A stretch of 43,678 nucleotides of DNA from Sulfurimonas sp. (lineage in GTDB: Bacteria > Campylobacterota > Campylobacteria > Campylobacterales > Sulfurimonadaceae), in the NCBI GenBank assembly GCA_030247515.1, contig JAOTSA010000007.1:1-43678 (forward strand). The letters run 5' to 3'. Numbering within the stretch: the stretch's first letter is position 1; the number at the start of each line of letters is the position of its first letter. The notes under the pieces were generated by a model, which saw only the letters and a list, made by a program, of their open reading frames with translations, had not been told where the DNA came from and ran no database searches. Positions 1-43,678 of the stretch are shown here, piece by piece. A program made the position numbers and the translations under genes.

Positions 1-264
1 AAGCATAAAATTAATAGCATATATTATCGTTTATGATTTATATAACATACGAAAAATCGTATATTATATAGAAAGAAAAATCTTAAAGAGGAAGAAAAAA
101 TAAAAAAATAAAAATTTAAGATGAAAACTCAAATACAAAGAGATTTTAAGGTGCATGACTTTCAAAGCAGAGCTGTAAAATAGCTTTGCTGGGAGGGTTT
201 AATTGAGAATAAAAAGTTTCAAAAATTGTCTATTTTTCTTGAGGATTAGAAGTTTTAAATCTTT
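1..264. other. AT-rich gene-free window edge
   Basis: I see no convincing gene here. There is a short palindrome at 47-62 with 6-base arms (ATACGA and TCGTAT), and a hairpin at 166-190 with 9-base arms that differ at one position (AGCAGAGCT and AGCTTTGCT). An ATG at 121 opens a 20-codon frame that ends in TAG at 181-183, and the same frame then stays open to a second TAG at 247-249. It lacks a properly spaced ribosome binding site, so I do not call it a gene. The stretch lies downstream of the minus-strand gene that ends at 265 and may hold its terminator. Confidence 0.4.
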
Positions 265-924
265 TCATAATGCCAACAAATCACTATAGTCATATTTTGA
301 AAGATCAAGATATAGTTTTCCATCTTTGTGGATAACTCTTACGTCGTTGTCATAAGCATCAAGAAAACGTTTTTTGATTATTTTTCTTTGAAAGGATTTG
401 ATGTTTAGGGATCTGAGATACTCTTTTAGTTCAACAAAAGTTGCAGTATGAACTACTTCCGCTTCTCCAAAGTGTTCAAGATTTTCTATGTTTTGTGTTT
501 CATGTAAAATATTTTTTTCTCTATCAAAGTGCATTTTTTTGTTTACAAGAGTAAGGATATTTTTGAGTTGTTCATCTTTTGAGCTGTAAATCTGCTCTAT
601 TTTGTCTCTCTCATCTCGTAGCATCTGCTCTTTGTCATCAATAAGCTTGTCGATTTTGCTCTCAAGTTGAGCAATTCTGCTCTTAAGGTAGTTGTTCTCT
701 TTTTGAAAAAGTGCCAAAACAGTTGCAACAGTTGTTTTTGGTCTTATCAATGGGGCATTTTGCAATTGAGTATTCTCATTTTTATCTTCTTTTATGTTTG
801 TAACAATGATAAAAGTTTGTGAATCTTCAATAATATAGTCTAATTTTTTTGCTTTTATCTTAGCATAAACCATCTCTTTGGATATCTTAAAACGTTTGCA
901 ATACTCATCCACCGTAAGTCTCAT
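265..924 (-). CDS. Conserved HTH-like/coiled-coil protein, possibly DUF3972 family
   Basis: This is a 219-residue protein of unknown function. The first ~45 residues resemble a small helix-turn-helix or excisionase-like fold (LTVDEYCKRFKISKEMVYAK). Residues ~65-125 are rich in Lys, Glu, Leu and Ile with heptad spacing, which points to a coiled coil. The C-terminal ~50 residues are basic and then hydrophobic. From memory this layout fits the DUF3972 family of Campylobacterota, but I cannot confirm that. I chose the ATG at 924, preceded by a GGGG stretch; an in-frame TTG at 936 would add four residues. It is divergent from the aldolase gene. A DNA-binding, dimeric role is inference only. Confidence 0.6.
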   Translation of the reverse strand: MRLTVDEYCKRFKISKEMVYAKIKAKKLDYIIEDSQTFIIVTNIKEDKNENTQLQNAPLIRPKTTVATVLALFQKENNYLKSRIAQLESKIDKLIDDKEQMLRDERDKIEQIYSSKDEQLKNILTLVNKKMHFDREKNILHETQNIENLEHFGEAEVVHTATFVELKEYLRSLNIKSFQRKIIKKRFLDAYDNDVRVIHKDGKLYLDLSKYDYSDLLAL

Positions 925-964
925 AAAAAGCCCCAAATTTTTTGTGTTATTCTATCACAAAATT

Positions 965-1003
965 TTTTTTAAAAGTTATTTTAAAAGAACCCTGTACTAT
1001 AAT
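965..1003 (+). promoter_or_regulatory. Probable sigma-70 promoter of fbaA
   Basis: A perfect TATAAT lies at 998-1003, 32 bases before the aldolase ATG. The upstream DNA is A/T-rich with periodic T runs and no clear -35 box, which is the usual form of sigma-70 promoters in Campylobacterota. There is no mapped start to confirm it. Confidence 0.5.
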
Positions 1004-1035
1004 TTGAGGTAAAATTATAGAAAAGAGTTTAAAAG

Positions 1036-2109
1036 ATGGGCATTTTAGATATTGTAAAAGCAGGCGTTTTATTTGGTGATGATGTACAAAAAGTTTATAA
1101 ATATGCAAAAGAGAGCGGTTTTGCTCTTCCTGCCATAAATGTTGTCGGGACAGACTCTGTAAACGGTGTTTTAGAAGCTGCTGCAAAAGTAAAATCTCCC
1201 GTGATTATCCAGTTTAGCAACGGTGGAGCGGCGTACTATGCAGGGAAAGGACTTAGCAACGAGGGCGAGAGAGCCGCTGTTGCAGGTGCTATCTCTGGTG
1301 CTATTCATGTTCATATGATGGCAGAAGCTTATGGTATCCCTGTTATTTTACATACAGACCATGCCGCTAAAAAGCTTCTTCCATGGATAGATGCGTTGCT
1401 TGACGCAGGTGAAGCTCACTACAAAACGCATGGCAAACCTCTTTTTTCTTCTCACATGCTAGATTTGTCTGAAGAGTCACTAGAAGAGAATGTAGCTATT
1501 TGTAAAAAATATTTACAGAGAATGAGCAAAATCGGCATGAGCATAGAGATAGAGCTTGGTGTAACAGGCGGAGAAGAGGACGGTGTGGACAACTCAAGCG
1601 TGGATAACTCTCTTCTTTACACGCAGCCAGAGGATGTTGCATACGCTTACAAAGAGTTAAGCGAAGTTTCTCCAAACTTTACGATTGCCGCATCTTTTGG
1701 AAATGTTCATGGTGTCTATAAACCAGGCAATGTCGTGCTTACTCCAAAGATACTTGATAATTCTCAAAAATATATTCAAGAAAAATTCTCTACCGCAGAC
1801 AAACCAGTAAATTTTGTTTTCCATGGCGGTTCAGGTTCATCACATGAAGAGATTCGTGAAGCAATCGGCTATGGCGTAATCAAGATGAATATCGACACAG
1901 ACACGCAGTGGGCGACTTGGGTCGGCGTTAAAGATTATTATGAGAAAAACAGAGCTTATCTTCAAGGGCAAATCGGAAATCCAGAGGGCGAAGATAAACC
2001 AAATAAAAACTATTACGACCCTAGAAAATGGCTTAGAGAAGGTCAAAAAACACTTGTGAAGAGAGTAGAAGAGGCGTTTAGCGATTTGAATGCAATCGGT
2101 AAAAACTAA
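1036..2109 (+). CDS. fbaA: Class II fructose-bisphosphate aldolase
   Basis: This 357-residue zinc enzyme cleaves or forms fructose-1,6-bisphosphate in glycolysis and gluconeogenesis in the cytosol; in autotrophic relatives it mainly serves gluconeogenesis. It has the class IIA (E. coli FbaA-like) layout and length. The HTDHAAKK motif at ~106-113 holds the catalytic Asp and a zinc His, ELGVTGGEEDG follows at ~174, FHGGSGSS at ~263 provides Gly and His ligands, and NIDTDTQWA near 285 binds phosphate and substrate. The ATG at 1036 gives the expected N-terminus. cmoA starts 6 bases downstream, so the two are probably co-transcribed. Confidence 0.95.
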   Translation: MGILDIVKAGVLFGDDVQKVYKYAKESGFALPAINVVGTDSVNGVLEAAAKVKSPVIIQFSNGGAAYYAGKGLSNEGERAAVAGAISGAIHVHMMAEAYGIPVILHTDHAAKKLLPWIDALLDAGEAHYKTHGKPLFSSHMLDLSEESLEENVAICKKYLQRMSKIGMSIEIELGVTGGEEDGVDNSSVDNSLLYTQPEDVAYAYKELSEVSPNFTIAASFGNVHGVYKPGNVVLTPKILDNSQKYIQEKFSTADKPVNFVFHGGSGSSHEEIREAIGYGVIKMNIDTDTQWATWVGVKDYYEKNRAYLQGQIGNPEGEDKPNKNYYDPRKWLREGQKTLVKRVEEAFSDLNAIGKN

Positions 2110-2115
2110 TCTTCT

Positions 2116-2823
2116 ATGAATGATAAGGTCTTTGCAAAACCTATAAAAAAACAGTTTGAATTTGATGCAGAGGTTGCAGCTGTTTTTGATGACATGCTGC
2201 AACGAAGCGTACCGTTTTACAAAGAGTCACAGAAGATTACGCAGTTTTTTGCTCTCAAAGCACTTCAAAACGGCGGCATTGCCTATGATTTGGGTTGTTC
2301 CACCGCCACAATGCTTATAAGCATAAGTAAAAAACTAGACTCCAAAGCTAAACTTATAGGGCTTGATAACTCCGAAGCGATGCTAGAACAAGCCAGAAAA
2401 AAGTGTGAAGCCTTTAATGCCGACATTGAGTTGGTAAATGCCGATATTTTAGAGTATGAGTATAAAGAGGCGGAACTTTTCATAAGCAACTATACTTTGC
2501 AGTTTGTCCGTCCTCTTATTCGTGAAGAGCTTGTCAAAAAGATAGCAAATTCTTTGAAAAAAGAGGGAGTTTTTATCTTTAGCGAAAAGGTTATAAGCCA
2601 CCACTCCAAACTTAACAAAGATTTGATTGAGTGTTACTATGATTTTAAAAAAGAGCAGGGTTACTCAGAGTATGAGATAGTACAAAAAAGAGAAGCTCTG
2701 GAGAATGTTTTAGTACCTTACAGTGAGGATGAAAACATTAAAATGGTAAAAAATTGCGGGTTTTCACACTGTGAAGTACTCTTCCGCTGGGCAAATTTCG
2801 CTACATTTATAGCTATAAAATAA
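2116..2823 (+). CDS. cmoA: Carboxy-S-adenosyl-L-methionine synthase CmoA
   Basis: CmoA makes carboxy-SAM from SAM and prephenate. CmoB uses the product to complete uridine-5-oxyacetate at tRNA wobble position 34. The 235-residue length matches the family. The Rossmann SAM-binding motif [10 protein letters not shown] lies at ~57-66, and the N-terminal [20 protein letters not shown] segment is characteristic of CmoA and separates it from generic methyltransferases. GLDNSEAML and NADILEYEY follow as the acidic SAM-contacting loops. It lies 6 bases after fbaA. No cmoB is seen in this window. Confidence 0.9.
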
Positions 2824-2845
2824 AATTACTTCATATTTCGTCGTT

Positions 2846-2884
2846 AATTTATCTCAATGTACTAGAGTACATTTTCGATAAATT
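2846..2884. terminator. Long imperfect hairpin between convergent genes
   Basis: The two outer arms AATTTATC and GATAAATT (8 bases) and the inner arms AATGTACT and AGTACATT (8 bases) pair around a 2-base loop, with short internal loops. The structure sits between cmoA (plus) and a lipoprotein gene (minus), where a bidirectional terminator would be expected. It has no strong T run, so it could instead be a dispersed palindromic repeat. Confidence 0.5.
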
Positions 2885-2947
2885 GCCTAGAACTATTTTG
2901 TAATTTCAATTTATAGTGTTTTCTTGATAGAATTACTTTCTATTTTT

Positions 2948-3190
2948 TTACCAAACATTCCCTTTTGGTTTCTCTTCCTCTTTTCCCACGACAGTGTCAA
3001 CAAGTTCTCCTGTTTTTGTGCGTATCTCTTTGTAGGTGATGATATCGTCTTTGCCGCACTCTTTATGGTAGTAGCCTTGAATGTCGTAGTACTCTTTGCA
3101 ATCGCTGTAGTACTGGAGTGAAATGCCATGCTTGTTGAAGCATCCTGAGAGGAGAAAAAGTGCTGATGAGAGGAGTATATATTTTGTCAT
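2948..3190 (-). CDS. Small lipoprotein
   Basis: This predicted lipoprotein has 80 residues. It begins with a short hydrophobic signal peptide ending in the lipobox LSGC, so the Cys at ~17 would be lipidated and the protein anchored in the inner or outer membrane. The mature part is small, polar and contains Tyr-rich stretches (YYSDCKEYYDIQGYYHKEC) with two further cysteines that could form a disulfide. I chose the ATG at 3190; an in-frame TTG at 3202 adds four residues. It lies 33 bases downstream of nth on the same strand. The function is unknown. Confidence 0.7.
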   Translation of the reverse strand: MTKYILLSSALFLLSGCFNKHGISLQYYSDCKEYYDIQGYYHKECGKDDIITYKEIRTKTGELVDTVVGKEEEKPKGNVW

Positions 3191-3223
3191 AAACTGCTTC
3201 AAGCAAATACCAATCCAGTTTTA

Positions 3224-3865
3224 TCAAACTTTAAAACTCTCTTTTGTTTTGCAGTAGGGAGTTAAAAAGCACTCATCACATTTTGGATTTTTTGCTTTGC
3301 AGATGTAGCGTCCAAAGAGTACCATTCCTTGATGGAGTGTTCTAAGGTTGTTTTTAAACTTCTTTACAAGTGTTGCTTCTGTGGCAATCGCTGTTTTGTC
3401 GTCACTTAGTCCAAGTCTGTGTGAGACACGAAAAACATGCGTGTCAACTGCCATTAGATTTGCCCCTGTATATTCTATCATCACTACATTTGCCGTTTTT
3501 TGTCCAACGCCTGCAAGGGTGATAAGCTCTTTTTCATCCATGGGTATCTCACCGCCGTATGTTTCAACAACTCTTTTTGCCATTTCAATGATATTTTTTG
3601 CTTTGTTGTTAAAAAATGAGCAACTGTTTATAAGAGATTTTACATCTTCGATATCTGCAATGGATAGTGCTTTTGGATTGGGGTATTTTTCAAAAAGAGC
3701 AGGAGTTATAAGGTTGACCCTTTTATCGGTGCATTGCGCAGATAGTGTAACAGCGATAACTAATTCATAACTGTTTTTATAAGTCAATTCAGTTACTGCA
3801 TCACTATAGTTTTGGATAAAAAGTTGGTGAATTTGTTTTATTTCTTCTCTGTTTGCTTTTTTCAT
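3224..3865 (-). CDS. nth: Endonuclease III
   Basis: This bifunctional DNA glycosylase/AP lyase removes oxidised pyrimidines during base excision repair. It has 213 residues from the ATG at 3865, close to the 211 of E. coli Nth; the frame is open further upstream, but that extension is not family-like. The helix-hairpin-helix LAGVGQKTANVV lies at ~118-129 with the catalytic Lys at ~123, the catalytic Asp is in VDTHVFRV at ~141, and the [4Fe-4S] ligands follow the C-X6-C-X2-C-X5-C pattern at ~189, 196, 199 and 205. It is divergent from the PEB4-like isomerase gene. The same neighbour pair is known from Campylobacter jejuni. Confidence 0.95.
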   Translation of the reverse strand: MKKANREEIKQIHQLFIQNYSDAVTELTYKNSYELVIAVTLSAQCTDKRVNLITPALFEKYPNPKALSIADIEDVKSLINSCSFFNNKAKNIIEMAKRVVETYGGEIPMDEKELITLAGVGQKTANVVMIEYTGANLMAVDTHVFRVSHRLGLSDDKTAIATEATLVKKFKNNLRTLHQGMVLFGRYICKAKNPKCDECFLTPYCKTKESFKV

Positions 3866-3961
3866 AGGGCAAATTATACAAAGAAAACTGTTTTGTTTAA
3901 TAATCATTAGTGTTAACAAACTACAATTTTTTAATTTTAAGAGTATCAATGGGGAAGTTTA

Positions 3962-4792
3962 ATGAAATCAGCAACAAAAATAGTATTGTCTTTAGCTCTT
4001 TTGACGTCAATGTCAATGGCGCAAACACTAGTAACAGTCAATGGAACAGCTATCACACAACAAGATGTAGATAAAGAGCTTATGGCAGCAACACAGGGAA
4101 GATTTAACCAAGTTCCAGCTGAAAAGCAGGCAGAATTTAGAAAACAGGTGCTTGAGCAGTTGGTAGCTAAAGAGTTGGTTTATGAAGATGCAAAAAAAAG
4201 TGGGATATTGAACTCTGCTGAATATAAAGATAAATACAAAGAAGTAACACAAAGAATAGAAAAAGAGATAGCGATTCAGGTGTGGCAGAAAAAAGAGATA
4301 GACAAGATTGCTATTTCAAATGAAGATTTAAAAAAATATTATGATACAAACAAAGAAGAGTTTGTTGAAAATGAGAGCGTAAATGCACGTCATATTCTTG
4401 TAGAAAAAGAGGTAGATGCGAAAAATATCATTGCAGAGCTTAAGCCACTCAAAGGTGATGCTCTTAAAAACAAGTTTATGGAGATAGCAAAAGCAAAGTC
4501 AACTTGTGCAAGTGCAGCAGAGGGCGGAAGCTTAGGTTATTTTGCAGCTGGTCAAATGGTGCCAGAGTTTAATGATAAAGCATTCTCTATGAAGCCAAAA
4601 GAGATGACTATGGAACCTGTAAAAACACAGTTTGGATACCATGTTATCTATATAGAAGATAAAAAGGCAAAAACTACAAAAACTTTTGCTGAAGTGAAGC
4701 CTTTTATCGAGCAGAGACTTAAGATGGAAAAAGCAAAAACTGTAATGCTTGCAAAAATGAAAGAACTAGAGCAAAAAGCACAAATCAAGTAA
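3962..4792 (+). CDS. Periplasmic peptidyl-prolyl isomerase, PEB4/SurA-like
   Basis: This exported chaperone and prolyl isomerase for outer-membrane and periplasmic proteins corresponds to C. jejuni PEB4 (CBF2) and H. pylori HP0175. It has 276 residues. A signal peptide with a cleavage site after MSMA covers ~1-20, a helical chaperone domain runs to ~135, and a parvulin domain spans ~139-232 (VNARHILVEKE, GGSLGYFAAGQMVPEF, TQFGYHVIYIED). The start ATG is preceded by GGGGAAG. The next gene begins 6 bases after its stop. In C. jejuni the fba gene directly follows peb4, whereas here fbaA lies 1.9 kb away on the other side of nth. Confidence 0.9.
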   Translation: MKSATKIVLSLALLTSMSMAQTLVTVNGTAITQQDVDKELMAATQGRFNQVPAEKQAEFRKQVLEQLVAKELVYEDAKKSGILNSAEYKDKYKEVTQRIEKEIAIQVWQKKEIDKIAISNEDLKKYYDTNKEEFVENESVNARHILVEKEVDAKNIIAELKPLKGDALKNKFMEIAKAKSTCASAAEGGSLGYFAAGQMVPEFNDKAFSMKPKEMTMEPVKTQFGYHVIYIEDKKAKTTKTFAEVKPFIEQRLKMEKAKTVMLAKMKELEQKAQIK

Positions 4793-4798
4793 GCTTTT

Positions 4799-5653
4799 AT
4801 GTACAACACTCCCACCACTCAAATCTCTTTGGATGGGAGAGCTTTTTATGTCAAAAGGGATGATTTAGCAGACCCCTTTTTGGCAGGAAATAAGTTCCGC
4901 AAACTACATGCACTTTTAGAAACCCCACCACAAAAACTAGACAAAATCATCTCTTACGGCGGTACACAGTCAAATGCAATGCTTGCAATCGCTGCGATGT
5001 GCAAGAAGAAAAATTGGTACTTTACCTATTACACAAAACCCCTCAGTGATACACAAAAAAATGAAAAAAATGGCAATTTTTTCCATGCAAAAAATCTTGG
5101 GATGGAGCATGTGGAGATAGAAGAGCCTTACTATAAAGATTTTGTTGCTTCTGTACGTTTGAGTATGGATGAGAGAATGTTTGTCATAGATCAGGGTGGA
5201 GCAGTAGAAGAGGCAAAGTTAGGGCTTGAAGTCTTGGCGGATGAGATAAAAAAGAGCGGTTTAGGTGTTACATCGCTAGCAACGCCATCAGGAACAGGAA
5301 CTACAGCACTCTTTTTGGCTCTTAGCTTGCCAGAATACAAAGTATATACCACGCCATGTGTCGGAGATAGCGATTATCTCAAAAAACAGATGGAGGCTTT
5401 GCATCCGCTTCCTCAAAATCTCATCATATTAGAGCCAAAAAAGAAGTACCACTTTGCAAAGCCCTACAGAGAGTTTTTGGAGATACAACAGAGACTTTTA
5501 TCTGCTGGGGTGGAGTTTGACTTGATTTACGCACCATCAATATGGATGGCACTGCTAGAACAGACGCAAGAAGAGATTTTGTATATACATAGCGGAGGCG
5601 TGAGCGGAAATGAGAGTATGCTTGCACGCTATAGGCAAAAAGGTTTTCTTTAA
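4799..5653 (+). CDS. PLP enzyme, ACC deaminase/D-cysteine desulfhydrase family
   Basis: This 284-residue enzyme is a fold-type II PLP protein. LAGNKFRKL at ~28-36 carries the probable Schiff-base Lys at ~32, SYGGTQSNAM at ~53 is the Ser/Asn stretch that contacts the substrate carboxylate, and TPSGTGTTALFLAL at ~161 binds the cofactor phosphate. The family includes ACC deaminase and D-cysteine desulfhydrase, and the sequence alone does not tell which substrate is used. It is somewhat shorter than the usual ~330 residues. It is probably co-transcribed with the isomerase gene. Its stop overlaps the convergent nitroreductase stop within a 14-base palindrome at 5645-5658. Confidence 0.8.
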   Translation: MYNTPTTQISLDGRAFYVKRDDLADPFLAGNKFRKLHALLETPPQKLDKIISYGGTQSNAMLAIAAMCKKKNWYFTYYTKPLSDTQKNEKNGNFFHAKNLGMEHVEIEEPYYKDFVASVRLSMDERMFVIDQGGAVEEAKLGLEVLADEIKKSGLGVTSLATPSGTGTTALFLALSLPEYKVYTTPCVGDSDYLKKQMEALHPLPQNLIILEPKKKYHFAKPYREFLEIQQRLLSAGVEFDLIYAPSIWMALLEQTQEEILYIHSGGVSGNESMLARYRQKGFL

Positions 5654-6327
5654 AGAAAGACTACACTCTCACTCAGCGGAACTCTCTGTGGTCTGTATGT
5701 GTTGATTTTGGCATCTTTATCTTCATATCCGAGGACAACGCTATAAAGCAGGGCTAAGTTTTCTGGTACATCCAATACCTCTGCTATAACCTTTCCAAAC
5801 TCCGTTGTTGAGCCTTGCGGACAGCTCTCTATGCCAAAGGCTCTTGCTGCGAGCATGATGCTTTGCATATATGCACCGCAATCGATTAACGCTCCTTGCG
5901 CTCCCTCTATCATCGCTTTGTCTGTAAAAATAAAAAAAACACTCTGCGCTCCGAACCATCGAAAGTTGTCATGCCACATTTGTGTTCTTTTTTCTACATC
6001 TTTTCTCTCTACGCCCATAAGTTCATAAAGACCCACACCAGTCTCTAATCTCCTTTTTTTATAGATAGGTTTCCAGTTAAGCGGATAGTATTGGATAAAC
6101 TGCTCATGCGCTACACCGCTTTGCATCTTTGCAATTATGGCATCACCGATATTTTTTAAAATCTCTTGATTATTAACCGCATAGGTTATCCAAGGCTGCA
6201 TATTTGCACCGCTTGGTGTCATGGCGGCGGCTTCTAGGATTTTTTCTTGAATCTCTCGTGATACTGGTTTTGGTAGAAAAGCTCTTTTTGATGAGCGGTT
6301 TATGATGGCATCAAGGATGTTTGACAT
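5650..6327 (-). CDS. FMN-dependent nitroreductase family protein
   Basis: The 225-residue protein belongs to the NfsA/NfsB-like flavin oxidoreductases, which reduce nitro compounds, quinones or other substrates with NAD(P)H. The N-terminal INRSSKRAFLPKPV motif (~9-22) binds FMN phosphate, AAAMTPSGANMQPW (~32-45) is the second flavin-contact segment, and a Gly-rich C-terminal stretch near VVLGYEDKDAK completes the fold. The physiological substrate cannot be read from the sequence. It overlaps the preceding convergent gene by 4 bases and is divergent from clpB across a 146-base spacer. Confidence 0.85.
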   Translation of the reverse strand: MSNILDAIINRSSKRAFLPKPVSREIQEKILEAAAMTPSGANMQPWITYAVNNQEILKNIGDAIIAKMQSGVAHEQFIQYYPLNWKPIYKKRRLETGVGLYELMGVERKDVEKRTQMWHDNFRWFGAQSVFFIFTDKAMIEGAQGALIDCGAYMQSIMLAARAFGIESCPQGSTTEFGKVIAEVLDVPENLALLYSVVLGYEDKDAKINTYRPQRVPLSESVVFL

Positions 6328-6410
6328 AGAGATATCTCCTTGTTAAATTTTTTTGGAATTATAGTACAAATCAAATTAAAAGTAAGTTTAACACATAAAG
6401 ACTAAAAAGA

Positions 6411-6441
6411 CTTGACAAGAAGTCACTCAACTTGCTATAAT
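6411..6441 (+). promoter_or_regulatory. HAIR-like HspR operator over the clpB promoter
   Basis: Half-sites CTTGACA (6411-6417) and ACTCAAC (6425-6431) are separated by exactly 7 bases, matching the HAIR pattern CTTGAGT-N7-ACTCAAG at 10 of 14 positions. A consensus -35 TTGACA (6412-6417) lies inside the first half-site, and a consensus TATAAT (6436-6441) follows at 18 bases. HspR bound here would block RNA polymerase. HspR is encoded at 26465 in this window, and HspR control of clpB is known in Campylobacter. Confidence 0.8.
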
Positions 6442-6473
6442 TTTTTTATAAATTAGCGAAAAAGGTAGAGAAA

Positions 6474-9050
6474 ATGAATGGAATTTTTGAAAAATTAACA
6501 AACAATATGAGTGAATCTATAGAATCGGCGGTATCGCTTGCACTTCATAACAAAAATCAAGAGGTTGAGCCGATACACTTTTTGTGGGCGCAGCTTACAA
6601 ATAGCAACTCTGTACTCAACCAGATATTTAACAAGATGAATATCAACAAAGTTGCGATTGAACTTGATGTGAAAAGTTTGAGCGAGAAACTTCCAAAGGC
6701 ATCTTCTCTCTCAAAAGAGAACATTAGAATATCGAGAAATTTTGTCCAGACACTTGAAAATGGCATAGGTTTGATGACTAAAAACGGAGACTCTTTTTTA
6801 GCGGTAGATACCTATATGCTTGCAAATATCAAAAATGAGCCGTTTGCGAGCCTCTTTAAAAAGTATCTTGATGTTTCAGAGTTTTCTAAAAATATAGAAG
6901 CGGTACGTGGTGGAGCAAAAATAGAGTCACAAAGCTCTGATGAGACGTTAGAATCTTTGAAAAAATATGGAATTGACTTAACGCTAGAGGCAAGAGAGGG
7001 GAAACTCTCTCCCGTTATCGGGCGTGATGAAGAGATTACACGTATGATGCAGATTTTGATTCGTAAAACTAAAAATAACCCGATGTTGCTCGGTGAACCA
7101 GGGGTTGGAAAAACTGCTCTTGTTGAGGGGCTTGCACAAAGAATCAGTGATGGCAAAGTGCCAACGTCGCTTCAAAACAAAAAAGTTATTGCACTTGACA
7201 TGAGTGCGCTAATAGCGGGGGCAAAATATAGAGGCGAGTTTGAAGATAGACTAAAATCTGTTATTGACGAGGTTAAAAAAAGCGGAAATATTATACTTTT
7301 TATAGATGAGATTCATACTATAGTCGGGGCAGGGGCGAGTGAGGGGAGCATGGATGCGGCAAATATCCTAAAACCTGCACTTGCTCGTGGAGAGCTTCAT
7401 ACCATTGGGGCAACAACACTCAAAGAGTATAGAAAGTATTTTGAAAAAGATATGGCATTGCAGAGACGCTTTTTGCCGATTAATCTTAATGAGCCGACAG
7501 TAAACCAGTCGCTTCAGATTTTGCGTGGGATAAAAGAGAGACTTGAGATACACCATAACGTTACCATTACGGACAGTGCGCTTGTTGCGGCGGCAAAACT
7601 CTCTGATAGATATATAGCGGATAGATTTTTGCCAGATAAAGCAATCGACCTTATTGATGAGGCGGCGGCAGAGCTTAAGATGCAGATTGAGTCTGAACCC
7701 AACGCTCTAAGTGGTGCAAAGATTAAGCGTTCAGAGCTTCGTGTGGAACAAGAGGCACTAAAGATGGAAGAGTCTGCTGCTAACACAAAACGTCTCACAG
7801 AGATAGTAAAAGAGCTTGCCGATGTTGAGGAGAAAGTTAGAAGCCTAGAGATGCAGTTTGCTCATGAAAAAGAGGTATTTGAGCGAATATCTAACATCAA
7901 AAATGAGATTGAAGCAAAAAAAAGAGAGGCAAATATTGCAAAAAATGCTTCTGAATTTAACAAAGCCGCAGAGATAGAGTATGGGCAGATTCCACAGCTT
8001 CAAGCTGAAGAGAAGAGGGTAAGTGAAGATTGGACAAGAATGCAAAAAGAGGGAACACTGCTTAAAAACAGTGTGGATGAAGAGTCTATCGCTTCCATCA
8101 TCTCAAGATGGACGGGAATTCCTGTCAAAAAAATGCTTCAAGCAGATAAAGATAAGATTTTAAATGTTGAAGAGGAGCTTAACAAAGAGGTTGTGGGGCA
8201 GAGCAAGGCGACACATGCGGTTGCTCGTGCCATAAAGAGAAACAAAGCAGGTCTCTCAAGCGGCAACTCTCCGATAGGAAGTTTTCTCTTTTTAGGACCA
8301 ACGGGTGTGGGAAAAACACAGACAGCAAAAACTTTGGCGAAATTTTTGTTTGACAGCCCAGATGCGATGGTGCGAATAGACATGAGTGAATATATGGAGA
8401 AGCACTCCGTTTCACGCCTTGTCGGAGCAGCTCCAGGGTATGTGGGGTATGAAGAGGGCGGACAGCTCACAGAGGCAGTAAGAAGAAAGCCTTACAGTGT
8501 CATTTTGTTTGATGAGGTAGAAAAAGCACATCCAGATGTTTTCAATATCCTCTTGCAGGTGCTTGATGATGGAAGATTGACAGACAACAAAGGGGTGACG
8601 GTTGATTTTACAAATACCATCATCATTTTAACGTCAAACATCGCAAGTCAAAAGATTATAGAAAATCAAAATTCAGACGCACTTCAAGAGATGGTTTTGG
8701 GTGAGCTTAAAAAATCATTTAAGCCAGAATTTTTAAATCGTTTGGATGATATTGTTATCTTTAATGCACTGGGTCGTGAGCAGATAGTCGGAATCGTCGA
8801 TATTTTCTTTGGTGAAATCGCTAAAAAAGTTGCGGGAAGAGATATCCATATTGCGTTAACACCAAATGCAAAATCTTATATAGCAGAGGCGGGATTTGAC
8901 CCTATATATGGAGCAAGACCTCTTAAACGTGCTCTTTATGAGATTGTCGAGGACAGACTTGCCGAGCTGATTTTAGAGGGCAGAGTTGTTGAGGGTTCTC
9001 ATGTAGAGTTTGATTTTAAAGATGGTGAAATTGAAGTAAAAATCTCTTAA
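6474..9050 (+). CDS. clpB: ClpB disaggregase
   Basis: ClpB is a hexameric AAA+ chaperone that pulls proteins out of aggregates together with DnaK and its co-chaperones. The 858-residue length is full size. It has an N-terminal Clp_N repeat domain (~1-145), a first AAA domain with Walker A GEPGVGKT at ~207 and Walker [10 protein letters not shown], a long coiled-coil middle domain (~400-525) rich in Glu, Lys and Ala, and a second AAA domain with Walker A GPTGVGKT at ~608 and Walker [12 protein letters not shown]. There is no ClpP-binding loop evident. A weak AG-rich site (GGTAGAG) precedes the ATG. It is transcribed alone from a HAIR-controlled promoter. Confidence 0.97.
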
Positions 9051-9061
9051 AGTATGTGAAT

Positions 9062-9144
9062 CTCGAAAAACAAGTTTTTCGTAGCTTTAGGTGGTTGTAG
9101 CTGCTTTAGTCCATGACACTAAAACGGACGAGTTCGTTTTAGTG
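9062..9144 (+). repeat. Intergenic palindromic repeat, copy 1
   Basis: The unit starts with a hairpin CGAAAAAC/GTTTTTCG (9064-9081), continues with GTAGCTTTAG and a degraded TTTAGTCC segment, and ends with a 28-base hairpin at 9117-9144 (arms CACTAAAACG and CGTTTTAGTG, 8-base loop). The same order of parts recurs in reverse at 21346-21428, and the last hairpin plus flank recurs at 23838-23870. It lies directly after clpB and may also terminate it. The GTAG-plus-hairpin layout resembles REP elements mobilised by RAYT transposases, which is an inference. Confidence 0.75.
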
Positions 9145-9245
9145 TGTAATATCAGATGCTTGGTTAAGTAAAAAAAGCAATCTTAACCACGCTTTAAGTA
9201 ACTTTCCTATATAGTTTCGGACTTAATTTTAAAGAAGGATATGTC

Positions 9246-9380
9246 ATGAAAAGAACATACCAGCCTCATGGTAAACCTAGAAAAACAACTCATGGTTTCA
9301 GAGCAAGAATGGCAACGAAAAACGGTCGTAATGTAATTAACCGTCGTCGTGCAAAAGGTCGTAAAAAATTGTCAGTTTAG
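9246..9380 (+). CDS. rpmH: Ribosomal protein bL34
   Basis: This 44-residue protein of the large ribosomal subunit begins [20 protein letters not shown] and ends GRKKLSV; the first eight residues and the [11 protein letters not shown] tail are signatures of bL34. The AAGGAT upstream of the ATG at 9246 serves as ribosome binding site. It opens the conserved rpmH-rnpA-yidD-yidC-jag-mnmE order. No dnaA or origin-like cluster is present next to it, so this is not evidence for the chromosome origin. Its 3' end overlaps the likely rnpA coding frame. Confidence 0.97.
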
Positions 9381-9721
9381 GAAATTTCTATACGCTGAAA
9401 CAACATCGTGAGTTTCAGTATATCTATAGAAAAGGGAAGGATGCACATACAAGTAGTGTAGTGCTATTTTTTCTTCCTGCCGCCAACACTAAAAAAGTTG
9501 GATTTACAGCTACCAAAAAGATTGGTAATGCTGTACAAAGAAATAGAGCAAAAAGAAGACTTCGGACTCTGTTTATCACTTACTCTTCATTGCTTGAAGA
9601 AGGCACTTATATCTTTGTAGCCAAGCAAGCCATCAACGAAACAACTCATGAAAAACTAAAATCGGATTTTGAAAAAGTTTTAAATCGTTTGCAAACATAC
9701 AAAAAGAGTGCAAATGGTTAG
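9368..9721 (+). CDS. rnpA: Ribonuclease P protein component; start codon unclear
   Basis: RnpA is the basic protein that helps the RNase P RNA mature tRNA 5' ends. [20 protein letters not shown] is the conserved RNR core. The family-like N-terminal part [15 protein letters not shown] is encoded upstream of the first ordinary start (GTG at 9461), and the frame is closed by TAA at 9362-9364. No ATG, GTG or TTG exists in this frame between 9365 and 9460. Candidates are ATT at 9368 (AAAAGG 9 bases upstream, 117 residues, aligns in length with B. subtilis RnpA) and CTG at 9395 (AGGA 12 bases upstream, 108 residues). A -1 slip at the A6 run in rpmH (9363-9368) is another possibility. The listed start is a best guess; the product identity is firm. 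Confidence 0.85.
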
Positions 9722-10040
9722 AGCGTTTTTACTGAAATTATTGTGGCTTTATCAGAAGTTTTTTACGCTCATTGGCTATGGCAGTTGCAGATATTACCCA
9801 TCTTGTAGCCAATATGCAAGAATTCATTTCGAAAATAACTCCATTTCAAGTGCTTTTTACCACACTTTTACTAGAATACTGCGTTGTAATCAACTCTTTG
9901 AGGGTGGTATAGAGTATCCGTTGCTCGATAAGCTCTCGTTAAAACCCACAAAAATAGGGGTTGATTCTATAAAATATTGGTTGGTTCCAAATAAAAAAAA
10001 CCGTTTTTATATCATAAAAAATTTTTCATATAAAGGGTGA
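9714..10040 (+). CDS. yidD: Membrane protein insertion efficiency factor YidD
   Basis: YidD is a small amphipathic inner-membrane-associated protein that aids YidC-dependent insertion. The 108 residues start with a hydrophobic helix (FLLKLLWLYQKFFTLIGYG) followed by the signature CRYYPSCSQYA with its Cys pair, and ILRCNQLFEGG in the middle. The ATG at 9714 overlaps the rnpA stop; a GTG at 9708 would add two residues. At 108 residues it is longer than the typical ~80, because of a basic C-terminal tail. It sits in the usual place between rnpA and yidC and is coupled to both by overlaps. Confidence 0.92.
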   Translation: MVRAFLLKLLWLYQKFFTLIGYGSCRYYPSCSQYARIHFENNSISSAFYHTFTRILRCNQLFEGGIEYPLLDKLSLKPTKIGVDSIKYWLVPNKKNRFYIIKNFSYKG

Positions 10041-11665
10041 CCGTGTTCGATAAAATGACACCAAATCAAAGATTAATTATAGCAGTAGTGCTATCATTCC
10101 TGTTTTTCATAGCGTATTCAACGATTTATCCAGCCCAGCAGCCAGAGAGTGCAAAAGCTACTGTACAAGATGTGAAAAGTGTTCAAGCATCAGCTCAACC
10201 ACAACCACTCAAACCAGAAGTTGCGGCAGGACATGTAATTTCTTCTGATGAAAAGATGGCGGCAAACGATTTAAGTACATTAGTAACGCTTAACGATAGT
10301 AAATTTGTTGTAAAAATGGATACACTGGGAAGAATTACATCAAAAACATTGCTTCAAGACAAGTATAATGATAAGAACGACAAACATGCTGAACTTATCC
10401 CAGCAAATGGAACAAAACCTCTTTTTATCAGATTTTTAGATGAAAATCTAAATGAAGAGGCTCTTAAAACTCCATATACAGCGGATAAACAACTTATAAC
10501 CCTAGAAGAGGGGTCTCAAAAAGTTACTTTGACGCAAAAACTCTCAGCATTGACAGTTACAAAAGAGGTTACTTTCTACAGTGATGGACATTATGATGTT
10601 AAGGTTTCACTCTCTGAAGATAAAAAATATTTTATTTATCTGGGACAAAGACCGCAAATCACAGAACAGATGATGACAGTCTCTGGTGCGATGGTATATA
10701 CTGATGATGCTATAGTTACTATTGTTGAAGATGGTGATGCGCAGGGGCGTAAGACATTTTCTGGAGTGGAGCTAATCTCTGCTTTTGATCAATACTCTGC
10801 AAGTATCATGTATGGATTTGCAAAAGATACTAACATAATCATTGAGAGAGATAAAGATAGTAATCCAGTTCTTTACTTTGAAGCACTTCAAAATATGAGC
10901 TTTAGTGGCTACATAGGGCAAAAAGAGTACAAAACTCTCCATACTATTAACCCTATTTTAACAAATGCGATTGAGTACGGCTGGTTTACTTTTGCTTCTA
11001 AACCACTCTTTCAGCTTCTTATGTGGTTGCATGGTATCTTTGGCAACTGGGGTTGGTCGATTATTGGGCTTACGCTAATTATTAGAGTGATTCTTTACCC
11101 TTTGACATACAAAGGTATGGTTTCAATGCAGAAGATGAAAGACATAGCGCCGCAAATCAAAGCTCTTCAGGCAAAATATAAAGGCGATCCGCAACGAATG
11201 AATGCGGCTGTTATGGATATGTATAAAAAACATGGGGCAAATCCTCTTGGCGGATGTCTTCCTATGGTTCTACAGATTCCAGTCTTTTTTGCGATTTATC
11301 GTGTTCTTTTAAACGCTGTTGAGCTTCAAGGTGCGCCATGGATGTTCTGGGTAAGCGACCTCTCAAGAATGGATGGAACTTTTATCTTGCCTATTTTGAT
11401 GGGTGCATCGATGTATTATCAGCAAAAGCTTACACCGAGCAATTTTACAGACCCGATTCAAGAGAAGATTTTTAAATATTTACCAATAATTTTTACATTC
11501 TTCTTTGTGACTTTCCCATCTGGTTTGGTTCTTTACTGGTTTGTAAATAACCTTTTCTCAATCGGACAGCAATTTATCGTAAATCAGCAATTTAAAAATG
11601 CTAAAGATGCTCAGATAGCTGCACATAAGCATGTGGAGAAAAATGTGGAGAAAGATAATGATTAA
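10037..11665 (+). CDS. yidC: Membrane protein insertase YidC
   Basis: YidC inserts and folds inner-membrane proteins alone or with SecYEG. At 542 residues it is the Gram-negative form with a first transmembrane helix (~14-32), a large periplasmic beta domain (~80-310), and the conserved five-helix core. LIIRVILYPLT (~353) carries the conserved hydrophilic-groove Arg, and LGGCLPMVLQIPVFFAIY plus FPSGLVLYWFVNN are core helices. The C-terminus is short and basic. Translation starts at GTG 10037, overlapping the yidD stop; a second in-frame GTG lies at 10043. It overlaps jag by 8 bases. Confidence 0.96.
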   Translation: MTVFDKMTPNQRLIIAVVLSFLFFIAYSTIYPAQQPESAKATVQDVKSVQASAQPQPLKPEVAAGHVISSDEKMAANDLSTLVTLNDSKFVVKMDTLGRITSKTLLQDKYNDKNDKHAELIPANGTKPLFIRFLDENLNEEALKTPYTADKQLITLEEGSQKVTLTQKLSALTVTKEVTFYSDGHYDVKVSLSEDKKYFIYLGQRPQITEQMMTVSGAMVYTDDAIVTIVEDGDAQGRKTFSGVELISAFDQYSASIMYGFAKDTNIIIERDKDSNPVLYFEALQNMSFSGYIGQKEYKTLHTINPILTNAIEYGWFTFASKPLFQLLMWLHGIFGNWGWSIIGLTLIIRVILYPLTYKGMVSMQKMKDIAPQIKALQAKYKGDPQRMNAAVMDMYKKHGANPLGGCLPMVLQIPVFFAIYRVLLNAVELQGAPWMFWVSDLSRMDGTFILPILMGASMYYQQKLTPSNFTDPIQEKIFKYLPIIFTFFFVTFPSGLVLYWFVNNLFSIGQQFIVNQQFKNAKDAQIAAHKHVEKNVEKDND

Positions 11666-12611
11666 AATAGAATCAACCACTCTGGAGCAGGCATGCAAAG
11701 ATGCCGCTTTAGCTCTTGGATGTTCTGCAAGCGAGTTGGCGATAGAGATAGTTCAAGTTCCAAGCAACGGGTTTATGGGGCTTTTTAAAAAGAGTGCCAT
11801 TATTGTTGCTGCAAAAAAGAGCAAAGAAAATCTCTCACAAGAAATAGTAAATCCACCACAAAAACCTCAAGAAATAAAAACTCCACCTGCACCTCCTGCG
11901 CCATTGCCAGAAATAACAAAAGAACCTGAAGAGCCAATTAAAAAAGAGTTTAAAACATACCCAAAAAGTGAATATAAGCCTAAAAAAGAGGTTGCAACAC
12001 CAAAGCATAATATCGTCAATGATACTATCATGCCTGAGTCTTTTGTTAGCACACAAGAGGACGATGATTATGATATGGCAGGCATCAACTATACTGCCGA
12101 TTATGAGGAAGAAGAGGCGTTTTGTGAAGAGGAAAAAGATGCAAAAATAAGTGCTTATGAAGTCGCTCCAACTGTTGCAAAAGAGATTAATGCACTTTTT
12201 GCGCATATCTGTTTTAACATCGGCAAAATAGAAGTAAGCGCATATGATGCAAACACCCTTCTTGTGGAGTTTAAAGGTGATGATGCGGCACTTTTGATAG
12301 GGAAAGAGGGATACCGTTACAAAGCGCTCTCATACATGGTTTTTAACTGGATTAATACTAAGTATCAACTCCAACTTCGCTTAGAAATTGCGGAGTTTTT
12401 GAAAAATCAAGAGGAGTCTATCATAAGATATCTCTCTACAGTTTATGAGACCGTGGAGAGAGATGGGCGTGCGCAGACTAAAATACTTGATGGTGTTTTA
12501 ATCCAAATTGCACTTAAAGAGCTTCGAGAACGATACCCCAACAAATATGTAGCAGTTCGCTCCACACGTGAGGGGCTTAAATTTATCATTATAAATGATT
12601 ACCACAACTAA
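11658..12611 (+). CDS. jag: Jag/KhpB-like RNA-binding protein
   Basis: This 317-residue protein has a Jag_N domain (~1-50, IESTTLEQACKDAALALG, NGFMGLFKK), a long Pro/Lys/Glu-rich low-complexity linker (~55-165), and a type II KH domain with the GXXG loop in LIGKEGYRYKALSYM (~213). The last ~50 residues occupy the R3H position, but I do not see the R-X3-H motif, so the single-strand binding site may be altered. Jag proteins bind RNA and influence cell envelope growth in Gram-positives; the role in Campylobacterota is unclear. The ATG at 11658 overlaps the yidC stop. mnmE follows 5 bases after its stop. Confidence 0.85.
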   Translation: MIKIESTTLEQACKDAALALGCSASELAIEIVQVPSNGFMGLFKKSAIIVAAKKSKENLSQEIVNPPQKPQEIKTPPAPPAPLPEITKEPEEPIKKEFKTYPKSEYKPKKEVATPKHNIVNDTIMPESFVSTQEDDDYDMAGINYTADYEEEEAFCEEEKDAKISAYEVAPTVAKEINALFAHICFNIGKIEVSAYDANTLLVEFKGDDAALLIGKEGYRYKALSYMVFNWINTKYQLQLRLEIAEFLKNQEESIIRYLSTVYETVERDGRAQTKILDGVLIQIALKELRERYPNKYVAVRSTREGLKFIIINDYHN

Positions 12612-12616
12612 TTGTA

Positions 12617-13957
12617 ATGAATAACGATACGATAAGTGCCGTTGCAACTGCCAACGGCATAGGCTCTATTGCCATAATCCGAATTAGCGGAGATAGAGCT
12701 GTAGAAATTGCAAAAAAAATTACCCGCAAACAAGATTTTTCTCCCAGATATGCAACTTTAACAAATATATATAATTTCAATAACGAACTTATAGATGAAG
12801 CTATCGTTATCTATTTTAAAGCACCTTTCTCTTTTACTGCTGAAGATGTAGTCGAAATCCAGTGTCACGGCGGTTTTATAGTTGCGCAGAGCATTTTAAG
12901 GGCAACTATCTCTCACGGTGCCAGACTGGCAACTGCAGGCGAATTTTCTAAAAGAGCTTTTTTTAACGGTCGAATCGACTTGAGTGAAGCCGAAGCCATA
13001 GCGCAGCTGATAGAAGCAAAAAGCGAAGAGGGTGCAAAAATTTTGGCGAAGCAGATGAAAGGCTCGCTAAAAGAGTATATAGAAAAAATTCGTGATGAGA
13101 TTATCCATATACTTGCATATTCCGAGGTTAGCATTGATTATGCCGAAGAGGATTTGCCCGAAGATTTGGTTTTACAAATCAAAACGAAGCTAGAGGAGTT
13201 GAAAAAATCTCTTGAAAAAACTCTCAAAGCAAGCAGGGCTAGAGAGGGGCTTATGCAGGGATTTCGCGTGGCAATCGTAGGAAAACCCAATGTCGGGAAA
13301 AGTTCACTCTTAAACTCTCTGCTAAATTATAATCGTGCGATTGTCAGCGATATTGCAGGAACGACGCGAGATACGATAGAAGAGCAGGTGAAAATCGGCA
13401 CACATCTTATCCGTATAGTCGATACCGCAGGCATACGGGAAGCTAGCGATGAGATAGAACGCATCGGGATTGAACGTTCACTTGAAGCCATAAAAGAGAG
13501 TGACATCGTTATAGCACTATTTGACGGTTCAAGAGTTGCCGATGAAGAAGATGAACAGATGTTAATGCTTATAAAATCAGATGCTAGCGATAAACATGTT
13601 TTGTATGTAAAAAACAAGATAGATTTAGAGCCGAAATTTTTACATGCAGATGTAAAATTTGATATAGAACTTAACTCAAAAGAGAGTGTCGATGAGCTTG
13701 TAAAGGCTTTGGAAAATATTATGAATATAACAAACAGCTCCGATGAGATGATGCTGATATCTCAAAGACAGATATCGGCGGTTGAAAACACGCTAAAAAA
13801 TATAGAAGAAGCACTTTTTCCGCTTCAAGATCAAGAGTTAGAAATATTCTCGTTTTGCTTAAACGAAGCGGTAAAAGAGATGGCTTCAATAACTAGACCT
13901 TTTGAAAATGACGAAATGCTTGACAAGATGTTCGGCAGTTTTTGTTTAGGAAAATAG
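12617..13957 (+). CDS. mnmE: tRNA modification GTPase MnmE
   Basis: MnmE, with MnmG, adds the carboxymethylaminomethyl group at C5 of wobble uridine 34. The 446 residues have an N-terminal tetrahydrofolate-binding domain (~1-118), a helical domain split around the inserted G domain, and G motifs GKPNVGKSS (~222), DIAGTTRDT (~245), DTAG and NKID. The last four residues CLGK match the essential C-(I/L/V)-G-K end that takes part in the modification. No mnmG is visible in the window. The stop overlaps the ruvX start. Confidence 0.96.
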   Translation: MNNDTISAVATANGIGSIAIIRISGDRAVEIAKKITRKQDFSPRYATLTNIYNFNNELIDEAIVIYFKAPFSFTAEDVVEIQCHGGFIVAQSILRATISHGARLATAGEFSKRAFFNGRIDLSEAEAIAQLIEAKSEEGAKILAKQMKGSLKEYIEKIRDEIIHILAYSEVSIDYAEEDLPEDLVLQIKTKLEELKKSLEKTLKASRAREGLMQGFRVAIVGKPNVGKSSLLNSLLNYNRAIVSDIAGTTRDTIEEQVKIGTHLIRIVDTAGIREASDEIERIGIERSLEAIKESDIVIALFDGSRVADEEDEQMLMLIKSDASDKHVLYVKNKIDLEPKFLHADVKFDIELNSKESVDELVKALENIMNITNSSDEMMLISQRQISAVENTLKNIEEALFPLQDQELEIFSFCLNEAVKEMASITRPFENDEMLDKMFGSFCLGK

Positions 13958-14349
13958 TGAAATATATAGCAATTGATTTAGGGCTTAAACGGATAGGTTT
14001 GGCGTATTCAGCGCACAAAGATTTGGTAACTCCGCTAAAAGCCGTCGAGCGAAAAAATAGAGACCAAGCCGCAAAAGATGTAAAAAAAGTTCTTGACGAG
14101 TGGGAAGTTGATGCCGTTGTTGTTGGCATACCGATGGGCGGGAGTTCTGAAGATGAGATGAGACGCCGAGTAGCTCACTTTATGAATCTGGTTGATTTTA
14201 AGGGTGAGATTTTTTATCAGGACGAGAGCAACTCATCCATCGAAGCAGAGTGCATGATGCGAGGCGAGATAAAATATATCCGTGACGGACGCATCGACTC
14301 GATTGCTGCTATGATTATTTTGCAGAGGTTTTTGGCAAAGAAACAGTAA
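13957..14349 (+). CDS. ruvX: RuvX/YqgF RNase H-fold nuclease
   Basis: This 130-residue YqgF family protein is a putative Holliday-junction resolvase that in E. coli takes part in 16S rRNA 5' processing. IAIDLGLKRIGLAYS at the N-terminus holds the first catalytic Asp, VVVGIPMG is the conserved central strand, and DESNSSIEAE contains the second acidic site. I chose the GTG at 13957, which has AGGA at 13948-13951 and overlaps the mnmE stop; the frame also has a TTG at 13942. It ends one base before the convergent holA stop. Confidence 0.88.
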   Translation: MKYIAIDLGLKRIGLAYSAHKDLVTPLKAVERKNRDQAAKDVKKVLDEWEVDAVVVGIPMGGSSEDEMRRRVAHFMNLVDFKGEIFYQDESNSSIEAECMMRGEIKYIRDGRIDSIAAMIILQRFLAKKQ

Positions 14350-15312
14350 TTAAAATGCTTGCTGCACCCTCAAAAGCGTAGATAGCAAAATCGCATTTTT
14401 ATCCACGTGTGAGCTTTTCATCTTGAGTTCGGCTTCTAAAAGAAGCTCATGGAGTTTGTAGTAGAGTGGGGGTTTTATCTTGATGGAGGCGGTGGCTTTT
14501 TCGTCTATTACAAACTTTGGGGCGTTGTAGCCTAGTATCTCTATGGCGTTTGGTGCGCCGTTTAGGCGGATGTAGATGTTAAACATGTAGAGTTGTGTAA
14601 GGTAGGATGTTAGAGCGGTGAGGATGCGAATCTCATCTTCTCCATGTCCCAAAAGGCTCTCCAAATCATTTCTAAAATCTTTTTTACCCAAAACTTTTTT
14701 TATAAAATCATCGATACTAATCTCTGCAAGTCCGAAAATGATGGCGTCAATATCTTTGGTGGTAATGGGCTTGTCGTAGATGCGTAGCTTTTCTATCTCG
14801 TTGCATGAGAGGGCTATGTCGCCGTTGTGGATGTTTAAGAGGTGGTTGATGCCCTCTTTGTCGATGGCTACATTTTTTTCACGGGCTATTTGCGCAACGG
14901 TTGCTAGAGCTTCTGTGTGGTTTGGGTGGAAAAATCTTACACACATTGTTTTTGTATTGGCAGATGGCTTTGCATAGGAGGCGTAATCGCTTCCGTAGTA
15001 GGCATAGATAAAAGTGTTGTCGGAGTTTTTTTCACACTGCTCAAAAAGTATATCTAGCTCTTTTTTTGGGACTTTTTTCTCGCTTTTTATGATGAGTACG
15101 TTTTGGTCTCCAAAGAGTGAGGCTTGTGAGAGATGCGCTTTTGCCACGCTAAAGTCATACTCGTCAAAGTAGAGTTTGAGCATGGATGCGCCCTCGTGGT
15201 TTGAGAGGGTCTCGGTGTATCTGTCGATGAGAAAATTGCTCTCGCCAAAGAGGATAAAACTGTTGGAGAGCTTTTTGTTTTGAATGTATTTGTCTAGCTC
15301 GTTTTTATACAC
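14350..15312 (-). CDS. holA: DNA polymerase III subunit delta
   Basis: HolA opens the beta sliding clamp within the clamp loader. The 320-residue protein has the delta subunit layout: an N-terminal clamp-binding domain with NSFILFGESNFLIDRY and SQASLFGDQNVLIIKSEKK, a central lid domain, and a helical C-terminal collar domain. It lacks a Walker A motif, as expected for delta. It starts with GTG at 15312, 2 bases after the rnr stop, so rnr and holA are translationally close. It is convergent with ruvX with no spacer. Confidence 0.88.
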   Translation of the reverse strand: MYKNELDKYIQNKKLSNSFILFGESNFLIDRYTETLSNHEGASMLKLYFDEYDFSVAKAHLSQASLFGDQNVLIIKSEKKVPKKELDILFEQCEKNSDNTFIYAYYGSDYASYAKPSANTKTMCVRFFHPNHTEALATVAQIAREKNVAIDKEGINHLLNIHNGDIALSCNEIEKLRIYDKPITTKDIDAIIFGLAEISIDDFIKKVLGKKDFRNDLESLLGHGEDEIRILTALTSYLTQLYMFNIYIRLNGAPNAIEILGYNAPKFVIDEKATASIKIKPPLYYKLHELLLEAELKMKSSHVDKNAILLSTLLRVQQAF

Positions 15313-15314
15313 AT

Positions 15315-17258
15315 CTAATCTTTTTCTATGATAGCAACGATAGAGCCGTAAATCTTTGCTTTTGCGATATCCACTTTATCGATTCTAACTTTTACATCAT
15401 CAAAAAGAGCGGCATTCATGGAGTGGGTAATGAGAAATCTTGCTCCTTGAAGTGTGTCATGAAGTTCAGCTTTAAAGAATGGGTCAGTTGCGGTTACTCT
15501 TGCTTGGAAAACCTCGTCTATATGCTCATTTGCCCAACGTGCAAATTTGCGTGCCATAAACTCAACCTCTACCGTTGCAGCTTCTCTCTCTTTTTCACTC
15601 ACGCTCATGCATAATGATTCAATGTTTCTAAGCACGTAAGAACCCTGCTCGGTGTCGCTCTTTGTAATGGCTTTTAGAAGTCTATGTACTATAAGGTCAG
15701 AGTAGCGTCTTATGGGTGATGTGAAGTGTGTGTATTCTTCAAATCCCAAACCAAAATGCCCTGCATTGAGCGGTGCATAGCGTGCCTGCATCTGGGACTG
15801 GATGATAAGTGTGTCCACCTCACTAGAGATTCCCATTTCAGTCGCCTGTTTCTGGAGCTGCTCAATCGTCTCTTTGAGTGATTTTTTGATATCAACAAAG
15901 ATACCTATGCCTGCCAGTTCTTGATAGAGATTTTGCAGTTTCATTTGGCTTGGTGGTTCGTGGATACGAAAAATCCCTTTTGTAAATCTCTTTGCCGCCT
16001 CTTTGTTGGCTAAGAGCATACAATCCTCTATAAGCGCATGAGATGGGGTCTCCTCTGCATAGGTTGTGCTTACGATGTTTGTCTGCTCGTCGATAAACAT
16101 CTCAAGTTCGTGTGAGCGGAAGTTGTATCCGACTTTAAGTCTCTTCTCTTTTAGTGCATCCGTGATAACTCTAAGTTTGTCGATGGAGGCAAATATAAGC
16201 TCTTCTGAGGAGTTTTTTGGTTTAAGTGTACCCTCAAAATGCTCATCTATCTCTTCATAGTTAAATCTTCTTTGCGAATGGATAATGGCTTCATACACCT
16301 TAGAACCGCTTACTTCAAGTGTGCCAAGGTCGAGTTTCATCTCAAAAACATAAGCAAGTCTGTCTTTATGCGGCTGCAATGAACAGAGTGTTTCACTGAG
16401 TTCACGTGGCAACATCGGGATAGAGCGGTGCGGGAGGTAGATGGAAAAGCTTCTGTAAATCGCTTCATTGTCAATCGCTCCAAAAGGAGTTACATACTCG
16501 CTTACGTCGGCTATGGCGACATAAAGTGTGGTCGTCTCTTCAACATAACAGATAGCATCATCAAAATCTTTTGCGGTAACGGGGTCGATGGTGCAAAATG
16601 GGAGTTCTCTTAGGTCAACTCTTTTTGGATAGAGTGAGGCATCTACCTCTTTGAATGAGCGTGAGAGTTCAAGCACTTCCTCGCTAAAAGAGTCATGTTT
16701 GTTAAACTGTGCAAGGACAATTTTCTCATCCACAAGAGGGTCATTTATGCTTCCCAAACACTCCATGATGGTTAGGTCTTGATTGTTAATCTTAAAAACA
16801 TCGCCTTCGTTGTAGGAGTTTAGCTCTTGCGGGCTTATCTCTATGCCGATTGGAAAATCTGTTTTTAAGTCAACTAAAGATTTTCGTCCCTCTTTTACCA
16901 CTATGTAAGCAACACTGTAAGTTTGCGCACGTCCTACTATCTCAACTATTTTTCCGCTGGGAGTGCCACGTTTGCCAAGAAGTCTCTGAACGATAACAAG
17001 GTCGCCCTCTGTCGCTTTCGTACTCTCCGCATCCTCAATATAGAGGTCATGAACATACTCACCGATGACATTTAGATATGCGGTGCCATTTTGGATAAGT
17101 CCAAGTGTTCCTGCACGGTATTTTGAGTTGAACTTATAAATGGTCTCTTTTTTTGTGATGTACTCTTTTGCTAAAAAATCCTCAACATATCCACGCTCAT
17201 CCGCAGTAACGTCTTGCTCATCAAGCCCGTGGGTAAGTCTAATAAGAAGAGATTTCAT
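15315..17258 (-). CDS. rnr: Ribonuclease R family 3'-5' exoribonuclease
   Basis: This RNB-domain enzyme degrades structured RNA in the 3' to 5' direction. The 647 residues are short compared with the 813 of E. coli, like the H. pylori enzyme. The N-terminal part has cold-shock-like OB folds (~1-190), and the catalytic RNB domain includes FCTIDPVTAKDFDDAICYVEE (~225-245) with its Asp cluster for the two metal ions, HRSIPMLPRELSE and FTSPIRRYSDLIVHR. The C-terminal S1-like region (~570-647) is brief, and there is no long basic tail. It lies between the HDOD gene (8 bases upstream) and holA. Confidence 0.93.
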   Translation of the reverse strand: MKSLLIRLTHGLDEQDVTADERGYVEDFLAKEYITKKETIYKFNSKYRAGTLGLIQNGTAYLNVIGEYVHDLYIEDAESTKATEGDLVIVQRLLGKRGTPSGKIVEIVGRAQTYSVAYIVVKEGRKSLVDLKTDFPIGIEISPQELNSYNEGDVFKINNQDLTIMECLGSINDPLVDEKIVLAQFNKHDSFSEEVLELSRSFKEVDASLYPKRVDLRELPFCTIDPVTAKDFDDAICYVEETTTLYVAIADVSEYVTPFGAIDNEAIYRSFSIYLPHRSIPMLPRELSETLCSLQPHKDRLAYVFEMKLDLGTLEVSGSKVYEAIIHSQRRFNYEEIDEHFEGTLKPKNSSEELIFASIDKLRVITDALKEKRLKVGYNFRSHELEMFIDEQTNIVSTTYAEETPSHALIEDCMLLANKEAAKRFTKGIFRIHEPPSQMKLQNLYQELAGIGIFVDIKKSLKETIEQLQKQATEMGISSEVDTLIIQSQMQARYAPLNAGHFGLGFEEYTHFTSPIRRYSDLIVHRLLKAITKSDTEQGSYVLRNIESLCMSVSEKEREAATVEVEFMARKFARWANEHIDEVFQARVTATDPFFKAELHDTLQGARFLITHSMNAALFDDVKVRIDKVDIAKAKIYGSIVAIIEKD

Positions 17259-17266
17259 TATGACGG

Positions 17267-18064
17267 TTATATGGTTTCAAGAGCTTTTTCAAAACTCTCT
17301 ATGTCGAGGTTGTATTTGAGAATAAGCTCTTTTGCCGCAGTGACACTCTGCTCTGTAATCACTCCATTGATAGGGACTGCTGTACGGACAACTTGCAGGA
17401 TTTTTGCCGCTTTTTGCATATCTTCTTTTGCTCTTTGAGGCTCTGTGCAGTAGCGAATCGTCTCAACCAGTCCTGATTCAAATCTCCAATGTTCAAAGAC
17501 AGAAGCACTTACTTCAGGTGTATCAACACCTGTAACTTCTCTCTCAGCTTCTTCTACACTTCCACAAGTTGCAAGAGCTTCTTTAAATTTTTTTTCTGTT
17601 TTGTCGGCGATGATTTGCTGTGCGATTAAAACTTTGCCGATTTCAACCAAAAATGCCGCAGGAGAGAGAACGCCTAAAAGTCTTGACTCTTTTCTTAAGC
17701 ACCATGAAGTAACAAGTGCGTGTTGCTTTTTGGAGAGTGCCGAAAACATATCGTTTGTGATGCCATATACGGACAAATCAAGTGCAAAGCTCTTTTTTAC
17801 GATACTTGCAAGGGCAAAACCACGTACTGTTCCCATTCCAAAAAGCCCAACTGCTTGGTTGATAGTGTTGATTTCTCGGCTGAAACCATAGAGTGGAGAG
17901 TTGGCAGCTTTTAGGATATCAGCAGTCAGCAATGGGTCTTTTTCTAAAATCTTTACCATGTCATTAAAAGTACTGTCTGGGTCTTGGTAAACCGCCTCTA
18001 TCTGCATAGCAGACTCTGGAAGCGGTGGAAGTTGTTTGATTTTTTTGAGAATCTCTTCAGTCAT
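17267..18064 (-). CDS. HDOD domain protein
   Basis: The 265 residues consist mainly of one HDOD domain, a catalytically silent relative of HD phosphohydrolases found in signalling and stress proteins. Typical parts are IKQLPPLPESAMQIEAVYQDP at the N-terminus, ILEKDPLLTADILKAANSPLYGFSREI in the middle (~35-63), and INQAVGLFGMGTVRGFALASI (~66-86). There is no second signalling domain. The link to a partner is unknown. It leads the rnr-holA transcript and is divergent from the small gene at 18186. Confidence 0.88.
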   Translation of the reverse strand: MTEEILKKIKQLPPLPESAMQIEAVYQDPDSTFNDMVKILEKDPLLTADILKAANSPLYGFSREINTINQAVGLFGMGTVRGFALASIVKKSFALDLSVYGITNDMFSALSKKQHALVTSWCLRKESRLLGVLSPAAFLVEIGKVLIAQQIIADKTEKKFKEALATCGSVEEAEREVTGVDTPEVSASVFEHWRFESGLVETIRYCTEPQRAKEDMQKAAKILQVVRTAVPINGVITEQSVTAAKELILKYNLDIESFEKALETI

Positions 18065-18185
18065 ATAATGCTCTCTTTAGTAGCTAAAAATTTGTTTTGA
18101 TGATACATCTATGTTTATAAAAAAGCACTGAATATTTACAAAATATTGTTACCATATGCCGACAAAATTGTAAAAAGGAAAATTT

Positions 18186-18512
18186 ATGCAAAGAGAAGCA
18201 GTGCTTACTCAGTTGGGATACGCACCAAATGAAGCGTTACTCAAACAACTTGAGAAAATTGAAGAAAATACACAGGGGTATGAAAAAATCCAAAAACATA
18301 TTATGGATTTGCATAGTCACTTAAGAGTGGATGATGCCTATGTCGCAATGTCCAATTCAAACGACTGCTTTAAAATCAAAATAGATACTCCATCCCCTGA
18401 AATGGCGCAGGAAGCGCATGAAAAAGTGAAACATTTTAGTGAAAAATATAAGGTAAAAGTCGAAAAACTAGACAATAAAAACACCTACTATATAGTAGGG
18501 TTTAACGTATAG
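18186..18512 (+). CDS. Small conserved protein of unknown function
   Basis: The 108-residue product is soluble, with no signal peptide or membrane helix. The N-terminal half (EALLKQLEKIEENTQGYEKI) is helical and charged; the C-terminal half alternates strands and a helix (FKIKIDTPSP, YYIVGFNV). An AAAGGA site lies 8 bases before the ATG. It is followed after 11 bases by the greB-like gene. I do not recognise a family. Coding is supported by its length, ribosome binding site and position. Confidence 0.65.
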   Translation: MQREAVLTQLGYAPNEALLKQLEKIEENTQGYEKIQKHIMDLHSHLRVDDAYVAMSNSNDCFKIKIDTPSPEMAQEAHEKVKHFSEKYKVKVEKLDNKNTYYIVGFNV

Positions 18513-18523
18513 GCGGCGGAGTT

Positions 18524-19048
18524 TTGCAAGAGCCTATGAGCGTTGAGGGGTACGATGTTTTAGTGGAGGAGTTTAAGTTTTTGCTTGAGGTTGAAAAGCC
18601 CAAAGTTGCGCATGAAAAACTTGTTGCGGCGGCTTTGGGAGACAGAAGCGAAAATGCAGACTATCAAGCGGCAAAAGAGAAACTCCGCCACATTGACAAG
18701 AGGCTTTTTTATCTAAACTCTATGATACAAAAAGCCCAAATCATCGACCCTTCCCGCCTCTCTCATGAGAGAGTGAGTTTTGGAAGCAGTGTACGCATCG
18801 TTAATCTTGAAACGGATGAAGAGGAGTGCTTTACGATTTGCGGTGTTTTAGAGTCTGAACCCGAAAATGGGCTTATAAGCGTACACTCTCCACTTGCCCG
18901 TGCATTGCTTGGCAAAGAGGTTGATGAGCAGTTTAAGCTTCAGCTTCCAAATGGAAAAAAAGAGTACGAAATTTTAGAGATTTTCTACAAAAACATCTTT
19001 TCTCTCAAAAAAAATATCCGCACAAAAGAGCAGTTCGCTTTTCATTAA
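18524..19048 (+). CDS. greB: Transcription elongation factor GreB-like
   Basis: Gre factors insert a coiled coil into the RNA polymerase secondary channel and stimulate cleavage of backtracked RNA. LGDRSENADYQAAKEKLRHI carries the acidic tip residues, and the following RLFYLNSMIQKAQIIDPS fits GreB better than GreA. The C-terminal FKBP-like domain includes VSFGSSVRIVNLE and SVHSPLARALLGKEVDEQF. It has 174 residues from a TTG at 18524; an ATG at 18536 (170 residues) is also possible. The TTG aligns with the E. coli GreB N-terminus but has GGAG only 2 bases before it, while the ATG has AAGAG 3 bases before it. Confidence 0.9.
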   Translation: MQEPMSVEGYDVLVEEFKFLLEVEKPKVAHEKLVAAALGDRSENADYQAAKEKLRHIDKRLFYLNSMIQKAQIIDPSRLSHERVSFGSSVRIVNLETDEEECFTICGVLESEPENGLISVHSPLARALLGKEVDEQFKLQLPNGKKEYEILEIFYKNIFSLKKNIRTKEQFAFH

Positions 19049-19111
19049 AATTCTTTTTACTTCACATTAGATATAATTGCCGCTTAAAAACCAAATTTTT
19101 AGGATTTCCCC

Positions 19112-21328
19112 GTGAGCCAACAACTAGAAAATATAGAAAAAGTACTCTCTTCACACAAGTTGTCAAATGAAGACTATGCACACATCAAGCAGATTTTAGG
19201 GCGTGAGCCTAATCTTGTTGAAATTGGGATTTTTTCCGCAATGTGGAGCGAACACTGTAGCTATAAATCTTCAAAGGTTCACTTAAGCGGGTTTCCTACA
19301 AAAGCTCCATGGGTTATCCAAGGTCCTGGAGAAAATGCTGGTGTTATCGACATCGGAGATGGTTATGCGGCTGTTTTTAAGATGGAGTCACACAACCACC
19401 CAAGCTTTATAGAACCGTATCAAGGGGCTGCAACGGGTGTTGGCGGAATCATGCGTGATGTTTTTACGATGGGTGCTAGACCTATCGCAAACCTCAATGC
19501 TCTAAGATTTGGAAATGTTCTAAACGATGACAAGATTTCTGCACATCAGAGATACCTTGTTCGTGGCGTTGTAGCTGGGATTGGCGGTTATGGAAACTGT
19601 ATGGGAGTTCCTACCATCGGCGGAGAGACAAGTTTTGACGAGTGTTATAACGGAAATATTTTAGTAAACGCTTTTACTTTAGGTCTTGCAAAATCAGATG
19701 AAATTTTTTACGGAAGAGCTGACGGTATCGGCAATCCTGTTATCTATGTCGGTGCAAAAACTGGGCGTGACGGTTTAGGCGGAGCGGTTATGTCGTCTGA
19801 CAGTTTTACAGAAGAGTCAAAATCCCTCCGTCCGACTGTTCAAGTGGGTGACCCATTTACTGAAAAACTTCTTTTAGAGGCTTGTTTAGAGCTTTTCAAG
19901 ACTGACCATGTTGTAGGTATCCAAGATATGGGTGCGGCTGGTCTTACATCTTCATCTTTTGAGATGGCTGGACGAAGCGGAAGCGGTATGATAATGCACT
20001 TAGATAAAGTTCCTGCTCGTGAAGAGGGGATGACCCCGTACGACTTTATGCTTTCAGAATCGCAAGAGCGTATGCTTCTTTGTGCGAAAAAAGGGAGTGA
20101 AGCCGAAATCATTAAGATATTTGAGAAGTGGGATTTGGATGCGGCGGTTATCGGTGAAGTAACTGCAACTGGCAATATGGAACTTTTCTGGCACGGAGAT
20201 AAAGTGGCAGAAGTTCCTGTAAACCCTGTGAGTGAAGAAGCACCAGTTCTCAACCGCCCGATGACTCGCCCTGCTTATTTGGACAAAATTGCAGATGTGA
20301 CTATCAACGATTTTCCTCGTGTATCGAACCAAGAGGCGTTTGAGAGACTGACTAAGTCTATGGAAGTAGTCGATAAATCATGGATTTATACGCAGTATGA
20401 CTCTATGGTTCAGACAAATACCATCAAAAAAGGCGGCATGTTAGACGCTTCTGTTATCCGTGTCAAAGAGAACGGCAAAGCACTCGCAATGTCGGCTGAC
20501 TGTAATGTTCGCTACTGTTACATAGACCCAAAAGGCGGAGCGGCGGCAGCGGTTATCGAGTCTGGGCGAAATGTTGCTATGAGCGGGGCTAGACCTTTGG
20601 CGATTACTGATTGTCTAAACTTTGGAAATCCTGAAAATCCTGAGGTTATGTGGCAGTTTGGCGAGAGCTGTTTGGGGATTAAAGAGGCTTGTGCGGCACT
20701 TACAACTCCGGTTATCGGCGGAAATGTTTCACTTTACAACGAGACAAACGGTGTCTCTGTTTTCCCTACTCCATCTATCGCAACGGTCGGTGTAAACGAC
20801 GATGCAAACAAAGTTTTGATGTCAAGTTTTCAAGAAGAGGGGAACTCTATTTATCTTGTAGGAGAGAATGCAAGTGAATTTGGCGGCTCTCTTTACATGA
20901 AAGAGATTTGTGGCACGGTTGCGGGCAAACTTCCTGAGATAGACTATGAAAAAGAGCTTTATCTTTGGGATTTGGTTATCGAAGCAAATAAAAAAGGTAT
21001 CTTAGAGTGCGCAAAAGATGCAAGTAGCGGCGGTGTGGCTATAGCTTTAGCAAAAATGGCGGCGGTAAGCGGTCTTGGATGCAGCGTTAGAATGCTTGTT
21101 GATGATGAGAGAGATATCTTTTCAGAGACTATGAGCCGTGCTATCGTTGAGGTAAAACAAGAAAATAGCGCAGATTTTGAGACGATGAGCGGAGGTCTGA
21201 TGTTCTGCCAAAAAATCGGAACTATAGGCGGAGATAAAATCAAAATCAACAATGTTGAGATGAGCATGAGTGAGCTTCAAGACAACTACTTCAACACATT
21301 CAAGCGAGTAATTGAGAGGGATATTTAG
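19112..21328 (+). CDS. purL: Phosphoribosylformylglycinamidine synthase subunit PurL
   Basis: PurL is the ATP-dependent synthetase subunit that converts FGAR to FGAM in purine synthesis, using ammonia from PurQ with PurS as a bridge. At 738 residues it is the small-form PurL, so separate purS and purQ genes must lie outside the window. [16 protein letters not shown] (~43-58), the [27 protein letters not shown] stretch (given here in part: SHNHPS) and the second-half GGNVSLYNE are typical AIRS-like motifs. It starts with GTG at 19112 with AGGA 7 bases upstream. A repeat element follows its stop. Confidence 0.96.
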
Positions 21329-21345
21329 TCCACAGACTTTTTACA

Positions 21346-21428
21346 CGATAAAACGAACAAGTCCGTTTTATCGGCAGGGACTAAAGTCCCTTGCATCCCC
21401 CTAAAGCTACGAAAAAACAAGTTTTTCG
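21346..21428 (-). repeat. Intergenic palindromic repeat, copy 2 (inverted)
   Basis: Read on the minus strand this copy has the same order as copy 1 at 9062: hairpin CGAAAAAC/GTTTTTTCG (21410-21428), CGTAGCTTTAG, a GGGAC/GTCCC hairpin (21377-21390), and a 28-base hairpin (21346-21373, arms CGATAAAACG and CGTTTTATCG). Arm bases changed between copies while pairing was kept (ACT/AGT against GAT/ATC), which suggests that structure is conserved. It lies between the convergent purL and MOSC genes and may act as a two-way terminator. Confidence 0.75.
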
Positions 21429-21432
21429 AGAT

Positions 21433-22122
21433 TTAATCGACCTTCATATATTCAAGTGAAAACTCTCCAATGATTCTCTTCTCTATGCTTGCTCTGTAAG
21501 ATGGGGCAAGAGATGGGACGCTCAAAATTTTCTCTAAGATGTCTCTGTGCATAATGGGGTTGGCAAACGCCATATTTGCATCGAGGATAGAGACTTGCTC
21601 TGCTTCACGAGAGAGCAAAACCACTTCATCTCCTGCTCCTAAAAATCCCTCTTCAATCACACGGTAGTACCAGCCTGTAAGTCCCGTTGCGTAAATCTCA
21701 TGGGTAAATTTTTTGTTGTTCCAGCGTTTTGATATCTTCCAACAAGGTTTTCTAGGTTGGGAGACTTGCAGCACGACAGAGCCGATTTTGTGGATGTCGC
21801 CCAAACATACACTACTCTCATGAAGTCCTGAAATGGTTAGATTTTCAGAGAGTGCGCCAAAGGAAATCTCTTTTTGTAAAAACTCGCTCCACTCTTTGTA
21901 GTTTTCGTAACTGTTGGCAAATATGGCTTTATCTTCTCCGCCATGGTGGATTTTGTCGGCTACTTCATCGCTCTCAAGACCGAGCTTGCCTGCCCAAAGC
22001 CTCAAAGATGTAGGCTCTTTAAAAGAGCCGCTTTCCCAATACTTCGTTAAAAACTCATGGCTCTGCTTGTCCCCATACTCTTTTGCTTTGCCTATTTGTA
22101 GAGATAGAAGTTTGTACTGCAT
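21433..22122 (-). CDS. MOSC domain protein, YiiM-like
   Basis: MOSC domains are found in molybdenum cofactor sulfurases and in YiiM, which detoxifies N-hydroxylated bases. The 229 residues begin with KLLSLQIGKAKEY, contain DKIHHGGEDKAIFANSYENYKEW (in part: HHGGEDKAIFA) and GALSENLTISGL, and hold the conserved QPRKPCWKIS with the cofactor-site Cys at ~125. A short helical 3-alpha domain follows at the C-terminus, as in YiiM. The substrate is unknown. It is convergent with purL and divergent from purH. Confidence 0.85.
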   Translation of the reverse strand: MQYKLLSLQIGKAKEYGDKQSHEFLTKYWESGSFKEPTSLRLWAGKLGLESDEVADKIHHGGEDKAIFANSYENYKEWSEFLQKEISFGALSENLTISGLHESSVCLGDIHKIGSVVLQVSQPRKPCWKISKRWNNKKFTHEIYATGLTGWYYRVIEEGFLGAGDEVVLLSREAEQVSILDANMAFANPIMHRDILEKILSVPSLAPSYRASIEKRIIGEFSLEYMKVD

Positions 22123-22248
22123 GTTTTCCCCTTTTGAAAAAAGAGATATTCTAGCAAAAAATGAAAAAATTCTCCTTATCTTGATGCAATTAAAGAGTTC
22201 AAAGCATCCCTTGGATAAAATTGCATAATTTATTTTTAGGAAATTTTG

Positions 22249-23784
22249 ATGAAAAGAGCGTTGGTAAGCGTAAGCGATAAGAGCGGTGTGGTTGAGTTTT
22301 GTACTTCTTTGGTAAAAAACGGATTTGAAATCATCTCAACGGGTGGAACATATAAGATACTTGTTGAAAATGGCATCAAAGCTATCGAGATAGATGAGGT
22401 TACAAAATTTCCAGAGTGTTTTGAGGGGCGTGTAAAAACGCTAAATCCATTCGTTCATGGCGGAATTTTGCATCGTCGTGACAAGCAGTCGCACTTAGAT
22501 CAAGCGGCGGAATTGGGCGTTGAAGCGATTGATTTGGTTTGTGTAAATCTCTATCCGTTTAAAGCGACAATCGAGAAAACTGATGATTTTGAAGAAATCA
22601 TAGAAAACATCGACATCGGCGGACCTGCAATGGTTCGTTCTGCTTCTAAAAACTTTGACAGCGTTATGATTGTAACGGATGTAAATGATTATGCAAAAGT
22701 TATAGACGCACTAGAAAATGAGAAAAATACGCTTGAGTTCCGTCGTAATCTTATGATAAAAGCGTTTGAACATACAGCGGCGTACGATGGCATGATAGCA
22801 AACTATATGAACAAGCGTTTTAACGGCGGTTTTGGTGCAAAACAGTTTATAGTAGGAAGCAAAGTGATGGATACCCGTTACGGTGAAAATCCTCATCAAA
22901 AAGGGGCGTTGTACGAATTTGACAAACACTACTCAGAGAACTTTAAAACGCTAAAGGGCGAAGCTAGTTTTAACAACCTAAACGACCTAAGCGGTGCGGT
23001 TAAAATCGCCTCCGCATTTGGAGATGCAAATGCTATATGTATCACAAAGCATGGCAATCCTTGCGGTTTTGCTATCCGTGATAATTTGGTAGATGCTTAT
23101 ATTGAGGCTCTAAAATGCGACCCTGTATCGGCATTTGGCGGTGTTGTTGCGGTTAATGGTGTAGTTACAAAAGAGCTGGCACTTAAGATGAATGAAATCT
23201 TCTTAGAAGTCATCATTGCGGGGCGTTTTACAGAGGAGGCGTTAGAAGTTTTTGAGAGCAAAAAACGCATCAAACTTTTTGAGATGGGTCATGACAAGCT
23301 AGTTCTTGCAAACGATGAGAAGGATTTTAAGCATATCGACGGCGGTTTTGTCTATCAAGATGCCGACAAAGTAAATGACGATGAAGTCAAAAATGCAAAA
23401 CTTATGACGATGAGAGAGGCAAACGAGCAGGAGAAAAAAGATATGGAGATAGCATACAAAGTAGCATCTCTTACAAAATCAAACTGCGTAGTTTATGTCA
23501 AAAACTCTGCAATGGTAGCAGTCGGCATGGGAATGACCAGCCGAGTTGACGCAAGCCAATGTGCGCTTAAAAAAGCTAAAGAGATGGGGCTTGATGTAAC
23601 GGGTGCCGCACTTGCAAGCGAAGCGTTTTTCCCATTCCGTGACAGCATCGACGCTGCCGCTGAGGCTGGCGTAAAAAGCGTCATAGAACCAGGTGGAAGC
23701 ATCCGTGACGACGAGGTAATCGCCGCTGCAAATGAGTACGGCATGAGCCTTTACTTCTCAGAAGTGAGACACTTTTTGCACTAA
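22249..23784 (+). CDS. purH: Bifunctional AICAR transformylase/IMP cyclohydrolase
   Basis: PurH carries out the last two steps of IMP synthesis. The 511 residues have an MGS-like IMP cyclohydrolase domain at the N-terminus ([25 protein letters not shown], ~1-140) and the AICAR transformylase domain (~195-511) with [25 protein letters not shown] and the C-terminal SDAFFPF-like [13 protein letters not shown]. The ATG at 22249 has AGGA 7 bases upstream; a TTG directly before it would add one residue. A small hairpin follows the stop. Confidence 0.96.
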
Positions 23785-23796
23785 GATTTTTTCTAC

Positions 23797-23820
23797 ATGT
23801 CAGGCATTTTTGCTTGACAT
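23797..23820 (+). terminator. Possible purH terminator hairpin
   Basis: Arms ATGTCA and TGACAT, extended by a GC pair on each side, close a loop of about six bases with a T run inside it. It lies 13 bases after the purH stop. No strong T run follows, so termination strength is uncertain. Confidence 0.4.
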
Positions 23821-23837
23821 CAGAAATATAATTACCT

Positions 23838-23870
23838 CTAAAACGGACGAGTTCGTTTTAGTGCGTAATC
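23838..23870 (+). repeat. Intergenic palindromic repeat, copy 3 (partial)
   Basis: The hairpin with arms CTAAAACG and CGTTTTAG and its downstream flank match 9119-9151 almost base for base, including loop GACGAGTT and the following GTGxGTAAT. The upstream parts present in copies 1 and 2 are missing. It lies just upstream of the antitoxin gene, 47 bases before its ATG, and could affect its expression. Confidence 0.75.
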
Positions 23871-23907
23871 AGTGTATAATTGAAAAAATCCATTAAGGAG
23901 CAAAAAT

Positions 23908-24180
23908 ATGCAAACGATACATTTGGAAGTAAAAGATAGTTATGTGGCAAATATTATGACGCTTTTACATAGCCTAAAAGATGGCATGATCGATAAGATA
24001 GAGATTCAAAGCGACCCAAATCTCAAAGATGACCCTTACTTTTACGAAAGAAGAGAAGATTTGCACAAGCTGCGAGATGATGTACGAAGCGGGAAAATGC
24101 AGATGTTTACACAAAACGAATATGATGAAGATATGGCTCTTTTTATGAAAAACCTAGAAGTCAAATATGCAAATAGTTAG
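23908..24180 (+). CDS. Probable antitoxin of a type II TA pair
   Basis: The 90-residue acidic protein starts MQTIHLEVKDSYVANIMTLL, an N-terminal strand-helix that resembles antitoxins of RelB/ParD-like pairs, and has a charged C-terminal half likely to wrap its toxin. TTAAGGAG precedes the ATG as a strong ribosome binding site, and TATAAT at 23875-23880 may be its -10 box. Its last codons overlap the original start of the toxin gene (ATG at 24167), the usual coupling for such pairs. With the toxin broken it may be an orphan now. The family name is an inference from size, fold and context. Confidence 0.65.
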   Translation: MQTIHLEVKDSYVANIMTLLHSLKDGMIDKIEIQSDPNLKDDPYFYERREDLHKLRDDVRSGKMQMFTQNEYDEDMALFMKNLEVKYANS

Positions 24181-24563
24181 AACAACTTTTTATAGTAGAC
24201 TTCTTGCATAACCTAAAAATTAGATTCCAAGTCAAGCTTGGAATGACGAGATTTGTGAGTTTTCGTCATCCTGAACTTGATTCAGGATCTAGGTTATGCA
24301 AGAAGTCTAGTAAAAAACTTAAAGAGATTCTTGAGTACATTGCTTATGACAAGCTCAGTGCTGCAAAAAAATTTAACAAAAAACTTGATGAACAGATAGG
24401 CGGCTTACTGGTTTTTCCACACAAATACAGAAAATCAAAATATTTTGAAGCCGAAAATATCAGAGATATGATTTTTAGCGGCTATACCATCATCTATGAA
24501 ATCTTTGAAGATAAAATCGAAATCTTAACCATCTTCAACCAAAATCTCCCTCTTGAAAAATAG
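24167..24563 (+). pseudogene. RelE/ParE-like toxin gene interrupted by a MITE
   Basis: The ancestral gene starts at ATG 24167 inside the antitoxin gene (MQIVRTTFYS) but now reaches TAA at 24209-24211 inside the inserted element after 14 codons. The rest of the toxin resumes after 24311 (KKLKEILEYIAYDKLSAAKK, later DMIFSGYTIIYEIF and ILTIFNQN), a typical RelE/ParE pattern. Removing the insert with one target copy restores an uninterrupted frame of about 93 residues, the normal toxin length. A frame from TTG 24204 reads through the element into the toxin body (119 residues) and might still be expressed by reinitiation, because that TTG lies 3 bases before the stop. I consider the toxin inactive or altered. 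Confidence 0.8.
24197..24308. mobile_element. 112-bp MITE-like palindromic element
   Basis: Perfect 19-base terminal inverted repeats lie at 24197-24215 and 24290-24308 (AGACTTCTTGCATAACCTA and its complement). Flanks are either a 3-base AGT duplication (24194-24196, 24309-24311) or a TA duplication with the ends shifted by one base; the TA version is typical of IS630/Tc1-mariner-type MITEs. Inside are two hairpins, TTCCAAG-TCAA-GCTTGGAA and TCCTGAA-CTTGA-TTCAGGA, arranged as an imperfect inverted repeat of each other, so the whole element can fold into one long cruciform. It encodes no transposase. Confidence 0.85.
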
Positions 24564-24629
24564 TCAAGCCCAAACTTTCCATTAACCCATCTCAACTATA
24601 ATTTTTCAAAAATTCTAAGAGGAATAAAA

Positions 24630-25511
24630 ATGTTCAAAAGAGTAGGGCTTTTTTTACTTACAAATATCGCCGTTATGGTGGTTATCGGGATAATCGTCAA
24701 TATTTTCGGATTGAACAGATTTTTGCATGCCAATGGGCTTGATTTGGGGATGCTTTTTGTCTATTCGCTTGTGATTGGTTTTAGCGGTTCGCTTATCTCG
24801 CTTTTGATGTCCAAGCAGATGGCAAAGATGTCGGTGGGTGCGAGAGTTATAGCAAATCCTGCAAACTCTGAGGAGTTTTGGCTGGTTGAGACGGTAGCGA
24901 GACTTTCGCAAAAAGCGGGTATCAAGATGCCAGAAGTGGCGATTTTTGATGACATGAGTCCAAATGCTTTTGCAACAGGTGCTTTTAAAAATGATGCTTT
25001 GGTTGCCGTGAGCCGTGGGCTTTTGAGAAGCATGACACAAAAAGAGGTCGAAGCAGTTTTAGGACACGAGATAGGGCATGTCGCCAACGGAGACATGGTA
25101 ACACTCACGCTTTTGCAAGGAGTTGTAAACACTTTTGTGGTCTTTTTTGCCCGTATTATCGGTTATGTGGTCGATAGAGTTATACTCAAAAACAGAGGTG
25201 AGGGTGCGGGCGTGGGTTACATGATAGCAAGCGTGGCAGCGGAGATAGTTTTGGGTGTTTTGGCATCAATGATAGTGATGGCATTTTCAAGATACAGAGA
25301 GTATAGAGCCGATGAGGCAGGAGCAAATTTCTCAAGCACGCAAAACATGATAGCAGCGCTTCAAGCACTGCAACGCTCCAAAGAAGAGCCACACTTGCCA
25401 GAAGCCATCAAAGCGTTTGGTATCAACGGCAAGGGGTTTGCAGCACTCTTTAGTACCCATCCATCACTTGAAGATAGGATAGAAAAACTAAAAAGTTTCC
25501 GCCAGAGTTGA
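24630..25511 (+). CDS. htpX: Membrane zinc metalloprotease HtpX
   Basis: HtpX is an M48 protease of the inner membrane that degrades damaged membrane proteins. The 293 residues have two N-terminal membrane helices (~7-25 and ~40-60), the zinc motif GHEIGHVANGD (~144-154, HEXXH), two further helices (~160-180 and ~190-215) and the third-ligand stretch SRYREYRADEAGA (~223). Length is normal. AGAGGA precedes the ATG. The last codons and stop overlap the HspR operator of the next operon, so htpX sits in a protein quality-control block with cbpA and hspR. Confidence 0.95.
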   Translation: MFKRVGLFLLTNIAVMVVIGIIVNIFGLNRFLHANGLDLGMLFVYSLVIGFSGSLISLLMSKQMAKMSVGARVIANPANSEEFWLVETVARLSQKAGIKMPEVAIFDDMSPNAFATGAFKNDALVAVSRGLLRSMTQKEVEAVLGHEIGHVANGDMVTLTLLQGVVNTFVVFFARIIGYVVDRVILKNRGEGAGVGYMIASVAAEIVLGVLASMIVMAFSRYREYRADEAGANFSSTQNMIAALQALQRSKEEPHLPEAIKAFGINGKGFAALFSTHPSLEDRIEKLKSFRQS

Positions 25512-25541
25512 TTGACATCCACTCAACTCTTGTGATATAAT
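25507..25541 (+). promoter_or_regulatory. HAIR-like HspR operator over the cbpA-hspR promoter
   Basis: Half-sites GTTGATT (25507-25513) and ACTCAAC (25521-25527) are 7 bases apart. They form a near-perfect inverted repeat, 6 of 7 paired, and fit HAIR at 11 of 14 positions. A consensus -35 TTGACA (25512-25517) and TATAAT (25536-25541) are 18 bases apart, the same architecture as at clpB. HspR would repress its own operon here. The first half-site overlaps the htpX stop codon. Confidence 0.82.
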
Positions 25542-25576
25542 CTCGCTTAATAGTATATTTTTTGTAGGATAAAAAC

Positions 25577-26461
25577 ATGAGTAAATCATTATATGAAACA
25601 TTAGAGATATCAGAAAATGCAAGCGAAGCAGAGATTAAAAAAGCGTATAGAAAGTTGGCGAGACAGTACCATCCAGATATCAACAAAGAAAAAGGTGCGG
25701 AGGATAAGTTTAAAGAGATTAACGCAGCCTATGAAATACTAAGCGACAAGCAGAAAAAAGCGCAGTATGATGCACACGGCGACAGTATGTTCGGCGGGCA
25801 AAATTTCCATGATTTCTCCCGTTCACATGGTGGCGGCGGAGCAGATTTGGATGAGATTTTGCGAAGTATGTTCTCAGGTGGTGGTTTTGGCGGATTTGGC
25901 GGCGGCGGTTTTGGTGGCGGCGGCGGATTTGGCGGTTTTTCACAGCAGAGACAACAGCCAAATCTTGACATAGAGACAAGCGTTACCATCCCTTTTAGTG
26001 TCTCTATTTTGGGTGGTTCACACTCAGTGGCGGTAAATGGCGAGCGGTTTGATATCAAGATTCCAGCGGGCGTTAACAGCGGCGAGAAGATGCGTGTAAA
26101 AGGCAAGGGTCATGCACAGGGTGGGCGTGCAGGAGACCTTTTTTTAAAGATAAATGTTGCCTCTAACCCAGAGTACACCAGAGAAAATGATGACTTGGTA
26201 AAGCAGTTTAATGTACCGCTTTATGCCGCACTTTTTGGTGACACGGTAACTATTCAAACGCTTGAAAAAGAGATAAAGCTTAAAATTCCGCAAAACACCA
26301 AAAACGGACAGAGATTTCGTGTCAAAGAGATGGGTGCGATGAATCGCAAGACAAAAGAGCGTGGCAATCTCTACCTTGAAGCAAATATAGTGTTGCCAAA
26401 AGTAGAGAGTTTGGATGAAAAACTAGCACAGCTTATGCAAGAAAAATTACCAAAGGAGTAG
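25577..26461 (+). CDS. cbpA: DnaJ-class co-chaperone CbpA
   Basis: The 294-residue J-domain protein stimulates DnaK. The J domain spans ~1-70 with HPD at ~32-34 (QYHPDINKEKG), a Gly/Phe-rich linker lies at ~85-125, and two DnaJ C-terminal beta domains follow (~130-290). No cysteine occurs in the protein, so the zinc finger of true DnaJ is absent, which marks it as CbpA-like. The ATG follows GTAGGAT. hspR begins 3 bases after its stop; the cbpA-hspR pair is known in Helicobacter and Campylobacter. Confidence 0.95.
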   Translation: MSKSLYETLEISENASEAEIKKAYRKLARQYHPDINKEKGAEDKFKEINAAYEILSDKQKKAQYDAHGDSMFGGQNFHDFSRSHGGGGADLDEILRSMFSGGGFGGFGGGGFGGGGGFGGFSQQRQQPNLDIETSVTIPFSVSILGGSHSVAVNGERFDIKIPAGVNSGEKMRVKGKGHAQGGRAGDLFLKINVASNPEYTRENDDLVKQFNVPLYAALFGDTVTIQTLEKEIKLKIPQNTKNGQRFRVKEMGAMNRKTKERGNLYLEANIVLPKVESLDEKLAQLMQEKLPKE

Positions 26462-26464
26462 GGG

Positions 26465-26863
26465 ATGATGCACCAGTATGATGAACCAGTTTATCTCATA
26501 AGTATAGTTGCAAAGATTTTAGATATACATCCACAGACGCTTAGACAGTATGAGAGAGAAAATCTTCTCACGCCATCAAGATCAAACGGCAAGATAAGGC
26601 TCTACTCGCAAAGAGATATCGATAGAATTAAGCTTATCTTGCGCCTCACACGTGAGCTTGGCGTAAACTTGGCAGGAGTAGATATTATTTTGCGCCTTAA
26701 AGAGAGTGTCGATACCATAGAAAAAGATATGCTTGAGCTAAGACAAGAGCTTTTAAGAGCAAAAAACTCCCAAACCGTCTCTCATGATAAAGCGTTGGTC
26801 GCAAAAAAAAGTATTTATGAGATGATATATTTAAAAACTGATTTAAAATTTATTTATATTTAA
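26465..26863 (+). CDS. hspR: Heat-shock repressor HspR
   Basis: HspR is a MerR-type repressor that binds HAIR operators in front of chaperone genes. The 132 residues have the MerR helix-turn-helix near the N-terminus (YLISIVAKILDIHPQTLRQY, then RSNGKIRLYSQRDIDRI, ~8-55), a helix pair, and a coiled-coil tail (~70-115). AAGGAG lies 5 bases upstream and the start is ATG ATG, of which either may be used. Two probable target sites occur in this window, before clpB and before cbpA. Its 3' end overlaps the convergent marR gene by 21 bases. Confidence 0.93.
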   Translation: MMHQYDEPVYLISIVAKILDIHPQTLRQYERENLLTPSRSNGKIRLYSQRDIDRIKLILRLTRELGVNLAGVDIILRLKESVDTIEKDMLELRQELLRAKNSQTVSHDKALVAKKSIYEMIYLKTDLKFIYI

Positions 26864-27340
26864 AAGCACCTTTTTTAAAAGCGTGCTAAAGAGTTCTCTC
26901 TCCTCTTGCGTGAACGCTTCAAAATATTTGCTGCACTCTTTTGAGATAGCAAAGAGGGACTCTTTTACTATCTCCTCGCCACTCTGGCTCAGGCAAACAA
27001 GCATACATCGTTTGTCGTTTTCATCCTCTTTTCTATAGATAAAACCTCGCTCTTGAAGCCTCTTTAGCACCTTTGTCATACCGCCAGATGAGAAGATGGT
27101 AAGGTCGTAAAGCTGGGTTGGGGAGAGGACTTTGTTGTTGGTGTAGAGGGAAGCCAAAACATCTACCTCGGAGTTTAGGAGGTCAAATCGCTCTTTTAAA
27201 AAGCTCTCCGCATGTGTAAAGATGGTTTTTTGGATAAGTGCGATGGGAAAGGTCATCGTAAAGACCTCAGGAAGCTCGCCATCCTCGATTTTGCCATAAA
27301 AATTTGCTATAAGATTGTTATCAACTCTATTTTTTTTCAT
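26843..27340 (-). CDS. MarR family regulator of the efflux operon
   Basis: The 165-residue protein has the MarR winged helix-turn-helix (~60-125): LNSEVDVLASLYTNN, LSPTQLYDLTIFSSGGMTKVLKRLQ as the recognition part (in part: SSGGMTKVLKRL), and the wing ERGFIYRKEDENDKRCMLVCLS. N- and C-terminal helices would form the dimer. It is divergent from a tolC-adaptor-RND operon, so it likely represses that operon until a ligand binds. A TATAAT ends only 5 bases before its ATG, suggesting a leaderless message. The 3' end overlaps hspR. Confidence 0.9.
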   Translation of the reverse strand: MKKNRVDNNLIANFYGKIEDGELPEVFTMTFPIALIQKTIFTHAESFLKERFDLLNSEVDVLASLYTNNKVLSPTQLYDLTIFSSGGMTKVLKRLQERGFIYRKEDENDKRCMLVCLSQSGEEIVKESLFAISKECSKYFEAFTQEERELFSTLLKKVLLNINKF

Positions 27341-27345
27341 ACGAC

Positions 27346-27405
27346 ATTATACCAAAAAAATATATCTTTCTAGCAAGATATATTTAAGAGTTATTGTGTT
27401 ACTAT
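27346..27405. promoter_or_regulatory. Divergent marR/tolC promoters and palindromic operator
   Basis: A perfect inverted repeat with 11-base arms AAATATATCTT (27358-27368) and AAGATATATTT (27375-27385) surrounds a 6-base centre TCTAGC. The centre resembles the SlyA/MarR site TTAGCAAGCTAA. On the minus strand TATAAT (27351-27346) serves marR, placing its -35 region inside the palindrome. On the plus strand TACTAT at 27400-27405 may be the tolC -10 box, with its -35 position in the right arm. One repressor dimer could thus shut both promoters. Confidence 0.75.
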
Positions 27406-27434
27406 TTTGGAAATTTGAACAAAAGGAGTGCCGA

Positions 27435-28664
27435 TTGAGACTATTTTTTCCTATTCTTTTAACACCGATATTACTCTGCGCATCATCGCTTCAAGAGCTT
27501 ATTGATATCTCACAAAAAAACAGAGTAGTTGCCTCTGCATCTCATGTGGTAGCATCCAAAGAGAAGGCGTACGAGAGCAGTAAAAGCGGCTATTTGCCAA
27601 CTCTCGACCTGCTTGGAACATACCAAAATGCTTATGAAGAGACATCCTCTCTTGCGCAAAACTCTTTGAGGGCTCAGACAAGTTTGAAGTATATCATCTA
27701 TGACGGGGGTAAAAAAGAGAGTGTTTATGGACAGCTTGAGTCCACTGTTGCTTCAAGCAAAAAAAGTGTTGAAGCTATCAAAAACAGCATCTCTTTAGAT
27801 ATCTCAAAGCTCTATTTTGAGTATCTCTCACTTGAAGCCGACAAAACTGCAACGCTTCAAGAGATTGAACAGCTCAAAGCAGAACTCAAAAGAGTGCAGT
27901 TTTTTTATGAGGCGGGAACTGTGACCAAAGATGAGGTTGCAAAGATTGATTCTCGCACAAAGAGCGCACTTGTCGCACTTCAAGAGATAGAGCTTGAGAG
28001 CCAAAAAATCCTCCACACGTTAGAGTATTACACGACACAAAAAGTCTCTTCTGTTCAAAAAGGTTCTCTCGTTCATCTGCCACAAGAGGAGACAACTCTT
28101 TTGCGTGCCGAGATTCAGGCACTTGAAGATGAAGCTTCATCCGTGCTTTTTAGCGCAAAAGCCCTTAAGAGCCAAAACAACCCGACACTCTATTTTGAGG
28201 ATACTTTGAGCTACACCGACTACTATTTTGACCAAAAACCGCTAAACAGCTCTTTGGTAGATACGCAAAATATCGCCACGCTCAATGTCGCATGGAATAT
28301 TTTTGACTTTGGCTCACGCACACAGGCGTATGAGTCAAAGTTTCAGGAGTATTTGAGTAAAAAATCTTTGATTGAACATGAAAAACACAAGGCAGATGTT
28401 GACTACAGACTTGCAAAAAAGTCGCTAGAGATAGCAACGGCAAAAGTTGAAGCGGCAAATGCGACATTCGAAGCGGCTTCTACGACTTACGAACTTATCA
28501 AGTTTAAGTACCAAAACGGAACAATCGACAATGTCGCTTATCTTTTAGCTCTTAGCGAAAAATACGATGCAAAGAGGGGTTATGAGAGAGCGATGAATGA
28601 TTTGGAGATAAAAAAAGCGGAGCTGATTTACTACAGCGGAAAAGATATAAAGGAGTTTTTATAG
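27435..28664 (+). CDS. TolC family outer membrane efflux protein
   Basis: This outer-membrane channel forms the exit duct of the tripartite pump. The 409 residues begin at TTG 27435 with AAGGAG 6 bases upstream, giving a signal peptide (RLFFPILLTPILLCAS). The frame is open further upstream, but that extension would bury the signal and cross the operator. The mature protein holds two OEP repeats with long helices, as shown by LSLEADKTATLQEIEQLKAE and the second-half YRLAKKSLEIATAKVEAANA. It is first in the operon, ahead of the adaptor, which starts directly after its stop. Confidence 0.9.
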   Translation: MRLFFPILLTPILLCASSLQELIDISQKNRVVASASHVVASKEKAYESSKSGYLPTLDLLGTYQNAYEETSSLAQNSLRAQTSLKYIIYDGGKKESVYGQLESTVASSKKSVEAIKNSISLDISKLYFEYLSLEADKTATLQEIEQLKAELKRVQFFYEAGTVTKDEVAKIDSRTKSALVALQEIELESQKILHTLEYYTTQKVSSVQKGSLVHLPQEETTLLRAEIQALEDEASSVLFSAKALKSQNNPTLYFEDTLSYTDYYFDQKPLNSSLVDTQNIATLNVAWNIFDFGSRTQAYESKFQEYLSKKSLIEHEKHKADVDYRLAKKSLEIATAKVEAANATFEAASTTYELIKFKYQNGTIDNVAYLLALSEKYDAKRGYERAMNDLEIKKAELIYYSGKDIKEFL

Positions 28665-29759
28665 ATGAAAAATTTAACATTATTAGTAGTTGTTTCTCTG
28701 CTTTTTATGGGTTGTAATGAACAAAAAAAAGAGCCTCAGGCGCAACAGGCGGCGCAAATGCCTCCTTTGCCAGTAAAAGCGCATGATGTAAAGTTTGAGA
28801 GAGCTGATTTTTCTAAGAACTATTCGGCGGTGCTAAAGCCATTTGCCGAGGTTGCGGTGGTTGCCCGTGTGAGCGGAGTGCTTGAGAGAGAAAACTTCAA
28901 AGAGGGTGCGTTTGTAAAAAAAGGCGATGTGCTTTATGAGATACAAAAAGGGGAGTACAAAGCCGCACTTGATGAGGCAAAAGCAACACTTCTAAAAGCA
29001 GAAGCGGACTTTAACAAAGCGGCCAGAGACTGGAAGAGAGCGGAGTATCTTTTTACAAACAGTGCCATTAGCGAACAACAGCGAGATGGGCTTTTTTATG
29101 CGCATGACAACGCAAAAGCAGAGGTGCAAAAAGCAAAAGCCGCTCTTGCAAACAAAGAGTTGGATTACAGTTACACAACCATAAAAGCCCCTTTTAACGG
29201 GATTGTCGGCATGAGCAGCGGCGATGAGGGGACGTACATAAACGCTGGAACTCAAAACGCACAGCTTACCACCGTTACGGCACTGCACAAGGTTTATGCA
29301 GAGTTTTCACTCCCAAGCAGTGATGCCATGAAGTACGCTTCAGAGATAAAGGGCGGTAAAAAAGTCTCACTTCAAATCGGGGCAAAAAAGTATGAGGGAG
29401 TTGTTGATTTTGTAGCACCAAAACTTGATTTGCAAACAGATACGCTCTTAGTCAGAGCGGTTTTTGACAACCCAGATGGGCGTCTCTCTGCTGGGGCTTA
29501 TGTAGAGGTAACGCTGGGCGGTTTTAGCTATGAGAGCATCGCAAAAATCCCGCAAAGCGCACTTATAAAAACGCCTGATGCCACGGTTGCTTATGTTATC
29601 CAAGATGGTGTTGCCATGATGCGTCCGCTAAAAATCGCAAATGTTCAAGACGGCGTGGCGATGGTGGAGAGCGGCATCAAAGAGGGCGAAAAAGTCGTTA
29701 TCAGCAACATAGCAAAACTTAGACCAAACAGCAAAGTTACTATCGCAGAGGGTCAGTAA
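28665..29759 (+). CDS. RND efflux periplasmic adaptor, lipoprotein
   Basis: The membrane fusion protein links the RND pump to the TolC-like channel. The 364 residues begin with a lipoprotein signal ending in LFMGC (Cys at ~17), so it is anchored to the inner membrane. A biotinyl-lipoyl-like region (VVARVSGVLERENFKEGAFV and YTTIKAPFNGIVG), a helical hairpin (~95-165) and beta-barrel domains (~205-350) follow the AcrA/MexA order. Start and stop abut its neighbours: tolC-like gene upstream, RND gene downstream. Confidence 0.93.
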   Translation: MKNLTLLVVVSLLFMGCNEQKKEPQAQQAAQMPPLPVKAHDVKFERADFSKNYSAVLKPFAEVAVVARVSGVLERENFKEGAFVKKGDVLYEIQKGEYKAALDEAKATLLKAEADFNKAARDWKRAEYLFTNSAISEQQRDGLFYAHDNAKAEVQKAKAALANKELDYSYTTIKAPFNGIVGMSSGDEGTYINAGTQNAQLTTVTALHKVYAEFSLPSSDAMKYASEIKGGKKVSLQIGAKKYEGVVDFVAPKLDLQTDTLLVRAVFDNPDGRLSAGAYVEVTLGGFSYESIAKIPQSALIKTPDATVAYVIQDGVAMMRPLKIANVQDGVAMVESGIKEGEKVVISNIAKLRPNSKVTIAEGQ

Positions 29760-32700
29760 ATGTTTAGCGCATTTTTTATAAAACGACCCGTTTTTGCTTC
29801 CGTTATCGCCATTATCATCGTTTTGGCGGGCGTTATCGCAATGCGCTCTTTGCCTATTAGCGAATATCCAAGGGTCATCCCGCCGCAAATCGTCGTCTCC
29901 ACCTCTTACCAAGGAGCAAGTGCCGAGACTATCTCAAAAACAGTTGCCGCTCCGCTTGAAGAGCAGATAAACGGTGCAAAAGATATGCTCTACATGAACT
30001 CTCTTGCCGCAGATAACGGCTCGCTAAGTATCAGCATCTTTTTTAAAGTCGGAACAAACCCAGACGATGCAAAGATAGATGTAAACAACCGTGTTCAAGC
30101 CGCACTTGCAAGACTTCCAGAACAGGTAAGACGACAAGGCGTGCGGGTCAATGAAAAATCGCCCGATATGCTTCAAGTCATCATCTTAAACTCGCCAAAA
30201 CAGACAAGAGATGTCACTTTCCTCTCAAACTATGCGCTTATGAATGTCGTGGACAGTCTAAAAAGGGTAAAAGGTATCGGCGATGTTGTGATATTTGGTG
30301 CAAAAGATTACTCCATGCGCATCTGGATAGACCCGCTCAAGCTCAAAAAATACTCGCTCACGGTAAGCGACCTTATAGATGCCGTGCGCAAACAAAATGA
30401 GCAGTACGCCGCAGGAAAGCTAGCTTCAGAGCCAGTTGCAGGCAATGAGATGTTTACTTACACCATTGAGACACCAGAGCGTTTTGCAGAACCATCACAG
30501 TTCTCAAACATCATCATAAAAGCAAATGAAGACGGAAGCTCACTCAAGCTTAAAGATGTAGCAACCGTAGAGCTGGGTTCTCAGAGCTATGAGATGAAAA
30601 ACAAGCTCAACAACGCTCCTGCCGTGCCTGTCGCACTCTTTTTACAAAGCGGTGCAAATGCGCTAGAGACGGCTAAAGAGGTAAAAAAAGTTATCGCAAC
30701 ACTCAGCGAGAGTTTTGTGGATGATGTAAAGTATGTGATTCCTTATGATATTACCGATTTTGTTGAGATTTCCATCAATGAGGTTGTCAAAACTTTTATC
30801 GAAGCCATCCTTTTGGTTATCCTTATCATATTTTTGTTTTTGCAAAACTGGCGTGCGACGCTTATCCCTGTTTTAGCCGTTCCCGTCTCCATCGTAGGGG
30901 CGTTTGCGGGGATGTACATGCTTGGTTTTAGTATCAACCTGCTTACGCTTTTTGGGCTTGTTCTTGCCATCGGAATCGTCGTGGATGATGCGATTATCGT
31001 TATAGAAAATGTCGAGAGACACATCAAAGAGGGGCTTTCTCCGCTTGATGCCTCACTCAAGGCGATGCAAGAGGTCTCTGGTGCGCTTGTGGCTATCGTT
31101 TTGGTACTCTCTGCCGTCTTTATCCCTGTTGCGTTTTTGGGCGGATTAAGCGGCGAGATGTACAGACAGTTTGCCGTAACCATCGTTATCTCTTTGGCTA
31201 TTTCAGGGTTTGTGGCACTTACTCTCACGCCATCTTTATGCGCCGTGATGTTAAAACCGACGCACAATGAGCCAAAATATTTTTTCAAATGGTTCAACAA
31301 CGCATTTGATTTTATGACTAGAGGCTACACGGCGGCGGTAAAACTTACCATCAGATACGCATTTTTGAGCCTGCTTCTCTTTGGCGGACTTATCTATGTC
31401 ACTTACGACATGTTTATCCACCTCAAAACGGGACTTGTGCCATCAGAGGACAAAGGAACTGTTTTTGTATTTAGCTACAATCCCCCAGGTGCGGCACTTA
31501 GCAGAACAGACGCTCTCACAGAGGAGATTTACAAAATCGCTTCAAAAGATAAAGAGAGCATAAAAAACATCGTTCAGTTCGCAGGACTTGACTTTGTCAC
31601 TTTTGCGCAGAGAACAAATGCGGCGGCTACAATCTTAAAGCTTCAGCCGTGGGATGAGCGAACAAAACCAGAGCAACATGCGGGACAAATAGCCGCACAG
31701 ATGAGCAAAAAACTCGGTGCGACGAGTGACGGTTTCTCTTTTGGCGTTGTTCCTCCGCCTATCATGGGGATGGGAGTTGCAGGCGGATTTGAGCTTTATG
31801 TGCAGAACAAAAACGGCACAGATGTCAAAGAGCTTCAAAAATATGTCAATGAAATCATCCAAAAAGCAAGCACAAGACCAGAACTTGCAGGGGTAAGAAC
31901 GACGCTAAACACAAGCGTTCCAAAGTATAAAATCAGCGTCGATACCGCCAAAGCAAAAGCAAAAGGGATAGACATCGACCAGATTTACCAAACGCTCAAT
32001 GCGACTTTTGGAAGCTTTTATGTCAACGACTTCAACCTTATGGGCAGAACTTACATGGTAAACATGCAAGCAGACACCTCTTTTAGAAAAACCCCAGAGG
32101 ATTTGGAGAAGATTTATGTCAGAAGCCCTAAGGGCGAGATGCTCCCTCTTAGCTCTTTTGTCACGCTCAAGCAAATTGTCGGAGCGGATTTGGTAGAGAG
32201 ATTTAACCTCTATAGTGCCGCAAAAGTAGCAGGAGCGGCAAATATGGGCTACAGCTCAGGAGATGCGCTAAGAGCCATGGAAGAGGTTGCCGCCGAAGTT
32301 TTACCGCAGGGGTACGCTATCAGCTGGATTGGTACGGCGTTTCAGGAGAAGCAGATAAGCAGTGCGGGCAACATGGCGTTTCTCTTTGGAATCATCTTTT
32401 TGTATCTCATCTTGGCGGCGCAGTATGAGAGATGGCTTATGCCAATATCGGTCATCTTAGCCGTTCCGTTTGGCGTTTTTGGGGCGGTTGTGGCAAACAG
32501 TATGCGAGGACTTGAAAACGATATCTACTTTCAAGTAGGTATCCTTGTCTTAGCAGGACTTAGTGCCAAAAATGCGATTCTTATCGTCGAGTTTGCTATG
32601 CAAAAAAGAGTGCAGGGCATGGAGCTGGTCGAGGCGGTTTTAGAAGCCGCAAAGATTCGTTTGCGCCCTATCATCATGACCTCTCTTGCCTTTACACTCG

Positions 32701-32864
32701 GCGTTATCCCTTTGGCTATAAGCAGCGGAGCAGGAGCGGCAAGCAGACACTCCATCGGTACAGGAGTTGTAGGCGGAATGCTATCAGCCACTTTTTTAGC
32801 GATAGTTTTTATACCGCTTTTTTATATCTTAGTTTCAAAACTGATAAAAGAGAAGAAAGCATAG
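29760..32864 (+). CDS. RND multidrug efflux transporter, HAE-1 family
   Basis: The 1034-residue inner-membrane pump exports drugs, detergents or solvents using the proton gradient, like AcrB, MexB and CmeB. It has the first helix FASVIAIIIVLAGVIAMRSLP, two large periplasmic loops, and twelve expected helices. GIVVDDAIIVIENVERH (~405-421) contains the Asp pair for proton relay, and LAGLSAKNAILIVEF (~929) is the matching TM10 segment with the conserved Lys. NGAKDMLYM and PPPIMGMGVAGGF are porter-domain motifs. It is last in the operon and is followed by an inverted repeat. Confidence 0.96.
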   Translation: MFSAFFIKRPVFASVIAIIIVLAGVIAMRSLPISEYPRVIPPQIVVSTSYQGASAETISKTVAAPLEEQINGAKDMLYMNSLAADNGSLSISIFFKVGTNPDDAKIDVNNRVQAALARLPEQVRRQGVRVNEKSPDMLQVIILNSPKQTRDVTFLSNYALMNVVDSLKRVKGIGDVVIFGAKDYSMRIWIDPLKLKKYSLTVSDLIDAVRKQNEQYAAGKLASEPVAGNEMFTYTIETPERFAEPSQFSNIIIKANEDGSSLKLKDVATVELGSQSYEMKNKLNNAPAVPVALFLQSGANALETAKEVKKVIATLSESFVDDVKYVIPYDITDFVEISINEVVKTFIEAILLVILIIFLFLQNWRATLIPVLAVPVSIVGAFAGMYMLGFSINLLTLFGLVLAIGIVVDDAIIVIENVERHIKEGLSPLDASLKAMQEVSGALVAIVLVLSAVFIPVAFLGGLSGEMYRQFAVTIVISLAISGFVALTLTPSLCAVMLKPTHNEPKYFFKWFNNAFDFMTRGYTAAVKLTIRYAFLSLLLFGGLIYVTYDMFIHLKTGLVPSEDKGTVFVFSYNPPGAALSRTDALTEEIYKIASKDKESIKNIVQFAGLDFVTFAQRTNAAATILKLQPWDERTKPEQHAGQIAAQMSKKLGATSDGFSFGVVPPPIMGMGVAGGFELYVQNKNGTDVKELQKYVNEIIQKASTRPELAGVRTTLNTSVPKYKISVDTAKAKAKGIDIDQIYQTLNATFGSFYVNDFNLMGRTYMVNMQADTSFRKTPEDLEKIYVRSPKGEMLPLSSFVTLKQIVGADLVERFNLYSAAKVAGAANMGYSSGDALRAMEEVAAEVLPQGYAISWIGTAFQEKQISSAGNMAFLFGIIFLYLILAAQYERWLMPISVILAVPFGVFGAVVANSMRGLENDIYFQVGILVLAGLSAKNAILIVEFAMQKRVQGMELVEAVLEAAKIRLRPIIMTSLAFTLGVIPLAISSGAGAASRHSIGTGVVGGMLSATFLAIVFIPLFYILVSKLIKEKKA

Positions 32865-32884
32865 TATTTTAAACTTGCATGCCA

Positions 32885-32959
32885 TCGGAAGTGGGGCTTT
32901 AGCCCCGCAAAAAGCTACATTTTCACATCAACCAAGCGGGGTTAAAACCCCACCTCCGA
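32885..32959. repeat. Inverted repeat pair of GGGGC-hairpins
   Basis: Arms of 24 bases at 32885-32908 and 32936-32959 are reverse complements with three mismatches. Each arm is itself a hairpin, GGGGCTTTAGCCCC and GGGGTTAAAACCCC. A GTAGC motif (minus strand, near 32914-32918) lies beside the first. It sits between the convergent RND and 207-residue genes, where it can act as a terminator. The tandem opposed hairpins look like a REP/BIME-type unit, which is an inference. Confidence 0.7.
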
Positions 32960-32972
32960 GAGATGTGTAGAG

Positions 32973-33596
32973 CTAAAGAGTAATACCAAAAAACTCTGCC
33001 GCCTCTTGTTCATCATCACTCAAACTCTCTTTTTTAAAGTCATCATCAGTCTCAATAAGCCTCTGGATCTCTTTTTTACAAAATGCAAACAAAATATCTC
33101 TCGCCTCATCCAAATCATCCACAAACCCAAGCCCGCTAAATCTGTAAGGTTCTTCATACTCGATGCACAAAAGCGTACCCTCACACTCCTCTTCCAAGGC
33201 TTCCACAAGCGTTCTGTAAGTGATGTTAAACTCCGTTGCATGCCAACCTATGGCTTCCATCTCTTTGGTTGCAAACTCATCCACGCCATCGGCGGTTGTG
33301 TCATCATAGGTCGCTCTTGCTTTGTTAAATCCAATGATTCCTTGCCAGTTTGAAAATGCTTTTATAAGTACACGCTCCTCATCTTCCACAACCTGATAGT
33401 TTCTGCCAAACGCCTCTTCAAGAGAGTTCTTTGTCTGGGCAACGCCACTAAAAACAAAAGCGTCACGAACGCCAAAAGGCTCATAACAGATAGAACCGTC
33501 AACTCTTAATCCAAAGATTTTGTCGCTATTTATAGCTTTAAGAAGCTCCTCTCTGTCCGCTATGATGATTTCTTTAAAAAGATTAAATTTTCTCAC
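32973..33596 (-). CDS. Conserved hypothetical acidic protein
   Basis: The 207-residue soluble protein is strongly acidic, with no signal peptide or membrane helix. It starts with GTG at 33596, which has AGGA 7 bases upstream. It contains RVDGSICYEPFGVRDAFVFS, ATYDDTTADGVDEFATKEME and an acidic C-terminal end ESLSDDEQEAAEFFG. I do not recognise the family and give no function. The gene is divergent from ilvC across a promoter-bearing 107-base spacer. Coding is supported by length, a good ribosome binding site and codon use like its neighbours. Confidence 0.75.
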   Translation of the reverse strand: MRKFNLFKEIIIADREELLKAINSDKIFGLRVDGSICYEPFGVRDAFVFSGVAQTKNSLEEAFGRNYQVVEDEERVLIKAFSNWQGIIGFNKARATYDDTTADGVDEFATKEMEAIGWHATEFNITYRTLVEALEEECEGTLLCIEYEEPYRFSGLGFVDDLDEARDILFAFCKKEIQRLIETDDDFKKESLSDDEQEAAEFFGITL

Positions 33597-33647
33597 AAAT
33601 ATTCCTCTGTTTTTGATGGCATTATAAAATTTTTTGCTTTATTTTAG

Positions 33648-34726
<1,079 letters not shown>

Positions 34727-34735
34727 TCTTTTACA

Positions 34736-34780
34736 CCACTAGCACCCATCTTTTTGGTGGCGTGCTGGTTTATCTTCCTT
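34736..34780 (+). terminator. ilvC terminator hairpin
   Basis: An imperfect hairpin at 34736-34768 pairs AGCAC with GTGCT and CCATC with GGTGG around a T5 loop, and is followed by a pyrimidine-rich tract ending in a T6 run. It begins ten bases after the ilvC stop. This is a reasonable intrinsic terminator. Confidence 0.6.
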
Positions 34781-34898
34781 TTTTCATCTTTCAAATAACT
34801 TCAACAAAAAGAGTAAAACAGATTTTATCATGCAAAATTTACCTTTTTTTCATATTGATTAAGATAAAATATTACAAATTTAACTTAGGCAAGCAAGA

Positions 34899-35810
34899 AT
34901 GATAAACGAACAAAAAATCACACATCTTAGACAGCTTGAAGCTGAATCTATTCATATAATGCGAGAAGTTGTAGCAGAATTTTCAAATCCTGCCATGCTT
35001 TATAGCGTTGGAAAAGACAGCTCTGTTATGCTTCATCTGCTACAAAAAGCGTTTTATCCTGCGCCTCCACCGCTTCCTCTTGTGCATGTTGACACAAAAT
35101 GGAAGTTTCATGAAATGATAGAGTTTCGTGACCAACGTGCCAAAGAGGTTGGGATGGAACTCATAGTCTATAGCAATCCAAAAGGCGAAGAGATGGGTAT
35201 CTCCCCTTTTGTTCACGGTTCAGCACTCCATACTGATATCATGAAAACAGAGGGACTTAAGCAGATGCTTGATATCTATAAGTTTGATGCGGTATTTGGC
35301 GGTGCAAGAAGAGATGAGGAAAAATCCCGTGCAAAAGAGCGTATCTACTCTTTTCGTGATGAAAATCACAGATGGGATCCAAAAAGTCAACGTCCTGAAC
35401 TTTGGAATGTCTATAACGGCAGACATAAAAAAGGCGAGAGTATAAGAGTTTTCCCTCTTAGCAACTGGACAGAGCTTGACATATGGCAATACATCTATCT
35501 TGAAAGTATCTCTATTCCAGACCTCTATTTTGCAAAAAAACGCCCAGTAGTAAAATATATGGGAACGAAAATATTGGTGGACGATGCACGTATGCTCGAA
35601 GAGTTGGCGGCTACTGCAAATGAGGAGATGGTACGTTTTCGTACACTTGGGTGTTACCCTCTAACGGGAGCGGTAAACTCAGAGGCAACAACTTTACCAG
35701 AGATTATCCAAGAGATGCTTATTTGCACAACAAGTGAGAGACAAGGTCGTCTCATAGACAGTGACGGTGATGCAAGTATGGAGAAGAAAAAACAAGAGGG
35801 GTATTTTTAA
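34899..35810 (+). CDS. cysD: Sulfate adenylyltransferase subunit 2
   Basis: CysD is the PP-loop adenylyltransferase subunit that with CysN makes APS from sulfate and ATP. The 303 residues match the family. [19 protein letters not shown] (~36-54) is the PP-loop, [17 protein letters not shown] (~64-80) and [20 protein letters not shown] (~129) are typical of CysD, and [16 protein letters not shown] lies near the end. Its stop overlaps the cysN start by one base. It opens the sulfate activation operon. Confidence 0.96.
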
Positions 35811-37270
35811 TGGCACATCAATCAGACTTAATAGCAGAAAATATTGAGCAATATCTAAAAGAGCATGAGAATAAAGAGATTTTACGCTTTATCACATGCG
35901 GAAGCGTTGATGACGGAAAAAGCACCCTAATCGGTCGTTTGCTTTATGACTCTAAGATGATTTTTGAAGACCAGCTTAGTGCCATAGAAAAAGACAGTAA
36001 AAAAAGCGGTACAACAGGCGATAAGATAGACCTTGCACTTTTGGTGGATGGTTTAGCAAGTGAGCGTGAGCAGGGGATTACAATAGATGTTGCGTATAGA
36101 TTTTTTTCTACAGACAAGAGAAAGTTTATCATAGCCGACACCCCAGGACATGAGCAATATACTCGCAACATGGCAACAGGTGCAAGTACAGCTGATGTTG
36201 CTATTATTCTTATAGATGCGAGACAAGGTGTTCTTACACAGACAAAAAGACACTCTTATATCGCCTCGCTTTTAGGGATAAAAAATATCATAGTAGCTAT
36301 TAACAAGATGGATTTGGTCGGTTTTTCTGAAGAACGCTTTGAAGAGATAAAAAAAGAGTATCAAAAAGTGATACCAAATCTCGCACATGCCAAAGACCTT
36401 GATTTTACCTATATACCGTTGTCGGCTCTTGATGGGGATAACATAGTCTCAAATTCAGACAAATGTACATGGTACAAAGAGAAGCCACTTATGGAACTTC
36501 TCGACACTATAGTGATAAATAAAAAAGAAAACACTCATTTTAGATTGCCTGTACAGTATGTAAATCGCCCTCATCTTAACTTTCGTGGTTTTTGTGGAAC
36601 GATAGCAAGCGGTACGATTAGAGTTGGAGATGCCATTACAGTGCTTCCTTCTCGCAAGACTAGCCGTGTCAAATCTATCGTCACTACAGATATAAAAGAG
36701 CTTAGACCTCGCACGAAAGATGAGAGTGCTGAGGGTATAGAGATGGCTTTCGCTCCTATGGCAACAACGCTTACATTGGAAGATGAGATAGATATCTCAC
36801 GTGGAGACATGATAGTAAAAAGTGATGATATTCCTGAAGTTTCAAACAGTTTGAGCGTCATGGTTGTTTGGATGCATGAAACACCGATGCAACTTGGTCA
36901 AAACTACATTATCAAGCGTGCTACATCGGTTATGAATGGTACATTTAAATCTGTAGAGTACAAAAAAGATGCCAACACTTTTGAAGAGAAAAATGCAGCT
37001 CAGCTTGAACTAAACGACATAGCAAAATGTACACTCTCTCTTGATAGGATGATAGCGGTTGACGCATACTCTCAAAATCGTTATACAGGGAGCTTTATCA
37101 TCATAGACAGATACACAAACAACACTGTTGGTGCTGGTATGATAGAGTCCTCTGTACTCAACACATCTATGAATTATGCGGATGCGCAAAAAGAGTATAA
37201 CAGTGCTGAAAAAGCTTTAAATGAGTATGTGAGAACATACTTTCCAGAGTGGGGATGTAAAAAAATCTAA
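35810..37270 (+). CDS. cysN: Sulfate adenylyltransferase subunit 1 (GTPase)
   Basis: CysN is the regulatory GTPase whose GTP hydrolysis drives APS formation by CysD. The 486 residues form an EF-Tu-like protein: GSVDDGKSTLIGRLLYD (~31), the switch region EREQGITIDVAYRFFST, DTPGHEQYTRNMATGAS (~110), NKMDLVG and two beta-barrel domains. There is no fused C-terminal CysC, which is instead encoded separately and in two copies downstream. The stop overlaps the next start by one base. Confidence 0.96.
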   Translation: MAHQSDLIAENIEQYLKEHENKEILRFITCGSVDDGKSTLIGRLLYDSKMIFEDQLSAIEKDSKKSGTTGDKIDLALLVDGLASEREQGITIDVAYRFFSTDKRKFIIADTPGHEQYTRNMATGASTADVAIILIDARQGVLTQTKRHSYIASLLGIKNIIVAINKMDLVGFSEERFEEIKKEYQKVIPNLAHAKDLDFTYIPLSALDGDNIVSNSDKCTWYKEKPLMELLDTIVINKKENTHFRLPVQYVNRPHLNFRGFCGTIASGTIRVGDAITVLPSRKTSRVKSIVTTDIKELRPRTKDESAEGIEMAFAPMATTLTLEDEIDISRGDMIVKSDDIPEVSNSLSVMVVWMHETPMQLGQNYIIKRATSVMNGTFKSVEYKKDANTFEEKNAAQLELNDIAKCTLSLDRMIAVDAYSQNRYTGSFIIIDRYTNNTVGAGMIESSVLNTSMNYADAQKEYNSAEKALNEYVRTYFPEWGCKKI

Positions 37271-37995
37271 TGTATAAAGATACAAATAAACGTTCAGTAT
37301 TAAAAGGTCTAAGTTGGCGTGTTTTTGCTACAACGACTACTGTTATCATCGTATATATCTTTTTTGGAAGACTTGACCTTGCCATAGCGGCAGGGATCAT
37401 GGAAACATTTTCTAAAGTGGCACTTTATTGGGCGCATGAGAGAATATGGATGAAGATAAAGTGGGGCAGAAAAAAGATAGAACCATTTAATCTTTGGTTC
37501 ACAGGTCTGCCTCTTAGCGGAAAAAGCACCATTGCGGATGCTGTTTTTGAAGAGTTGGCAAAACTTGACATTCCTTTAGAGAGACTTGATTCTAAAGATA
37601 TTCGTGATGTTATTCCAGATGTTGGTTTTAGCAGAGAAGATAGAAATCGTCACATGCACCGCATAGGACACCTTATAAAAACACTCCAAAACAACTCAGT
37701 TTCGACCGTTGCATCTTTTGTCTCTCCATACAAAGAGTCACGCAAAGCTATTCGTGAAATGGTAAAAAACAATATCGTTGTTTATGTAAAAGCGGATATA
37801 GAAACTTGTAAGGCAAGAGATTATAAAGGTGTTTATGAAAAAGCTCTTAAGGGCGAGATAAAAAACTTCTCAGGCATCAATGATATCTATGAAGAGCCAA
37901 AACAGGCTGAAATAGTAATAGATACAGATAAAACATCTGTAGAAGAAGCAGTGGCAATCATCATCAAATACATCAAAAAGAATTATGTAAAATGA
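37270..37995 (+). CDS. DUF2061 membrane domain fused to APS kinase-like domain
   Basis: The first ~65 residues are a DUF2061 domain ([50 protein letters not shown]) with two probable membrane helices. Residues ~70-241 form an APS kinase-like domain with P-loop GLPLSGKST (~79-87), [17 protein letters not shown] and [11 protein letters not shown]. The family LDGDN motif reads LDSKD here, and the usual [13 protein letters not shown] is altered, so activity may differ from true CysC. It overlaps cysN by one base and the next cysC by four. The fusion would hold PAPS formation at the membrane, which is an inference. Confidence 0.88.
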
Positions 37996-38591
37996 GTGAA
38001 AATATAGTTTGGCATGCGCATGAAGTAAGTAAAAAAGAGCGCAGTATGCTCAAAGCGCAGAAGCCTTGTGTGTTGTGGTTTACTGGTCTTAGCGGAAGCG
38101 GCAAGTCAACTATAGCAAATGCGGTAGAGAGCAAGCTCTTAGAGTTGAAAAAACACACTTACCTTTTAGATGGCGACAATATTCGCATGGGGCTAAACAA
38201 AGGGCTTGGTTTTTCAGATGAAGAGCGAGTTGAAAATATTCGCCGTATAGGCGAAGTTGCGAAGCTTTTTGTTGACAGCGGCAGCATCGTTTTGAGCGCA
38301 TTTATCTCCCCTTTTATCTCAGATAGAGTGCAGGTAAGAGGGCTTGTGCAGAGTGATGAGTTTATAGAGATTTTTATAGATGCACCGTTAGAAGTTTGTG
38401 AAGAGCGTGACCCAAAAGGACTTTACAAAAAAGCACGAAAAGGTGAAATAGCAAATTTTACAGGCATAAGTTCGCCATATGAAGCTCCAGAAAATGCAGA
38501 AATTGTTATAAAAAACAGCGGTATAAGCGTTGGAGATGCGGCAGATATGGTTATCAAATATTTACAAGAAAAGGGTTATTTAGATGCTTGA
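37992..38591 (+). CDS. cysC: Adenylyl-sulfate kinase CysC
   Basis: CysC phosphorylates APS to PAPS. The 199 residues keep all conserved segments: P-loop GLSGSGKST (~32-40), [20 protein letters not shown] (~59-78), [27 protein letters not shown], and [16 protein letters not shown]. The short N-terminal extension [12 protein letters not shown] is typical of the family. It is the canonical copy, in contrast to the divergent fused copy just upstream, from which it likely arose or with which it was acquired. It overlaps cysQ by 8 bases. Confidence 0.95.
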
Positions 38592-39339
38592 GACGATAGA
38601 TATTGAAGAGATAAAAAAGATTGCATTAAAAGCAGGCGAAGCCGTGATGCAGATATATAGAAAAGATTTTTCCATTGATTATAAAGATGACAAATCTCCG
38701 CTGACAGAAGCAGATTTGAAATCTAATGAAATTATATGCTCAAACCTCCAAAGTCTCTATCCAAATATCCCTATTATGTCAGAAGAAAATAAGCAAACAG
38801 ATTATGAGATAAGAAGAAATTGGGAGTATTATTGGTGTATAGACCCAATAGACGGAACAAAAGAGTTTATCAAAAAAAATGATGAATTTACAGTAAATAT
38901 AGCACTTGTTCACAAAGATGCTCCTGTTTTAGGCGTAGTTTATGCTCCAGCTATTGCTGAGATGTATAGTGCAAAACAAGGAGAGGGAGCTTTTTTAAAT
39001 AACCAAAAACTGCCACTCTCTGCAAATGAGAAGAAGCAGGAGTATATGAAAGTTGTTGCTTCAAAATCACATCTTTCACAAGAGACCCAAGAGTTTATAG
39101 ATGCGTTGGATACCAAGCATGTAGAGCAGGTCTCTAAGGGGAGTTCTTTAAAGCTCTGCATGGTAGCATCAGGTGAAGCAGATATCTACCCTAGACTTGG
39201 ACCAACTATGGAGTGGGATACAGCCGCAGCGGATGCGGTTGTCAGAGAAGCAGGGAAAATGACATATCTGTTTGAAGATGAAACACCAATGGTGTATAAT
39301 AAAGAAAATTTACTAAACCCTTGGTTTATAGTTAAATAA
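38584..39339 (+). CDS. cysQ: 3'(2'),5'-bisphosphate nucleotidase CysQ
   Basis: CysQ hydrolyses PAP to AMP, removing the by-product of PAPS-using enzymes. The 251 residues belong to the inositol monophosphatase fold: [13 protein letters not shown] (~38-50), MSEEN with the metal Glu (~66), [16 protein letters not shown] (~80-95) and [16 protein letters not shown]-like [15 protein letters not shown] near 210. Its presence with CysC fits turnover of PAPS by a sulfotransferase or a PAPS reductase, neither of which is in the window. rmlA starts 16 bases after its stop. Confidence 0.95.
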
Positions 39340-39355
39340 TTGGAGGAGATGAGAG

Positions 39356-40246
39356 ATGAAAGGCATAATTTTAGCAGGCGGAAGCGGCACGAGACTTTAT
39401 CCTATTACAAAGGGTGTTTCTAAACAACTCGTCCCGATTTATGACAAGCCTATGATTTACTATCCGTTATCAGTCCTAATGCTTGCTGGTATCAAAGAGG
39501 TTCTTATTATTACAACGCCTCAAGATCAGCAAAGCTTTATCAATCTTTTGGGTGACGGTACTCATCTTGGGATGCGCTTTGAGTATATTGTGCAGCCATC
39601 ACCTGACGGACTTGCACAGGCTTTTATCTTAGGAGAAGAGTTTTTGGATGGAGATGATGCTTGTCTGATACTTGGGGACAATATTTTTTATGGTCACAAT
39701 CTGGTAAAAATCCTTGCAAAGGGTATAAAAAATGCTCAGGAAAAGAACAAGGCAACGGTGTTTGGTTACTATGTGACAGACCCGCAGAGATATGGTGTTG
39801 CTGAATTTGATGAAAATCTAAATGTTATAAGCATAGAAGAAAAACCAAAAAATCCAAAAAGCAACTATGCAGTGGTTGGACTTTACTTCTATCCAAAAGA
39901 TGTTGTTGCAAAGGCAAAACTTGTAGAACCATCCCATAGAGGCGAGCTTGAAATCACAACGTTAAATCAAGACTATCTTCAAGAGCAGAGACTTAAAGTA
40001 AAACTAATGGGCAGGGGTTATGCGTGGCTTGATACTGGCACTCATGAGTCATTGCTTGAAGCTAGTACATTTATACAAACTATTGAGCATAGACAGGGGC
40101 TTAAAGTTGCTTGTCTTGAAGAGATAGCCTATGAGATGGGGTATATCAGTAAAGAGAAACTTTTAGAACTTGCAGAACCTTTAAGTAAGAACGGTTATGG
40201 TCAGTATTTGATAAGAAGAGCGCATGAGGGAGGTGTTGTAAAATGA
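39356..40246 (+). CDS. rmlA: Glucose-1-phosphate thymidylyltransferase
   Basis: RmlA makes dTDP-glucose, the first step to dTDP-L-rhamnose. The 296 residues contain the nucleotide-binding [11 protein letters not shown] (~8-18), [17 protein letters not shown] (~23), the metal Asp region [10 protein letters not shown] (~104), and [19 protein letters not shown] (~220), all typical. AGGAGATGAGAG precedes the ATG. It overlaps rmlC by four bases, and the four rml genes form one overlapping chain in the order A-C-D-B. Confidence 0.97.
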
Positions 40247-40857
40247 CTTTTACAAGAACCGAAATTCCTGATGTAGTCATTATTGATCCAAAAGTGCATG
40301 GCGATGAGCGTGGCTATTTTGTAGAAACGTTTAGAGCCGATAAACTAGAGGATTTTTTAGGCTATAAGATAAATTTTTGTCAAGATAACGAATCAAAGTC
40401 AAGTTACGGTGTTTTAAGAGGTCTTCACTACCAGCTTCCCCCGTTTGCTCAAACAAAACTTGTCAGAGTGATTGAAGGAAGTGTTTTGGATGTGGCTGTC
40501 GATATAAGAAAAGGCTCTCCTACATTTGGTCAACATGTGGCAGTGGAGTTAAGCGGCGAAAACAAGAGACAGTTGCTTATTCCACGAGGTTTTGCACATG
40601 GATTTTTAGTGTTGAGTGAGACTTGCACGTTTGCATATAAAGTAGATAACTACTATAGTATGGAATGTGACAGAGGGATTGCTTTTGATGATGCAGATTT
40701 GAAGATTGATTGGCGTATAGCACATGAGGAACTTAACCTCTCCAACAAAGACAGAGTGCAACCAAAGTTTTCTCAAACCAAAGATTTGTTTGAATATGGA
40801 GTAGATTATTATCATACCCCAAGAGTACTTCCTCTCCAAGGTTCACAGCGTGCTTAA
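40243..40857 (+). CDS. rmlC: dTDP-4-dehydrorhamnose 3,5-epimerase
   Basis: RmlC epimerises the 4-keto sugar at C3 and C5. The 204-residue cupin has [10 protein letters not shown] (~21), [18 protein letters not shown] (~47-64) with the catalytic His, [14 protein letters not shown] (~110) and [16 protein letters not shown] (~145). It is ~20 residues longer than the usual form, the extra lying in a C-terminal tail after [11 protein letters not shown]. It overlaps both rml neighbours. Confidence 0.95.
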
Positions 40858-41716
40858 TATCTTAGTAACTGGCTCAAATGGTCAACTCGGAAGCGAGATA
40901 AGAGAACTCTCATCCGAGTTTGAATACAACTTTTTCTTCACTCAAAGAGATTCGCTTGACATGTCAAAACTGGATGAATTGCAAGAGTATGTAGAGCAAA
41001 ACAAGATAGACGTTATCGTAAATTGTGCCGCCTATACGGCGGTTGACAAAGCTGAATCGGACGAAGAAGCGGCGGATATTGTTAACCATTTGGCAGTTCA
41101 AAAATTGGCGCAAATCTCAAAAGAGAACGATATCAAACTTATTCATATATCTACAGACTATGTGTTTGACGGTACAAATTTTAAACCGTATGTAGAAGAA
41201 GATACAACTAGTCCAAACGGCGTCTATGGTAAAACAAAACTAGATGGCGAAAAAGCTATGCTAGAGATAAATCCTCAAAACTCGATTATTATACGAACTT
41301 CATGGGTCTATAGCTCTTACGGTGCAAATTTTGTAAAAACCATGATTCGTTTGGGAAAAGAAAAAGAGAGTTTAGGCGTAATCTTTGACCAAGTAGGAAC
41401 TCCTACTTATGCGAGAGATTTGGCAAAAGCTATTTTAGAGATTATCCCAAAGATAAAAAATCAAAATGTAGAGATTCATAACTATAGTAATGAGGGTGTT
41501 TTAAGCTGGTTTGATTTCGCCAAAGAGATTATGCGTATGGCAAAGCTTGAGTGCAAGGTAAATCCGATAGAGACAAAAGAGTACCCAACTCCAGCAAAGC
41601 GACCGCACTATAGTTTGTTAAATAAAGCAAAAATAAAAAAAGAGTTCGATATAGCTATCCCTTATTGGAAAGATAGCTTGGATGAGTGTTTAAAAAAATT
41701 AGGAGAGAGAAGATAA
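40850..41716 (+). CDS. rmlD: dTDP-4-dehydrorhamnose reductase
   Basis: RmlD makes dTDP-L-rhamnose with NAD(P)H, the last step of the pathway. The 288-residue short-chain dehydrogenase-like protein starts [16 protein letters not shown] with the Gly-rich nucleotide motif, contains NCAAYTAVDKAESD, the catalytic STDYVFDG and YGKTKLDGE (YXXXK), and RPHYSLLNKAKI at the end. It begins with GTG at 40850, inside the rmlC end, and its stop overlaps the rmlB start. Confidence 0.95.
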   Translation: MLNILVTGSNGQLGSEIRELSSEFEYNFFFTQRDSLDMSKLDELQEYVEQNKIDVIVNCAAYTAVDKAESDEEAADIVNHLAVQKLAQISKENDIKLIHISTDYVFDGTNFKPYVEEDTTSPNGVYGKTKLDGEKAMLEINPQNSIIIRTSWVYSSYGANFVKTMIRLGKEKESLGVIFDQVGTPTYARDLAKAILEIIPKIKNQNVEIHNYSNEGVLSWFDFAKEIMRMAKLECKVNPIETKEYPTPAKRPHYSLLNKAKIKKEFDIAIPYWKDSLDECLKKLGERR

Positions 41717-42726
41717 TGAAAAGTATATTATTGACAGGAACGGCAGGGTTTATCGGTTCAAACTTTGTGCCATATTTTTTAGAAAAGTATGAGGAGTACA
41801 ATCTCATAAATTTGGATTTGCTCACATATGCAGGAAATCTTCAAAACCTTAAAGAGTGCGAGGCAAACCCACGCTACAAGTTTATCAAAGGCGACATCTG
41901 CAATCGTGAGCTTGTAGAGTTTATCTTTAATGAGTATGACATCCACGGTGTGATTCACTTTGCGGCAGAGAGCCATGTGGATAACTCCATAAAAAACCCA
42001 GGAGTATTTGTGCAGACAAATGTGAACGGCACTTTTACTCTTATTGATGTAGCATATAAATCTTGGATGCAAAAGCCTTTTGTTTACAAAGAAGAGTATA
42101 AAAACTGCCGTTTCCACCATATAAGCACGGATGAGGTTTATGGGACACTCGGTGAAACAGGATTGTTTACAGAGGCAACTCCTTATGCTCCAAATTCGCC
42201 ATATAGCGCATCTAAAGCTTCATCGGACATGATAGTCAGAGCCTATAATGAGACTTACGGAATGAACACCGTTATCACAAACTGCTCTAACAACTATGGA
42301 CCAAAACAGCATGACGAGAAGCTTATACCGACTATCATAAGAAACGCTCTCAAAGGAAATCCGATTCCTATATATGGAGACGGCAAAAATATCCGTGATT
42401 GGCTCTATGTGCTTGACCACTGCAAAGGCATTGACATCGTTTACCACACAGGAAACAGTGGCGAGGTTTATAATGTCGGTGGAAGAAACGAGAGAACAAA
42501 CCTTCAAATAGTAGATAGAATATGTACTATTTTAGACGAGAAAGTTCCAAAAGAGAAGAGCTACAAAGAGCTTATCACGTTTGTAGAAGATAGAGCAGGG
42601 CATGACAGACGCTATGCGATTGATGCTACAAAACTCGAAGATGAATTAGGGTGGAGGGCTGATGAAAACTTTGACACAGGAATTGTCAAAACAATAGACT
42701 GGTATCTGAAAAAATACAATATTTAA
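41716..42726 (+). CDS. rmlB: dTDP-glucose 4,6-dehydratase
   Basis: RmlB makes dTDP-4-keto-6-deoxyglucose with bound NAD+. The 336 residues begin SILLTGTAGFIGSNFVPYFL (nucleotide fold), and have FAAESHVDNSI (~78), ISTDEVYGTLGE (~132) with the catalytic Asp-Glu, and YSASKASSDMIVRAY (~164) with YXXXK. The ATG at 41716 fits the family; the frame is open 10 codons further but overlaps rmlD. It is second in the pathway but last in gene order. Confidence 0.96.
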   Translation: MKSILLTGTAGFIGSNFVPYFLEKYEEYNLINLDLLTYAGNLQNLKECEANPRYKFIKGDICNRELVEFIFNEYDIHGVIHFAAESHVDNSIKNPGVFVQTNVNGTFTLIDVAYKSWMQKPFVYKEEYKNCRFHHISTDEVYGTLGETGLFTEATPYAPNSPYSASKASSDMIVRAYNETYGMNTVITNCSNNYGPKQHDEKLIPTIIRNALKGNPIPIYGDGKNIRDWLYVLDHCKGIDIVYHTGNSGEVYNVGGRNERTNLQIVDRICTILDEKVPKEKSYKELITFVEDRAGHDRRYAIDATKLEDELGWRADENFDTGIVKTIDWYLKKYNI

Positions 42727-43670
42727 TGCAAAATCCAACTGTTGCCGTATTGATTGCTACTTATAATGGGGAGCGGTTCTTAGAGGAGCAGTTGGATTCT
42801 ATCCTTTCTCAAACCTACACAAACTTTAAAATATATCTCTCTGATGACGCCTCTAACGACTCAACAGCAGAGATTTTAAAACATTACAAAGCAAAATATC
42901 CGCAACAACTCTTTTACACCGTAAATCAAAAAAATATCGGATTTGTAAAAAATTTTGAAAAATTGATATCTCAATGCACAGAAGAGTATATCGCTCTTGC
43001 TGACCAAGATGACATCTGGCATGTCCAAAAACTAGAAAAAGAGATGACTGCGATAGTTGAATTAAAAAAAGAGCATGGAGATAGTCCGTTTTTGATAAAC
43101 AGTGATTTGGAGATGATAGATGAAAGTAGAAATACTCTTCATCGCTCATATTTCAAATTTAGAAAGTATAAACTAAGAGATACAAAAGATGTAGGGCATA
43201 TTTTGGGACCATGCGCCATTATGGGAAATACACTGCTTTTCAATCAAAAACTAAAAAATATAATCTTGCCGTTTCCAGATACTTTGGATGTTCATGACTA
43301 CTGGATAGGGGTAAATTGTGAGTTGTTTGGAGTGAGAAAAACTCTTTTTGAGCCACTGGTTTTGTACAGGATTCATACTGCAAACAGCAGTAACAGTACA
43401 GAAAAATTTGAGAAAAAGAGCTTTTTTTCACTTTTAAAAAGAGTAGATAAACTGCCAAATATGCAGACAAACAGAAAACTTTTTTTGCCTCCACTGGTTG
43501 CCAAAGTGAGCAACAAAGAGGATTTGGAAGTTTTAAATGCTTATATTGATTATCTAAAATTTAGTAAAAATAGAATCAAAATCTATTTTTCTCTTCTAAA
43601 ATACTCTCTTATAAAAAGAGATTTGCTTTTTAGAATCGGACTTTTTTTTAAAATCATATGGAAACGGTAG
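42726..43670 (+). CDS. Family 2 glycosyltransferase, possibly rhamnosyltransferase
   Basis: The 314-residue GT-A enzyme has VAVLIATYNGERFLEEQLDS at the N-terminus, YLSDDASNDST with the first acidic pair, and ALADQDDIWHVQKLE (~95), the DXD-like metal and nucleotide-sugar site. A helical, basic C-terminal tail may bind the membrane. Its start overlaps the rmlB stop by one base, so a rhamnosyl donor is likely, but substrate and acceptor cannot be read. It completes 8 bases before the window end; more glycan genes probably follow. Confidence 0.88.
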   Translation: MQNPTVAVLIATYNGERFLEEQLDSILSQTYTNFKIYLSDDASNDSTAEILKHYKAKYPQQLFYTVNQKNIGFVKNFEKLISQCTEEYIALADQDDIWHVQKLEKEMTAIVELKKEHGDSPFLINSDLEMIDESRNTLHRSYFKFRKYKLRDTKDVGHILGPCAIMGNTLLFNQKLKNIILPFPDTLDVHDYWIGVNCELFGVRKTLFEPLVLYRIHTANSSNSTEKFEKKSFFSLLKRVDKLPNMQTNRKLFLPPLVAKVSNKEDLEVLNAYIDYLKFSKNRIKIYFSLLKYSLIKRDLLFRIGLFFKIIWKR

Positions 43671-43678
43671 GGATAAAG

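What the first reader, a model, noticed from the sequence alone, without database searches (positions are those of the whole stretch)
24167..24563. Toxin gene split by a MITE whose removal restores the reading frame
The toxin start ATG 24167 lies in the antitoxin end, is cut off by a stop in a 112-bp element with perfect 19-base inverted ends, and the toxin body resumes on the other side. Deleting the insert plus one target copy (AGT or TA model, 115 or 112 bases) joins TTTTTATAGT directly to AAAAAACTTAAAG in frame and gives a ~93-residue RelE/ParE-like protein. The event can be dissected to the base and suggests a recent insertion that left the antitoxin as an orphan.
Basis: partly seen in the sequence, partly recalled or inferred. 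Interest (0 to 1): 0.75.

Follow-up and report, generated by a model that had tools for sequence, protein, structure and literature searches.

The report
Jumping-DNA fragment interrupting a toxin gene
In this Sulfurimonas genome a 112-base non-coding jumping-DNA fragment has landed in the growth-toxin gene of a toxin-antitoxin pair, and a sister species still carries the same gene pair at the same place without the insert; this is a clean, well-documented example of an ordinary process.

Summary
Window 24197-24308 is a 112-bp MITE with perfect 19-bp inverted ends, flanked by a 3-bp AGT target duplication. It is one of about 18-20 near-full copies in this 2.06-Mb Sulfurimonas draft. A sister species (G093, 91-92% DNA identity) has the same order purH / antitoxin / toxin / htpX with an uninterrupted 93-residue RelE/ParE-type toxin. 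Full IS elements of 896-907 bp with matching ends, the same ANT-type 3-bp duplications and an HTH_Tnp_4 + DDE_Tnp_4/DDE_Tnp_1 transposase occur elsewhere in the genus but were not found in this genome, so the MITE is non-autonomous. Two refinements. First, one frame through the MITE is open and runs into the toxin body, so 'orphan antitoxin' is likely but not proved. Second, toxin-broken/antitoxin-intact loci recur in the genus, through other mutations. MITE disruption of a gene is known; this is a well-dissected new instance.

The parts
23908..24180 (+). antitoxin gene, 90 aa, intact
   Evidence: ORF; 98% identical orthologue next to an intact toxin in G093, and paired homologues in about 30 Sulfurimonas loci; no Pfam match even at E 10
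24167..24196 (+). 5' end of the toxin gene (first 10 codons), overlapping the antitoxin end by 14 nt; its frame stops at TAA 24209-24211 in the insert
   Evidence: sequence, translation, homologues start at this residue
24194..24196 (.). left target-site copy AGT
24197..24308 (+). 112-bp MITE: 19-bp perfect terminal inverted repeats around two inner hairpins (GTCATTCC..GGAATCTA type)
24197..24215 (+). left terminal inverted repeat
24290..24308 (-). right terminal inverted repeat
24309..24311 (.). right target-site copy AGT
24312..24563 (+). body of the RelE/ParE-type toxin gene, frame intact to its stop
   Evidence: PF05016 E 1.6e-13; 97.6% identical to the G093 toxin
24243..24563 (+). chimeric ORF: 22 codons from the MITE (ATG 24243) continuous with the toxin body; probably not expressed
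   Evidence: translation, PF05016 E 1e-13

Best explanation
A 112-bp MITE, mobilised in trans by an IS5-superfamily (ISL2-like, ANT-target) transposase, inserted at an AGT in codon 10 of the toxin gene of a chromosomal RelE/ParE-type toxin-antitoxin pair lying between purH and htpX in a Sulfurimonas genome. It duplicated AGT and added 115 bp. The shift and the early TAA end the toxin after 14 codons, while the upstream antitoxin stays intact. Shown: element, ends, duplication, copy number, natural empty site, parent-type IS elsewhere in the genus. Inferred: which transposase moved it, that the toxin is dead, and that the antitoxin now works alone.
For: Empty orthologous site in G093 with an intact 93-aa toxin, difference exactly 115 bp. 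Multi-copy family in G000, copies 83-100% identical. Matching 3-bp duplications AGT, AAA, AAT, ACT, ATT at 9 of the 11 copies whose two ends a script could place with a plausible length, and ATT/AAT by eye at several more. IS elements of 896-907 bp with near-identical ends, flanked by AGT or ATT and coding HTH_Tnp_4 plus DDE_Tnp_4/DDE_Tnp_1, in G127, G091 and G075. Homologous toxins span the insertion point without interruption.
Against: None against insertion. The genome is a 185-contig draft with no detectable transposase of this kind, so the mover is inferred from other species. Precise excision in G093 cannot be formally excluded, but the uninterrupted homologues make the empty state ancestral.
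Confidence: 0.95

Rival explanations
1. The insertion did not abolish the toxin but replaced its first 10 residues: translation starts inside the MITE (ATG 24243, or TTG 24204) and gives a chimeric ParE-like protein that may still bind the antitoxin or keep partial activity.
For: One MITE frame is open from end to end and runs into the toxin body; the ORF still scores as ParE_toxin at 52.1 bits; the toxin body has kept its frame and differs from G093 mostly at synonymous sites (5 synonymous, 2 non-synonymous codons).
Against: No Shine-Dalgarno at a workable distance by eye; the start lies in a very stable RNA fold (-60.5 kcal/mol); the conserved first residues (M-x-I-x-R) are lost; a low mutation count since a recent insertion says nothing about selection. 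The single-sequence model was uninformative (pLDDT 37).
Confidence: 0.07
2. Assembly artefact: a repeated element was misjoined into the toxin gene.
For: Repeat family in a draft of 185 contigs.
Against: Both flanks lie in one contig, are syntenic with one G093 contig, and carry a perfect 3-bp duplication of a triplet that occurs once at the empty site.
Confidence: 0.02
3. The element is a REP-like or RPE-like repeat moved by a RAYT (Y1) transposase rather than by a DDE transposase.
For: The interior consists of two hairpins of a dispersed family that also occurs without the terminal repeats, and in genomes where no terminal repeat was found.
Against: The 19-bp ends and 3-bp duplications match the DDE IS elements; no Y1_Tnp match in this genome; Y1/HUH elements do not make target duplications (general knowledge).
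Confidence: 0.03

Closest known systems
MITEs derived from IS5-superfamily insertion sequences (ISL2-like, ANT target)
   Same: short, no coding capacity for a transposase, perfect terminal repeats shared with an autonomous IS, 3-bp target duplication, multi-copy, mostly intergenic
   Different: the core is not a shortened IS but two dispersed hairpin repeats framed by IS ends; this copy sits in a gene
Rickettsia palindromic elements and intragenic ERIC/RU repeats (PMC10969869, PMC2759123)
   Same: small palindromic repeat inside a gene with an open frame that fuses to the host ORF
   Different: here the fusion is only with the downstream part; the host reading frame from the native start is cut
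RelE/ParE-family type II toxin-antitoxin modules, e.g. toxins annotated on Campylobacter plasmids (about 42% identity)
   Same: antitoxin-toxin order, overlapping genes, toxin matches PF05016
   Different: antitoxin matches no Pfam family; toxin is interrupted
Gene inactivation by MITEs, e.g. the mcy cluster of Anabaena (cited in PMC10969869)
   Same: natural gene disruption by a MITE
   Different: target here is a chromosomal toxin-antitoxin toxin, with a natural empty site in a sister species

Membership tests
MITE | short (<600 bp), terminal inverted repeats, no transposase gene | tested here: met
   112 bp, 19/19-bp ends; five of six frames have stops and the sixth has 37 codons
MITE | multiple dispersed copies | tested here: met
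   about 20 near-full copies in G000, more in sister species
MITE | target-site duplication | tested here: met
   3-bp AGT here; 3-bp duplications at most placed copies; empty site
MITE | ends shared with an autonomous IS | tested here: met
   L256, L257, L258 in other species of the genus; none found in the own genome
IS5 superfamily, ISL2-like group | DDE transposase of the DDE_Tnp_4/DDE_Tnp_1 type in an IS of about 0.9 kb | tested here: met
   PF13359, PF01609 and PF13613 on the ORFs of L256-L258
IS5 superfamily, ISL2-like group | ANT 3-bp duplications | tested here: met
   AGT and ATT around the IS; ANT at nearly all MITE copies, AAA at one. That ANT marks ISL2 is recalled knowledge
IS5 superfamily, ISL2-like group | placement by ISfinder or by a transposase tree | not testable with these tools
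   no ISfinder on hand
Type II toxin-antitoxin, RelE/ParE toxin | toxin of the ParE_toxin family | tested here: met
   PF05016 E 1.6e-13 on the body, E 1.7e-13 on the intact G093 toxin
Type II toxin-antitoxin, RelE/ParE toxin | conserved two-gene operon, antitoxin first, genes overlapping or adjacent | tested here: met
   about 30 paired loci in the genus
Type II toxin-antitoxin, RelE/ParE toxin | toxicity neutralised by the partner | not testable with these tools
   bench assay needed

The most novel reading that the evidence does not exclude
The MITE did not simply kill the toxin but gave it a new start and N-terminus, so that a weakened, antitoxin-binding ParE derivative is made and the pair survives as a regulator rather than as an addiction module.
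Probability: 0.05. Interest if true: 0.5.

Novelty: new member of a known kind. Interest (0 to 1): 0.3.

Why it matters
It is a base-exact natural experiment: the same toxin-antitoxin pair at the same chromosomal site is intact in one species and interrupted in its sister, while another Sulfurimonas record (L116) has no module in that gap. It supports the view that chromosomal modules decay toxin first: three other Sulfurimonas loci have broken toxins beside intact antitoxins. It also shows a MITE whose core is made of independent hairpin repeats framed by IS ends.

Tried and rejected
TA-target, 112-bp model: refuted by the empty site, which differs by 115 bp, and by the 3-bp duplications of other copies. 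A 5-bp TAGTA duplication fits this site alone but not L002. IS630/Tc1 (PF13358) and RAYT (PF01797) movers: no match in the genome. Search for the autonomous IS in the own genome: none. Toxin relatives in viral contigs: none confirmed. AlphaFold of the chimeric ORF without an alignment: pLDDT 37, uninformative. PDB profile search: one weak match, 6x0a 'Plasmid stabilization system', E 0.009. Papers on MITEs in Sulfurimonas or on toxin genes cut by MITEs: nothing specific found in the library.

Full report
What is there. The window is one contig (G000:C50) of a 2.06-Mb draft genome of the genus Sulfurimonas; the genus is inferred from the nearest named records, 82-86% identical in HtpX. Between purH (22246-23784) and htpX (24630-25511) lie an intact 90-aa ORF (23908-24180) and, overlapping it by 14 nt, the start of a second gene (ATG 24167). 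That frame ends after 14 codons at TAA 24209-24211. The stop lies in a 112-bp element at 24197-24308 with perfect 19-bp inverted ends and an AGT on each side. Beyond it the toxin body runs open to 24563 and matches ParE_toxin PF05016 (E 1.6e-13).

Is it an insertion? Yes. In G093, a sister species at 91-92% DNA identity, the same order purH / antitoxin / toxin / htpX is found, the antitoxin is 98% identical, and the toxin is one uninterrupted 93-aa ORF. The alignment leaves exactly 115 extra bases in the window: 112 plus a second AGT. No joining of the window's own halves was needed. About 30 further Sulfurimonas loci have the same pair, and their toxins mostly start at the residue expected from the window's 5' fragment. 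Another Sulfurimonas record (L116) has purH and htpX about 110 bp apart with no module between them, so the pair is itself a variable insert there.

What inserted? A MITE family with about 20 near-full copies in this genome, 83-100% identical; the copy at C125:1894-2006 is identical to this one. The ends carry matching triplets at 9 of the 11 copies a script could place with a plausible length, all ANT except one AAA, with further ATT/AAT cases by eye. By an ORF scan the other 17 copies examined lie mostly in gaps between genes, some touching ORF ends, and this is the only clear case in the middle of a gene; MITEs are usually intergenic (PMC10969869). IS elements of 907, 896 and 906 bp with near-identical ends, flanked by AGT or ATT, occur in G127, G091 and G075; their two overlapping ORFs match HTH_Tnp_4 and DDE_Tnp_4/DDE_Tnp_1. 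No such transposase, and no IS630 or Y1 transposase, was found in G000, with the caution that a 185-contig draft can lose repeated IS copies.

The core of the MITE is not a shortened IS. It is two facing hairpins of a GTCATTCC...GGAATCTA family that also occurs without the terminal repeats, in this genome and in others where no terminal repeat was found. Some copies carry an extra stretch (GTACCACAAGGGTATTTCCTTTGGTCA) within a hairpin. The ends and the mobility are those of a DDE IS; the filling is REP-like.

Consequence. The native toxin frame is cut after 14 codons, so loss of function is the likely result and the antitoxin is probably left alone. Two cautions. One MITE frame is open and joins the toxin body (ATG 24243, 106 aa), still scoring as ParE_toxin, so automatic annotation may list an intact toxin. 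But its start lies in a very stable RNA fold (-60.5 kcal/mol, z -10.3) and the conserved first residues are missing. And the low divergence of the toxin body from G093 (5 synonymous, 2 non-synonymous codons) does not date the event or prove selection.

Context. In three other Sulfurimonas loci the toxin is broken while the antitoxin is intact: a TGA at codon 8 in G018 (L050), a TAG at codon 34 in G077 (L208), and a deletion with frameshift in G072 (L200). Among the listed pairs none had a broken antitoxin with an intact toxin; in G074 (L203) both look broken. These are MAG-quality sequences, partly found with the antitoxin as query, so this is suggestive only.

Verdict. The observation and its reading are right, with the AGT model; the event is an ordinary MITE insertion, unusually well documented by a natural empty site.

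Noticed in passing
window 9119-9142 and 23838-23861: A 24-nt palindrome CTAAAACGGACGAGTTCGTTTTAG, 18 copies in this genome and 5-8 in three sister species; the copy at 23838 is absent from the orthologous gap in G093.
   Followed up: partly
L050, L208, L200: Homologous toxins broken by a stop (G018, G077) or a deletion (G072) next to intact antitoxins: toxin-first decay seems to recur in the genus.
   Followed up: partly
L015, L016, L028, L029: Copies of the inner hairpins carry an extra stretch GTACCACAAGGGTATTTCCTTTGGTCA (or close variants) inside the hairpin, itself roughly self-complementary.
   Followed up: no
G060, G078, G095: Sulfurimonas genomes with about 65-113 first-look candidates for the MITE query, matching mainly its hairpin core, and no match to the 19-bp ends.
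   Followed up: no
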